Shown one piece after another: positions 1 through 41,356 of a stretch of 41,356 bases of DNA. This DNA is from a virus: the IMG/VR virus record IMGVR_UViG_3300049489_000677, positions 1 to 41,356 of that record; one strand, given 5' to 3'. Within the stretch, counting starts at the first letter, position 1, and every line of letters begins with the position of its first letter. Under the pieces are notes generated by a model. That model saw nothing but the letters and a program-made list of their open reading frames with translations. It ran no database searches and was not told the origin of the DNA. The position numbers were made by a program, and so were the translations under genes.

Positions 1-57
1 TCCATCCCCATTCAAGTTTTCTATACTATATTTATTACTTATAATAATACTTTTCAT
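1..57 (-). CDS. Partial small ORF running off the left edge (Gly-Met tail protein, 5' part)
   Basis: An ATG at 57 lies two bases after the stop of the DUF6948-like gene and opens a frame of 19 codons that reaches base 1 without a stop. If the window ends are joined, it continues in frame at 41356 with alternating Gly and Met codons and stops at 41324, giving 29 residues. The operon-like spacing and preserved frame support a real gene crossing the junction. The function is unknown. It could also be a chance frame through a simple repeat. Confidence 0.4.
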   Translation of the reverse strand, partial: MKSIIISNKYSIENLNGDG

Positions 58-59
58 GT

Positions 60-434
60 TTAGTCTCGCTTGTAGTTTGGTTGATTAACAATTTGTTCTT
101 TAGCCTTTTCTGTACAAGGTATTATCTCAATAACGTTAGTTAAAAATACTTCGTCAACGGGCATAGCATATTGATTTTCTGCTTCTTTTCCTTCTTTAAA
201 ACCAGTAGTAGCTAAAGCAGAAAGTGTAAACTCACTCCACCAACGCGATAGACGCCGCGCATCTTTAACCACCATTCTTTCTCCGTAGTTTTTTAAGTCT
301 ACCCATCCCGCCCAAACTCCTGCTGAATAAGTCCGGACAATACAATAGGTTAATCCTTTGTTGGTTTTTGCTTTAGTCGGGGTGACATCACTTACTTTGA
401 TAAATTCTTCTCCGTTAATTGTTATTGTTTTCAT
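60..434 (-). CDS. DUF6948-like phage protein (124 aa)
   Basis: I recognise the family pattern from the core YCIVRTYSAGVWAG (about residues 30-43), the segment RRLSRWWSEFTLSALA (about 61-76) and VIEIIPCTEKAKE near the C-terminus. This looks like the small uncharacterised DUF6948 group found in phages and metagenomes, whose biochemical role is not known. There is no signal peptide or TM segment. The Trp-rich central helix suggests a compact soluble fold. It sits in the minus-strand early operon, 10 bases after the stop of the upstream 112-aa gene. The assignment rests on memory of the motif, not on a search. Confidence 0.7.
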   Translation of the reverse strand: MKTITINGEEFIKVSDVTPTKAKTNKGLTYCIVRTYSAGVWAGWVDLKNYGERMVVKDARRLSRWWSEFTLSALATTGFKEGKEAENQYAMPVDEVFLTNVIEIIPCTEKAKEQIVNQPNYKRD

Positions 435-444
435 ATATTATTTT

Positions 445-783
445 TTATTTATCTAACCCCTTGGACTTGAGGGTGGGGAGGTAGTTTTCTGCAATTTCAA
501 TATATCGGCGATTGCTTCCTCCTTGATTTTGTGCAACATATCCTTTTGCAAACGGTAAGATTAGGAATACTACTTTCTGCCCCTCTTCCCTCTCCTCCTC
601 CACCGCCTCCTGTACTTGCTGTTCTGCGTAGGATTGAAGTGCTTCTTTTACCCATTCCTCTATAAGTTGACCATTAAACCCAGTTGAAAAAACAACTCCA
701 CCATCTTCTCCTTCACTGTAATAGTTTTCGGTAAACTCTTTTTTGTAATCCTCAATACTCTTGTGTGTGTTTGGTTGAGTCAT
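445..783 (-). CDS. Hypothetical acidic protein (112 aa), paralogue of the 38738-39199 gene
   Basis: No known domain was recognised. The protein begins MTQPNTHKSIE, has a Glu/Gln-rich helix (EQQVQEAVEEEREEG, about 54-68) and ends TLKSKGLDK. The same three elements, THKSIE, QQVQEAVE and TLKSKGL, occur in the same order in the gene at 38738-39199. The DNA itself is near identical in short islands: 461-476 matches 38760-38775, and 598-623 matches 38888-38913. The middle parts differ, so the two genes look like products of duplication plus segment swapping. It is probably a cytoplasmic early protein of unknown role. Confidence 0.65.
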   Translation of the reverse strand: MTQPNTHKSIEDYKKEFTENYYSEGEDGGVVFSTGFNGQLIEEWVKEALQSYAEQQVQEAVEEEREEGQKVVFLILPFAKGYVAQNQGGSNRRYIEIAENYLPTLKSKGLDK

Positions 784-787
784 ATAT

Positions 788-979
788 TTACTGATTCAAA
801 AGTGAATAATCTGGTTCGCCAATACGATTCCATACTCTGTTCTCAGCATCGTGAATATAGCCGCAAGCCTTTAGAAACTCAGCTCTATCAGGTAATGGTT
901 GTCTAAAGTTGACTAATAAGAACCAGTGGTACGAGCTTACTATTATTGTAAATAAAACCCATAGGACTATGTTTTTCAT
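788..979 (-). CDS. Small membrane protein (63 aa)
   Basis: The N-terminus MKNIVLWVLFTIIVSSYHWFLL is a clear single TM segment or uncleaved signal anchor, followed by a short soluble part with PLPDRAEFLKACGY and ending DYSLLNQ. I chose the ATG at 979 because the only upstream in-frame alternative (988) is a TTG that adds three residues. The gene sits between other small membrane genes of the early operon, 4 bases from the next one. Function not recognised. Phage genes of this sort often affect the host envelope or exclusion, but nothing here proves it. Confidence 0.55.
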   Translation of the reverse strand: MKNIVLWVLFTIIVSSYHWFLLVNFRQPLPDRAEFLKACGYIHDAENRVWNRIGEPDYSLLNQ

Positions 980-1014
980 ACTAATCAAATATTGTTATTT
1001 CTAGTTTAGTCATA

Positions 1015-1203
1015 CTACCTTACCTTAAGTAAATTCATTACAATCCAAAAGGGGCAAGTGAAAATAATCTGCATAAATATTATTCTTACCCCAATATTAG
1101 ACGGTATGATACCCCAAATAGTTAATACTGCTACTATTGGTAGTGCGGTGAAAATACCAACAATCAGTAGTCCTTCAATTATGCCATGAATTATTTCTTT
1201 CAT
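1015..1203 (-). CDS. Small hydrophobic protein with two TM segments (62 aa)
   Basis: The protein MKEIIHGIIEG... has two hydrophobic stretches (about residues 8-33 and 40-57) with a short loop and a basic C-terminus (LLKVR), a hairpin membrane topology. The ATG at 1203 follows the stop of the upstream 56-aa gene by one base (TAG T ATG), which decides the start; a TTG further upstream would overlap that gene. Function unknown. The two-TM shape would fit a small envelope or holin-like protein, but it lies far from the lysis cassette and in the early direction. Confidence 0.55.
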   Translation of the reverse strand: MKEIIHGIIEGLLIVGIFTALPIVAVLTIWGIIPSNIGVRIIFMQIIFTCPFWIVMNLLKVR

Positions 1204-1204
1204 A

Positions 1205-1375
1205 CTACTCAAACATCCCAATTAAATTGTCTGCGCCAATAATAAACTCAATTACTACCCAAGCGATAAACATCGGTACAGCTATCGCAAGTAGTATCAC
1301 TAACCAGTCTGTCTTAGCAGGGTAGTGTTCCATGTTCTCTTCCCAAGATGATTGTTCTATGTGTTTGTTTTTCAT
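1205..1375 (-). CDS. Small single-TM protein (56 aa)
   Basis: The frame reads MKNKHIEQSSWEENMEHY, then a hydrophobic helix at about residues 24-46 (WLVILLAIAVPMFIAWVVIEFI), and ends GMFE. Its ATG overlaps the TGA of the zinc-ribbon gene 1372-1542 by four bases (ATGA), and its TAG is one base from the next ATG, so it is tightly embedded in the operon. This spacing is the main reason to accept so short a gene. The N-terminal part should be hydrophilic and cytoplasmic or periplasmic. No family recognised. Confidence 0.6.
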   Translation of the reverse strand: MKNKHIEQSSWEENMEHYPAKTDWLVILLAIAVPMFIAWVVIEFIIGADNLIGMFE

Positions 1376-1542
1376 ATAGTTTTACTTCTCCACCTTTTAA
1401 TAGCTCCCTTCTTTCCCCACTTTTGCCTATCCTCTTTACTTGGTTGTTTTCTTCCTTGTTGTAATACTCTTCCGGCTAAAGCTTTACTGATCTTAACTTC
1501 ATTCCCACACTCTGGGCACTTGCAAGTAATTACTAGTTTCAT
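1372..1542 (-). CDS. Small basic protein with CxCxxC zinc-binding-like motif (56 aa)
   Basis: The N-terminus MKLVITCKCPECG carries three cysteines (7, 9, 12) in a CxCxxC arrangement, followed by a strongly basic C-terminal half with GKKGAIKRWRSKTI. A half zinc-ribbon plus a basic tail suggests nucleic-acid binding, perhaps as a dimer sharing a metal site. This is inference. It overlaps the next gene by ATGA and begins two bases after the stop of the coiled-coil gene, so translation is probably coupled. Confidence 0.55.
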   Translation of the reverse strand: MKLVITCKCPECGNEVKISKALAGRVLQQGRKQPSKEDRQKWGKKGAIKRWRSKTI

Positions 1543-1543
1543 A

Positions 1544-2095
1544 CTAAGCTTCTCTAGGACGTTGTACTTCTTTTAATTCGACTCCAGGGATTATCACTCC
1601 TGACTTTAACACTTGCTTTATAAGTGCTGTCTTTATCTCAATCTTTAAATACATATCTGGTATTTGTTTCAGATCAAGCACCACCACTTCATAATCAGTA
1701 ACAAACCTAGTATTACCAACTGTCTTATCGACAGTATCAAGGGAAGCTAATTTAGCAACGGCAGTTTCTAACTTTAACTTCCCTTTACCTTCACCGATCC
1801 TAGCAGCGATCTTTTCTTCTTCTTCTCTTAATCGTTTAGTCTCAGCTGTCTGATAATCAGACATCTGCTTATCAAGATACTTGATAACCGCTTCCGCTTT
1901 TTCTTCCATTGGTTTAAACCTAGCTCGCTCAGCCTTGAGAGCATCATTGAGTGGCTTGGTCACTTTTTCTTTTTCTTCAGTCAAGTCTTTAAGATACTTC
2001 TTGACTTGACTCCTTAGATCAGAAGCCTTTTCCATCGTTTTTTTATCGACAACCGCTAAGGCTAAAGCAGTGCTTATAATAATATCTTTACTCAT
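1544..2095 (-). CDS. Coiled-coil protein of phage recombination clusters (183 aa)
   Basis: Charged helices dominate (KEKVTKPLNDALKAERARFKP, then YQTAETKRLREEEEKIAARI), followed by a folded C-terminal part ending GVIIPGVELKEVQRPREA. Proteins with this order (a long coil, 'KPLN.A..A.RA.FKP', and a 'G..IPG' tail) are common beside phage exonuclease and recombination genes; their biochemical role is mostly unassigned. The start at 2095 overlaps the TAA of the 46-aa gene by eight bases; an in-frame GTG at 2110 would add five residues. The neighbours include a VRR-NUC nuclease, an SSB-like protein and a RecB-like exonuclease, which supports a place in replication or recombination. Confidence 0.6.
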   Translation of the reverse strand: MSKDIIISTALALAVVDKKTMEKASDLRSQVKKYLKDLTEEKEKVTKPLNDALKAERARFKPMEEKAEAVIKYLDKQMSDYQTAETKRLREEEEKIAARIGEGKGKLKLETAVAKLASLDTVDKTVGNTRFVTDYEVVVLDLKQIPDMYLKIEIKTALIKQVLKSGVIIPGVELKEVQRPREA

Positions 2096-2228
2096 AATCA
2101 TAAGGATCACTAAACTCGACTCGTTCTAAGGCTTCTTGTAAATAATTAAGCCTTAAAAAATCTTCACCCTCTCTTGCTTGAATAATACTTTGCTCTAAAT
2201 CTCGGAGAACCATTGTTTGTTCATCCAT
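2088..2228 (-). CDS. Small acidic protein (46 aa)
   Basis: MDEQTMVLRDLEQSI... is an acidic, mainly helical peptide ending FSDPYDYE. Its stop overlaps the start of the coiled-coil gene by eight bases, typical of translational coupling. The first gene after the promoter at 2259-2264, it has a leader of about 24 bases. No known family recognised. Coding is supported by operon context only. Confidence 0.5.
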   Translation of the reverse strand: MDEQTMVLRDLEQSIIQAREGEDFLRLNYLQEALERVEFSDPYDYE

Positions 2229-2251
2229 AATATTTATTGATTAACCAGTAA

Positions 2252-2264
2252 CAGTATTATTATA
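2252..2264 (-). promoter_or_regulatory. Minus-strand promoter for the 46-aa/coiled-coil operon
   Basis: A perfect TATAAT (reverse complement of 2259-2264) lies in the gap between the 46-aa gene and the VRR-NUC gene and predicts a start near 2252. No good -35 hexamer was found, so a weak or activated promoter is possible. Confidence 0.5.
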
Positions 2265-2306
2265 GCTTACGTTAGGTAGTTTAAAAGTGGATAAATAAAT
2301 AAGACA

Positions 2307-2654
2307 TCATTTCCATAGATAGTCAAGTTTCTTAATATCTTCCAGGGAAGTAACTACATGATATTCAGCATTATGTCGGTAACATCGATCCCTAAAGAGT
2401 ATCTGATCGACACTAAGCTTCCCCTTACTAGTCTTAATCTCAATCCCGACAAAAATACCACCACACTGCTTACTTGTCGCTGGGGTGATGGCGATAATGT
2501 CCGGTACACCTTTTAAACCAACATGAGCACGATAGTTGTTTAACTTCTTATCATATACAGCCTGATTGTTCTGTCTCCAGCAAAAAATTCCTTTACGTAA
2601 TAGATAGTTCAACACTTCTGTCTGAATCTGACTTTCAGTCTTTTTTATACTCAT
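2307..2654 (-). CDS. VRR-NUC domain nuclease (115 aa)
   Basis: This is the PD-(D/E)XK-superfamily VRR-NUC fold in its short phage form. An acidic residue in the first helix (E13 in QIQTEVLNYL) is followed by the signature GVPDIIAI (D52) and GIEIKTSKGKLSVDQ (E72, K74, Q84). VRR-NUC proteins act as structure-specific endonucleases, for example on branched DNA; the phage enzymes probably resolve replication or recombination intermediates before packaging. The length of about 115 residues is usual for the stand-alone domain. The start overlaps the upstream winged-helix gene by 20 bases. All active-site residues appear present. Confidence 0.9.
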   Translation of the reverse strand: MSIKKTESQIQTEVLNYLLRKGIFCWRQNNQAVYDKKLNNYRAHVGLKGVPDIIAITPATSKQCGGIFVGIEIKTSKGKLSVDQILFRDRCYRHNAEYHVVTSLEDIKKLDYLWK

Positions 2655-3051
2655 AAGTCTTTTTGCGTCTAAACGCTAATCCTTTTATCTTTGCTTTATA
2701 CTCTTGTAATTCTTCTGGCCGAAGAAAGATCCAACTAAAATCAATCTCAGGGAAAGGCATGACAAACTCAGGTATACCATCCTTACCAGGCCAAGGATAG
2801 TTTTCCCGACACCAAGTAAGGTGGGGTGAAGGTGTAGCCACTACTACTGGTCTTAACCCATACGTTAAAACTCCTTCTTGGTTCTTAACTAAGATCTTTT
2901 TGTTCTTATGAATCCTAGCAATAGCGTTGTCAAACACTCCTTGTTCTATCCCTTTTACCCTCGCTCTTTCCTTCAGAGCTTCATAAGTAACACCTTCATT
3001 CTTAGCGATATAAGCTACGATCTTGGTTGATAAACTAACTGGGTCTAACAT
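2635..3051 (-). CDS. Hypothetical protein with winged-helix-like N-terminus (138 aa)
   Basis: The first 60 residues (LSTKIVAYIAKNEGVTYEALKERARVKG...) read like a winged-helix: three short helices then a basic hairpin (KNKKILVKNQEGVLTYGLRP). The C-terminal half is Pro/Trp-rich and ends in a basic tail RRKKTYEYKKD. This suggests a DNA-binding accessory protein. It is translated with the VRR-NUC gene through a 20-base overlap, so it may help that nuclease or the SSB-like protein. No named family was recognised. Confidence 0.55.
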   Translation of the reverse strand: MLDPVSLSTKIVAYIAKNEGVTYEALKERARVKGIEQGVFDNAIARIHKNKKILVKNQEGVLTYGLRPVVVATPSPHLTWCRENYPWPGKDGIPEFVMPFPEIDFSWIFLRPEELQEYKAKIKGLAFRRKKTYEYKKD

Positions 3052-3058
3052 AAGTACT

Positions 3059-3105
3059 GCCCTACCATCCTCTCGGTGGATGACAGGGCACTACTTACGT
3101 AGTGC
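3059..3105 (-). promoter_or_regulatory. Two adjacent RNA hairpins between SSB-like and winged-helix genes
   Basis: The first hairpin pairs 3088-3094 (GCACTAC) with 3099-3105 (GTAGTGC) around a four-base loop. The second pairs 3059-3063 and 3066-3070 with 3085-3089 and 3078-3082, with a symmetric two-base internal loop. They share bases at 3088-3089, so the two forms compete. No U-run follows. An RNase processing site or translational control element fits better than a terminator. Confidence 0.45.
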
Positions 3106-3114
3106 GAGAAAAGA

Positions 3115-3765
3115 TTAGAAGTCTTCCTCATCTTCCTTCTTTTCTTCATCTGATTCAACAAACGGCTTGATCAAATCATTTTCTACTAGATATTCTTGTA
3201 GCCAGATATTAACACTAGCGAAATGCAACTTCCATTTTTCGTTGTTGTACTTCTCCGCTTTCTTCTGATCAACAGTTGGATAACCCTTGACTGGGTAGCT
3301 ATAGGTCTTAGTGTCTTCATCGTAGAGCTTGAAGTAACTCTTTATCTTTTCTCCATCTTGCTTAATCGTCACGCCTTGTACTCGACGATCCTTGTTCTTC
3401 TTATCTGGGAAAGAATAAACAGTGAAGTCTACTTCCTTAGTCAAGTCTAGGTTAGGCAAAGCTTCCATGAAGGACTCACCATAACGTGAGTTGGCTTTCA
3501 AAGACAAGACAAATTCATTTTCATCTTCGTCCTTTATATCAACTAAGATGTTGGTCCCGTAGTCTGACTCGTAAAACTTAATGTCAGTAACAAACCCAAC
3601 AATCCCTGGGTAACTATATTCCCACTTCTCAATAGAAGTACCATCCTCCTTTTCGTGGACCCGAAGCTTAGCTCCTTCAGCTCCCTCTTCAGCTTTCTCA
3701 TGCAACTTACCATCCTTTAAGATGTATAAGTAACGCTTTTGATCTTTGTCAGTTTTTAATCCCAT
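3115..3765 (-). CDS. Putative single-stranded-DNA-binding protein with acidic C-terminal tail (216 aa)
   Basis: The central part (about residues 45-135) is rich in beta strands (SYPGIVGFVTDIKFYES, NILVDIKDEDENEFVLSLK, DFTVYSFPDKKNKDRRVQGVTI) as expected for an OB-fold. The C-terminus is an acidic tail finishing DEEKKEDEEDF, with the terminal aromatic residue typical of SSBs that recruit partners. Known SSB families differ strongly in sequence between phages, so this is functional inference from shape, tail and place: it sits between a RecB-like exonuclease and a VRR-NUC nuclease. It would coat ssDNA during replication and recombination. A structural search would settle it. Confidence 0.6.
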   Translation of the reverse strand: MGLKTDKDQKRYLYILKDGKLHEKAEEGAEGAKLRVHEKEDGTSIEKWEYSYPGIVGFVTDIKFYESDYGTNILVDIKDEDENEFVLSLKANSRYGESFMEALPNLDLTKEVDFTVYSFPDKKNKDRRVQGVTIKQDGEKIKSYFKLYDEDTKTYSYPVKGYPTVDQKKAEKYNNEKWKLHFASVNIWLQEYLVENDLIKPFVESDEEKKEDEEDF

Positions 3766-3800
3766 ATTTTATTACGGCCTTACGCCCTTATTATTGATTA

Positions 3801-4049
3801 CTAATTATTAACTTCTTCCTCATTCTTAATGATACTCTCTTCCTGTATGTCGTCAATGGTGGAAAACTCCCGTTGGTTATGGTCGTTTGTCCAGTGAGCG
3901 TTCTTAGTAAACCAAGCTCGATACTTGTCATTTATCTCCTCTTCGACATGCAACCTTTCTGTTAAGGAGGAGATATGATCTACCGCCCTTAGGTACATGT
4001 CACGGTAGTCTTCTGCTCGCCTTTTTAGTGTCTCTAAGTCTTCACTCAT
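3801..4049 (-). CDS. Small coiled-coil protein (82 aa)
   Basis: The heptad-rich N-terminus (LETLKRRAEDYRDMYLRAVDHISSLTERLHVEEEINDKY) is a coiled coil of about 45 residues, followed by a polar tail ending NEEEVNN. The start overlaps the stop of the exonuclease gene by four bases (ATGA), so the two are probably made together. It may be an accessory subunit of the exonuclease, but no family was recognised. Confidence 0.6.
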   Translation of the reverse strand: MSEDLETLKRRAEDYRDMYLRAVDHISSLTERLHVEEEINDKYRAWFTKNAHWTNDHNQREFSTIDDIQEESIIKNEEEVNN

Positions 4050-4654
4050 AGTCTAGTCTTAACATACGCTTCCATATCCTCAACCGTCTGCTTAATATAT
4101 AAGGCATACTTCGCTACCTGTAAGCTAGTTCGGCTAGTCGGAATCTGAATAAACGTCGGCTCCTTCGGCATCTTGTAAGTCACTCCTTTGATCTCTACAG
4201 GGATGTAGTTTAAGAACATCGTCACTTCTTCTGGTTTAACCTTATCTTGAAGTAACAATAAGAGAGCATACATTTCAAACTGTTTATGTTCATCAACTGA
4301 TTGTTGATTCCATTTCTTAGTATTAGTAGTAGTTTTATTTTCGTTTAAAATCTTAGTGTCCGGACAGTAAAAGTCTGCGTACCCCACCAGTTTTATATCG
4401 TCTAAGTCAGCTCGCATCTCGTACTCTTTAATCCCTGGTAAATCCATCTGGGGTACTAAGTTGTTTTCTGTCCCTATGCTGTCCCCGACAAGGGTTCCAA
4501 AAGCCATGGCTTGATTCTCCTCTTTTGGTAGACCTAGAATATAATTGTCATACCATTCGTCTTTACTCCATTCCCATGAAGAAAAAAAACTAAACGAAGC
4601 TGGACGATCTTGGAAACGGTCGGTAAATTTTTTATAAGCATCTCGGTTTTTCAC
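4046..4654 (-). CDS. PD-(D/E)XK exonuclease, RecB/Cas4-like (202 aa)
   Basis: The motif pair GYADFYCPD (D94) and ILNENKTTT (E105-x-K107), followed by a helix with QFEMYALLLL, is the RecB-family nuclease arrangement; the Q/Y-containing helix corresponds to the family's motif III. Such phage enzymes degrade dsDNA ends to feed single-strand annealing. Length is normal for the stand-alone form. No RecT/Beta-type annealase was recognised beside it, so the SSB-like or coiled-coil protein may take that place. The start is a GTG that coincides with the predicted transcription start of the promoter at 4654-4689, which implies a leaderless message. Confidence 0.8.
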   Translation of the reverse strand: MKNRDAYKKFTDRFQDRPASFSFFSSWEWSKDEWYDNYILGLPKEENQAMAFGTLVGDSIGTENNLVPQMDLPGIKEYEMRADLDDIKLVGYADFYCPDTKILNENKTTTNTKKWNQQSVDEHKQFEMYALLLLLQDKVKPEEVTMFLNYIPVEIKGVTYKMPKEPTFIQIPTSRTSLQVAKYALYIKQTVEDMEAYVKTRL

Positions 4655-4689
4655 CTAAGTAGTGTAGTTTATAAAAGTCTAGCTATCAA
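4654..4689 (-). promoter_or_regulatory. Sigma70-type promoter driving the exonuclease (leaderless)
   Basis: On the minus strand, TTGATA (4684-4689) and TACACT (4661-4666) are separated by exactly 17 bases. The predicted start is base 4654, the first base of the GTG start codon. A TATAAA inside the spacer is a less well placed alternative. Confidence 0.5.
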
Positions 4690-4817
4690 GTGTTGATAAC
4701 CTTGATTTGTAACTGTCCCCGACGTTGCAAGATCTTTATGGTCTTAGCAACCATTTCTTTACGAACAGTATCGTACCTTTCTCGTCCGTCAGCATTGATT
4801 GAGTAGATGGTGGTCAT
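4686..4817 (-). CDS. Small basic protein (43 aa)
   Basis: MTTIYSINADGRERYDTVRKE... continues through a basic helix (MVAKTIKILQRRGQLQIKVINT) and ends at TGA 4686. It fills the gap between the 47-aa gene and the exonuclease promoter, and its stop overlaps the -35 box. Short beta strand plus basic helix; possibly nucleic-acid-binding. No family recognised. Confidence 0.5.
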   Translation of the reverse strand: MTTIYSINADGRERYDTVRKEMVAKTIKILQRRGQLQIKVINT

Positions 4818-4827
4818 ATATTAATTA

Positions 4828-4971
4828 TTAATCTTTGTATACCCATAGTCTCCATTCCCCGCTTTTAGGATCCCAATAATAAATTTTATTATCTTCTCCT
4901 AGACCATAAACTCCACCTTCTATATTTTCATTATAGCCAGTAATATCAGTTGTAATTTGTGTTATTTTCAT
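4828..4971 (-). CDS. Small hypothetical protein (47 aa)
   Basis: I chose ATG 4971, giving MKITQITTDITGY..., because it follows the stop of the HTH gene by one base; the longer frame would overlap that gene. The sequence is Gly/Tyr/Trp-rich (GGVYGLGEDNKIYYWDPKSGEW), like a single small beta-sheet repeat. Function unknown. Confidence 0.5.
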   Translation of the reverse strand: MKITQITTDITGYNENIEGGVYGLGEDNKIYYWDPKSGEWRLWVYKD

Positions 4972-4972
4972 A

Positions 4973-5164
4973 TTAATTTTGCTTAACCCACTTAGGTTTC
5001 CAATCTTCTGGCTTCTTTGCAATTATTCTACTAATAGTTGAACGATCTGCATCACGTAATATGTAAGCAATATCTTCTTGAGTATAATCTTGTAATGATA
5101 AAGCCCAAATTAACTCAATTCTTTTTTGTTCTAATAACTCTTTCACTAGTTCTTGTTTATTCAT
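4973..5164 (-). CDS. Small helix-turn-helix DNA-binding protein (63 aa)
   Basis: Residues 27-48 (YTQEDIAYILRDADRSTISRII) form a classic HTH: helix, turn, and a recognition helix with RSTISR. The C-terminus is basic and Trp-containing. It is the first gene of the minus-strand early operon and faces the primase gene across a divergent promoter with two dyads, so it probably regulates both directions and itself. ATG 5164 is preferred over ATG 5173 because the latter lies inside the -10 box; 5164 is one base from the predicted transcription start. Confidence 0.7.
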   Translation of the reverse strand: MNKQELVKELLEQKRIELIWALSLQDYTQEDIAYILRDADRSTISRIIAKKPEDWKPKWVKQN

Positions 5165-5256
5165 ATTGTGCATTATATCAAGTAATTATGCACTAAGCAA
5201 CGTGTACTTATACACATATTGTTAACTTGCGTTCTGTGCTACAGATAACTTATAAT
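5165..5256. promoter_or_regulatory. Divergent early promoters with two operator-like dyads
   Basis: Minus strand: TTGCTT (5195-5200), 17 bases, TATAAT (5172-5177), predicted start 5165, next to ATG 5164. Plus strand: TTGCGT (5227-5232), 18 bases, TATAAT (5251-5256). Dyads are GTGCAT (5168-5173)/ATGCAC (5188-5193), which flank the minus -10, and GTGTA (5202-5206)/TACAC (5211-5215) between the promoters. The HTH protein is the natural candidate to bind them. Confidence 0.65.
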
Positions 5257-5281
5257 TTAAAAGATTTAACAAAAACTAATT

Positions 5282-7666
5282 ATGACACCATCTCAATTTT
5301 TGAAACACTTTCCTAACCATTTAATTGTTAATCCAAAAGAAAATAGTAAAGATGGGTGGTCTAAAGTTTCTCGCTCTTTACCAAAGACACAAGAGGTTGG
5401 CCGGGCTGTCTATTTTACTCCTAATGGTTTTGAAAAACTTAATCGCGAAGAAGAATCCGTAACACAATTTAACTCTGTATATATTGATATTGATTGTCCT
5501 AAAATTGATGGAAAAAATCAGTCAAAAGAAATAATTGAAGATTATATAAAAAAGAAAACGGGAGAGATTTTTACCACGCTAGAACCTAGCTTTATTGTTA
5601 GGACAAAACATGGCGCACATTTTCATTTTTTACTAAAGGAACCAGTAATTGTTACTGAAGAATCTAAAAGGAATTACATACATGTGATGGATAACATGGT
5701 GAAGTTTTTTAATAGTGATGCCGGGGCCAAGGGTATTAATCGAGTATTGCGTGTTCCTGGATATAAACATTATAAAGATGTTAATGATCCTTATGATGTG
5801 CATCTGACTTATGAAGATCTGACGGTTAAATATGAGCTAAGTGATATTGCTAAAACAATTGGTGTAGAATACCCCGCTCCAGTTAAAGAAGAATTAAATG
5901 CAGTTATTGGTACTTTTACTGATGATATTGAAAAGCGGCTAGAGAAGATGTTAAAACATGATAATGTCCGTCAACTTTATGATGGTGATATTAGTAACTA
6001 TGATGATGATTATTCAAGAGCAGACAGTGCTTTATGTTGTCATTTAGCTTTTTGGTTTGAAAAAGATCCAACAGTGATGGAACAAATATGGTTGCGATCT
6101 CCATTAGGTAGTCGAGACAAAACACAAAAACGCATTGACTATCGAAAACAAACGATTATGAAGGCGATTGGTATTACCACTGAAGTCTATCAACCAAAAA
6201 ATAATAAGACTGAGACAAGAAAACAATATGAGAGGATCGCTTACCAGAAAAAACTTCAAGAGGAAAATTGGGATGATAAAGAATGGGTAAAAGAATTAAA
6301 TCAATTAAAAAATACTTATGCTTTAGCTTTTCATCACTTTTTAGCTGAACAACATCCGTATTTACTTTATGAAATTGGTGATGATAAATCATATTGGGAA
6401 TATGATGAAAAAGAAGGAATTTATAAAGAATTATCTGCTGTTTCAGCTCGGGGATTAGTATTGGCCTTATTAGAAAAAGAAGATTTATTAAGTAGAGCTA
6501 CTGAATCGTTTACTAAAGATGTGTTGGCCCGTTATCGGGCCAATTACCCTGACCGGGGAAAATTATATGATGATTTTGATAATAATGATTCCGTGTTTCA
6601 TGCTAATAATGGGTGGGTACACCTAACAACTTTAGAGTTTACCCCTCATTCACCAACATTTTTTAGCCGTATAAAGTCACCAGTTGACTATATTTCGGGT
6701 GCAGATTGTCCTAATTATGACAAATTCCTTGATGAAGATTTACGAATCAGCCAGGATAAAGTACGAGTTATTAGACAATTTAGTGGTTTAACTTTAACTA
6801 ATGATATTAAATATCAAAAAATGTTAACCTTGGTAGGTAAACCTGGTTGTGGTAAATCCACACTACTTGACTCTTGGGGTTTGGTTTTAGGTAAAAAAGC
6901 GATAGAAAAAAAGTTAACTGAACTTTCAGGAGATTCAATGAGATTTGCTGGTAGTCAATTTGTTGGTGCTACTTTATGTTGGTTTGATGAAGTTGATGTA
7001 AAAAAAGCCGAAATGGGAAATTCCCTTGGTACTCTTATTACTGGTCAACACGTTAATGTTGAGCGTAAAGGGATAAACGGAATTGTTAAAGCTCGAAACA
7101 CAATTAAGTGTGTATTGACAGCCAATAGTTTACCAATGATAGCGGAATTAGGTATTTATCGTCGATTAATAATGATTAACCTTCCACGATCTTTTACTGC
7201 TTACGAGGAAGATGATAAAGAAATGCCTATCAAACTAGCTAATGAAGCTTCTGGTATTTTAAATCGAATGATTGAAGGATTACAAGACTTGCGTAAAATG
7301 CGAGGTTTTACCTTAATTGAAGGCCATGACGAATTGATTGAACAATATAAAGCACAAAGTAACACCCTTGCTGAGTTTCTTGATACTTTTTTTGAACCAG
7401 CCAGCGAAGATTATTTTATTGAAACAAATGATTTATATAGTGCTTACCAGCATTTTGCCGAAGGAAGTACATTTACAAGAGTTATCACCCCTCAGAAGTT
7501 TGGTCGTCTTTTAGCTGCACAACCTCTTCACCGCTTTGATTGTATTGTTGCTAAAAGGACAAAAACGAGTCGAGGTTGGACTGGATTGAGATTACAAACA
7601 GGATACAAGTTTGAAGACGAAAGTAAAAAAATTGTACCGGCTTTTACTCAGGAAGTTGACTTTTAA
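5282..7666 (+). CDS. Primase-polymerase / SF3 helicase replication protein (794 aa)
   Basis: The N-terminal domain (about 1-200) resembles archaeo-eukaryotic (AEP/PrimPol) primases: VYIDID (D69, D71) for metals, GAHFHF (H113) and RVLRVPGYKHYKD (154-166). Residues about 240-300, with RADSALCCHLAFWF and RSPLGSRDKTQKRIDYRKQTI, match the helical bundle after the catalytic domain in NrS-1-type phage primase-polymerases. The C-terminal half is a superfamily 3 (D5-like) helicase with Walker A GKPGCGKST (519-527) and Walker B TLCWFDEVD (564-572). One protein could prime and unwind. It lies beside the repeat-rich origin and is the only replication initiator seen; no separate family A/B polymerase was found. 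Confidence 0.9.
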   Translation: MTPSQFLKHFPNHLIVNPKENSKDGWSKVSRSLPKTQEVGRAVYFTPNGFEKLNREEESVTQFNSVYIDIDCPKIDGKNQSKEIIEDYIKKKTGEIFTTLEPSFIVRTKHGAHFHFLLKEPVIVTEESKRNYIHVMDNMVKFFNSDAGAKGINRVLRVPGYKHYKDVNDPYDVHLTYEDLTVKYELSDIAKTIGVEYPAPVKEELNAVIGTFTDDIEKRLEKMLKHDNVRQLYDGDISNYDDDYSRADSALCCHLAFWFEKDPTVMEQIWLRSPLGSRDKTQKRIDYRKQTIMKAIGITTEVYQPKNNKTETRKQYERIAYQKKLQEENWDDKEWVKELNQLKNTYALAFHHFLAEQHPYLLYEIGDDKSYWEYDEKEGIYKELSAVSARGLVLALLEKEDLLSRATESFTKDVLARYRANYPDRGKLYDDFDNNDSVFHANNGWVHLTTLEFTPHSPTFFSRIKSPVDYISGADCPNYDKFLDEDLRISQDKVRVIRQFSGLTLTNDIKYQKMLTLVGKPGCGKSTLLDSWGLVLGKKAIEKKLTELSGDSMRFAGSQFVGATLCWFDEVDVKKAEMGNSLGTLITGQHVNVERKGINGIVKARNTIKCVLTANSLPMIAELGIYRRLIMINLPRSFTAYEEDDKEMPIKLANEASGILNRMIEGLQDLRKMRGFTLIEGHDELIEQYKAQSNTLAEFLDTFFEPASEDYFIETNDLYSAYQHFAEGSTFTRVITPQKFGRLLAAQPLHRFDCIVAKRTKTSRGWTGLRLQTGYKFEDESKKIVPAFTQEVDF

Positions 7667-7680
7667 TAAATTAGACCACA

Positions 7681-7978
7681 GGTGACATTACTTTGTCAAA
7701 TAGACCCTTTTTAACGGGTAACTAATGTCACCAAATGTCACCAAAACACCCTTTACAATAGGGTGTTTTCATTGTAAAACTGTTTTTGGTGACATTAATA
7801 ATGTCATTTGGTGACATTATGGAATTTATAATGTCACCAGCTTTTTGTCCTTATTTATAGCCACAATATTACTCCTGGGTGACATGATGACATTACTTTT
7901 GGGATTGATAAAAAAATAATAAAAAATAGTATTTATATATAGTTGTGGCGGACTTCCAAACTAATGTCACCCGTCACC
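7681..7978. other. Probable replication origin: GGTGACATTA iterons plus AT-rich tract
   Basis: The decamer GGTGACATTA occurs directly at 7681-7690, 7788-7797 and 7810-7819, and inverted (TAATGTCACC) at 7723-7732, 7829-7838 and 7962-7971. Near copies lie at 7733-7742, 7799-7806, 7878-7886 and 7887-7895. An A/T-only stretch follows at about 7907-7942. Iterons beside a primase-helicase and an AT-rich unwinding tract are the usual form of an initiator-dependent origin. No gene fits this 375-base gap. The repeats could instead be operators for the late promoter just downstream. Confidence 0.75.
7743..7769 (+). terminator. Terminator after the primase-helicase gene
   Basis: A perfect 10-bp stem AAAACACCCT (7743-7752) / AGGGTGTTTT (7760-7769) with a 7-base loop ends in a T run. 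A competing hairpin pairs TTTACAAT (7752-7759) with ATTGTAAA (7771-7778). It lies inside the iteron region. Confidence 0.75.
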
Positions 7979-8002
7979 TTTTTTATTGTTTTTTTACGAG
8001 TA

Positions 8003-8040
8003 TTGCCCCAGAGTGGGGGTAGTGTGCTATAATTTTAGAT
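8003..8040 (+). promoter_or_regulatory. Late promoter with extended -10 upstream of the packaging genes
   Basis: TGC-TATAAT (TATAAT 8028-8033) predicts a start at 8040, one base before ATG 8041. A weak TTGCCC lies at 8003-8008. A small palindrome, CCCCA (8006-8010)/TGGGG (8014-8018), sits between -35 and -10 and may be an operator. Confidence 0.65.
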
Positions 8041-8226
8041 ATGATAAAAAAAGCAACTTGGGCTACGCCCGTGAAGAAAGCTTACCAGTCACCTAACCCG
8101 ATTTTGCGGGAAGTTCCAATTAAAAGTAAAAAAGTTAAGAAAGTTAAGGGAGCCGGTCGTGGTCGAATCAAGCAATATGGTGATGCTGGTTATATGCCTT
8201 CTACTGGTAAAGGGGTAGGGTATTAG
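8041..8226 (+). CDS. Small basic hypothetical protein (61 aa)
   Basis: The protein is very basic, with the stretch KSKKVKKVKGAGRGRIKQYG and a Gly-rich end (PSTGKGVGY). It is the first gene of the late operon, directly before the small terminase gene, with a near-leaderless start. A DNA-binding or packaging accessory role fits charge and place, but no family was recognised. Confidence 0.6.
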   Translation: MIKKATWATPVKKAYQSPNPILREVPIKSKKVKKVKGAGRGRIKQYGDAGYMPSTGKGVGY

Positions 8227-8228
8227 AA

Positions 8229-8735
8229 ATGACAAAAAGAAAGCCTAAACATTTACATAGACCTGACGGTAGGCCAACTAAATACTCTGAGAAGATGTTG
8301 GCGATGGCTTGGGAGTATGTGGAAAGTTGTACTGACGAGATTTATGATTACATGACTGGTGAATCAATCGGTGCGACAAGTCAAAGTAATTCTTGGCAAC
8401 AGAAGGTTCGTGTAAGGTTGCCGACATATGAAGGGCTATGTTTAAAGTTGCAGATAGATGATGCAACAATGTATGATTGGGCTGAAAAATACCCAGAGTT
8501 TTCCGTGACGGTAGAGACAATCAAGCGAAAACAGAAGGAAATGTTGATTGCTGGTGGGACCTCTGGACTCTATAACCCAATGATAACTAAGCTTTTATTG
8601 TCGGCTAATCATGGATTGTCTGAAAAAACAGAGATTGATCACACTTCTAAAGGAAAAGCAATTAATGGCGTTGGTTTAATTCTAAGTAAAGCCTATGGCA
8701 CTGAAACTGACGAAGACGGAGGAGAAGCAGCTTGA
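8229..8735 (+). CDS. terS: Terminase small subunit (168 aa)
   Basis: Phage small terminases of this type have an N-terminal Lys/Arg-rich DNA-binding part (KRKPKHLHRPDGRPTKYSEKM, the 'GRPTKY' start), a helical oligomerisation core (LCLKLQIDDATMYDWAEKYPEFSVTVETIKRKQKEMLIAGGTSG), and a C-terminal part with NPMITKLLLSANHGLSEKTEIDH. This is the common DNA-packaging small-subunit pattern. It recognises the packaging site and hands DNA to TerL. Its end overlaps the large-subunit gene by 41 bases, typical of the terS-terL pair. Confidence 0.85.
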   Translation: MTKRKPKHLHRPDGRPTKYSEKMLAMAWEYVESCTDEIYDYMTGESIGATSQSNSWQQKVRVRLPTYEGLCLKLQIDDATMYDWAEKYPEFSVTVETIKRKQKEMLIAGGTSGLYNPMITKLLLSANHGLSEKTEIDHTSKGKAINGVGLILSKAYGTETDEDGGEAA

Positions 8736-10179
8736 ACGTTGTCTTTCGATTGCTAAGCAAGCTGGTGTACCGAAAGATCAGGCAGAAAAGTTTGTTGGCT
8801 CTTTATATATTCCCTTACCTTGGCAATGGCGTTTTCATGCTGCCGCAAGAGAAGCGGATATGTCTTTTGGCCCGGTGATGATCGGGTGTGGTGGTGCTCG
8901 TGGTCCTGGCAAGTCACACGCTGTCTTATCACAGATTGGACTTGATGATTGCCAACGTGTTTCTGGGTTGAAAGTATTGTTTTTACGTCAGACAGGTAAG
9001 GCAGCCAAAGAATCTTTTGAAGATTTGATTAGTAAAACTCTAAAGGGGAAGGTGTCATACACGTATAAGGCTGGTATGTTGAGGTTTCCTAATGGTTCTA
9101 GGGTGCTTTTAGGTGGCTTTAAGGACAATAAAGACATTGATAAGTATGTTGGTATTGAGTATGATTTGATTGCGATTGAGGAAATCAACCAATTAACGGA
9201 AGAAAAAGTGGAAAAACTTAGAGGATCGCTTCGATCTTCCAAAGAAGATTGGAGGCCAAGGCTTTATGCTTCGTTTAACCCTGGTGGAGTTGGTCACGGG
9301 TATGTAAAAAAGTGTTTTGTCCTACCGTTTTTAACTGATACTGAAGCAGAAACACGGTTTTTTCCTTCTACTTATCGGGATAACCCATTTTTAAACAAGG
9401 AATACACGCAATATCTTGAATCTTTACAGGGACAGCTAGGGCAAGCTTGGCGTGATGGTGACTTTGACATACTTGCTGGGCAGTTTTTCACTGAATATCG
9501 CTCAGAAATACATGGGATTGAACCATTTGACATCCCATTTGATTGGAAACGAGTTTGTTCTTTGGACTATGGTTATGGTTCGTATAGTTCGCTAGGGTGG
9601 TGGGCTATTTCTCCAAACAATGAGTATATTCGTTATCGAGAGCTTTATGTGTCGCAGAAATCATATAGTGAATTGGCTAAGGAATATGTGTCTAGGACTA
9701 ACAAAAATGAGAATATAAGCCATATTGTTTGTGATCCAGCGATCTGGAATAAAGATGGGCATGATGAGTTTGGTTTTTCTGGAGCAGAAATCTTTGAACG
9801 AAAGGTAAAAGAGTTAACAGGGAAGACTCCGCAACTGGTGAGGGCTAATAATGATCGGGTTCAAGGTTGGGCAGTAATGCGAGAAGATTTAAAGGTCTTT
9901 CCAGGTCAAGATGGCTCACCTACTGCTAGAATAAAAGTTTTCAACACTTGTTTTGATTGGCATCGAACGATAGAATTACAAGTACACTCTGAAAGAAATC
10001 CAGAGGATTTAGATACTGACTTGGAGGATCACGCTATGGATGAGACACGATACTTGTGTATGGATCGTCCTAAGCCAGCTGTAACGTCGGCACAAAAAGA
10101 AGACTTATTATTTAAACAAGCAATGAAGCGGAAAAAAGAACAAGGTTTATCAGGTAAATCAAGATTAGTTTATGGATAA
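8695..10179 (+). CDS. terL: Terminase large subunit (494 aa)
   Basis: The ATPase domain carries a Walker A-like GGARGPGKS (66-74) and Walker B with catalytic acid LIAIEE (158-163). The C-terminal RNase H-like nuclease has aspartates at SLDYGYGS (D291) and CDPAIW (D347), and an acidic HAMDETRY near residue 445. This motor pumps DNA through the portal and cuts concatemers. Length and domain order are complete. The subfamily was not placed, so the packaging mode (headful or cos) cannot be stated; a permuted circular-like assembly would fit headful packaging. Confidence 0.95.
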   Translation: MALKLTKTEEKQLERCLSIAKQAGVPKDQAEKFVGSLYIPLPWQWRFHAAAREADMSFGPVMIGCGGARGPGKSHAVLSQIGLDDCQRVSGLKVLFLRQTGKAAKESFEDLISKTLKGKVSYTYKAGMLRFPNGSRVLLGGFKDNKDIDKYVGIEYDLIAIEEINQLTEEKVEKLRGSLRSSKEDWRPRLYASFNPGGVGHGYVKKCFVLPFLTDTEAETRFFPSTYRDNPFLNKEYTQYLESLQGQLGQAWRDGDFDILAGQFFTEYRSEIHGIEPFDIPFDWKRVCSLDYGYGSYSSLGWWAISPNNEYIRYRELYVSQKSYSELAKEYVSRTNKNENISHIVCDPAIWNKDGHDEFGFSGAEIFERKVKELTGKTPQLVRANNDRVQGWAVMREDLKVFPGQDGSPTARIKVFNTCFDWHRTIELQVHSERNPEDLDTDLEDHAMDETRYLCMDRPKPAVTSAQKEDLLFKQAMKRKKEQGLSGKSRLVYG

Positions 10180-10483
10180 AAAAATATTACCAGTAGCCGT
10201 CGGAGAGTTTGTGTTTGTTAAACATGAGCCAAGAGAGACTGAGCAAACAACACAGGCTGGCATTATTGTGACGGTTTCTGATCGGCAACGAGATGGAGAT
10301 GTGGTGAATCTTGCTAAAGGCACTTTGATTAGCTTTGGTAATAGTGTCAAAGATATTAATGCTAAAGTTGGGGACACAATTTTTTATAATCCTTATGATA
10401 GTCAGTCATATTTTGAGGGTGAGGAGCGTTACGACACTATTCATATGAGCTTAATTAAGGCGGTTTTACCATGCGAAGATTAA
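10172..10483 (+). CDS. GroES-like co-chaperonin (103 aa)
   Basis: The fold pattern of Cpn10 is visible: N-terminal strand ILPVAVGEFVFVKHEP, a mobile loop around residues 22-34 (ETEQTTQAGIIVT), a middle KGTLISFGN, then KVGDTIFYNPYD and the C-terminal SLIKAVLP. Length about 100 matches GroES. Phage homologues (T4 gp31 is the known case) replace host GroES so that the chaperonin can fold a capsid protein. The position between terL and the head genes fits that role. It overlaps terL by eight bases. The mobile-loop sequence differs from the host consensus I know, so host GroEL interaction is inferred. Confidence 0.8.
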   Translation: MDKKILPVAVGEFVFVKHEPRETEQTTQAGIIVTVSDRQRDGDVVNLAKGTLISFGNSVKDINAKVGDTIFYNPYDSQSYFEGEERYDTIHMSLIKAVLPCED

Positions 10484-10800
10484 TTATAAAGTGGGCTATA
10501 GTTTTTTTAGAAAAATATCTTAACCTACCAGTTATTGAAGATGGTTCAAAGATTCAGGACTTTATGGAGAACACCTGGGCGCATCAGGGGTTTAGAGATT
10601 ATGTAACTAAAAGAAATAATGAATTGATTTATGAAGCGGCTGGGGGTTCTGGTATGCAAGCTTTAGATCGGACAAAGTATATTGAATTGGTGGGAAGGAG
10701 ACTAGAGATATTGTATTTTGCAACCTTAGCAAAGAAATCCTTTGCACTTAAAGATCAACAGAAACGGGGGAAAACTGGTATTGACAGCATTAACACTTAG
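10471..10800 (+). CDS. Hypothetical helical protein (109 aa)
   Basis: The protein overlaps the GroES-like gene by 13 bases and is mostly helical with a hydrophobic N-terminal helix (LIIKWAIVFLEKYLNLPVI) and a basic C-terminus. The centre has QGFRDYVTKRNNELIY. It lies between the chaperonin and the scaffold promoter, so a head-assembly accessory role is possible. No family recognised. Confidence 0.6.
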   Translation: MRRLIIKWAIVFLEKYLNLPVIEDGSKIQDFMENTWAHQGFRDYVTKRNNELIYEAAGGSGMQALDRTKYIELVGRRLEILYFATLAKKSFALKDQQKRGKTGIDSINT

Positions 10801-10812
10801 TCTTTTGCATGG

Positions 10813-10840
10813 TATACTCTAGTTAGAGATAAATTCTCTC
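10813..10840 (+). promoter_or_regulatory. Promoter and leader hairpin of the head operon
   Basis: TGG-TATACT (TATACT 10813-10818) is an extended -10; the start is predicted near 10825. The leader begins with a short hairpin, AGAGA (10826-10830)/TCTCT (about 10836-10840), and runs about 65 bases to ATG 10891, the longest leader in the window; it may set capsid-operon expression. Confidence 0.5.
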
Positions 10841-10890
10841 TGGGTCACGACCAGATAACGTGTTTTAACAGGTTTAACCCTTACCTTGAA

Positions 10891-11502
10891 ATGCAAAAGG
10901 AGATACCAAGCGTCTTATCAACAACTGAACCAACACCTTCTGAACCGGAAGTAGTTGAAACTATTGAAGAGGAAGAAGAACAAGTTGAAGAAGTTATTGA
11001 TAAAAAAGATCCTTTAGATGTGATCGCTGATCCAGAGGAATTACGTCGTGAAGCGAAGAAGTATCGTGGGATAGCTTCACGAAAAGGTGGTACTGAACTG
11101 GTCCAAAAACCAATTTCAGATTCACCATACATTACTCGTGAAGAAGTTTACGAGAATAATCGTAAAGCAGCTCTTGATGAACTTTCAAATATTCCTGATA
11201 ATGATCCGTTAGCTGAAATCAAGAGAGAAATTGACGATAATTGGAGCGAAGTAATAAGTTACTATAGCCCAAGAAACGGTCAAAAAACTACTGAAGACAT
11301 CTTAGAGGACATCTATGATGCCCACCTTGTCTGGAAAAGACGTACTGGTGGTAGATCTTCAGATGATTCAGCTCGTAATTTACAAAAGACAGTGGTTACT
11401 CAACCTACTGGGAGTAGTACTGATAATAAAAAAGAACCTGAAAAGAGTACTTTTTTCAAAAAAGGTACACCACCTAGTGAATGGTATAAAAAAAAGGATT
11501 AA
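10891..11502 (+). CDS. Putative scaffold protein (203 aa)
   Basis: The N-terminus is very acidic (VVETIEEEEEQVEEVIDKKD) and the C-terminus basic and low-complexity (KKEPEKSTFFKKGTPPSEWYKKKD), with helices between. Acidic, soluble, charge-segregated proteins directly before the decoration and major capsid genes are usually scaffolds, which hold the procapsid and then leave. No protease was seen, so the scaffold would exit intact. The assignment is by composition and gene order. Confidence 0.6.
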   Translation: MQKEIPSVLSTTEPTPSEPEVVETIEEEEEQVEEVIDKKDPLDVIADPEELRREAKKYRGIASRKGGTELVQKPISDSPYITREEVYENNRKAALDELSNIPDNDPLAEIKREIDDNWSEVISYYSPRNGQKTTEDILEDIYDAHLVWKRRTGGRSSDDSARNLQKTVVTQPTGSSTDNKKEPEKSTFFKKGTPPSEWYKKKD

Positions 11503-11527
11503 CTTATTCACTTTAACAAGTTAATTT

Positions 11528-11941
11528 ATGGCTTTTGAACCCGTACAATACGATGAGGGGAAGACTGTAAAGTTGCCATTTTCAACCGGTGAAACCGTTG
11601 TTCGTGGTGGCGCAGTAGTAGCTGATACTGATGGTTACTACATCATGGCTGGTAGCTCAACCGCTACCGATATTTATTACGTGGCACTTGAAACTGTAAC
11701 TACTACAGCAGATGGAGACATGGTTCTCTGTCTTCGAGTCCATGATAAGGTCATCTTTGAAGTCGACACTGATGCTAATCCTGCTCGAACTGATGTTGGG
11801 ACACTATGTGATCTAGCTTCTGTTTCTACAGCTAATCCGGATGCAAGTACAAACGATCTTTTCTACATTGAAGATATTGTAGGTGCTGTTGCTGATAAAA
11901 AGATCCGTGGTTTCTTTGTAGATGGAGTTGGTAATTCTTAA
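11528..11941 (+). CDS. Head decoration / capsid-stabilising protein (137 aa)
   Basis: The small all-beta protein, with YDEGKTVKLPFSTGETVVRGGAVV, GYYIMAG and GDMVLCLRVHDKVIFEV, resembles the DUF2190-like decoration group in which a beta-barrel caps capsid trimers. It lies directly before the major capsid gene, the standard place. No SD is visible (the ATG follows AACAAGTTAATTT), like most genes here. A loop hairpin with TTAACTT/AAGTTAA (11499-11524) overlaps its upstream region. Confidence 0.65.
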   Translation: MAFEPVQYDEGKTVKLPFSTGETVVRGGAVVADTDGYYIMAGSSTATDIYYVALETVTTTADGDMVLCLRVHDKVIFEVDTDANPARTDVGTLCDLASVSTANPDASTNDLFYIEDIVGAVADKKIRGFFVDGVGNS

Positions 11942-11960
11942 TAGCTAATAACAAATAATT

Positions 11961-12944
11961 ATGGCTCTAAAAACCACTGATTATCCTAAGTTGACTCAAA
12001 AACTTAATGAAGTTTTTAACGAGGCAGCTGAAAATGGTGTGGAAGGATGGATCGGTCAACAAATCTTTGATGTTGTTGACACTGATTGGAAAACTTACGA
12101 TTACCTAGTAATGCACGGTGCTGGAAACCTACAACAGGTTGCTGAAGGTGCTGAGCTACCAACTACTTCTTCTAACGAAGGAGATAGCGCAGCTTGGACA
12201 CAAAAGCGCTTTGGAGAGAAAATTTCTATTACTAAGGATATGCGTATGTTTGATCGTTACGATCAAATGGAAGAGGCGGTACAGTCTGTAACTGAAGAAG
12301 CCTTTAACAAGATCGATCAGTCAATGGCTGATGTTCTACTTAACGGTTTTACTGGTACTACTTACACTGACGTTTTTGGTCAGACAGTTTCTAATCTAGC
12401 AGTTGATGGTGTTGTACTTTTTAGTGCTTCACACACAAATAACATCAACTCTAACACTTTCCGAAACCTTATCCGCAACAGTGTAGGAACAGCTAACCCT
12501 GGTCTTTCACGAGATGCGATGGTAAAGGCTCGTGCTGATGCTCGAAAGTACAAGGACCCTGCTGGTGTTAATCGCCCAGTAATGCTTGATACTTTGATTG
12601 TTTCTGCTGGTAATGAGGATCTTGCGGAACGTCTTGTGTATTCACAAGGTGTAGCTGGAACTCCTAATATCGACATTAACCCAATTAAAGGAAAGATCAA
12701 GAATATTATTGTTTGGTCTAAGTTGGATGAAAATTCGGCTGGTACTGATACTTCTGCTTATTGGTTTATGGCTGATAGTCGTAAAGTAAAGAAGAGTCTT
12801 AAAGCTCCTTTTGCTCAACGACCAATGATGCACGAAGCTGAGAACGTAACTGAAACACAAAACTGGTTGTATCCTTTGGATGCTTATTATGTTCTTGGTC
12901 TTGGTTATCCTTCAGCTATCTTCGGATCGACTGGTGCAAACTAA
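11961..12944 (+). CDS. Major capsid protein, HK97 fold (327 aa)
   Basis: Features of short HK97-fold capsid proteins are visible. These are an N-terminal helix (LTQKLNEVFNEAAENG), the E-loop-like strand region about 50-95 (EGDSAAWTQKRFGEKISITKDMRMFDRYD), a spine helix (QMEEAVQSVTEEAFNKIDQSMADVLLNGF), and a P-domain/A-domain with LFSASHTNN..., DTLIVSAGNEDLAERLV and a C-terminal strand set. Its overall pattern recalls Mu gpT-type capsid proteins. Many copies form the shell. No N-terminal delta domain is obvious, consistent with a separate scaffold. Confidence 0.85.
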   Translation: MALKTTDYPKLTQKLNEVFNEAAENGVEGWIGQQIFDVVDTDWKTYDYLVMHGAGNLQQVAEGAELPTTSSNEGDSAAWTQKRFGEKISITKDMRMFDRYDQMEEAVQSVTEEAFNKIDQSMADVLLNGFTGTTYTDVFGQTVSNLAVDGVVLFSASHTNNINSNTFRNLIRNSVGTANPGLSRDAMVKARADARKYKDPAGVNRPVMLDTLIVSAGNEDLAERLVYSQGVAGTPNIDINPIKGKIKNIIVWSKLDENSAGTDTSAYWFMADSRKVKKSLKAPFAQRPMMHEAENVTETQNWLYPLDAYYVLGLGYPSAIFGSTGAN

Positions 12945-12967
12945 ATTTATTAGTTAACGATTAGCGT

Positions 12968-13282
12968 ATGCTTAATTGGACACAACTTACAGCACAAGGA
13001 CGAGCGAAAGATATTGGTATTGCTTGGACTGAAGAGGAACAAGAAGCTTTAGCTACTTTAATTAAACATTCTGGATTGGAACGAGCAGAAATTGCTCGTT
13101 TCGTCCGAGAAGGTGTATTAACAGTTGAAGCTTATGAAGCCGCAATTGGTTCTGGTAAGAAACCATCTAGTCGTTCTGAGTTGGAAGAAAGAGCAAAGGA
13201 GGCAGGGGTATCTTTTGATGCTGTTGCTCCCGATTCTGTGTTAGAGACAGCTACCGCAAAAAAGTTAAAATCTAAGAAATAA
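12968..13282 (+). CDS. Hypothetical head protein with HeH/Rho-N-like tail (104 aa)
   Basis: The protein has two helical parts. The second, SRSELEERAKEAGVSFDAVAPDSVLETATAKKL, resembles the small HeH/LEM-like helical unit often fused to phage head-completion proteins. The first has ERAEIARFVREGVLTVEAY. Place just after the capsid gene suggests head completion. No enzymatic motif. Confidence 0.5.
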   Translation: MLNWTQLTAQGRAKDIGIAWTEEEQEALATLIKHSGLERAEIARFVREGVLTVEAYEAAIGSGKKPSSRSELEERAKEAGVSFDAVAPDSVLETATAKKLKSKK

Positions 13283-13284
13283 AT

Positions 13285-13824
13285 ATGAACTATAATAAAT
13301 TTCTTGTTGGGTTTGCGGTCGTGATTTCTCTAGTAAGCCTTTATGTGGCAACACGAGAAGATGCAGCGGTTGGTACATCTTATGATGGTTCAATCATTAC
13401 TAATCCTTTCACTTTTGAAGCAAATATAAAGGCACAAGGAGGGCTAAACTATGAAGAAGTTTACGAGGCTGTTACTACTAGTAATACACTAACAGTCGCA
13501 GAAAGCGGACTTACTTCATATTTAGCGACTGGGGGGACTTCAACTCTTCCCGCGGTAGCATCTTCAGCAGGAGTCGTATTACGATTCGTAGTGGCTGATG
13601 CAATTACAGCCTCAACTAGTGTTGTTTCGGCTGAGGGGGATAATATCGAAGGTTCAATGATTGTAGCAGGGGCAGTAGTTGATTGTAATGCTAACGATGA
13701 AATTCGTTTTGTCGACAATCTTGAAAATGTTGGTGATTATGTAGAACTTAGGTCTAATGGAACTAAGTGGTTTGTTACTTCGAGTAACGCTTTAACTGCA
13801 TCATCATTGACTTGTTCTGGGTAA
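13285..13824 (+). CDS. Putative virion protein with N-terminal membrane anchor (179 aa)
   Basis: Residues 5-22 (KFLVGFAVVISLVSLYVA) form a hydrophobic anchor after a short Asn/Lys start. The rest is beta-rich, Thr/Ser-rich and ends with GDYVELRSNGTKWFVTSSN plus a tail ending SLTCSG; the C-terminal 'GDYVELRSNGTKWFV' pattern is common in phage decoration or fibre domains. An anchored structural protein is odd: it might be exported to the host membrane instead of assembled. The stop is followed by a strong hairpin at 13836-13857. Confidence 0.55.
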   Translation: MNYNKFLVGFAVVISLVSLYVATREDAAVGTSYDGSIITNPFTFEANIKAQGGLNYEEVYEAVTTSNTLTVAESGLTSYLATGGTSTLPAVASSAGVVLRFVVADAITASTSVVSAEGDNIEGSMIVAGAVVDCNANDEIRFVDNLENVGDYVELRSNGTKWFVTSSNALTASSLTCSG

Positions 13825-13835
13825 TCCTTGCTCTA

Positions 13836-13857
13836 CTTTGTCCCTTTGGGGACAAAG
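13836..13857 (+). terminator. Strong hairpin between virion genes
   Basis: CTTTGTCCC (13836-13844) and GGGACAAAG (13849-13857) form a perfect 9-bp stem with a TTTG loop. No U-run follows, so it may be a processing or 3'-end-stabilising element instead of a true terminator. Confidence 0.5.
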
Positions 13858-13897
13858 CTAGGGTTGGGATTAAATTATAAGAGTTAATATTGAAAAT

Positions 13898-14287
13898 ATG
13901 AATGGATCAATAACAAAAGGGACCTATCATTTAAGTACACCGCTTAATGCTGTTACAGCAACCACTACTTCGGAAGAGATCGTGATTGCTGGTGCGAAGA
14001 AAGTGTCATTTATGTTTACTAGAGCAGCTCATGGCTCTGGATCTTCAGCTTTCTCAGTAGAAGTCTCTCTGGATGGTACCACTTATGTGGCTTACAATAA
14101 GCTTATTTCTAACGCAACAAATACTAATGGGCAGACTTTGACTCGAGTAACGTCAGTATCACTTGCTGCTAACGGTTCAGCTTTTGCTACAATGGATCTT
14201 GAGCACGATGCAGTGTACTCGATCAGGGTGACAGCAACGGAAACAACTGACGGTACACATACTGCTCAGATGTTAGTAGAATATTAA
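13898..14287 (+). CDS. Putative beta-rich virion protein (129 aa)
   Basis: The protein reads as a single beta-sandwich: EEIVIAGAKKVSFMFTRA, SSAFSVEVSLDGTTYVAYNKL, VYSIRVTATETTD and AQMLVEY. This pattern is seen in small phage head-fibre or decoration domains. It sits between the anchored virion protein and the tail adaptor-like gene. A possible -10 (TATAAG near 13875) precedes it. No catalytic motif. Confidence 0.5.
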   Translation: MNGSITKGTYHLSTPLNAVTATTTSEEIVIAGAKKVSFMFTRAAHGSGSSAFSVEVSLDGTTYVAYNKLISNATNTNGQTLTRVTSVSLAANGSAFATMDLEHDAVYSIRVTATETTDGTHTAQMLVEY

Positions 14288-14299
14288 ACTTAAAATATC

Positions 14300-15697
14300 A
14301 TGCAACCCTTGATCCAACATAAAAATCGTACAGTCAGGGTTGACCAAGTACGAGTAGCTGAAAACGCTTTAGCTAAAACCTACCTTAATGCTAACATGGC
14401 AGCGTCTTCAGGGACGCTTACGGTGAAAGATATAGCTGGTTTTGCCGTCGGAAAGTATGTGTGGATTAATCCTTTTCGACCTAATTCGGAAATAATTGCA
14501 GTTCACTCCTCAACTGCTCCTTCAGGAAGTACAATTACTTTAGCTTCTAATACCTCTTTCGCTCACTCAGTAGGGGAGGAGGTACTTTATGTGGAATTTA
14601 ATCAAGTAGTTATTAGTCACGCCGCTACTCTTGGTGGGTCTAAGTCTGATTTAGTAACTACAGGACTTTTAGCTAGGGAAAAAGAGTATCGTTATTTAGA
14701 TGTGTCTCAGACTTCTGGTTATTATTTTGCTCGCTTTAAGGATTCAGTAGCCACTCTTTACAGTGGGTATAGCGATGGTATTGAATATGGTGGCTGGGAC
14801 GCTAACACCGTGGGATACATGATCGACTCTGCCTTGCAAGAGATTGATGTTGAATTTTCTGAAAGGCTTACAATCCAAGATTGTCTCCGTTGGATAAATA
14901 AGGGTCTTCGAGAAATTAAAGGTAAGCTACGCAAATGGCCGGAACATACAGTATCAGATTATGTAGCTGGTCAAACGTTAAGAGGAACAAATGTTGTTAC
15001 ATTACCGACTAATATTTATGATAATGAAACTAATCGTTCTATCCTAGCAGTTAGAATTGGAGATAACTGGACTTTAGATTTTATTGATACTAGTGCTTTT
15101 GATGAAGTGGTAGGTGATGTTAATAAAACTCAGGTTCGAACCCAAGCAACTTCTGGATCAACTACTTTGGAAATAGATAATTCATATGATTTTGATGACA
15201 GTGGTACTGTAACTGTTTATATTAGCGGAACTAAGTACGATATTACCTACACCGGGGTAACAAGAAGTGCTACAGCCGGAGTTTTGACTGGTATTCCAGC
15301 ATCAGGGGAAGGGTCTATCACTGTCACTATTCCGGTAGATACGTATGTTTGGCAGGATGAAACGGAAGGAACACCACTCTTTTACACAATTAGGAATGGA
15401 GCTTTAGAGTTTTGGCCATTGGTTGACGCTGAATTAGATAATCAAAACGTCTACATGGACTATAACGCTCAAGTTACAGCAGTTGATGGTGAGGGAGACA
15501 CTATTGATTTTCAACGATACGACATGCTAGAAGACTATTTAACTTGGAGAGTGTGGTGTTTTAGTCAAAATAATGGTGCTTTGGATCGATCTAACCATTA
15601 CTATTTACAATTTAAAGAAAGTTTGAATGACGCTATAAGGACAACTGTATTACCAAGAAAGATAACTAGACCAAGGATTAATCGTATCATTATTTAA
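14300..15697 (+). CDS. Putative head-tail adaptor / tail tubular A-like protein (465 aa)
   Basis: An N-terminal beta part (about 1-165) is followed by a helical core (YMIDSALQEIDVEFSERLTIQDCLRWINKGLREIKGK) and a C-terminal part with RYDMLEDYLTWRVWCFSQNNG...HYYLQFKESLNDAIRTTV. The helical pieces with a long beta insertion between them are what podovirus gatekeeper/adaptor proteins (T7 gp11-like) look like. The order adaptor then nozzle-like protein supports this. An N-terminal extension with 'LTVKDIAGFAVGKYVWI' may be an added decoration domain. Confidence 0.6.
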   Translation: MQPLIQHKNRTVRVDQVRVAENALAKTYLNANMAASSGTLTVKDIAGFAVGKYVWINPFRPNSEIIAVHSSTAPSGSTITLASNTSFAHSVGEEVLYVEFNQVVISHAATLGGSKSDLVTTGLLAREKEYRYLDVSQTSGYYFARFKDSVATLYSGYSDGIEYGGWDANTVGYMIDSALQEIDVEFSERLTIQDCLRWINKGLREIKGKLRKWPEHTVSDYVAGQTLRGTNVVTLPTNIYDNETNRSILAVRIGDNWTLDFIDTSAFDEVVGDVNKTQVRTQATSGSTTLEIDNSYDFDDSGTVTVYISGTKYDITYTGVTRSATAGVLTGIPASGEGSITVTIPVDTYVWQDETEGTPLFYTIRNGALEFWPLVDAELDNQNVYMDYNAQVTAVDGEGDTIDFQRYDMLEDYLTWRVWCFSQNNGALDRSNHYYLQFKESLNDAIRTTVLPRKITRPRINRIII

Positions 15698-15698
15698 T

Positions 15699-17183
15699 AT
15701 GGCTCAACTTCCACAACCAGCAAAACTATCAGACTTTATGAGCGGGATGGTGTCTGATGTTAGCGATACTATTGCTCCCGGTAACTCGGTGGCCTTAGCA
15801 TTAAATGTGGATTTTGACCGTATTTTAGGAGCAGTTACTTCCAGACTTGGGACTAGTATTGTTGGAAGTCAGCTCGTCGATAATAAGAACATCTTAGGAC
15901 TATATCAACATGTTGACCCTACTAATGCGAGTAATAACTTACTCTTCGCAGCGCTTAATGTTTCTAATAATGCGACTGCGACTATTAAAAACGTACTTAC
16001 CGGCTCTGATGTGGTTACAGGGCTTACGGCTTCGACTAAGGTTAGATTCCTTACGTATAACGGTGAAACACTGGCTATCAATGGGGCTGATGCTGAACGC
16101 GCTTGGAATGGTTCTTCTTGGATTACTACTGGCGGGGTATTCGATTTGGGGGATTTCCCAACTACTAATGATGCTAATTTAGTTATTGAATTTCTTGACC
16201 GGATTTATGTAAATGATTTGACAGAACCAGCAAGAGTACATTATTCAGGCATTTTTAGCGGTACTGCGGTGGCGTGGGCCGGAGATTATGTGGATATTGA
16301 ACCAGAAGATCAGGGGGGTAGGATCACCGCTTTTGCTAAAGTACCAGGTTACATTCTCTTCTTTAAAGAAAGATCCCTCCATCGTTGGAATTTTAGTTCG
16401 GCTTTTCCGGAATCATTGGTGCAGATTGGTACACCTTCTCAAGAGTCGGTAGTACAAAGTGGAGGTTTGGTCTTTTTCTACTCAAACTCTAGTGATGATG
16501 CTAAAGGTTTCTATGTCACAAATGGTGGTCGTCCTCAATCTATTTCTAAGGACTCTTCAAGGACAATCAATAAGTTTGTTCAAGCAATATCGTCTTCTAA
16601 TGAAGCGGATATTGCTGCGGTCGCTACTGATAGCACTATTTTATGGAGTGTTGGGGATCTAACAGTAGACGGTGAAACTTATACTAACGTTGTGTTTAGG
16701 TACAATCGGGTAATGAATCAGTGGAGTATCCATTCTTACCCAAGTCGTTTTATGGTATTTGCTAATTATCTAGTAAGTGGGGTAAATACTCGTGTTGGAG
16801 GGGACAATGACGGTACAATCTATCGCGTAGAAGTGCCTGGAGTCTATGCAGATAACGGTGTAGATATCCCCTGGAGGATTGTGACGCAAGAAGAAAGTTT
16901 TGGAACAAACCGAATCAAAGCCTTTTTTAAGGATATGTATGTTCGTGGTAAGAATCTTAACGATATTAAGGTTAATATGATTACCAATGGGGATTACACT
17001 ACTAGAAAACCGGTTGGACGACCGAAAATCTTTGAAAGAATACTGGCTACTTTAGGAGTTGATAATAAGATTCAAGGGAACACTCTAGCTATAGAAGTAA
17101 GTGGGTCTACTCTTAATGCTCAATCAGTAATAAAAGAGATTGAGATTGCGGGGGTAGATATTAAAGATAACTATGTTTCCTAA
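15699..17183 (+). CDS. Putative tail nozzle / stabilisation protein, beta-propeller type (494 aa)
   Basis: Repeated blade-like segments (LLFAALNVSNN, VRFLTYNGETLAINGADAERAWNGSSW, YILFFKERSLHRWNF, GLVFFYSNSSDDAKGFYVTNGG, TILWSVGD, VVFRYNRVMNQWSIHSYP) suggest a propeller like that of podovirus nozzle proteins (T7 gp12, P22 gp10 type). It would form the DNA exit tube below the adaptor. It overlaps the next fibre gene by 11 bases. Confidence 0.65.
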   Translation: MAQLPQPAKLSDFMSGMVSDVSDTIAPGNSVALALNVDFDRILGAVTSRLGTSIVGSQLVDNKNILGLYQHVDPTNASNNLLFAALNVSNNATATIKNVLTGSDVVTGLTASTKVRFLTYNGETLAINGADAERAWNGSSWITTGGVFDLGDFPTTNDANLVIEFLDRIYVNDLTEPARVHYSGIFSGTAVAWAGDYVDIEPEDQGGRITAFAKVPGYILFFKERSLHRWNFSSAFPESLVQIGTPSQESVVQSGGLVFFYSNSSDDAKGFYVTNGGRPQSISKDSSRTINKFVQAISSSNEADIAAVATDSTILWSVGDLTVDGETYTNVVFRYNRVMNQWSIHSYPSRFMVFANYLVSGVNTRVGGDNDGTIYRVEVPGVYADNGVDIPWRIVTQEESFGTNRIKAFFKDMYVRGKNLNDIKVNMITNGDYTTRKPVGRPKIFERILATLGVDNKIQGNTLAIEVSGSTLNAQSVIKEIEIAGVDIKDNYVS

Positions 17184-19185
17184 GCCATATGACATTGACC
17201 AATTACTGACAGATTCCCCGGTTTATCGTGCTATGCAAGAGCCGGTGCCGGACTTTGTTGAAACTGGAGGAGACGGTGTATCCCCAGGATCGCTAGGTTC
17301 AGGAGGATTAGTGGGCAACATGACTGTCCAGGACGGGTTTTTGCAGTCTAGTAACTACGTAGCCGGCACTACTGGCTGGCAGTTGACTCCAACCGGTGGT
17401 GACTTTAACTTTGCCATCCAAGCTGACGAGGTTCATGTACCTGATATAAATACAACTGCTAACTCAGCTCATATCGATAGTGACGGAGACACTTGGTGGG
17501 GGACTACAAAGACTAATTTTGACGCGGATAATAACAACGCTCTAGCTTATATATTAAAGACAGGAGTCGCTAAATTTCAGTCGGTCATCCTTTCTGGTTC
17601 TGTTTCTATTTCAGGAATTGCGAATAATACAGCTACTGATATTTCATTACTTGAAAAGACTCATAATTTAGTCTTCAGTGTTACTGACGCTAACACAATT
17701 GCTTGGACTTCAGGTACAGTGACACTTTCTAACGGTCGAACGTTCAGTATTTCTTCAGGCAATACTGGCAATATGTCAGCTCTGACTTATATTTATATTG
17801 ATCCAGCAGTTTCTTCAACTGTTTTACAGACAACTACGACTTACTCTACTGCTACAGGTAATAATAAAATATTAATTGGAACAGCGCAAAATAACACTGT
17901 AACTGCATCATACATCCCTTATGGCCCAGGACAGCCGTTAATCGACGGTGCTAATATCGGCGCATTATCTATTGTGGCTGCAAATATAGCTGCTTCAACG
18001 ATTACTGCTTCAAAAATGACAGTAACTCAACTCTCAGCAATATCGGCTGATATGGGAAGTATCACCGCAGGAACAATCGTTGTACCTAGTGCTGGGTACA
18101 TTCGTTCAGGACAGACAGCTTTCAATACGGGCACAGGATGGTATATTGGAAATGATAGTGGTACACCGAAGTTATCTATAGGTAATTCAAGTAATTACAT
18201 GAGGTGGAATGGTTCTCAGTTAGAGGTATCTGCATTAATTCAGACTCTAGTTTCACTCTCAACGAATCAGCCAATTAACGGTAGTGTTACTCCTGTTCCG
18301 GTTTTAGCCATGTCAGATGGGACTGTTGTTGTTGCGGATGCTAACGATTCAGATCTTGATGACTTTATTGGATTTATAATTAATGATTATTCATCTCATA
18401 CGCCACCGGCGTATCTAAACTCAGTGAGTGGTACAGGGACATCTTTGTCTTTAACAGCAAATGCTGGAACGGATAGATGTTTAGTAGTATGGATTCATCA
18501 AGACGATGGATCATCATCAGGTGCTCCGTCAGCAGTAAGTTGGAATTCACTCAGTTTAACTAAATTTTCTGATACTACAATAGGGACTAGTAACGTATCT
18601 GGATGGAGAGTTGTTATAGGATCAAATGCTGGTGGGACAACTAGTAATATTTCCGTAACAGTCTCAGGTAGTGGAGTAGCCATCTTAGCAGTGGTTTATC
18701 AGTATGTTAATCAGACAACTCCTTTAGGAACCGCGGTTACAGCAACAGGAGCAGCTTCATCGGGAAGTATTAATACTTCAATTACTCCTACAAAGTCTTA
18801 TTCGCTAATTGCTACTATTGCAGCGATGGATGGAACACATACTTTAGATAGCTCTTTTACAGCTAGAGAAGACGAGGAAGGATCAGGAGGGAATAACAGT
18901 AAGGTCGGTGATGGTTATTCTTCTGGTCTTTCTTCCGTCAGTGTTACTCATTCTATAAGTCCGAATGCTTCAAATCGTACTATTCATTTAGTAGAGGTAC
19001 TACCGTCAGTGACAACAAGTGTGTTAGTGGCAGTTGCTGGTGGAGTGACCTTCCCTGGTCCTTTAACAACAGGTAATTATTATCTGCAAGATACAGCTGG
19101 CACAATTGGTACTAGTCCAGGATCTACTTCTGTTAGAGTGGGAAAAGCGGTATCGACGACCCAATTATTAATAATACAACCATAA
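17173..19185 (+). CDS. Tail fibre / host-recognition protein (670 aa)
   Basis: An N-terminal attachment part is followed by the phage fibre pattern ISADMGSITAGTIVV / AGYIRSGQTAFNTGTGWYIG / LSIGNSSNYMRWNGS (about 288-355), known from receptor-binding proteins of many tailed phages. The C-terminal half (about 415-615) is a beta-rich Ser/Thr domain related in style to that of the 365-aa protein at 33366. No enzymatic triad was seen. It should project from the tail and contact the host. Confidence 0.75.
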   Translation: MFPKPYDIDQLLTDSPVYRAMQEPVPDFVETGGDGVSPGSLGSGGLVGNMTVQDGFLQSSNYVAGTTGWQLTPTGGDFNFAIQADEVHVPDINTTANSAHIDSDGDTWWGTTKTNFDADNNNALAYILKTGVAKFQSVILSGSVSISGIANNTATDISLLEKTHNLVFSVTDANTIAWTSGTVTLSNGRTFSISSGNTGNMSALTYIYIDPAVSSTVLQTTTTYSTATGNNKILIGTAQNNTVTASYIPYGPGQPLIDGANIGALSIVAANIAASTITASKMTVTQLSAISADMGSITAGTIVVPSAGYIRSGQTAFNTGTGWYIGNDSGTPKLSIGNSSNYMRWNGSQLEVSALIQTLVSLSTNQPINGSVTPVPVLAMSDGTVVVADANDSDLDDFIGFIINDYSSHTPPAYLNSVSGTGTSLSLTANAGTDRCLVVWIHQDDGSSSGAPSAVSWNSLSLTKFSDTTIGTSNVSGWRVVIGSNAGGTTSNISVTVSGSGVAILAVVYQYVNQTTPLGTAVTATGAASSGSINTSITPTKSYSLIATIAAMDGTHTLDSSFTAREDEEGSGGNNSKVGDGYSSGLSSVSVTHSISPNASNRTIHLVEVLPSVTTSVLVAVAGGVTFPGPLTTGNYYLQDTAGTIGTSPGSTSVRVGKAVSTTQLLIIQP

Positions 19186-19187
19186 AC

Positions 19188-19403
19188 ATGAAAACCATAA
19201 AACTTAAAGAAGTCAATATAGTGGAGGTGATTATCAAGCCAGATGATCATATGGTCATAATGTATGACCTTATCACTGAGGAAGGTGAGGCTTTGTTTAG
19301 GAAACAGGTAGTTCTAAAGAACGCCGACTTTCCGCAGATAGACAAGCTGGAACGGTTAGTGGAGCAATTAGTAGCTAATTTAAAAGTTAATGAGGGTGTA
19401 TAA
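19188..19403 (+). CDS. Small hypothetical protein (71 aa)
   Basis: The protein, MKTIKLKEVNIVEVIIKPDD..., is a short beta-alpha protein with a C-terminal helix (DKLERLVEQLVANLKVNEGV). It is two bases after the fibre stop and precedes the ejection-gene promoter. A fibre chaperone or assembly factor is possible. No family recognised. Confidence 0.5.
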   Translation: MKTIKLKEVNIVEVIIKPDDHMVIMYDLITEEGEALFRKQVVLKNADFPQIDKLERLVEQLVANLKVNEGV

Positions 19404-19410
19404 ACCTAGT

Positions 19411-19447
19411 TTGACAGCTTAATTAAAAGTGTTTTATAAGTTATAAT
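19411..19447 (+). promoter_or_regulatory. Promoter of the ejection-protein operon
   Basis: A consensus TTGACA (19411-19416) is followed after 18 bases by TATAAG (19435-19440), and a second -10, TATAAT (19442-19447), lies seven bases on. Together they give one or two start sites just before ATG 19458. This is the clearest -35 box in the window. Confidence 0.65.
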
Positions 19448-19457
19448 AGACAAAAAT

Positions 19458-20570
19458 ATGGCAAAGAAAAAGAAAAAGAAGAAGGTAACTAAAAAGACTA
19501 CTTCCTCTAGTAAGTCAAGCTCTTCGTCGTCTAGTTCTAAGTCATATAATGACAAGCTTAATGATATTAAACAAAAAGCTTTAGCTATTAAGGCTCAATT
19601 AGATAAACAGACGACTAGTAATTCTTCAAAAACAGCTAAATACACAACAACGGATGGTCGTAAATTTGTTGACAAAGCTGATGCTACAGCTCACCAACGG
19701 GAGTTAAATGCTAAAGGACAAGGTAGAGGTACAACTAGTGATCGTGATGTTGAAGATAATGTTCGTGAAACTAGTGATGGTGAAGAGGAAACGACGGCTG
19801 TTACTAAAGTAAAGGGTGGACAATTTGATGATACTGAGTTACGAAAGTCAAAAAGTTTTAAATTATTAAGTGCTGATCAACAGGAAGCAGTTATTAGTGT
19901 TTACCAAGCGATTGCTTCCAATGATTTAGATCAAGCTAACCGTTTATCAGGAGCTTTTGATGCGGCTACAGCTTTATCTGAACCTTACTTTAAAGAGGAA
20001 TTAAGATTGGCTAAAGATGCGGTTGTTCGAGGTTATGTGGCGATTGATGAGGAGGAAGAATTTAAACAAGTTCAATTACAGAATCGTTTAAAGGATTTAC
20101 GAGAAGATATTTTAAGTCAAAAAAGTTTTCTTTCTTTCGAGGAACAAAGTACTTTAAAAAATATTGAGAAGTCATATCAAAATGAACTTGATGTTACTCA
20201 ACAAAACTTAGCAGCAACAGGTAAAACCCGTTCTAGTCAACGAGTAAAGACTGAACAGTTTTTAGCTGAGTCGGCTGGAGATTTACGAGAAAGTACAACT
20301 CGTCGTTTTGGATTAGAAAGATTAGAGCTTGATCGAAACTTAGAACGAAGTGAACGTGATACACAGACTGAGTTAGAACGTTTGGCTGAGGTAACTAAAT
20401 CTGATCGTACTGATTTTTTGCGAAATAAAGAGGCTGAGATTGGTAGTACCGCTTTAGCTGGTCTTGGACTTAATACAAGGGGTATAGCTCCACTTGGAAA
20501 TATTGTCGGAGATATTCAACGTAGACAAATGAGCGATGTCCTTAGTGGTGTTAATAACTTAGTCTTTTAA
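19458..20570 (+). CDS. Putative internal core / ejection protein 1 (370 aa)
   Basis: The N-terminus is Lys-rich then Ser-rich low complexity, followed by the motif DIKQKALAIKAQLDK (about 36-50) and long charged helices (EEEFKQVQLQNRLKDLREDI; RFGLERLELDRNLERSERD) and ends PLGNIVGDIQRRQMSDVLSGVNNLVF. Helical, basic, Gln-rich proteins before a giant gene are typical of podovirus inner-core proteins (T7 gp14-16 or P22 gp7/16/20 type) that are injected with DNA. The next gene shares the N-terminal motif. Assignment is by context. Confidence 0.55.
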   Translation: MAKKKKKKKVTKKTTSSSKSSSSSSSSKSYNDKLNDIKQKALAIKAQLDKQTTSNSSKTAKYTTTDGRKFVDKADATAHQRELNAKGQGRGTTSDRDVEDNVRETSDGEEETTAVTKVKGGQFDDTELRKSKSFKLLSADQQEAVISVYQAIASNDLDQANRLSGAFDAATALSEPYFKEELRLAKDAVVRGYVAIDEEEEFKQVQLQNRLKDLREDILSQKSFLSFEEQSTLKNIEKSYQNELDVTQQNLAATGKTRSSQRVKTEQFLAESAGDLRESTTRRFGLERLELDRNLERSERDTQTELERLAEVTKSDRTDFLRNKEAEIGSTALAGLGLNTRGIAPLGNIVGDIQRRQMSDVLSGVNNLVF

Positions 20571-20571
20571 T

Positions 20572-21603
20572 ATGAATCCAAATCGACATTCTGACGAATA
20601 TAAACGACAGCAGAAGTTGGCTGATATTAAAAAGCAAGCATTAGCTTTACAATCTGAATTAAACAAAAAGGTAGCTCAGGAGAAAAAAACTAAGACTAAG
20701 CAAGAGAAAGTAAAAGATTTAAAAGGATCTAATACTTCGGTTAAAAACTTAAAACAATCACCTCAGGAGCGAGCTAGTAGCTTGCAAAATTTCTCATCCG
20801 CTCTACAAGATGCCATTGGTATGGCTAGGGAAAAAAGGCAGAATAAGGATCTTGATTTCCTTCAAGGAAAAATCCCTAAAGGGGCAGTTACAGCCGGGCA
20901 ATTTACTGGCTTGTTAGCTAACCTGAATCAGGCTAGTGAGTCGTTTGCTCGTCCTTTAGCTTCAGAAGCAATTGAATTTGCTCGAATGGATCAAGAACAG
21001 GTGATAAAAGAACAAGAGTTTCAACGAGAACAGCAAGAAAAACAACGTCAAGATATTAGGGATCTGGCATTGACCGTGGTTGAGAATGGTGGAAGTAACG
21101 AGATTGTTAATGGTATTTTAAACTCTAAAGATTTAGATAGTGCTATTGGTATGGCGGCCGGGGCTTTGAATACTAAGAGTAAGATGAATGTAGAAAAGGT
21201 AAACGACCAATTAGTTACTTACGATCCGGCTGATCCAGAGGGAACATTGAAAGTTATTTTTAATGGTAAAACCTCCAGTTCTAAAGGATCGACTACTTCA
21301 GGAAGTTCAAGTACTCCTTCAGGTGGGGTAGATATAAGTGATGGCTTTGATTTTATGAAGAAGACAATGGGTGATGTAAAAATTGAGGCTCGAAAAATGT
21401 TTGCACCAGAAGTGGCTAATCAAATTATAAATACCTTGACTGATGAACAATTACGATTGTTTATGACTGATTATATAAATGAGGTCAATACTAAACAAAT
21501 GTCAATAAATCCCTTATCTTTTCTTGCGTCTTGGTCTGGAGAATCTGGACTCAGTGTGAAAGAAGAAGATACTTCTACTGTTCAAAATCGCTTTAGGAAA
21601 TAA
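20572..21603 (+). CDS. Putative internal core / ejection protein 2 (343 aa)
   Basis: The N-terminus carries DIKKQALALQSELNK (about 16-30), nearly the same as DIKQKALAIKAQLDK in the preceding protein, so the pair shares a helix that may be an assembly or packaging signal. The middle has a Gln/Glu-rich coil (EQEFQREQQEKQRQDIRDLALTV), then a Gly/Ser linker and a helical C-domain (EVANQIINTLTDEQLRLFMTDYINEV). It starts one base after the preceding stop. Function inferred from order and composition. Confidence 0.55.
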   Translation: MNPNRHSDEYKRQQKLADIKKQALALQSELNKKVAQEKKTKTKQEKVKDLKGSNTSVKNLKQSPQERASSLQNFSSALQDAIGMAREKRQNKDLDFLQGKIPKGAVTAGQFTGLLANLNQASESFARPLASEAIEFARMDQEQVIKEQEFQREQQEKQRQDIRDLALTVVENGGSNEIVNGILNSKDLDSAIGMAAGALNTKSKMNVEKVNDQLVTYDPADPEGTLKVIFNGKTSSSKGSTTSGSSSTPSGGVDISDGFDFMKKTMGDVKIEARKMFAPEVANQIINTLTDEQLRLFMTDYINEVNTKQMSINPLSFLASWSGESGLSVKEEDTSTVQNRFRK

Positions 21604-21608
21604 TCATT

Positions 21609-24600
21609 ATGTATAAACCAACCAGTTTACAATTGCTCGAAGAAAAAAAGAAACGAGATCAATTGGTTTTTGGTGTACCGAATACAAGTACTTTAACCTT
21701 AAAGGGGTCAATGGTTTCACCACAAAGTACTCCGTCTCGAATGGCTGATTTAAAATCAAAAACTACTCCTAAGAAAACAATACAAGAAATAGCTAGTCAA
21801 ACTAAGCAAGTTTCAGGTCAACAATCGCTTATACCACGCAAGCCAGTGGGAGATAGGATAAGTGCTTCAAAGACACAAGAACGTACTCAATTGTCTAAGA
21901 CAAGAGAAATTCCTATTGTTGGTAAGATATTGGCTGGTACAGGTAAAGGTAAAAGTGGACTTTATGCTGAAGATACGATTGCTGGACAGATGGAAAGAAA
22001 AGGAGTTATTGGTTTCTTGACTGAAGGTTTTATTGCAAAGACTGATCCATCTTTAGAGCAGTTAAACAATCGTATTTATGAACGATATGCAAAAAATCGA
22101 GAGGAAGGATTACCAGAGGATAGAGCTATCGATGTGGCAGTACAAGATGTATTTAATACCACAGCTTCAACTGCTAAAAATTTAGCCGATTTAAAAGAAC
22201 CTGGGGTTAAACTGACTGAAGAAGAAGAAAATTTAGCTAAATGGATAAATTTAAAAGAAAATGTTTTTGCTTTTTTAGATGCGCCTATTTTTTTAGGGAG
22301 TACTAAAGGTCTTTCTTTAGCTGGGAAAGAAGCTTTTAAACAATCAGTTGGGGAGGTTAGAGACGGTATCATTACTAGGTTGGAGAAGGAAGTAGTTGAT
22401 GATGCTACTTTAATCCCTGGAAGTGATCCAAGTCGTAGGGTAGATATATTAAAAGATGAAGGTATTACTGAGAAAGTAGATACTTATTTAAAAGATCTAA
22501 AAGAAAATCCAACACCTAGCTTTAATCAACTTAATGAAGGGTTGCAGTTGTTAAAATTACAAGGTAAAGAAGTAGATGATTTTTCAGAAAAGTTAGTTGA
22601 TATTACTAAGCAGGCTTTTGATGAACCAGTTAGTCAATTACGAAAAGTAAGTACTGAGAGTAAGGTAAATGATGTTTCTAAACAAGAATTACCAATAGAT
22701 CAATTAATAGTTAAAGCGTCTGATATTAAATTGACTACTAAGAGTCAGAATACTTTAGAAGCATTTAATCGTAGTGAGGGTCAAGAAGTTATAACAAAAT
22801 TAGATGATAATACTAATATTGAATTAGGTAGTTATGGTAAGAATACTTTTGCAAGAAAGGTTGATAAAGAAGACAGGTTTCCTTTAGAAGAAGTTAAATC
22901 TACTATAGAAAGTGCCACCGTAGTTTTACCAGCAAGTTTAAGTGATACAACTTATAGGGCTAGTAATAAAGTATTTTTAACCCCAGATAAAGATGGTTTA
23001 AAAGCTGTTTATACAAGAACAAATAAAGGAGGGGCAGAGGAAATTATAAACTGGCATTCTGTTCCTAAAGAAAAGGTTGAAAAATATTTAAATGATATTG
23101 GTGTCCCCGACCGGATTCGAACCGGTATGACGAGCTTAGAAGGCTCACAGTTTGTCCGATTAGCTTACGGAGACAATTTAACGCTATCACAACAGTTGTC
23201 CAGGGTCAATATGGGTATAAAAGGAGAAATTGCTAGACGTCCTGGGGAAGCTTTGGCTGGTGGTGTTTTTGGCTACGAAGAAAATGAGGAGGGTGATGTA
23301 GAAATTGACCCAATGAAAGCTTTTTTAGGTATGGCGGCTGCTGGTTTTCTTGGTCTTAACCTAAAGAAACAACAAGGAGTTTCTGATCTACGTTCTAATC
23401 AGGCCAAAAACTTGTCTTCTGATTTGGTTGAGGATACTGCGGTTCGTAACCTTCCTGACCAGCCCAAACTCCAAACTGGAATACCAGTAGAAAAGCTAGG
23501 ACAAGCAGAATACCCCCTATCGTCTCAAACTTTTTCGGTTTCATTAGCTAAAGAGTACGCTTCAGTAGCAGGAAAGTCAATAGACGAAGCAGTTGATGGT
23601 TTAGGACCCACTGAGTTTAGTGTAGAAAAAGTAGGTAAATATGGGGAATTTCGCAAGAATTTTGAAAAAGCCTGGGTGAAAACAGTCGAGGTAGTGCAGG
23701 ATAACATGATCCGTGTCCGAAATTTAATACAAGATCCTACAGTAAAAGTGACTGATGATACTAATCCCTATCTTGCTGAATTACTTTTCCATGGACGTGT
23801 TGGTTTTCGACTAAAAGAAGCTAAGGATAAGTTTGTGGCAATTGACAAAGATGTAGTAGAAACCTCTAAGAAAGTGGGTATTTCTGGTGAAGATATGACC
23901 TTATTAGTTAATAAGTTTCTACATGCTAGGCATACTCCAGAAAGAAATGCAAAACTGGGGGATGGTGCTTCGGGGTTAACTAATGTTGAAGCTGACTTAA
24001 TAACAAAAAGTTTAGAAGCTTTACCATATTCTAGTGAAGTAAAGAGGATTGCTGACCAGGTACAGGAGATGAATAATGAAACTCTTGATCTTTTACTTGA
24101 AGCACAAGTGATTGACCGGGAGGCTTATGATGCGATGCGAGATGTTTATAAAAATCATGTTCCTCTTAATCGTATTTTAAAAGAGAATGAGGATGTAGCA
24201 TCATCTTTAACTGGGCGAGGTTTTGATGTCCGAGGGACGGGAATCAAACGAGCAAAAGGTAGTGATTTACAAGTTGCCGATATTATGGCAAACGTTGTAG
24301 TTAATTATGAGCAGGCAATAATTAGATCAGAAAAAAATCTAGTCGATCTAACATTATTACAGTTTGTTAAAGATAATCCACAAGTAACTTTGTTTGAGGA
24401 AGTTAAGCCGAAAGTTATTGGTAGAAAATTTGATCGTCCAGGCAAAAGTAATTTAAATCCAGAAGAAGAAGCCTACTTATCTGATCGAGAAATACCCCCT
24501 GTAATGGAACAAGATGTTTCAATTCTTAGAGACAAAATAGATAATACTTGGGCTAATATTTATGGTGAGATGGATTATGCTACAGCTGGTAAACGAAAAG

Positions 24601-26738
24601 ACAAGGTCTGGTTAGATGAATCAGGCAATATAGATAAAATAACTTCAACTCGGTCCACTTTTCCTAATTGGGTTCCGGAAGAAGGAGGGTTACGAGATAA
24701 GGCACTTTTTAACAAGGTCCTTGATCTACATTCAACTGGTAAGGTTCCTCGAGCAAATGCTACTAGAGAACGAGCCTTACTTGATATAATGGAGGGAGAG
24801 ATGTTAAAGAGACTACCTTTAAACTTACAAGAAGAAGTCGCTCTTTCTTACTTAGCTAAAGAAAACGAAACATTAGCTTCAGTTTATGCTAAAGCTCAGT
24901 CAGCGAGAGGACAACTTATTTTCGAACAAGTTAACGATCCTCGTGTTTTATCTTTACGTAAAAATGGTAAACCAGTACATCTTTTGATTAAAGATGATGA
25001 TTTAGCTGTTGCTCTAAAGGGGGTAAATCACCAACATTTACCTGGGCTATTAAAGTTTATTGGAACTTTTACTAGACTCTATTCTGGTCTTCAGACTCGT
25101 TTTAACCCTGAATTTGCGTTCCCCAATAAGATTCGTGACTTACAGGAAGCGGTAGTATATGCGGGATCTAGGGGTGAGTTAGGTTTTAAATCAGGTATTA
25201 AAGGAGCTTTGGATCAACGGTCTTACAAAGATATTGTTGATTTTATGAGTGGTAAAGATACTGAAGGAGCAAAACTTTATCGTCAAATGCAAGAAGATGG
25301 TGGTACAACCGGAGGAATGGGACTATCCACCCGTGAGCAAATTGAGCTTGATTTGACAGAAATACGAAACATTAATCGTAGTAACCCTCGTCAGGCTGCG
25401 GAAATGTTTATTACAAAGATTGATCAATTTAACACTATTTTTGAAGACTCGACTCGGTTAAGTCTTTATAAACAAGCTCTAAAAAACGGTGTTAGTCGTA
25501 AACGAGCAGCTATGATTGCTAAAGAAGCTTCGGTAAACTTTAATAAATTTGGAACTGGTGGACCGGTTTTAAATGCTTTATTCATGTTTGCTAATGCAAG
25601 TATCCAAGGTACTACAAAAATGTTACGGGCGATGAAAAACCCTAAAGTGGCTGCCACTGTTACAACCGCAGTCGGAACAGCTGTATTAGCTTCTGGAGAA
25701 TGGAATGATCGGATTGATCCGGATTGGAGAGATAAGGTAACAAAGTGGGATAGGATAAATTCAATTACTATGGTTCTACCCTCAACTGATGAATCTGGTT
25801 TTGATTATGTGTCTATCCCAGTAGGCTGGGGTATTAAGCCAGTTAAAGTTTCTATGGATTATTTATATGACTCAATGGTTGGTAAGGGTCAAGGTTGGCA
25901 AGATTCTTTAAATGCAATCGGAGCAGCTACAGTAAATGCTTACAACCCTTTAGGTGGTTCAGATATATTTTCCTCTGTTACCCCGACTATCATGGATATA
26001 CCGTTAGAAGTTGCGCGGAATAAAGCGTGGCATGGTGGGGCAATAATGCCAGACTGGGATAAAAATGCTCCTGATTCTATTCGATATTTTCCATCTTTAC
26101 AAGATAACTCAACAGGGAAAATTGCTGTCCAACTTTCTGAAGGATTATCTGGAGTAGGTATAGAAGTTTCTCCAGCTGCTATTTACTATGCTTACCAAGG
26201 GTATGTTGGAGGGGCAGGAAGGACAGCAACAGATTTTATTAACACAATAATTACTGCGGGAACCGGTGAAATGCCAGAACCTAATGACATACCAGTTTGG
26301 TCAAGATTTGTTCGTCAACGAGACAATGAGGAAATAGGTGAAGCTTCACAAGAATATGAGATGGTAAAGGAAGTTTTGGCTGAACAATCAAAAGATCGTT
26401 TCTATTTAAAACAAGATGCAGAAAATACTTATCGACAACTGTCAAGTATGGATGCCGAAGAAGCGGCTAAAGTGTTTGATGATCTTATTGTGAAAGATCC
26501 TGAGTTGGCTAAAAAGGTTAATGAAATTATGGATGAAGAAGAACTCGGTTTGACCTACACTCAACGACTCATTAAACAACTTGGAGTAGAGAATGGACAA
26601 AGAGCTACTTTTATTGCAAATAAATTAAATAGTTTAAAGACACAAGAAGAGAAGGCCGAATTGTGGGACGAGTATGTGGAAAAGAAGTTAATAACCAATT
26701 CCGTAGCTGAACAACTCGATATATTATTAGAAGATTAA
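21609..26738 (+). CDS. Giant polyvalent / ejected internal virion protein (1709 aa)
   Basis: The largest gene of the window. The N-terminal third is low in recognisable folds; residues about 420-520 (SNKVFLTPDKDGLKAVYTR...INWHSVP) look like an inserted toxin-nuclease-type domain (barnase/EndoU-like group), which I only suspect. The C-terminal part has NKFGTGGPVLNALFMFANAS..., DRINSITMVLP and PVGWGIKPVKV, the pattern of the LPD38-type domain of large polyvalent phage proteins. Such proteins are carried in the head and injected. The antisense tRNA-Arg covers codons about 497-522, and base composition changes just upstream of it. Translation runs unbroken through it. Confidence 0.7.
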   Translation: MYKPTSLQLLEEKKKRDQLVFGVPNTSTLTLKGSMVSPQSTPSRMADLKSKTTPKKTIQEIASQTKQVSGQQSLIPRKPVGDRISASKTQERTQLSKTREIPIVGKILAGTGKGKSGLYAEDTIAGQMERKGVIGFLTEGFIAKTDPSLEQLNNRIYERYAKNREEGLPEDRAIDVAVQDVFNTTASTAKNLADLKEPGVKLTEEEENLAKWINLKENVFAFLDAPIFLGSTKGLSLAGKEAFKQSVGEVRDGIITRLEKEVVDDATLIPGSDPSRRVDILKDEGITEKVDTYLKDLKENPTPSFNQLNEGLQLLKLQGKEVDDFSEKLVDITKQAFDEPVSQLRKVSTESKVNDVSKQELPIDQLIVKASDIKLTTKSQNTLEAFNRSEGQEVITKLDDNTNIELGSYGKNTFARKVDKEDRFPLEEVKSTIESATVVLPASLSDTTYRASNKVFLTPDKDGLKAVYTRTNKGGAEEIINWHSVPKEKVEKYLNDIGVPDRIRTGMTSLEGSQFVRLAYGDNLTLSQQLSRVNMGIKGEIARRPGEALAGGVFGYEENEEGDVEIDPMKAFLGMAAAGFLGLNLKKQQGVSDLRSNQAKNLSSDLVEDTAVRNLPDQPKLQTGIPVEKLGQAEYPLSSQTFSVSLAKEYASVAGKSIDEAVDGLGPTEFSVEKVGKYGEFRKNFEKAWVKTVEVVQDNMIRVRNLIQDPTVKVTDDTNPYLAELLFHGRVGFRLKEAKDKFVAIDKDVVETSKKVGISGEDMTLLVNKFLHARHTPERNAKLGDGASGLTNVEADLITKSLEALPYSSEVKRIADQVQEMNNETLDLLLEAQVIDREAYDAMRDVYKNHVPLNRILKENEDVASSLTGRGFDVRGTGIKRAKGSDLQVADIMANVVVNYEQAIIRSEKNLVDLTLLQFVKDNPQVTLFEEVKPKVIGRKFDRPGKSNLNPEEEAYLSDREIPPVMEQDVSILRDKIDNTWANIYGEMDYATAGKRKDKVWLDESGNIDKITSTRSTFPNWVPEEGGLRDKALFNKVLDLHSTGKVPRANATRERALLDIMEGEMLKRLPLNLQEEVALSYLAKENETLASVYAKAQSARGQLIFEQVNDPRVLSLRKNGKPVHLLIKDDDLAVALKGVNHQHLPGLLKFIGTFTRLYSGLQTRFNPEFAFPNKIRDLQEAVVYAGSRGELGFKSGIKGALDQRSYKDIVDFMSGKDTEGAKLYRQMQEDGGTTGGMGLSTREQIELDLTEIRNINRSNPRQAAEMFITKIDQFNTIFEDSTRLSLYKQALKNGVSRKRAAMIAKEASVNFNKFGTGGPVLNALFMFANASIQGTTKMLRAMKNPKVAATVTTAVGTAVLASGEWNDRIDPDWRDKVTKWDRINSITMVLPSTDESGFDYVSIPVGWGIKPVKVSMDYLYDSMVGKGQGWQDSLNAIGAATVNAYNPLGGSDIFSSVTPTIMDIPLEVARNKAWHGGAIMPDWDKNAPDSIRYFPSLQDNSTGKIAVQLSEGLSGVGIEVSPAAIYYAYQGYVGGAGRTATDFINTIITAGTGEMPEPNDIPVWSRFVRQRDNEEIGEASQEYEMVKEVLAEQSKDRFYLKQDAENTYRQLSSMDAEEAAKVFDDLIVKDPELAKKVNEIMDEEELGLTYTQRLIKQLGVENGQRATFIANKLNSLKTQEEKAELWDEYVEKKLITNSVAEQLDILLED
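23099..23174 (-). tRNA. tRNA-Arg (anticodon UCU) antisense inside the giant virion gene
   Basis: All canonical positions are present on the minus strand: acceptor GTCTCCG with CGGGGAC (one G-U pair), T8 A9, D arm with G18 G19 A21 (one C-A mismatch in the D stem), anticodon stem TGAGC/GCTCG with loop CTTCTAA (anticodon TCT), a 4-base variable loop, T arm ACCGG/CCGGT with loop TTCGAAT, and an encoded A73 and CCA. Total length 76. The opposite strand is translated as part of the 1709-aa protein. It might be a functional phage tRNA, a relic of recombination with a host tRNA, or an attachment-site remnant. Confidence 0.8.
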
Positions 26739-26753
26739 TGTTATAATTATACC
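26738..26753 (+). promoter_or_regulatory. Leaderless promoter of the portal gene
   Basis: TG-T-TATAAT (TATAAT 26742-26747) predicts transcription start at 26754, which is the A of the portal ATG. No SD exists. It begins right after the stop codon of the giant gene. Confidence 0.6.
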
Positions 26754-28688
26754 ATGGAATCAAAGATTACAAGTGAATACATCTTGACACCAGAAGAGAA
26801 TAAAGCTCGTTTGGAGACTTATTCTCGGTTGCAAGAAATGATTGACTTGAAAAATGAAAAGATGCCACACTTCGCTGGTCCAAACGGTTGGCGATCTTTT
26901 AATGAATATATTGACACTTCGGAAAGAATATTAAATGGTTACACTCCTAGTAAATCAGAGCAAGGAAAAGAAGATTGGCAAAGTAATATGATGGATAACA
27001 TCACTCGTGCTAAAATGCGAGCAGTAGCCGCTTCGGTTGGTTTGAAAATGCCGGAGATGAAGTATACAGCAGTTAACAAAAATGGTGTCCGATCAAGGCG
27101 ACGAGCTGAAGTACTATACCAGACAGTAAGGCACTCATATCTTCGTGATAATCCCACAATGCAGTCTTTTCTGGAAGTCTGGAGTATGTTGGCACATGGT
27201 GTAGTTTTTGAATATGAAGGTTATCAAACAGGAGGAAGTAAACAAAAGTATGTAAAGTCTTTTAATTCAAAAACTGGGGATATTGAAATTGATGAGAAAT
27301 ATGTTGAGGCTGATCAACGTCCAATTTCAGTTATTGTTAGTCCTAAAGATTTATATTGGTCGACTTTCCATGTGCGAGATATACAGGATCAACCTATTCT
27401 TATTTGGCTTCAACGGTACTCTCGAAGTGAATTAGAACGAGAATTTTCTAGTTATAAGAATTATCCTTTTATTAAGGATAAAGCTACTGTTTCTAGTCTC
27501 TCAGAACAGACACAAGATACTTACGGATTTAAATACTGGAATAAACGAGTACAGACAAAAGAGTTTGAAGTCTTGCGTAAGTATTCTAAAGAGGATAATG
27601 CTTATGAAATTTGGATTAACGGTACACCAATGTTACGTGTGCCTCTATTATGGAGTCATCAAGGTAAGCCTTGGTATCCTTGGACTAAAACAATTGGAGA
27701 ACCGTTTGCTAATGCTATGAATTTCTTTGTTGGTATTTCTTTCCCTGCTCTCTTAGAGCCATATCAAGAAAGTCGAACAACAATTGTTAACACAATGACG
27801 GATATTCTTTACCGGTCTTTGGTTCCACCGATGCTTGTTGGTCTTGGCAATAAAGAGTTATTAGAAGTGGAATCGGAACTAGTTGATAGTGATGATCGTA
27901 TTTATGTACCGGATGTTAACCAGGTTACACCGATGCCTGTTCGCGGAGTACAACAAGGTGATATTGCTATGCTTGGTATTATGGATCAAGCGATTGAACG
28001 ATTGTCGATTGATGCTTCACAACAAGGTATTGCTACTCCTGATGTCACAGCAAGGGCAACAATAATTGCTGACGAAAGAGCTAGACAACTTAAAGGAGTC
28101 TTGTTCTTGTTCCTGGAAGATTTATGGTTGCAAAAGACACGTTTACGTAATATCACTATTCTTACTCATTACTTAAAAGATAAAGCAAGACGAACAGCGT
28201 TTAAAGATCAAACTATTTCAATTGATGATGTTAAGTTTTCTGATAACACTTACGGAGTATTGGACATTCATGTGGCATCATCGGCCAGTAAGCAACTATC
28301 TTTGGAAGAAATAACGGCCAGGGAAGAAGCAGCTAAGACTGAAGGAATTAATTACAAGTTAATTTCTGTCACAAAAGATTATCTTGATGGTTGGGAGTAT
28401 GATACTTTAATCATTCCTGAATCGTTATTCAATAATGATCGTCTTCGACAACAATCATTACTGGAAGAGAAGCATCAATGGCTTACTACTTATTACCCAG
28501 AGTACTTTGTGGAGAATAAAGATCGTTATCTTGAAGAGGTTTTGGGTATGTATGGAGAAAGTATTAGCGATATAAACAAACCTAAACCAGTACCACCTGA
28601 AGCTAAAAATCCTGATTTGGCAGCTTTGTTGGGTGGGGGTGAAGAATCATCTGAACAACCTCCTGAGCAGTTACCAGTAATAACATAA
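26754..28688 (+). CDS. Portal protein (644 aa)
   Basis: The podovirus portal pattern is visible: an N-terminal helical part (SRLQEMIDLKNEKM, then NMMDNITRAKMRAVAASVG), wing and stem segments (SVIVSPKDLYWSTF), the loop and crown region with TDILYRSLVPPMLVG (around residue 350) and the helix RATIIADERARQLKGVLFLFLEDLW. The C-terminus is a Pro/Glu-rich barrel tail. Twelve copies would form the DNA channel. It lies about 14 kb after the capsid gene, instead of next to terL as usual. It has its own leaderless promoter. Confidence 0.8.
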   Translation: MESKITSEYILTPEENKARLETYSRLQEMIDLKNEKMPHFAGPNGWRSFNEYIDTSERILNGYTPSKSEQGKEDWQSNMMDNITRAKMRAVAASVGLKMPEMKYTAVNKNGVRSRRRAEVLYQTVRHSYLRDNPTMQSFLEVWSMLAHGVVFEYEGYQTGGSKQKYVKSFNSKTGDIEIDEKYVEADQRPISVIVSPKDLYWSTFHVRDIQDQPILIWLQRYSRSELEREFSSYKNYPFIKDKATVSSLSEQTQDTYGFKYWNKRVQTKEFEVLRKYSKEDNAYEIWINGTPMLRVPLLWSHQGKPWYPWTKTIGEPFANAMNFFVGISFPALLEPYQESRTTIVNTMTDILYRSLVPPMLVGLGNKELLEVESELVDSDDRIYVPDVNQVTPMPVRGVQQGDIAMLGIMDQAIERLSIDASQQGIATPDVTARATIIADERARQLKGVLFLFLEDLWLQKTRLRNITILTHYLKDKARRTAFKDQTISIDDVKFSDNTYGVLDIHVASSASKQLSLEEITAREEAAKTEGINYKLISVTKDYLDGWEYDTLIIPESLFNNDRLRQQSLLEEKHQWLTTYYPEYFVENKDRYLEEVLGMYGESISDINKPKPVPPEAKNPDLAALLGGGEESSEQPPEQLPVIT

Positions 28689-28689
28689 T

Positions 28690-29625
28690 ATGGATAAAGC
28701 ATATCTCACAAAACTTGTCGCCGACGCAGTAAAGTACTTGGGTGATAAAATAAGTAAAAGCAAAATTCAGCTTGATCTGAATTCTTTAACCATTGAAAAA
28801 TTACAAAATGTTGACTATCGACAAATAAATCAGGTAGTTAAAGAATTAAGGGAAATGGGAGAAAATCACAAGGGTAACACTCAAGAATTAATTTCTTCTT
28901 TAAAAGAGTTAGAAAATTGTTTGAAACAAAACCCTAAAACCAATGGTGGCTATAGTAAAGAGGATAATCGACAAGTATTAATTGCTTTAAATAAATTAAA
29001 TGATAGTTTACAGACTTTAAATAAAAAAGATCAAAGTAGCAAGGTTATAGAGGCTTTATCTAAGGTAGAAAAAGCAATTTTTAATCTTGAAATTGAGGTA
29101 GAAGAACCTGACTTCTCAACTCTTGAAAATGAATTAAAATCATTACGAAAAGATTTTAGTAACTTTAGTCAAAGTTTAACTAAAGGTTTTGATAAAATTG
29201 CTGAAAACTTAGGTCAATTACCTAAGACTTTTGATTTTCCTAAAGAATTTAAATTAGATAAAGAGCAACTAAGATCTATTCGATCAAACGGAGGGGGTGG
29301 AGTAGTAAGTCTTAGTGGTGATCTAAAGGTTGCTACTAATTGGACCGTGGCTAGAGTTGCGTTAACTAATGCGAACACTGAATATAGCTACACTTTCCCT
29401 AACAATACTCAATCATGGACAATGAAGCTACGAGATCCTGGGGCTACTTTATATTATTCTTCGGCAACTGGTAAGTTTCCTACATCTGGTGATAGCACTA
29501 CTTACATGACAATGTTACCAATTGGGACAAGATCTCAGGATAATGTAGAGTGGAGTGGTAAGACAGTTTACTTACAGTCTGATACTGCTACACAAGTAGT
29601 AGAAATAGAAGTATTTACTTTATAA
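28690..29625 (+). CDS. Coiled-coil protein with C-terminal beta domain (311 aa)
   Basis: Residues about 1-200 form long amphipathic helices (LNSLTIEKLQNVDYRQINQVV, VIEALSKVEKAIFNLEIEVE, TLENELKSLRKDFSNFSQSL). After a Gly-rich hinge (RSNGGGGVVSLSGD) comes a small beta domain (TEYSYTFPNNTQSWTMKLRDPG...). This is a trimeric-stalk-plus-head arrangement, like a short tail fibre. It is followed directly by the large spike gene. Host contact or spike attachment is likely. Confidence 0.6.
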   Translation: MDKAYLTKLVADAVKYLGDKISKSKIQLDLNSLTIEKLQNVDYRQINQVVKELREMGENHKGNTQELISSLKELENCLKQNPKTNGGYSKEDNRQVLIALNKLNDSLQTLNKKDQSSKVIEALSKVEKAIFNLEIEVEEPDFSTLENELKSLRKDFSNFSQSLTKGFDKIAENLGQLPKTFDFPKEFKLDKEQLRSIRSNGGGGVVSLSGDLKVATNWTVARVALTNANTEYSYTFPNNTQSWTMKLRDPGATLYYSSATGKFPTSGDSTTYMTMLPIGTRSQDNVEWSGKTVYLQSDTATQVVEIEVFTL

Positions 29626-29626
29626 T

Positions 29627-32600
29627 ATGAAAAATCATTTAATTGCTTTAGTCTTAGGAGTAGTAACACTCATCAGTGGTTATTTACTTTATCAACATTT
29701 TAAGCCTTCCCTCATATCAGTTGGTTCAGAGATGACCGGCTCTGTCTGGTTTTTAAATACTTCTCAACAAATACAATCAGCTTTATCAACCTGGGGATTA
29801 CGTGTACCATCTCTAGCCAACTGTGACACAATCGATACTAATGGAAGTGGAGTGTTTACTTGTGGTAGTGACGCAACTGGTGGAGGTGGAGGTGGGGGTC
29901 TATCCACTACAACTCCTTGGACTAACGGTAACTTAGCCTATGTTACAGGCTTGGGTACCGTCGGTAGTGTAGCAACTGGTACTTTAACGGAAACTGTAAC
30001 AGGACTAGAATTTGATGCTACTAGAGGGCTTGTTGGAGGTGCGGCGGTTTTGTCACTTTCTTCTGGATACACGATACCTACAACTACGGGATTATCTAAT
30101 CTCTATGCTAATAGTCATAGTCCTGTCACTCTATCTGGGGCTTTAGACTATATAACTCTTGTCGGTCAAGATATTGTTCGAGGGGCAATCAGTTTAGTTG
30201 ACGACATTACTGGTGTTTTAGGACTAGCTAATGGTGGTACTGGATCGAACTTATCCGACCCTAACGCTGATCGGATCATGTTCTGGGATGACAGTGCTGG
30301 GCAGACAACCTGGCTAACCGCTGGTAGTGGACTCTCTATTTCTGGTACAACAATGACTGCTACAGGGGGTAGTGCCTCTTCAACAGCCTCAACCTCGCTG
30401 ACGGTTTGTTCACGAAGTGTTTGTGATTATGTGACCGATGGTGCGGCCGACGAAGTACAGATCAATCAAGCTCTTTCCGCCGCTTCCACGACTGGAGGAA
30501 TTATCCAGTTATTTAATGAGACTTATGTTATTGCTGCACCAATTGTCTTAAATGGTGAGACAGCTAATGATACAGGGAATCCTACCATCCAACTGAGAGG
30601 TATGGGTATTGACAGTACAATCCTTGACGCGGCTTCAAATGTTAACGTTATTGAGTTACGAAAAGAGCCTAAATTTGTTATCGAGGATATGACCTTACGT
30701 CCAGCGGGATCGGGTTATGGAGTCTACCAGGTTGCCGGAACCGAACGAGGAAACTGGCAATCAGAGTTTCGTAACATCTTTATTGAAGGAGACTTTTCAA
30801 CAATGACAGCTTCTTCTTGGGGTATGTACTTAGAGTCACCTTTCCGAATGAGATTTGAAAACATCGAAATGAACGGCGTGGTTAACGGTATCGCTTTACT
30901 TTCACACACTGAAGCGTTTAATCCAGGAAACCTATCGATTGATCGTATGTTTATTGATCTATGGGACAACGCTGTTTCAGCATCTTCAACTGCCTTTAAG
31001 CTTGCTGTAGCAACCTCATCTTCAACTGGGGTCAACAACCTTGTGTCAGTTAACCGTCTTGATATTGCTGGAGGGACTAACCTTACTAACTCTATCGGTA
31101 TTCATATTCTTGGGTCAATCTCAAGCTATGGGGATGCACGACATAATACCTTCACGAACCTTAATATTGAGGATATTAAAAACCCGATAAAACTAGAGCG
31201 AGGTAGAGACAATACTTTTATTGACATAAACTATACCCGTGTTCTAAGTGGAGGTACGATAATTTCCCTCGATAGTAATTCACACAATAACTTCTTTGAG
31301 AATGTCTACGCGGTAGCACAAGGAGCTAGTCAAACTTTTAACCTTATTACTGACTCTAATGGATCTTCTAACTTGCCTAACCGTCTAGCTCGGGTTGACG
31401 GTTTCCAACCGTCCAGTGTGACTATTAACGCTAGTCTAGCGGCGAACACAATCCTTGAACATATTGACCTTAGTGGTGGTTCACCAACAATCGATTCGGA
31501 TATTACTGATCGCAACAATCGTCGTACTTTTGCTGATGTTTTAGTAACTGATGAAGTATACGGAGCAGGATGGGATTCTAGCCTAGAGGTTCCAACAAAG
31601 AATGCTCTATACGACAAGATTCAGACTCTCGGTGGTTCAGGTGCAGTTTACCTTGCTACTTCTTCACCTTGGACTGAAGGAAATGTTGCTTATGTAACAG
31701 GACAGGGGACCGTGGGTAGCGTTGCTACAGGGACTTTAACCGAGACTGTTTCAGGGCTTGAATTAAACTCAACAAGAGCTTTAATTGGAGGTAGTGCCAT
31801 TCTTGCTTTAACTTCCGGCTTTACTATCCCCCTAACCGCGTCAACAACTGAATGGTCTGACTTTTTCACTACTCCTTCAGGCCGAATAACAGCAGGTACA
31901 GGAATAGACTGGTCTGGTAATACTCTTAATGGGGTATACACCGCCGGGGATGCTTTGACTTTAACTGGTGAGGACTTTGACTTTGATGGGGGTGCATCCC
32001 CGGCTGGTGAACTAGGTGGTACTTGGGCTTCACCGACAATTGATGATTCTTTGTCTGTTACTAGCTGGAACTTAACTACACCAACACTAACTTCTTTCTT
32101 CGGAACTCCTTGTTCAGGGAATCAATTCCTACAAGACATTTCCGATACTGGAGCATTTACTTGTGCGACAGCTTCAGGCGGGGGAGGGAGTGGTTCCTTA
32201 TCAACAACAACTGACATTGTTGGTGATCCAGCTACCGCACAAGAGGCAGCTTACCTAACAACTGACTTTATGATCGGTGGCAGTGCTTCAACTTCAGCTG
32301 AGTTTCAGTTTGACGATGATGGAGGTAAGTTTATTATCTCCTCATCTTCCGCTAACGCTACAGGGACGATAGAAAGTACTAACATTACTCAATCCATGAG
32401 GATCGGAGATGATAGTGGAGTAGGGTTAGAGTACATCTTCTCAGTGGTCGGCGATGCAATAATAAAGGCATATGGTGCTATTACAGAACTGATTATTACA
32501 ATGGCTGAGACTCTGTTTCAAGGGAATGTAAAAGTGACTGGTACTATGCACGTAGCAACGACGACTTATTATGGAGCGACAACAACGGACGCACTGACAA

Positions 32601-33364
32601 TTGCTGGGTTTAATAACTCGGGAGAGTGGCTACAAGAGTTTTGTACTTCTCCTACAGCGGAAGTAACTCAAGTAGTGGCCGACACACTAAGAGGATGTGG
32701 ACGCTTTGCTTATCTTGAAGATGCGAACGGCGCCCTTGATTTTACTGTGCCAACAACTGGTACTTCAACTTACTTCCGCTTACGTCCCGGAGCTACTGGG
32801 GTCACAACAGCCGCTGGTGACGGTATGGGTATTGGTTGGGCTTCAGGACTGGACTTCGGTGATATTCAAAGGCAATCTCCAGCGATGGAATGGGCAATGA
32901 GGCAAGATGCAATGTCAGCAGCTACTTCGACCTTCCTTATTGCAGGAATAACTGATGCTATCTCTGTATCAGCTAACTTTGCCGCCGAACCAGCGCAGGG
33001 ATTCTACATAATTGCAACAAGTACCGCTAATTTCCAGTTTGCTTGTAACCCTTCTACTGGGGGGACGACTTACATAGATACTGGTATTGCTTCTTCTACT
33101 ACCACAACAACTTCAGCTAACCCATTTAATCATTTCAGACTAGAGGTCGGGGGTACGTCAAATACAGCAGTAACTGCTATATTGAAGGCTAGAACAGTTA
33201 CTAATCAGAATATGACCCATATAGGATCCTGTACACTAGATCTTAGTGCCTCAACACAAGCGGTGGCTCCTACAGTAGCTATCGGTAAATCAACAGCAGG
33301 GACTTCGCCAGAATTGCATGTTATGTTCATAAAATTCTGGTATCGACATAAAGTATTCTTCTAA
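29627..33364 (+). CDS. Large tailspike-like protein with beta-helix and N-terminal membrane anchor (1245 aa)
   Basis: Residues 4-22 (HLIALVLGVVTLISGYLLY) are a hydrophobic anchor. A Cys pair (C66, C79) precedes a Gly-rich linker. The central part (about 255-660), with CDYVTDGAADEVQINQAL and strand ladders such as RNIFIEGDFSTM and ENIEMNGVVNGIAL, is a right-handed pectate-lyase-type beta-helix as in tailspikes. A 60-residue module occurs twice (about 94-153 and 676-736). The C-terminal part (about 1040-1245) is another beta domain. It may bind or cut surface polysaccharide. An anchor at the N-terminus is unusual for a spike and raises the option of cell-surface display. Confidence 0.65.
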   Translation: MKNHLIALVLGVVTLISGYLLYQHFKPSLISVGSEMTGSVWFLNTSQQIQSALSTWGLRVPSLANCDTIDTNGSGVFTCGSDATGGGGGGGLSTTTPWTNGNLAYVTGLGTVGSVATGTLTETVTGLEFDATRGLVGGAAVLSLSSGYTIPTTTGLSNLYANSHSPVTLSGALDYITLVGQDIVRGAISLVDDITGVLGLANGGTGSNLSDPNADRIMFWDDSAGQTTWLTAGSGLSISGTTMTATGGSASSTASTSLTVCSRSVCDYVTDGAADEVQINQALSAASTTGGIIQLFNETYVIAAPIVLNGETANDTGNPTIQLRGMGIDSTILDAASNVNVIELRKEPKFVIEDMTLRPAGSGYGVYQVAGTERGNWQSEFRNIFIEGDFSTMTASSWGMYLESPFRMRFENIEMNGVVNGIALLSHTEAFNPGNLSIDRMFIDLWDNAVSASSTAFKLAVATSSSTGVNNLVSVNRLDIAGGTNLTNSIGIHILGSISSYGDARHNTFTNLNIEDIKNPIKLERGRDNTFIDINYTRVLSGGTIISLDSNSHNNFFENVYAVAQGASQTFNLITDSNGSSNLPNRLARVDGFQPSSVTINASLAANTILEHIDLSGGSPTIDSDITDRNNRRTFADVLVTDEVYGAGWDSSLEVPTKNALYDKIQTLGGSGAVYLATSSPWTEGNVAYVTGQGTVGSVATGTLTETVSGLELNSTRALIGGSAILALTSGFTIPLTASTTEWSDFFTTPSGRITAGTGIDWSGNTLNGVYTAGDALTLTGEDFDFDGGASPAGELGGTWASPTIDDSLSVTSWNLTTPTLTSFFGTPCSGNQFLQDISDTGAFTCATASGGGGSGSLSTTTDIVGDPATAQEAAYLTTDFMIGGSASTSAEFQFDDDGGKFIISSSSANATGTIESTNITQSMRIGDDSGVGLEYIFSVVGDAIIKAYGAITELIITMAETLFQGNVKVTGTMHVATTTYYGATTTDALTIAGFNNSGEWLQEFCTSPTAEVTQVVADTLRGCGRFAYLEDANGALDFTVPTTGTSTYFRLRPGATGVTTAAGDGMGIGWASGLDFGDIQRQSPAMEWAMRQDAMSAATSTFLIAGITDAISVSANFAAEPAQGFYIIATSTANFQFACNPSTGGTTYIDTGIASSTTTTTSANPFNHFRLEVGGTSNTAVTAILKARTVTNQNMTHIGSCTLDLSASTQAVAPTVAIGKSTAGTSPELHVMFIKFWYRHKVFF
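29906..30085 (+). repeat. Repeated tailspike module, copy 1 (partner at about 31655-31840)
   Basis: Copy 1 encodes PWTNGNLAYVTGLGTVGSV... and copy 2 PWTEGNVAYVTGQGTVGSV...; both go on with ATGTLTETV and end before TIP. The protein is well conserved while the DNA differs at many third positions, so the duplication is not recent and the module is under selection. It probably joins the spike's folded parts. Confidence 0.7.
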
Positions 33365-33365
33365 C

Positions 33366-34463
33366 ATGGACTCTAAGCGTATTATTGCTGGGATTATCGG
33401 AGTAACCTTAATCGGGGGTAGTTTAGTACTGGACCCTGGATATGAGCAGGTTGAGTGGAAATACTCGCAGTCGGTTCCACGCTTTGATACACCATCAGGA
33501 AATCTAACTCAAGGGCAATATGGAGTGACTGATACAGGTCAGATATTATATAACCGTGATGGTACGGTACGTTCTCTTGATGAAGATCCCGCCTTTATTG
33601 ATGACCTAGAGGAAAGACAATATCTGGGTGTTAAGTATCAAGATGTCTTTGAGGGTGGGGTAATCGAAGAGGTGACGGCAAAAGATTATGCAGACTTAGA
33701 GACAAATGAACGACTACCAGTAAAGACTAAATTTGTTTTAGCGAAAGATCTGGAAGCAGCGATTGTTAATGAAGCGACTAACTTCGCTGACTCTTCCGGT
33801 TTCGTTAATTCCTTAACCTTGTCTATCGATTGTACTGAGACTGATCGAGGAGTAGTGACTGGGGTTGCTAATAGGGTATTGAGTGAAATTACCGGAGCAA
33901 CTCATAATGGAGATGCTATGACTAGTGAAGTTACAAAGGAAAACACAAACGTAGCAGGAGCAATGATGTTTTCTCGGACAGCCGCTGACTCAGGGACAAA
34001 TAATGTGGTTGTCTCTTTGTCTGCTTTTCGTCTTTTATCTGTCTTTAATATCTGTCTTTCAGGGACAGATCAAACGGACATGATTGAAGCCACTGGTTCA
34101 GATGGGGGTTTCGGTTCAACAAGAAGTGTCACTCTAACAACATTAACCAACGGGGCTTGGGTTATGTCAACAATTAACTCTCAGGGAACTAGGACATTCA
34201 CTCCTGACGCTGGTGAAACTGAACTTAATGATTCTGACCACTCCGATGGTAGCCTTGGAGCTATTGGTGTCTCATATTTAGAAGATGCTGTTGCCGGTAG
34301 TGAGACTATTGGCTGGACCATATCATCAAGTGACAATGCTGAGATGGTGGCGGTAGCAATAAAACCAGCGTCGGGAGGTGGCGGAGGAGGGGAAGCAATC
34401 ACCACACCTTCATCCACACTAAAAGGTGGCTTACAAGTCAAGGGGGGTGTTATAATTAAGTAA
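33366..34463 (+). CDS. Membrane-anchored jelly-roll-like surface or virion protein (365 aa)
   Basis: Residues 5-20 (RIIAGIIGVTLIGGSLV) form a hydrophobic anchor. The middle has a tail-fibre-like 'QYGVTDTGQILYNRDG' segment. Residues about 180-345, with GATHNGDAMT, SGTDQTDMIEATGS, GAIGVSYLEDAVAGSETIGW and NAEMVAVAIKPA, form the Ser/Thr-rich beta sandwich also seen in fibre gene 17173. A Gly-rich linker and a short C-terminal tail follow. It overlaps the promoter of the next gene by its last codons. Not clearly virion or cell-surface. Confidence 0.55.
   Translation: MDSKRIIAGIIGVTLIGGSLVLDPGYEQVEWKYSQSVPRFDTPSGNLTQGQYGVTDTGQILYNRDGTVRSLDEDPAFIDDLEERQYLGVKYQDVFEGGVIEEVTAKDYADLETNERLPVKTKFVLAKDLEAAIVNEATNFADSSGFVNSLTLSIDCTETDRGVVTGVANRVLSEITGATHNGDAMTSEVTKENTNVAGAMMFSRTAADSGTNNVVVSLSAFRLLSVFNICLSGTDQTDMIEATGSDGGFGSTRSVTLTTLTNGAWVMSTINSQGTRTFTPDAGETELNDSDHSDGSLGAIGVSYLEDAVAGSETIGWTISSSDNAEMVAVAIKPASGGGGGGEAITTPSSTLKGGLQVKGGVIIK
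34448..34462 (+). promoter_or_regulatory. Near-leaderless promoter of the lysis region
   Basis: TG-T-TATAAT (TATAAT 34451-34456) sits in the last codons of the 365-aa gene. The start is predicted at about 34463, two bases before ATG 34465. Confidence 0.55.
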
Positions 34464-34464
34464 C

Positions 34465-34797
34465 ATGGAAAATTTCACTTTTCTCGAATCACTCACGATA
34501 GTACTCATCGCTCTTCTTTTCTTTAAAGAAGAAATTACTCCTTGGATAAAAGAAAAGCTAGGGATCAGTAATTCTAAATCTAACGCTACAAAAGGACAGG
34601 TAGACGAACTGGCGGAATATGTTAATCACAGACAGACGGAGATCTTAGAAGCTCAGACTCGGATCTTGGGTGAAGTTAAGAATGAGGTAACCAATCACAG
34701 TAAGACCCTGGGTGAAGTACATAGTGAAATAAATAAAGTTGGGCGGAAGCAAGAAGAATGGGAAAAGTATGGAATACCAGTAAGGACTCGTTTATGA
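34465..34797 (+). CDS. Single-TM coiled-coil protein (110 aa), holin or spanin-like candidate
   Basis: Residues 8-20 (LTIVLIALLFFKE with flanks) are a short hydrophobic segment at the N-terminus, followed by an amphipathic helix and a coiled coil (ILEAQTRILGEVKNEVTNHSKTLGEVHSEINKV). The shape recalls inner-membrane spanin subunits or holin-associated proteins. It is the first gene before the zincin-like protein, M23 peptidase and 2-TM protein. Its TGA overlaps the next ATG by four bases. Confidence 0.5.
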   Translation: MENFTFLESLTIVLIALLFFKEEITPWIKEKLGISNSKSNATKGQVDELAEYVNHRQTEILEAQTRILGEVKNEVTNHSKTLGEVHSEINKVGRKQEEWEKYGIPVRTRL

Positions 34798-35393
34798 AAT
34801 ACATTTTCTATACAACTTCAAAATCAGCTTTGGTAAAACAACAAGCTGATTACTTTGCTAAACAGATTAGTCAAACAAAAGGACGAGAAGAGGTAGAAGT
34901 GGAAGTAGTTGTTAAAAAACCTTTTAAGAAGGTAAAAACAACAAAGGATAATGATGGTGACACTAAATTTGTCTGGTCTTGGTTTAGAGATAATCTACCT
35001 AAAAAAGACTATGACGGAGTGATCTTTCATTTCACCCCTTACTATCGCAGACTTTGGGGTATTACTGAAAGTTTAAATGGGGTAAGGAATGAGAATAACC
35101 GTGAACATCCTGAGTTTTGGGTTTGTACCGATTTAGATACTAAAGCTAAGGGTTATCCTGATAATATAACCAACTTCCTACGTCTTCTTTTTCACGAACA
35201 CGCTCACTTTGATGAAGACTTAGACGATGAGGTAGGTAATGTTCTAACCCAGATGAGTGTCCATAAGTGGGATTATGAATTAAAACAAATACATAAGTAT
35301 CACTTAATGGTGGACTACCGAGGAAGAGCGTTCAAAAATAAGGTTAATCAGATTTTTAATAAGGTTATTAAGTTAGCTAAACAATATGTCTAA
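34794..35393 (+). CDS. Zincin-like metallopeptidase (199 aa)
   Basis: The motif LLFHEHAHFDEDLDDE contains HEHAH at residues 134-138, an HExxH zinc-binding pair with the catalytic Glu, followed by an acidic stretch that could supply the third ligand. The rest is alpha/beta with a C-terminal helix. The start at 34794 is set by the ATGA overlap with the preceding gene; a longer frame from 34758 would overlap it more. Its place between the TM coiled-coil and M23 genes suggests a part in lysis or cell-wall protein cutting, but it lacks a signal peptide. Substrate unknown. Confidence 0.6.
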   Translation: MKYIFYTTSKSALVKQQADYFAKQISQTKGREEVEVEVVVKKPFKKVKTTKDNDGDTKFVWSWFRDNLPKKDYDGVIFHFTPYYRRLWGITESLNGVRNENNREHPEFWVCTDLDTKAKGYPDNITNFLRLLFHEHAHFDEDLDDEVGNVLTQMSVHKWDYELKQIHKYHLMVDYRGRAFKNKVNQIFNKVIKLAKQYV

Positions 35394-36132
35394 AGTCTAT
35401 CAACAATTACAAATATTTCGGCCAATGGTTGCTAAGAAAATCACGCAAGGCTGGGCTGAAAATCTAGCTTGTCGTGATAATAATGGACGAATTTATGGTA
35501 TATCACGAGGTAAAAAATGCCCTGGACAATCTTTTTACGAATCTATTGGTATGCGAGGACATAACGGTTTAGACATATCAGCTACTGTCGGTGAAGACAT
35601 CTACCATAGTGCCACATTCCCCGGTTACTGGCTAACTGAAGTCGATCAAGCTGGGGGAATCGGCGTTGACGTGGTCTCAAACGAGCCATTATTCTTCCCT
35701 TTTCCTATCCCTCCAGAACTATACAATACTGCCGTACCACATGAACAAGATGGCATAAATGGGTTTACCCATCATGTGAAGATGCGCTATTGGCATCTCC
35801 ATAAGGCTCTAGGGTACAATAAAAAGCAAATAACTTGTGGTGAGACTATTGGCTTAGCTGGTAATACTGGAGCTTCTTCTGGTCCTCATCTACATTTTGC
35901 CCCCAAATGGTGTATGTCTGACGGACGGGGTGTCGGGCAAAGTAATGGATTTGCTGGAGCGTTTGACCCTACTCCTTATTACCGGCATGACTTTACCGCC
36001 AAAGAACATACTGAGTTATTAGGAGAAAAGGTTGTACCCTTATCAGATCAAGAGTACAAAGATGCAATGCAAAGTCTTAGCTTAATGCAGACTTTGTTAA
36101 TCACTTTAAAAAAATTATTAAACAATCAATAA
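35386..36132 (+). CDS. M23-family peptidoglycan endopeptidase (248 aa)
   Basis: The LAS/M23 active site is present: RGHNGLD (H59, D63) and GPHLHF (H168, H170) with GETIGLAGNTGASSG before it, typical of LytM/M23 enzymes; another histidine pair occurs in RYWHLHK. These enzymes cut peptide cross-links of peptidoglycan. There is no N-terminal TM or signal, so release through a holin is expected. It overlaps the zincin gene by eight bases and is followed by the holin-like gene, forming the lysis cassette. Confidence 0.85.
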   Translation: MSKVYQQLQIFRPMVAKKITQGWAENLACRDNNGRIYGISRGKKCPGQSFYESIGMRGHNGLDISATVGEDIYHSATFPGYWLTEVDQAGGIGVDVVSNEPLFFPFPIPPELYNTAVPHEQDGINGFTHHVKMRYWHLHKALGYNKKQITCGETIGLAGNTGASSGPHLHFAPKWCMSDGRGVGQSNGFAGAFDPTPYYRHDFTAKEHTELLGEKVVPLSDQEYKDAMQSLSLMQTLLITLKKLLNNQ

Positions 36133-36133
36133 T

Positions 36134-36382
36134 ATGAATTTTGAAAAATTTATCACTTCTTCAAGTGATCCAAGGAAGTTGAGTCTAACGGTAAAAGGAT
36201 TCCTCTTAGCTATCCTACCTATCATTCTTGCTATAACTGGTATGACTGAAGGTGAGGTACAGCCAATTATTGACGTAGTAGTTGATCTAACTTTCTACTT
36301 GACATCTATAATAGCTGGTGTTCAAATGTTAATCGGTCTAGTACGTAAAGTAAAGCTTGGTCGTTGGAGTGCTAAGGAATAA
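36134..36382 (+). CDS. Two-TM holin-like protein (82 aa)
   Basis: Two hydrophobic helices (about 20-38, VKGFLLAILPIILAITGM; and 50-70, VVDLTFYLTSIIAGVQMLIGLV) are joined by a short acidic loop; the C-terminus is basic (RKVKLGRWSAKE). The size and topology are class II holin-like. It follows the M23 gene by one base. A terminator-containing small RNA locus comes right after, closing the late operon. Confidence 0.65.
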   Translation: MNFEKFITSSSDPRKLSLTVKGFLLAILPIILAITGMTEGEVQPIIDVVVDLTFYLTSIIAGVQMLIGLVRKVKLGRWSAKE

Positions 36383-36386
36383 GTGT

Positions 36387-36477
36387 TATAATATAACGGT
36401 CAACCGCAAAGTGGTGGTTGTGGTTGATAACATATTTCTACGTTGTATCTAAAATAGTCCCCTTCTGGGACTTTTTT
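36387..36477 (+). ncRNA. Candidate small RNA (about 80 nt) with own promoter and terminator
   Basis: TG-T-TATAAT (TATAAT 36387-36392) predicts a start at about 36399. A terminator, AGTCCC (36456-36461)/GGGACT (36467-36472) with a T run to 36477, ends it. The RNA has CAACC/GGTTG pairs with alternative partners. No open frame of note is inside. It could instead be the leader of the lysozyme transcript, acting as an attenuator. Confidence 0.5.
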
Positions 36478-36491
36478 AGTTATCCCCACCG

Positions 36492-36548
36492 TAGCTTAGG
36501 TAAGCTATAGATATGGTATAATAGAGGGAGGTCAAGATACGTCTTGGC
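36492..36548 (+). promoter_or_regulatory. Lysozyme promoter with operator palindrome and leader hairpin
   Basis: A perfect dyad, TAGCTTA (36492-36498)/TAAGCTA (36501-36507), lies upstream of the extended -10 TGG-TATAAT (36517-36522). The leader starts with a 7-bp hairpin around a UACG loop (36531-36548), then runs to ATG 36572. The dyad overlaps the -35 region, so a repressor could block the promoter. No SD is seen. Confidence 0.55.
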
Positions 36549-36571
36549 ATTAGTAGATAAGATCAAATAGT

Positions 36572-37087
36572 ATGAAACAACGAGATACCCGTGGACGGTA
36601 CAAGAGAGTGTATCGTAAAGGGACTCGGTGGGATGCTATGGTTTGCATTGGGTTATTTGGAGGGTTGTTGTTAGGTTTACTGTTCGATACATTGAACCAA
36701 CCAGCGATACAGACTGTATACGCTGAAGAAAAAAAGATTGTCGTAGAACCAGAAGTAGTGTTGATTGAAATTGCTTGGGGTGAAGAAAGTATTATTAAGA
36801 AAATTAAAAATACTTTCCCTGAAGATCCTGAGACAGCAGTTAAGATAGCTAGGTGTGAAAGTGGATTGAAGATGATCCAAAGTAATCATCTCCATAATGG
36901 TGTACAAGAACCTTCTTATGGGATTTTTCAAATTCATAAGCCATCTTGGGAACGTAAAGCTAAAGAATTAGGTTACTGGAATTACCAAACAGATGTTGAA
37001 GAAAACATCAAAATGGCTAGGTACATCTATGATAACGCTGGTAAAACTTGGAAAGACTGGAGTTGTTACACCAAGAAAATGATCTAA
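36572..37087 (+). CDS. Membrane-anchored lysozyme-like transglycosylase (171 aa)
   Basis: A basic N-terminus is followed by one TM segment (about 22-38, MVCIGLFGGLLLGLLFD). The catalytic domain (about 72-171) has ARCESGL with E96 as the likely catalytic Glu, and SYGIFQIHKPSW (115-126), the pattern of lysozyme/SLT (GH23-like) folds. It should cut glycan strands from the membrane side. It has its own promoter, operator dyad and terminator, so it may act separately from the M23 cassette, either in entry (virion lysin) or in lysis. Confidence 0.8.
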   Translation: MKQRDTRGRYKRVYRKGTRWDAMVCIGLFGGLLLGLLFDTLNQPAIQTVYAEEKKIVVEPEVVLIEIAWGEESIIKKIKNTFPEDPETAVKIARCESGLKMIQSNHLHNGVQEPSYGIFQIHKPSWERKAKELGYWNYQTDVEENIKMARYIYDNAGKTWKDWSCYTKKMI

Positions 37088-37120
37088 CTAAAAAATCCCC
37101 TAGAGCAGGGGATTTTTTAG
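37088..37120. terminator. Strong bidirectional terminator
   Basis: CTAAAAAATCCCC (37088-37100) and GGGGATTTTTTAG (37108-37120) form a perfect 13-bp stem around a 7-base loop; A and T runs on both sides serve both strands. It ends the lysozyme transcript from the left and the zinc-microprotein transcripts from the right. Confidence 0.9.
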
Positions 37121-37212
37121 AATATGTTTCTTTTAAGCACTTTTATTAGGTCTCCAAATGTTGAAAGAACGCCTGGGCTATCCAGGTACTTGATTATTAT
37201 ATCACCCCTCAC
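37117..37212 (-). CDS. Possible microprotein (31 aa)
   Basis: A GTG at 37212 overlaps the stop region of the 58-aa gene, and the frame (IIIKYLDSPGVLSTFGDLIKVLKRNIF) ends inside the terminator. It would be an amphipathic helical peptide. A hairpin CCTGG/CCAGG lies within it (about 37172-37186). Coding is not certain; it may be only a 3' untranslated region. Confidence 0.25.
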   Translation of the reverse strand: MRGDIIIKYLDSPGVLSTFGDLIKVLKRNIF

Positions 37213-37378
37213 ACGCGGTACATACCTCTGGAGCCTTGTGGATAACTACCTCTTTATACTGAAAACCTTTTGTCTCTAAGTCTTGGTGGTATTGTAATTC
37301 TTCTTCAGTATTGATCTTAATAATTGATTCATCTTTTTTAGGTGATACTCTGACGTATCTAGTGTTTATTTTTAGCAT
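37202..37378 (-). CDS. Small protein with C-terminal CxxC (58 aa)
   Basis: Not long enough for usual cut-offs, but preceded by a TGC-TATAAT -10 (37387-37392, extension to 37395) two bases before the ATG. The protein has basic N-terminal beta strands (MLKINTRYVRVSPKK), an acidic helix (INTEEELQYHQDLETKG), and ends APEVCTACEG, a CxxC at the very end. Redox or metal binding in a homodimer is possible. Function unknown. Confidence 0.6.
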   Translation of the reverse strand: MLKINTRYVRVSPKKDESIIKINTEEELQYHQDLETKGFQYKEVVIHKAPEVCTACEG

Positions 37379-37400
37379 AGACCTTTATTATAGCATGATG

Positions 37401-37425
37401 AAAAAACCCGCCTAGGTGGCGGGTT
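37401..37425 (-). terminator. Terminator of the 53-aa zinc-finger gene
   Basis: AACCCGCC and GGCGGGTT form an 8-bp stem around TAGGT at about 37405-37425; on the minus strand it is followed by T6. The TAG stop (37412-37414) of the gene lies inside the hairpin, so ribosomes at the stop would interfere with termination. Confidence 0.75.
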
Positions 37426-37573
37426 GGGGTTGAAGGGGGAGAGTCTTGCGAAAGAAACTGTCGGCGCACTTCGGGTTGCAGAAGTTCACCACACCGTTGT
37501 CTTCGCAGATCACCTTGTATGGATAGCTGGCGGGACGTTGGCAATAGAGACACTTCGGGTCTTGTTTTCGCAT
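37412..37573 (-). CDS. FCS/TRASH-type zinc-finger microprotein (53 aa)
   Basis: The protein has C8-x2-C11 (KCLYCQ), C23 and then FCNPKCADSFF (C32, C36), the pattern of FCS/TRASH/MYM-like treble-clef fingers ('FC.xxC...F'). Such domains bind zinc and often mediate protein or nucleic-acid contacts. It has its own promoter TGC-TATAAT (37600-37605, rc) with a 20-base leader including GGAG. It is a stand-alone transcription unit. Confidence 0.7.
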   Translation of the reverse strand: MRKQDPKCLYCQRPASYPYKVICEDNGVVNFCNPKCADSFFRKTLPLQPQPAT

Positions 37574-37599
37574 GGAAGAACTCCGTGGTTTCCACTACT

Positions 37600-37623
37600 A
37601 TTATAGCACTACTATGGTAGAAT
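37600..37623. promoter_or_regulatory. Divergent promoter between zinc-finger gene and structured RNA
   Basis: Minus: TATAAT (rc of 37600-37605) with TGC extension, for the 53-aa gene. Plus: TGG-TAGAAT (TAGAAT 37618-37623), a near-consensus extended -10 with start near 37630, for the RNA region and tRNA-like gene. The plus promoter is weaker. Confidence 0.5.
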
Positions 37624-37629
37624 TAAGGG

Positions 37630-37790
37630 AGGTGGTTGGTGTTCTGAGCACTGGTAGAAGATGGGGTTACTGCCGTATGTGGACTAAAGTAACGTTCTGC
37701 ATCCACCGACATTAAGAACATACTACCAGTGCTCTTGACATCAACTTTGCTTTCCTTCTGGGAGAAAAGACGTATTTCTCCCACAAGGAT
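37630..37790 (+). ncRNA. Structured non-coding region upstream of the tRNA-like gene
   Basis: A 12-bp perfect inverted repeat, GAGCACTGGTAG (37646-37657)/CTACCAGTGCTC (37723-37734), encloses smaller pairings (GTTAC/GTAAC). TGTTCT (37640-37645)/AGAACA (37715-37720) is a competing pairing. A second hairpin, GGGAGAAA (37760-37767)/TTTCTCCC (37775-37782), precedes the tRNA-like gene. A 62-residue minus-strand frame crosses the region only from a TTG inside the tRNA-like gene, so I treat the region as RNA, either a 5' leader or a separate RNA. Confidence 0.45.
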
Positions 37791-37796
37791 GGCAAC

Positions 37797-37897
37797 GGGG
37801 ACGTAGCTCAACGGTAGAGCGGGCTTTTGAAAGCAGCCGTGTGCCCTGTTCTAGACACCACGTCACACATGAGTAGGTTCAACTCCTACCGTCCCCA
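37797..37897 (+). tRNA. Atypical tRNA-like gene with 34-base variable region
   Basis: Acceptor GGGGACG/CGTCCCC pairs perfectly; T8 A9, D arm GCTC/GAGC with G18 G19, and T arm GTAGG/CCTAC with loop TTCAACT are normal. The anticodon arm GGCTT/CAGCC has 4 of 5 pairs; by position the anticodon is GAA (Phe). The region between anticodon arm and T arm has 34 bases with a GTGTG/CACAC stem, far longer than in tRNA-Phe. It may be a class II-like tRNA with altered identity, an intron-bearing tRNA, or a tRNA mimic. No CCA is encoded. Confidence 0.65.
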
Positions 37898-37924
37898 CTA
37901 ACACAAAACACATATTTATGTGAC

Positions 37925-38024
37925 TGACGTAGTTAGATTTAACATTATTTAAATAAATAACTATACTTAGAGCCATATTCTTATATGGTGGTTGTGTGAT
38001 TGACTTAATATTGACGTAGTTAGA
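37925..38024 (+). repeat. 13-base direct repeat flanking an AT-rich segment
   Basis: TGACGTAGTTAGA occurs at 37925-37937 and at 38012-38024, with AT-rich sequence without a gene between. The spacing (87 bases) and location after the tRNA-like gene suggest a duplicated RNA element or binding site; the role is unknown. Confidence 0.4.
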
Positions 38025-38030
38025 CAATTA

Positions 38031-38065
38031 ACACAAACACCCCTTTCGGGGGCTTGTGTGTTTTT
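38031..38065 (+). terminator. Rho-independent terminator of the tRNA-like/RNA region
   Basis: ACACAA (38031-38036) pairs with TTGTGT (38054-38059), and CCCC (38040-38043) pairs with GGGG (38048-38051) around TTTC; five T follow. It closes the plus-strand RNA transcript. Confidence 0.85.
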
Positions 38066-38077
38066 ATTTATATCCCA

Positions 38078-38131
38078 CTTTCTAGTTCCGTATCAAGTCC
38101 CTAGAAAGCTTAATGCTTGGGAAATTTAAGC
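38078..38131. other. Two consecutive hairpins in a gene-free stretch
   Basis: CTTTCTAG (38078-38085)/CTAGAAAG (38101-38108) and GCTTAA (38108-38113)/TTAAGC (38126-38131). Nothing else was recognised in 38066-38208. A second small RNA is possible, but no promoter or terminator was found. Confidence 0.3.
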
Positions 38132-38208
38132 CGTACTATGCTTGCATTAAAACAGTCGTGCCGAGCCAATCCTCTTGTTGATACCACTAAGACTGACGTG
38201 TGAGGGTA

Positions 38209-38376
38209 TTATATCACCCTCAGCTCTTTGGCGCACTTAGTACAGATCAATCCATCTTTATAGGTATAAAAGATATACCTAACCTCTTCCTTAGAATAAT
38301 AATACCCACTTCTAACCTCACCGTTATTATTGCATCGGGTACATTTCCCCCTTTTTTTAATGCAGATGCCGTTCAT
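38209..38376 (-). CDS. Zinc-ribbon microprotein (55 aa)
   Basis: Two CxxC knuckles, KCTRCN (C12, C15) and ICTKCA (C45, C48), are spaced about 30 residues apart with an aromatic stretch (GYYYSKEEVRYIFYTY) between: a complete zinc ribbon. The stop lies in a hairpin TGAGGGT/ACCCTCA (38201-38222). The gene is driven by the minus half of a bidirectional promoter with a 5-base leader. Possible DNA-, RNA- or protein-binding regulator. Confidence 0.65.
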   Translation of the reverse strand: MNGICIKKRGKCTRCNNNGEVRSGYYYSKEEVRYIFYTYKDGLICTKCAKELRVI

Positions 38377-38380
38377 ACAA

Positions 38381-38396
38381 TGCTATAATTATAAAG
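38381..38396. promoter_or_regulatory. Palindromic bidirectional promoter
   Basis: TATAATTATA (38384-38393) is its own complement and gives a TATAAT on each strand: plus -10 at 38384-38389 (with TGC extension), minus -10 at 38388-38393. Starts are predicted near 38396 (+) and 38381 (-). Two small genes diverge from it, so RNA polymerase can serve only one direction at a time. Confidence 0.65.
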
Positions 38397-38415
38397 GAAA
38401 ACCCAGGAGGTTGCC

Positions 38416-38610
38416 ATGCAAGTCGATACCATGACTGATGGATCTTTCCGCTTCACCTTCCCTAAGACTGAAAAGCGTCTCGGTATTCAGCTCCTCAGTG
38501 TCATCACCTGTACAGATGAAGACACCAAGGAACAAATTGAATACGCTAAGTACCGCATCCTTCTCGCTGGTGTTCTTACCGATAAACCCACTACTGAGCC
38601 TCCTTCTTAG
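38416..38610 (+). CDS. Small hypothetical protein with a consensus SD (64 aa)
   Basis: AGGAGG (38405-38410) lies five bases before the ATG, the strongest SD in the window and an exception here. The protein is beta-rich (SFRFTFPKTEKRLGIQLLSVITC) and ends TDKPTTEPPS. Codon use is more C-rich than in the neighbours, and an overlapping minus frame also stays open, but the SD, promoter and terminator all fit the plus strand. Function unknown. Confidence 0.7.
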   Translation: MQVDTMTDGSFRFTFPKTEKRLGIQLLSVITCTDEDTKEQIEYAKYRILLAGVLTDKPTTEPPS

Positions 38611-38620
38611 GGGGCTTTGT
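38597..38620 (+). terminator. Terminator overlapping the stop of the 64-aa gene
   Basis: AGCCTCC (38597-38603)/GGGGGCT (38610-38616) with one T-G pair and loop TTCTTA, followed by a T-rich tail. The TAG stop begins in the loop. Confidence 0.65.
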
Positions 38621-38731
38621 TTATGCTGGCATCTCTTCACAACAACGTCTACACTCGAAAGTGTGTAGGTTTTTGTCTACACGCTTCATCCTCCAATCAT
38701 GGCCGAATAAATAGCAAATGATTTTTTTCAT
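38621..38731 (-). CDS. Cys-containing microprotein (36 aa)
   Basis: MKKIICYLFGHDWRMKR... with a C-terminal ECRRCCEE. Short phage proteins with 'GH.W' then CxxC are common in tailed phages and are thought to bind zinc (H11 with C27, C30 or C31). The start is seven bases after the stop of the 153-aa gene, so it is the last gene of the accessory operon. Function unknown. Confidence 0.55.
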   Translation of the reverse strand: MKKIICYLFGHDWRMKRVDKNLHTFECRRCCEEMPA

Positions 38732-38737
38732 ATTTTA

Positions 38738-39199
38738 TTACTCTTTATCTACTAATCCCTTGGACTTGAGGGTGGAGATAACGTCTTCAAAATGACTTAT
38801 CATGTAGTCAATCCCATCTTCACCTGTGTCTCCATGTCGTGCTGGGTTGTATTCTTGCCACCTGTCCCTTATTTCTTTTTGGATATGCTCCACCGCCTCC
38901 TGTACTTGCTGTTGGGCTACGATTTCCATTCGTGATAGAAAGTAATCACGCATTTTGTAGGGATTCATTTCCTTTTGCTCTTTGTACCACTCGTCGAAAA
39001 GTTGCTCCTCAATACTCTTGTGTGTCACTCTCGAAAAGCCACTAGCTTCTGGTGTTTCAAAAATTTCTGATGGTGTCCTACTCTCATCTGGATCCCCTAC
39101 ATCACATGGTTTTTTACATCCTAAACAGACATTGTATTTAGTAGTGTCTCCTTCGATCATGTAAGTCCTACCGCAACATAATGATTTTCTTGGTGTCAT
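38738..39199 (-). CDS. Zinc-ribbon-plus-helical protein (153 aa), paralogue of 445-783
   Basis: The N-terminus has CCGRTY...VCLGCKKPC (a zinc-ribbon of CC and CxxC with an extra C). The rest shares THKSIE, AQQQVQEAVE and TLKSKGL with the 112-aa protein at 445-783, with DNA nearly identical in islands. The middle and C-terminal helices (YDYMISHFEDV-like region) differ. I chose ATG 39199, one base after the cellulase stop; a longer frame (39256) would overlap it. Possible regulator built from a zinc module and a shared scaffold. Confidence 0.65.
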   Translation of the reverse strand: MTPRKSLCCGRTYMIEGDTTKYNVCLGCKKPCDVGDPDESRTPSEIFETPEASGFSRVTHKSIEEQLFDEWYKEQKEMNPYKMRDYFLSRMEIVAQQQVQEAVEHIQKEIRDRWQEYNPARHGDTGEDGIDYMISHFEDVISTLKSKGLVDKE

Positions 39200-39200
39200 A

Positions 39201-40526
39201 TTACAATCCTCCCTTAATAATATCCTTATAAACTGTATCACTATTGTACCACTCACCCGCTGACCAGTAGAATGACTTTACTACCTCATTGTTAGACTTT
39301 AAGCCGTTAACAAATGGTTTCATGTTGTCTACCCAGTTTTGCTTTGGTGGTACGCCAAACTCAGTAATAGCGATCTTCACTCCATGCTTCTTCGCCCACG
39401 CTACTACATAGTTTAACCTTTCGACGTGTAGTTCGGCACTTTCATTCGGGTCATTTGGGTGGCTAAATCCAGTGTTACCCTTGTTAAAGTAATTGTGGAA
39501 GACGTAGACGTAGCGATCACCCTTAAATGGTGGAACCATATCTTTCTTCCCGTCGGCAAAGTCGTCCATACTAGACCAATTAAACATCGGGATAGCGATA
39601 GTCTTATTCCAACCAGTAGCTTCTATGGCTGGTACTACCTCTTTAACCCAATTCCAGTAGTTGTCATAGCTGATATTGCCACTGTGAGGCTCGTTATCTA
39701 TCTCCATCGCTTCTACTGTGCTGTCATTCTTAAACAAGTTAGCTAACTCTACCCGACTAGCCGTGTTTGGACTCCTTCCGTAATCATGAAAGTCTAACCA
39801 GACCTTACCATTTACCGCCTTAGCATGGTTAACATTATCAACGATATACTGCGTATACGCCCCTCCTAGACGTTTAGTGATGAATGGTACTCTAAAGGTC
39901 TTAAATCCAGCGTTAGCGAGTCTCTGGTACTCTCCTAGGCCGTTTGACTTGTAGTTTTGGTTATTGGCCCCTGGGATTGTCCCTTCGGCAAACTCTAACC
40001 CTGCTACGGCTATCCCAATATCTGAAGAGATAGGTTGAGTAGGGGTAATTGGTGGCTTAGGTGGTGTTGTCGTAGCCACGGGCGTTGTAGTCGCTACTGG
40101 CTTAGGCGGGGTAACAACTGGTGTAGTAGTAGCTACGGGGGTAGTGGTAGCAACGGGTGGAGTGACCACGGGTGGTGTAACTACTACTGGTGTTGGCTCA
40201 TCTTCTTCCTCCTCTACGATCTTAGGCTTATTATTACTCTTCTTTTTCTTCTTCTTTTTAACTTCTTCCTTCTTCTCTGGCTTTGGTGTCCAGTAAGCGA
40301 CTGAGTTACTGTTATAAACGGTTTTTGGTACGGACGCTGTTACCTTTGTAACTGTCTTTTCCTCAGTAGTTGTTGCGGTACTAGTAACAACCTCAGTAGT
40401 CGTCGTAGCGACTTGGGTTACTTCTGGTACAGGCACAACTACCATTAAGTCGGTCGTGGCTAGTTTATAAAACGGTATTAGACAAATGATAAAGAACAAC
40501 AACGAAAGAACTTTTACTATTTTCAT
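39201..40526 (-). CDS. Membrane-anchored GH5-type glycoside hydrolase (cellulase-like, 441 aa)
   Basis: Residues 5-24 form a signal anchor. A Lys-rich then Glu-rich part and a Pro/Thr linker (about 110-165, VATTTPVATTTP-like repeats) lead to a TIM-barrel domain (about 170-441). Catalytic candidates are E279 in EIDNEPH (acid/base, the GH-A 'NEP') and E389 in AITEFGVP (nucleophile); VWLDFHDYG, HNYFN and FYWSAGEW are further GH5 barrel motifs. It should cut beta-glycans at the cell surface. GH5 enzymes are rare in phages and may have come from a bacterium or the host. Its ATG overlaps the TGA of the 26-aa peptide. Confidence 0.85.
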   Translation of the reverse strand: MKIVKVLSLLFFIICLIPFYKLATTDLMVVVPVPEVTQVATTTTEVVTSTATTTEEKTVTKVTASVPKTVYNSNSVAYWTPKPEKKEEVKKKKKKKSNNKPKIVEEEEDEPTPVVVTPPVVTPPVATTTPVATTTPVVTPPKPVATTTPVATTTPPKPPITPTQPISSDIGIAVAGLEFAEGTIPGANNQNYKSNGLGEYQRLANAGFKTFRVPFITKRLGGAYTQYIVDNVNHAKAVNGKVWLDFHDYGRSPNTASRVELANLFKNDSTVEAMEIDNEPHSGNISYDNYWNWVKEVVPAIEATGWNKTIAIPMFNWSSMDDFADGKKDMVPPFKGDRYVYVFHNYFNKGNTGFSHPNDPNESAELHVERLNYVVAWAKKHGVKIAITEFGVPPKQNWVDNMKPFVNGLKSNNEVVKSFYWSAGEWYNSDTVYKDIIKGGL

Positions 40527-40603
40527 ATAAATATGATGGTGATAACCACGAAGGCTATCAAAAACTTAATTATTAACTTCAAATCTTCTCTTTTTTCCTT
40601 CAA
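40523..40603 (-). CDS. TM micropeptide (26 aa) with coupled start and stop
   Basis: The frame starts at TTG 40603, overlapping the TGA of the Cys-triplet gene by four bases (TTGA), and its TGA overlaps the cellulase ATG (ATGA). It encodes KEKREDLKL followed by an aliphatic TM helix. The same DLKL-TM pattern (KKEDLKLVV...) ends the 51-aa zinc-ribbon protein at 40953, so it looks like a partial duplicate. The non-ATG start lowers confidence. Confidence 0.4.
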   Translation of the reverse strand: MKEKREDLKLIIKFLIAFVVITIIFI

Positions 40604-40956
40604 TTTCGGTAGTATCCGCCAAGAAATGCGTGATATGCTGGCCAGAGATCATCATTGCTTTTTTTATCATTTTTATTATGGGAATCATCACAACCAATGC
40701 AATTGTGGCAATTACTACAACTATTGCAACCATGGCAAAAATGGCAATTATGACAATCAATACAACTATGGCAGTCATAACAACAATAGCAACCCCAAGA
40801 ATAGCTACAGTCGCTACAATTCCAACAGGCTTTATTGGTCTTGTTCATTTCCTCGTATGTCGTATAATCTTGTGCAAACGACTCACTTACCCCATTCTCT
40901 TTTTTGTCTTCCCTTTTCAGGAAATCTGAATAGGTTTTATAGATTTTTGTTTTCAT
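40600..40956 (-). CDS. Cys-x-x triplet-repeat protein (118 aa)
   Basis: Residues 44-89 have Cys at every third position, 44, 47, 50, then 56 through 89, with only position 53 (Ser) breaking the series, plus C58: 16 cysteines in 46 residues. The intervening residues are His, Asn, Asp, Ser and Tyr. The rest is an acidic/polar N-terminus and a Lys/Asp and aromatic C-terminus. A regular Cys ladder could bind several metals or form a disulfide-linked coil. No named family is recognised. The start (ATG 40956) is fixed by ATGA overlap with the upstream zinc-ribbon/TM gene. Confidence 0.75.
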   Translation of the reverse strand: MKTKIYKTYSDFLKREDKKENGVSESFAQDYTTYEEMNKTNKACWNCSDCSYSWGCYCCYDCHSCIDCHNCHFCHGCNSCSNCHNCIGCDDSHNKNDKKSNDDLWPAYHAFLGGYYRN

Positions 40957-41108
40957 GTTATTAAGACCACTACGATTATTACTAAGATAATAATTACTAC
41001 TAACTTCAAATCCTCCTTCTTTCTCTTCAACACTTCTTCGGACAACCAGCAAGGGTCACAAAGTCCATCGAAGTGTGATTTTTCTATTCCACATTTTTTG
41101 CATAACAT
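40953..41108 (-). CDS. Zinc-ribbon / C-terminal TM protein (51 aa)
   Basis: MLCKKCGIEKSHFDGLCDPCW gives two CxxC knuckles (C3, C6, C17, C20) in 20 residues. A basic linker (LKRKKEDLK) leads to a TM helix of about 17 residues (LVVIIILVIIVVVLIT). It is a tail-anchored zinc-ribbon, cytoplasmic side in. The stop overlaps the ATG of the Cys-triplet gene (ATGA), suggesting the two work together. Not found as a known family. Confidence 0.7.
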   Translation of the reverse strand: MLCKKCGIEKSHFDGLCDPCWLSEEVLKRKKEDLKLVVIIILVIIVVVLIT

Positions 41109-41113
41109 GTTTT

Positions 41114-41308
41114 TTAATTACCTCTAAAGTACCACCTCTTAACTGGGTTACTAAAGGAAAGTAACGGCCAAATCAGAGTTAGTATCAAGACATCCACAAA
41201 CCTCATTTCTATTCCTGGATCAATACAACTATAGAGCCAAAAGATAAAGAAGAACAGTCCACCGAGAAGCAAGTAAATTAAGAATCCATAAATTAAGATA
41301 CATTCCAT
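41114..41308 (-). CDS. Two-TM membrane protein (64 aa)
   Basis: Two hydrophobic helices (about 4-27, ILIYGFLIYLLLGGLFFFIF; and 40-53, VLILTLIWPLLSF) with a short loop CIDPGIEMR and a basic C-terminus (NPVKRWYFRGN). It is five bases before the zinc-ribbon/TM gene, making it the first gene in the accessory operon right of the junction. Envelope role likely. No family recognised. Confidence 0.55.
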   Translation of the reverse strand: MECILIYGFLIYLLLGGLFFFIFWLYSCIDPGIEMRFVDVLILTLIWPLLSFSNPVKRWYFRGN

Positions 41309-41323
41309 ATAAGTTAGACATTG

Positions 41324-41356
41324 TTAATTACCCATACCCATCCCCATCCCCATCCC
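41324..41356 (-). CDS. Partial small ORF entering from the right edge (Gly-Met tail, 3' part)
   Basis: Read from 41356, codons alternate GGG/GGT and ATG, then AAT and a TAA at 41324-41326, in frame with the ORF that leaves at base 1. If the ends are joined the product is a 29-residue peptide with a (Gly-Met) tail. A stop here and the next start at 41308 fit operon spacing. Confidence 0.35.
   Translation of the reverse strand, partial: GMGMGMGMGN
41331..41356 (-). repeat. GGGATG tandem repeat at the window end, G-quadruplex-prone
   Basis: The minus strand has five G3-4 runs spaced by AT or TAT within 26 bases; another GGGGATGG lies at the left edge (about 2-10). A quadruplex can form on that strand. 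Such a repeat also breaks assemblies, which may explain why the window begins and ends here. Confidence 0.7.

Follow-up and report, generated by a model that had tools for sequence, protein, structure and literature searches.

The DNA analysed here (the window) is the whole 41,356-nucleotide stretch of IMG/VR record IMGVR_UViG_3300049489_000677. Its minus strand encodes, at positions 39201-40526, a glycoside hydrolase of family 5 (GH5) with a hydrophobic N-terminus, a long stalk and a complete catalytic barrel. Sequence comparisons and a structure model suggest, with a probability of about one half, that this is an accessory phage gene whose product would be exported, stay tethered to the membrane and trim beta-glycan around the infected cell. 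A sequence-only reading had located the gene at the same coordinates. The reading frame is open for 454 codons, with an in-frame stop 13 codons before the ATG. The gene, its parts and its downstream neighbour are as follows.

39201-40526, minus strand: gene of the GH5 protein, 441 residues; ATG at 40526, TAA at 39201-39203 (ORF and translation, PF00150)
40461-40526, minus strand: N-terminal hydrophobic segment, residues 1-22, MKIVKVLSLLFFIICLIPFYKL (Kyte-Doolittle 2.33)
40026-40448, minus strand: stalk, residues 27-167, PVATTTPVATTTP (composition)
39204-40025, minus strand: predicted GH5 catalytic (beta/alpha)8 barrel, residues 168-441 (Pfam, model, Foldseek and VIA matches to GH5_5 endoglucanases)
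39690-39692, minus strand: GAG encoding E279, the predicted acid/base (pairs with RBcel1 E135 in the alignments, chains 7p6g and 5ljf included)
39360-39362, minus strand: GAG codon of E389, predicted nucleophile (aligned with RBcel1 E245)
38738-39199, minus strand: co-directional gene that follows; 1 nt separates its ATG from the GH5 stop codon (sequence, start contexts, shuffle test)

Residues 201-423 matched the Pfam profile PF00150 (Cellulase/GH5) with an E value of 4e-21 and 76.1 bits (cut-off 23.5), which is far above chance level. The best solved relative was RBcel1 (E 3e-13 with phmmer, 3e-20 with a profile), a GH5_5 endo-1,4-beta-glucanase in which E135 is the acid/base, E245 the nucleophile and Y201 the conserved tyrosine (PMC8900817). 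Both catalytic glutamates, which had been named as E279 and E389 from the letters of the sequence, are correctly numbered and align with E135 and E245, respectively. The PDB chains of three RBcel1 mutants, i.e. 7p6g (E135Q), 5ljf (E135A) and 6zz3 (Y201F), aligned exactly at E279 or Y346 and link these residues to the predicted catalytic positions independently of a manual reading of the alignment. All eight residues usual in GH5 enzymes are kept (R212, H247, N278, E279, H344, Y346, E389 and W421). The AlphaFold model, calculated from a two-sequence alignment, was an eight-stranded TIM barrel of alternating strands and helices (pLDDT 71, pTM 0.80), and the 274-residue barrel would almost certainly fold with an intact active site.

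Foldseek searches with this model ranked GH5_5 endoglucanases first, and the VIA comparison gave Z scores of 23.8-25.8 to the GH5_5 group versus 22.1 or less to other GH5 structures, the subfamily labels of single PDB entries being in part those that we take them to have. A tree was restricted to viral GH5_5-like proteins, two Bacteroidota proteins, one rhizobial protein and RBcel1. In it the protein formed a pair with its phage relative (100/100); the stem of this pair is long and its base was not resolved, and the protein is therefore called GH5_5-like and not a proven member. The fold, the catalytic pair, the tyrosine and the other active-site residues appear to be common to it and the GH5_5 endoglucanases RBcel1, Pseudomonas stutzeri Cel5A and Thermoascus aurantiacus Cel5A, but identity to these enzymes is only ~22-24% and the beta3-alpha3 region is shorter. 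Sequence and model thus make the protein most similar to the GH5_5 endo-beta-1,4-glucanases, and every characterised GH5_5 enzyme is an endo-1,4-beta-glucanase (PMC3526467). Placement in a non-hydrolytic clade and loss of a catalytic glutamate had been named as outcomes that would speak against an active enzyme; the nearest characterised group is hydrolytic, and both residues are retained in the alignment. Judging from E279, E389, Y346 and the nearest family, the enzyme would very likely hydrolyse a beta-1,4-linked glycan by a retaining double displacement. The protein gave no match in PHROGs and NCBIfam, and Pfam and PHROGs added no further domain. Its N-terminus matched the Pfam family 'New_glue' only below the cut-off, which was put down to composition.

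The protein begins with MKIVK and then continues hydrophobic to about residue 20-22 (core ~4-22), the Kyte-Doolittle mean over the 19 residues that start at residue 1 being 2.33. By eye, neither a lipobox nor a good signal-peptidase I site could be found after the hydrophobic stretch, and this speaks for an anchor that is kept rather than a signal that is cut off. The segment, which looks uncleaved, is probably a signal anchor with N-in/C-out orientation, as had been suggested earlier, although it could also be cleaved as a signal. The stalk of ~140 residues that follows is Thr/Val-rich at first, then charged (Lys/Glu-rich), and ends in Pro/Thr-rich repeats; its final 57 residues are 32% proline and 32% threonine, in agreement with the long Pro/Thr linker described earlier. 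From this layout we consider it fairly likely that the N-terminal segment would stay in the host membrane while the stalk carries the barrel through the envelope. No viral relatives were found for the N-terminal 167 residues. Bacterial GH5_5 enzymes are reported as non-modular (PMC3526467), whereas this phage-encoded protein has a predicted anchor and a stalk. A cellular precedent for an anchored GH5 is the design of Clostridioides difficile CcsZ (GH5_25), an endo-1,4-glucanase acting on cellulose that is predicted to keep its N-terminal anchor (PMC7710045). Both proteins would have an uncleaved anchor before the GH5 domain, that of the window protein being predicted from hydropathy; CcsZ, however, is cellular, belongs to another subfamily and is encoded with cellulose synthase, and a comparable stalk is not described in the parts of that report consulted.

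The only close relative of the protein (54% identity) was found in a 37.3-kb phage, IMGVR_UViG_3300035670_000659 (L002/G001). This stand-alone gene likewise encodes a barrel with a Pro/Thr linker, but a soluble-looking N-terminus of 45 residues takes the place of the anchor, and the gene lies downstream of the lysis genes. Enzymes of this lineage thus do not generally require tethering to the surface. By tblastn, G001 had no other gene in common with the window phage. G001 is siphovirus-like and uses Shine-Dalgarno sequences (before 23 of 32 genes, control 2), in contrast to the window phage (3 of 29, control 3) and to ten of its capsid relatives, which stayed near the controls (G005, G007-G010, G019, G027, G030, G034 and G040), indicating that the two phages probably live in different hosts. 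A catalytic domain 54% identical in two otherwise unrelated phages with different styles of translation start suggests selection for the enzyme in phages.

A wider scan with exact degenerate patterns, which amounts to a sample, revealed 18 other viral GH5_5-like loci. In the ~13 ORFs among them that could be read to the N-terminus, no N-terminal hydrophobicity exceeded 1.25 on the same Kyte-Doolittle scale. Most of the proteins are multidomain and 500-1800 residues long, several being encoded in or beside tail/structural regions, and two short types have 335-382 residues. In L082, L084, L085, L088, L089 and L094 two profile segments lie far apart, an apparent insert of ~100-300 residues between the barrel halves, near the acid/base glutamate. 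The structure matches in BFVD likewise included phage GH5 proteins, mainly of 700-870 residues, with structural relatives in the group of Erwinia phage S6 gp095, a GH5 cellulase (PMC9544554), and its counterparts in Klebsiella, Pseudomonas and Serratia phages. Proteins of this type have 700-870 residues and N-terminal domains and are encoded in a polymorphic region of the phage; a membrane anchor is not described in the parts of the source consulted. A viral GH5 from bog soil has proven endomannanase activity (PMC6786970); it is specific for mannan, and an anchor is not discussed in the sections seen. Anchored phage GH5 proteins had been called scarcely described, and within the sample surveyed here such an anchor does look rare. 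Phage GH5 enzymes as such are, however, well established by these two reports, and what is new here is the predicted membrane anchor. A single INPHARED match (MT835628, 23%) was dropped as a phage precedent because the record is a Bacteroidota polysaccharide-utilisation locus; MT835628.1 (L003), although labelled as bacteriophage, holds SusC/SusD-like genes and several glycoside hydrolases and is a mislabelled entry. Two scans of genome contigs, with the GH5 alignment and with a tail protein repeat chosen to trace the host, confirmed no relative; they used exact degenerate peptide patterns, and cellular homologues may exist.

The contig was confirmed as phage, as had been claimed, by matches to terminase, major head protein, DNA primase/helicase, M23 peptidase and transglycosylase; it represents an unclassified lineage known from metagenomes only. 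The GH5 gene sits in a minus-strand module with early-type genes, away from the structural operon, and terminator-like hairpins at 37088-37120 and 37405-37430 separate this module from the structural/lysis operon. This arrangement bears on whether the enzyme might instead be a depolymerase that is bound to the virion or released at lysis, acting on the polysaccharide of the next host at entry or after lysis, its N-terminus serving particle assembly or lysis-time export. Such a role is in keeping with the large multidomain viral GH5_5-like proteins encoded near tail genes, with S6 gp095, which degrades cellulose, the first receptor of that phage (PMC9544554), and with the G001 version, which lacks a signal and follows the lysis genes. 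The structural/tail operon of the window also encodes proteins that start hydrophobic (13285-13824, 29627-33364 and 33366-34463), which weakens the earlier argument that the anchor marks a surface design and not a virion part. A signal-like N-terminus argues for export of the GH5 protein and, taken alone, would be compatible with a particle component. The better argument against the virion is the position of the gene, on the opposite strand and in a separate module; moreover, no recognisable virion-binding domain is present, and the gene is not located among structural/tail genes nor fitted with attachment domains as in virion GH5 proteins of the S6 gp095 type. We therefore regard the depolymerase as unlikely, though a serious candidate. 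The ORF at 13285-13824 sits close behind the capsid gene. Likewise, 14 of the 31 capsid relatives with enough sequence (L005, L007-L012, L032, L037-L041 and L043) have one or two typically small ORFs with a hydrophobic N-terminus directly behind the capsid gene.

A stretch of 0.8 kb separates the GH5 gene from the contig end, and the gene has a higher GC3 (0.44) than most phage genes. A search of IMG/VR with the capsid protein yielded 39 contigs (41-78% identity), many of them fragments and about eight longer than 38 kb, none of which contained PF00150. All of this could also be expected if the gene were host DNA or part of an assembly chimera and not the phage's own, but such an origin is very improbable. 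The gene nearly overlaps the next one, whose Shine-Dalgarno-like AGGGAGG falls within the 3' end of the GH5 gene; the protein made from this neighbour is a relative of the one encoded at 445-783 (minus strand), at the opposite contig end (0 of 5000 shuffles reached the alignment score). The GH5 gene has the negative GC skew of the other minus-strand genes and a codon usage like that of three of them (445, 3115 and 38738), begins in a start context that is usual in the window, and has its closest relative in another phage. No viral relatives of the neighbouring gene's product were found. Given the absence from the 39 capsid-related contigs, the GH5 gene is accessory, and it is mobile. On its other side, 40600-41052 (minus strand) encodes a Cys-rich repeat protein (NCHNCxxCHGCNSCSNC...); its matches in PHROGs are weak and to entries of unknown function.

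If the preferred reading holds, the tethered glucanase would, during infection, cut beta-glycan on and around the infected cell, either a cellulose-like matrix or a surface polysaccharide, so that progeny could leave and spread and not remain stuck on the cell that made them or in its matrix. This step is tentative. Neither the ORF list nor the subset of proteins scanned showed a gene resembling a cellulose synthase. The benefit would probably lie in release and spread of progeny through the matrix, stripping of receptors and nutrition being less likely. An enzyme displayed during infection would be able to strip the polysaccharide bound by the phage or its competitors, and GH5-bearing phages with polysaccharide receptors are known (PMC9544554); but lysogeny, where exclusion of superinfecting phages matters most, is not indicated, the record being without a tyrosine-recombinase integrase, and we consider this function improbable. 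Nutrition, i.e. uptake of the released oligosaccharides by the infected cell, would agree with the usual discussion of viral GH5 genes as auxiliary metabolic genes, among them the bog-soil endomannanase (PMC6786970). It is distinctly improbable for a single gene beside which no transporter or sugar-use gene was seen. Phage enzymes that cut polysaccharides are usually viewed either as parts of the virion tail or as products of metabolic genes. A membrane-tethered enzyme made during infection would, if true, be a third mode, in which the infected cell cuts and not the particle.

A bolder version, which we consider a long shot, is that the phage turns an infected and possibly episymbiotic cell into a carrier of the tethered glucanase. 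The enzyme would then erode the matrix or wall of neighbours or of the partner so that progeny reach new hosts, as a surface-display system that is part of a lineage habit of signal-anchored proteins. The patescibacterial host presumed here is our guess, suggested by similar Thr-rich exported proteins. Patescibacterial phages with surface-related auxiliary genes have been reported from groundwater (PMC12911398), which makes such a host plausible and nothing more.

Neither the capsid nor the portal protein matched named phages, and a 99-kb capsid-related contig that was read for host genes gave no clear result. The near absence of a Shine-Dalgarno signal before the genes of the lineage, with AAT or TAT often found directly before the ATG, is a hint of a host that initiates translation in an unusual way. 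A tRNA-Arg(TCT) was well predicted at 23102-23174 (minus strand) by ARAGORN and by Rfam (53.4 bits), antisense inside an ORF of 1709 residues (21609-26738). A second Rfam tRNA match at 37797-37897 (plus strand; 47.3 bits) was not reported by ARAGORN; with 101 nt it is longer than usual, perhaps through an insertion or a long variable arm.

Follow-up and report, generated by a model that had tools for sequence, protein, structure and literature searches.

A phage gene encodes a protein, here called P0001, in which a conserved N-terminal head is followed by a ladder of cysteines placed at every third residue. Our favoured reading, to which we assign a probability of roughly 70%, is that the ladder forms a tripeptide-repeat β-solenoid with a cysteine core, and that the resulting polar rod, whose length varies among relatives, probably serves as a binding scaffold or decoy in the cytosol. 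Evidence for this reading comes from the conservation of the gene, the substitutions observed within the ladders, the exchange of ladders with known solenoids among related phage proteins, and structure prediction.

A cysteine ladder protein encoded by a phage genome

The window examined in this study, 41,356 bases long, is a complete virus record of IMG/VR, with recognizable genes for terminase, head protein and primase. The features of the ladder gene and its upstream neighbour are listed in Table 1.

Table 1. Features of the Cys-x-x (CXX) ladder gene and the adjoining open reading frame (ORF) in the window.
Feature	Position	Strand	Remarks
CXX-ladder protein P0001, coding sequence	40600..40956	-	118 aa plus stop; relatives in the same frame
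N-terminal head ('head A'), residues 1-43 (MKTKIYKTYSDFLKREDKKENGVSESFAQDYTTYEEMNKTNKA)	40828..40956	-	Conserved; supported by alignments and flank statistics
Cys-x-x ladder, residues 44-89	40690..40827	-	15 of 16 in-phase positions are Cys; AlphaFold2 predicts one isolated bridge per triplet
C-terminal tail, residues 90-118	40603..40689	-	Low AlphaFold2 confidence; no counterpart among the tail domains of relatives
Upstream ORF, 51 aa, two CxxC pairs (zinc-ribbon-like) and one transmembrane (TM) segment	40953..41108	-	Overlaps the ladder gene; not a conserved neighbour

P0001 carries 16 cysteines, at residues 44, 47, 50, 56, 58, 59, 62, 65, 68, 71, 74, 77, 80, 83, 86 and 89. The initial annotation had described a cysteine at every third residue over 46 residues with a single gap, and this description is confirmed: the only in-phase gap between C44 and C89 is Ser53, and there is one additional off-phase cysteine, C58, that had gone unmentioned. 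In 20,000 shuffles of the full-length protein the highest comparable count was 10, against the 15 observed, and shuffling of the 46-residue ladder alone, with its 16 cysteines, gave a maximum of 11. Both TGT and TGC are used as cysteine codons. Histidine occupies five x1 positions, a feature peculiar to the window copy, as x residues in the family are mostly Ser, Asp, Gly, Arg or Asn. Two asparagines of head A, N38 and N41, fall at in-phase positions -6 and -3.

The start codon of the ladder gene (40956-40954) overlaps the TGA stop of the upstream ORF by four bases (ATGA), which makes the previously proposed translational coupling of the two genes plausible. The further proposal of a membrane-linked metal-handling pair finds no backing in the wider family, because no recurrent neighbour was found among 143 genes flanking the homologues, and none of these genes resembles the zinc-ribbon gene of the window. 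Elsewhere in this region, the gene downstream of the ladder in the same direction (39201-40526, minus strand) encodes a protein that combines a cellulase (GH5) domain (PF00150, E 4e-21) with a long Thr/Pro linker, an unusual phage cargo. A 64-residue membrane protein with weak likeness to the GhoT/OrtT toxins (E 0.01, below the cut-off) is encoded at 41114-41308 on the minus strand, and a CCCATC-type short tandem repeat at 41330-41356 closes the record.

Homologues retain the reading frame, head and cysteine spacing

A head motif, MKTKIYKTYSDFLKRED..NGVS..FA..NKTNKACWNC, is common to P0001 and 34 loci in IMG/VR, and recurs in two sequenced phages and in five metagenome-assembled genomes (MAGs). 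A scan of IMG/VR with the single sequence yielded no direct homologues, and the 34 loci were recovered with a three-sequence alignment. The two sequenced phages are Vibrio phage 1.238.A/B and Flavobacterium phage FL-1. Among 84,980 species genomes, head A was matched in five, all of them MAG contigs, and a search of plasmids revealed no homologue of the head. We define the head-A ladder family by the pattern IFKxYxxFxxREDKxxNGVSxxFA...NxTNxxCWNC followed by a Cys ladder, to which P0001 conforms. Across the IMG/VR loci, phages and MAG contigs, the homologues preserve frame, head and cysteine spacing. To judge by this conservation of the head across loci, the P0001 ORF is a real gene.

In principle the ORF could be an artefact, a frame read through some other coding sequence or through low-complexity DNA, and many of the other matches to the DNA pattern used in our searches resemble alternative frames of collagen-like or repeat genes. 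However, dozens of loci conserve the head in this same frame, and the core positions of the ladder bear signs of selection that are absent from unassigned frames (see below). Conservation thus refutes this explanation, to which we give practically no chance.

The family as a whole appears in databases without a name. The profile phrog_15341 matches P0001 (E 3.7e-7, residues 42-97), with a score that partly reflects cysteine composition, and it matches the scanned ladder relatives with E-values down to 1e-28; this entry differs from a described family in being a bare cluster that has no name, structure or function. A Pfam search of the ladder protein gave no match above the cut-off, NCBIfam gave only a sub-threshold match to a His-Xaa-Ser repeat protein, and our literature search found no description of CXX ladders in phages. 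The earlier statement that no named family has a triplet cysteine ladder therefore holds for these three sources, but must be qualified: by its profile match P0001 is a member of an unnamed phage family, phrog_15341, that is sometimes annotated as 'insect antifreeze protein'. That label stands in GenBank on the Vibrio phage gene NVP1238B_69 (InterPro IPR016133). For Flavobacterium phage FL-1, GenBank annotates another frame (26567-26911), and the frame with the conserved head spans the ladder (L002, 3001-3705).

The nearest terminase relatives of the window phage, some of which are fragmentary records, carry no ladder proteins. Head A occurs in a MAG contig assigned to Peregrinibacteria, and a terminase match with E<=1e-30 was found in one of 287 genomes of that phylum (34% identity), which together are insufficient to name a host.

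Substitutions in the ladders resemble those of a protein core

To examine the ladders more broadly, we collected sequences with a DNA pattern for twelve in-phase cysteines and with searches based on conserved ends. Ladders were found in phage sequences behind several heads, including head A, head B (W.DENNNSW..EEA...SPTLTNC) and others, and statistics were compiled for 154 distinct ladders.

In-phase positions of these ladders hold 4,092 cysteines and 60 other residues (S30 L13 I5 G4 F3 M2 A2 T1). Not one of the 60 replacements is D, E, K, R, H, N or Q, whereas these residues make up 3,201 of 7,996 (40%) at the x positions (p about 1e-13); conversely, L, I, V, M or F account for 23 of the 60 but for just 436 of the 7,996 (p about 5e-14). 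Arg, Tyr and Trp, which are one-step mutants of Cys, are also missing (0/60), compared with 111 of 305 replacements in unassigned frames that contain Cys ladders (p about 6e-11). The 60 changes come from 25 ladders, many of them from two loci, and so are not all independent, but their direction is uniform.

The phase itself persists where a cysteine is missing. In such places the gap to the next cysteine measures 6, 9 or 12 residues in 49 cases and 5 residues in one, and gaps of 4, 7, 8, 10 or 11 residues do not occur. Beyond the last cysteine, the fraction of Leu, Ile, Val or Met is 0.54, 0.21, 0.27 and 0.42 at positions +3, +6, +9 and +12, against 0.02-0.16 out of phase, and ahead of the first cysteine Asn or Leu/Ser occurs at positions -3 and -6. 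Both the triplet phase and the core-like character of the substitutions are thereby shown at the level of sequence. Taken together with the continuation of the phase into the flanks, they indicate that one residue of each triplet would point inward and two outward.

Autocorrelation of the x residues revealed no 12-residue (four-triplet) period. Among lost core cysteines a lag of 4 is found 10 times against 6.0 expected, a marginal excess (p 0.035, uncorrected, with 12 lags tested), and a lag of 2 is depleted. In uninterrupted ladders the number of cysteines is even in 31 of 67 cases, and its distribution modulo 4 is flat.

Ladders vary in length and share tail domains with known solenoids

The distinct ladders have between 6 and 58 triplets. 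One 41-kb phage record (G004; L163/L164, IMGVR_UViG_3300037172_000055) contains at least nine ladder paralogues at dispersed sites, in which the head and the C-terminal end (RPELDINDRKLEPDL) are near-constant and the ladders differ. In two near-identical gene pairs (L005/L016 and L007/L022), the codons of head and tail are identical and the ladders differ by whole-triplet insertions or deletions; ladder indels comprise 1, 3, 4 or 6 triplets. In a further locus, L269, head B is apparently joined to its tail with only one cysteine. These last three sets of length differences can stem from metagenome assembly of repeats. Many IMG/VR contigs (L177-L231, many ends) terminate inside or beside ladders, which suggests that short-read assembly breaks there and that ladder genes are undercounted.

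Two tail domains link the ladders to established solenoids. Tail domain 1 (WHTCETTHCRAGW, phrog_31265) was found on 79 distinct CXX N-termini and on 54 distinct pentapeptide ones, counted in loci from two differently seeded searches; these counts follow the seeds rather than natural frequencies. Pfam PF00805 is matched on one such pentapeptide protein (P0002), and a protein of this kind is encoded by a Bordetella phage-like plasmid. Tail domain 1 gave no significant fold match against the Protein Data Bank (PDB). Tail domain 2 (IGSRN..CGCF, phrog_20532) likewise follows CXX ladders, and in three of the four cultured phages examined (Bacillus, Chryseobacterium and Ruminococcus) it is found on hexapeptide/YdcK solenoids; the Paenibacillus phage protein has this tail but no Pfam repeat match. 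By these sequence comparisons, interchange of CXX ladders with known solenoids is shown within the family. P0001 itself carries neither tail, and the argument therefore applies to it through its homologues, with membership established by the head.

Pentapeptide-repeat proteins (PF00805) share with the ladders a short equivalent unit, a solenoid of variable length and tail domain 1, which is present in ladder relatives but not in P0001. However, their unit is five residues with a Leu/Ala core, compared with three residues and a Cys core in the ladder, and a search for their A(D/N)LXX units in the ladder gave no Pfam match. Hexapeptide/YdcK β-solenoid phage proteins (PF00132, PF18836; phrog_7964) resemble the ladder relatives in placing tail domain 2 after the solenoid, but have a unit of six or more residues and an aliphatic core.

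A predicted β-solenoid and its alternatives

Structure prediction, proposed in the initial annotation, was carried out on P0001 with AlphaFold2 and 26 sequences. The best model has a bridge at every third residue, with pLDDT values of roughly 73-81 across most of the ladder and a mean of 67.7; this one model, of moderate confidence, supports a solenoid form of the ladder. Scores of the remaining four models are 50-59, and in the model of a relative (L011) the ladder falls below 50. Among 17 candidate PDB chains compared with the P0001 model, Z reached 2 or more in just two, 1EZG and 1L1I, which are both structures of Tenebrio antifreeze protein; these similarities are weak (1EZG: Z 3.5, rmsd 3.2, 62 residues aligned; 1L1I: Z 2.9), and Foldseek gave no significant match in the PDB, only a poor one. 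By analogy with the Tenebrio protein, a 12-residue coil of four triplets is likeliest, an exact form that we infer, since the Z values are low, the remaining models are worse and the L011 ladder is not confidently modelled. In such a very narrow coil the cysteine of each Cys-x-x triplet would point inward as the default core residue and both x residues would face solvent (in-out-out). Because all triplets would be equivalent, the rod could lengthen or shorten by single triplets, and it would fill the slot held in other phage proteins by pentapeptide- and hexapeptide-repeat solenoids. Among BFVD models, fold matches to the ladder include H6SUK4 from Campylobacter virus IBB35 ('CaiB/BaiF family') and A0A5B8IEK9 from a Mimiviridae genome ('TNFR-Cys'), each of which may be a ladder protein under a wrong name.

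A Cys face could also be displayed without any β-solenoid by a helix of three residues per turn (3-10 or polyproline II), single or in a bundle like that of snow flea antifreeze protein. The triplets do act as independent units with no period above the triplet, and the indel sizes would suit such a helix. However, pentapeptide solenoids are likewise built of equivalent units, so the lack of a coil period does not count against a solenoid. The partners swapped into the same architecture are β-solenoids, and the predicted bridge at each triplet also speaks for that fold. We therefore consider a three-per-turn helix unlikely.

An antifreeze function is very improbable, despite the GenBank record that names it, its IPR016133 annotation and a profile match of the ladder to 1EZG (E 0.006-0.03) that is the best PDB sequence match but is weak and may be driven by composition. 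In the Tenebrio protein, side chains alternate out-in-out-out-in, with C2, S5, C8 and A11 of the 12-residue coil inside (PMC8038014). Insect cysteine-rich antifreeze proteins of Tenebrio and Dendroides (1EZG, IPR016133) would share with the ladder, in the form proposed here, a narrow right-handed β-helix, one inward residue per triplet and core cysteines, and the sequence statistics of the ladders do reveal an inward residue at every third position. Their fixed 12-residue repeat, however, has a C-S-C-A core and a TCT ice-binding face, whereas P0001 has all-Cys core positions and an N-terminal head, and lacks a TCT array and, by eye, a signal peptide. The TCTxSxNCxxAx repeat with its Thr-x-Thr array, and a four-triplet period among the x residues, are absent from the ladders, in which Thr occupies 3% of x1 and 0.1% of x2 positions.

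Metal binding, by contrast with the core-forming role favoured here, would have the cysteines chelate Zn, Cu or Fe-S, either for storage or as a chain of metal sites. The extreme density of cysteines, the adjoining zinc-ribbon ORF and the x1 histidines of the window copy are in keeping with this proposal, and four cysteines per putative 12-residue coil could make a Cys4 site. However, lost core cysteines give way to Leu, Ile, Phe, Ser or Gly and in none of the 60 cases to His, Asp or Glu, cysteine numbers in uninterrupted ladders favour neither even values nor multiples of four, and no metal-handling neighbour recurs. These three observations argue against obligatory metal quartets, and make the metal-storage or multi-zinc reading of the initial annotation quite unlikely. 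Metallothioneins, which are also Cys-rich, differ from the ladders, whose core replacements are non-ligating; to our knowledge they have no fixed triplet phase.

The same three observations also argue against obligatory full disulfide pairing. Of the earlier suggestion of a stiff disulfide-linked rod, it is the rod that agrees with the substitution pattern, the continuation of the phase, the swapping of solenoids and the predicted model. The reducing cytosol is the probable site of P0001 synthesis, given that no signal peptide is evident by eye. Recombinant beetle antifreeze protein became active only after dialysis, which its authors attributed to oxidation of its 18 cysteines (PMC8038014). 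It is conceivable, although we hold it doubtful, that CXX ladders form a distinct β-solenoid class with the shortest unit (three residues) and an all-Cys core, that phages can swap this rod of free length with pentapeptide and hexapeptide rods, and that its folding or stiffness is switched by redox state: soft or thiol-cored in the reducing cytosol and disulfide-locked on lysis or oxidation.

Possible roles and implications

Within the favoured β-solenoid reading, the rod would engage a partner from the host or the phage within the host cytosol, either as a binding scaffold or as a decoy. This biological role is the weakest-supported part of our reading, a guess that we adopt as the most economical one because the gene stands alone with no conserved partner, the ladder varies rapidly in length, and the scaffold is replaceable by pentapeptide or hexapeptide rods. 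Some pentapeptide proteins mimic DNA. Of 43 head-A ORFs (near-duplicates counted), 36 have a ladder with a net negative charge, and by analogy such ladders would allow DNA mimicry.

The ladder family spans phages of very different hosts, and in public records its members are misnamed as antifreeze proteins or annotated in the wrong frame. The tail domains shared among several types of solenoid offer a handle on the binding partners of these phage proteins. If one residue in three, nearly always cysteine, suffices for a rod, then the ladders would embody a simple design principle, open to direct structural tests.
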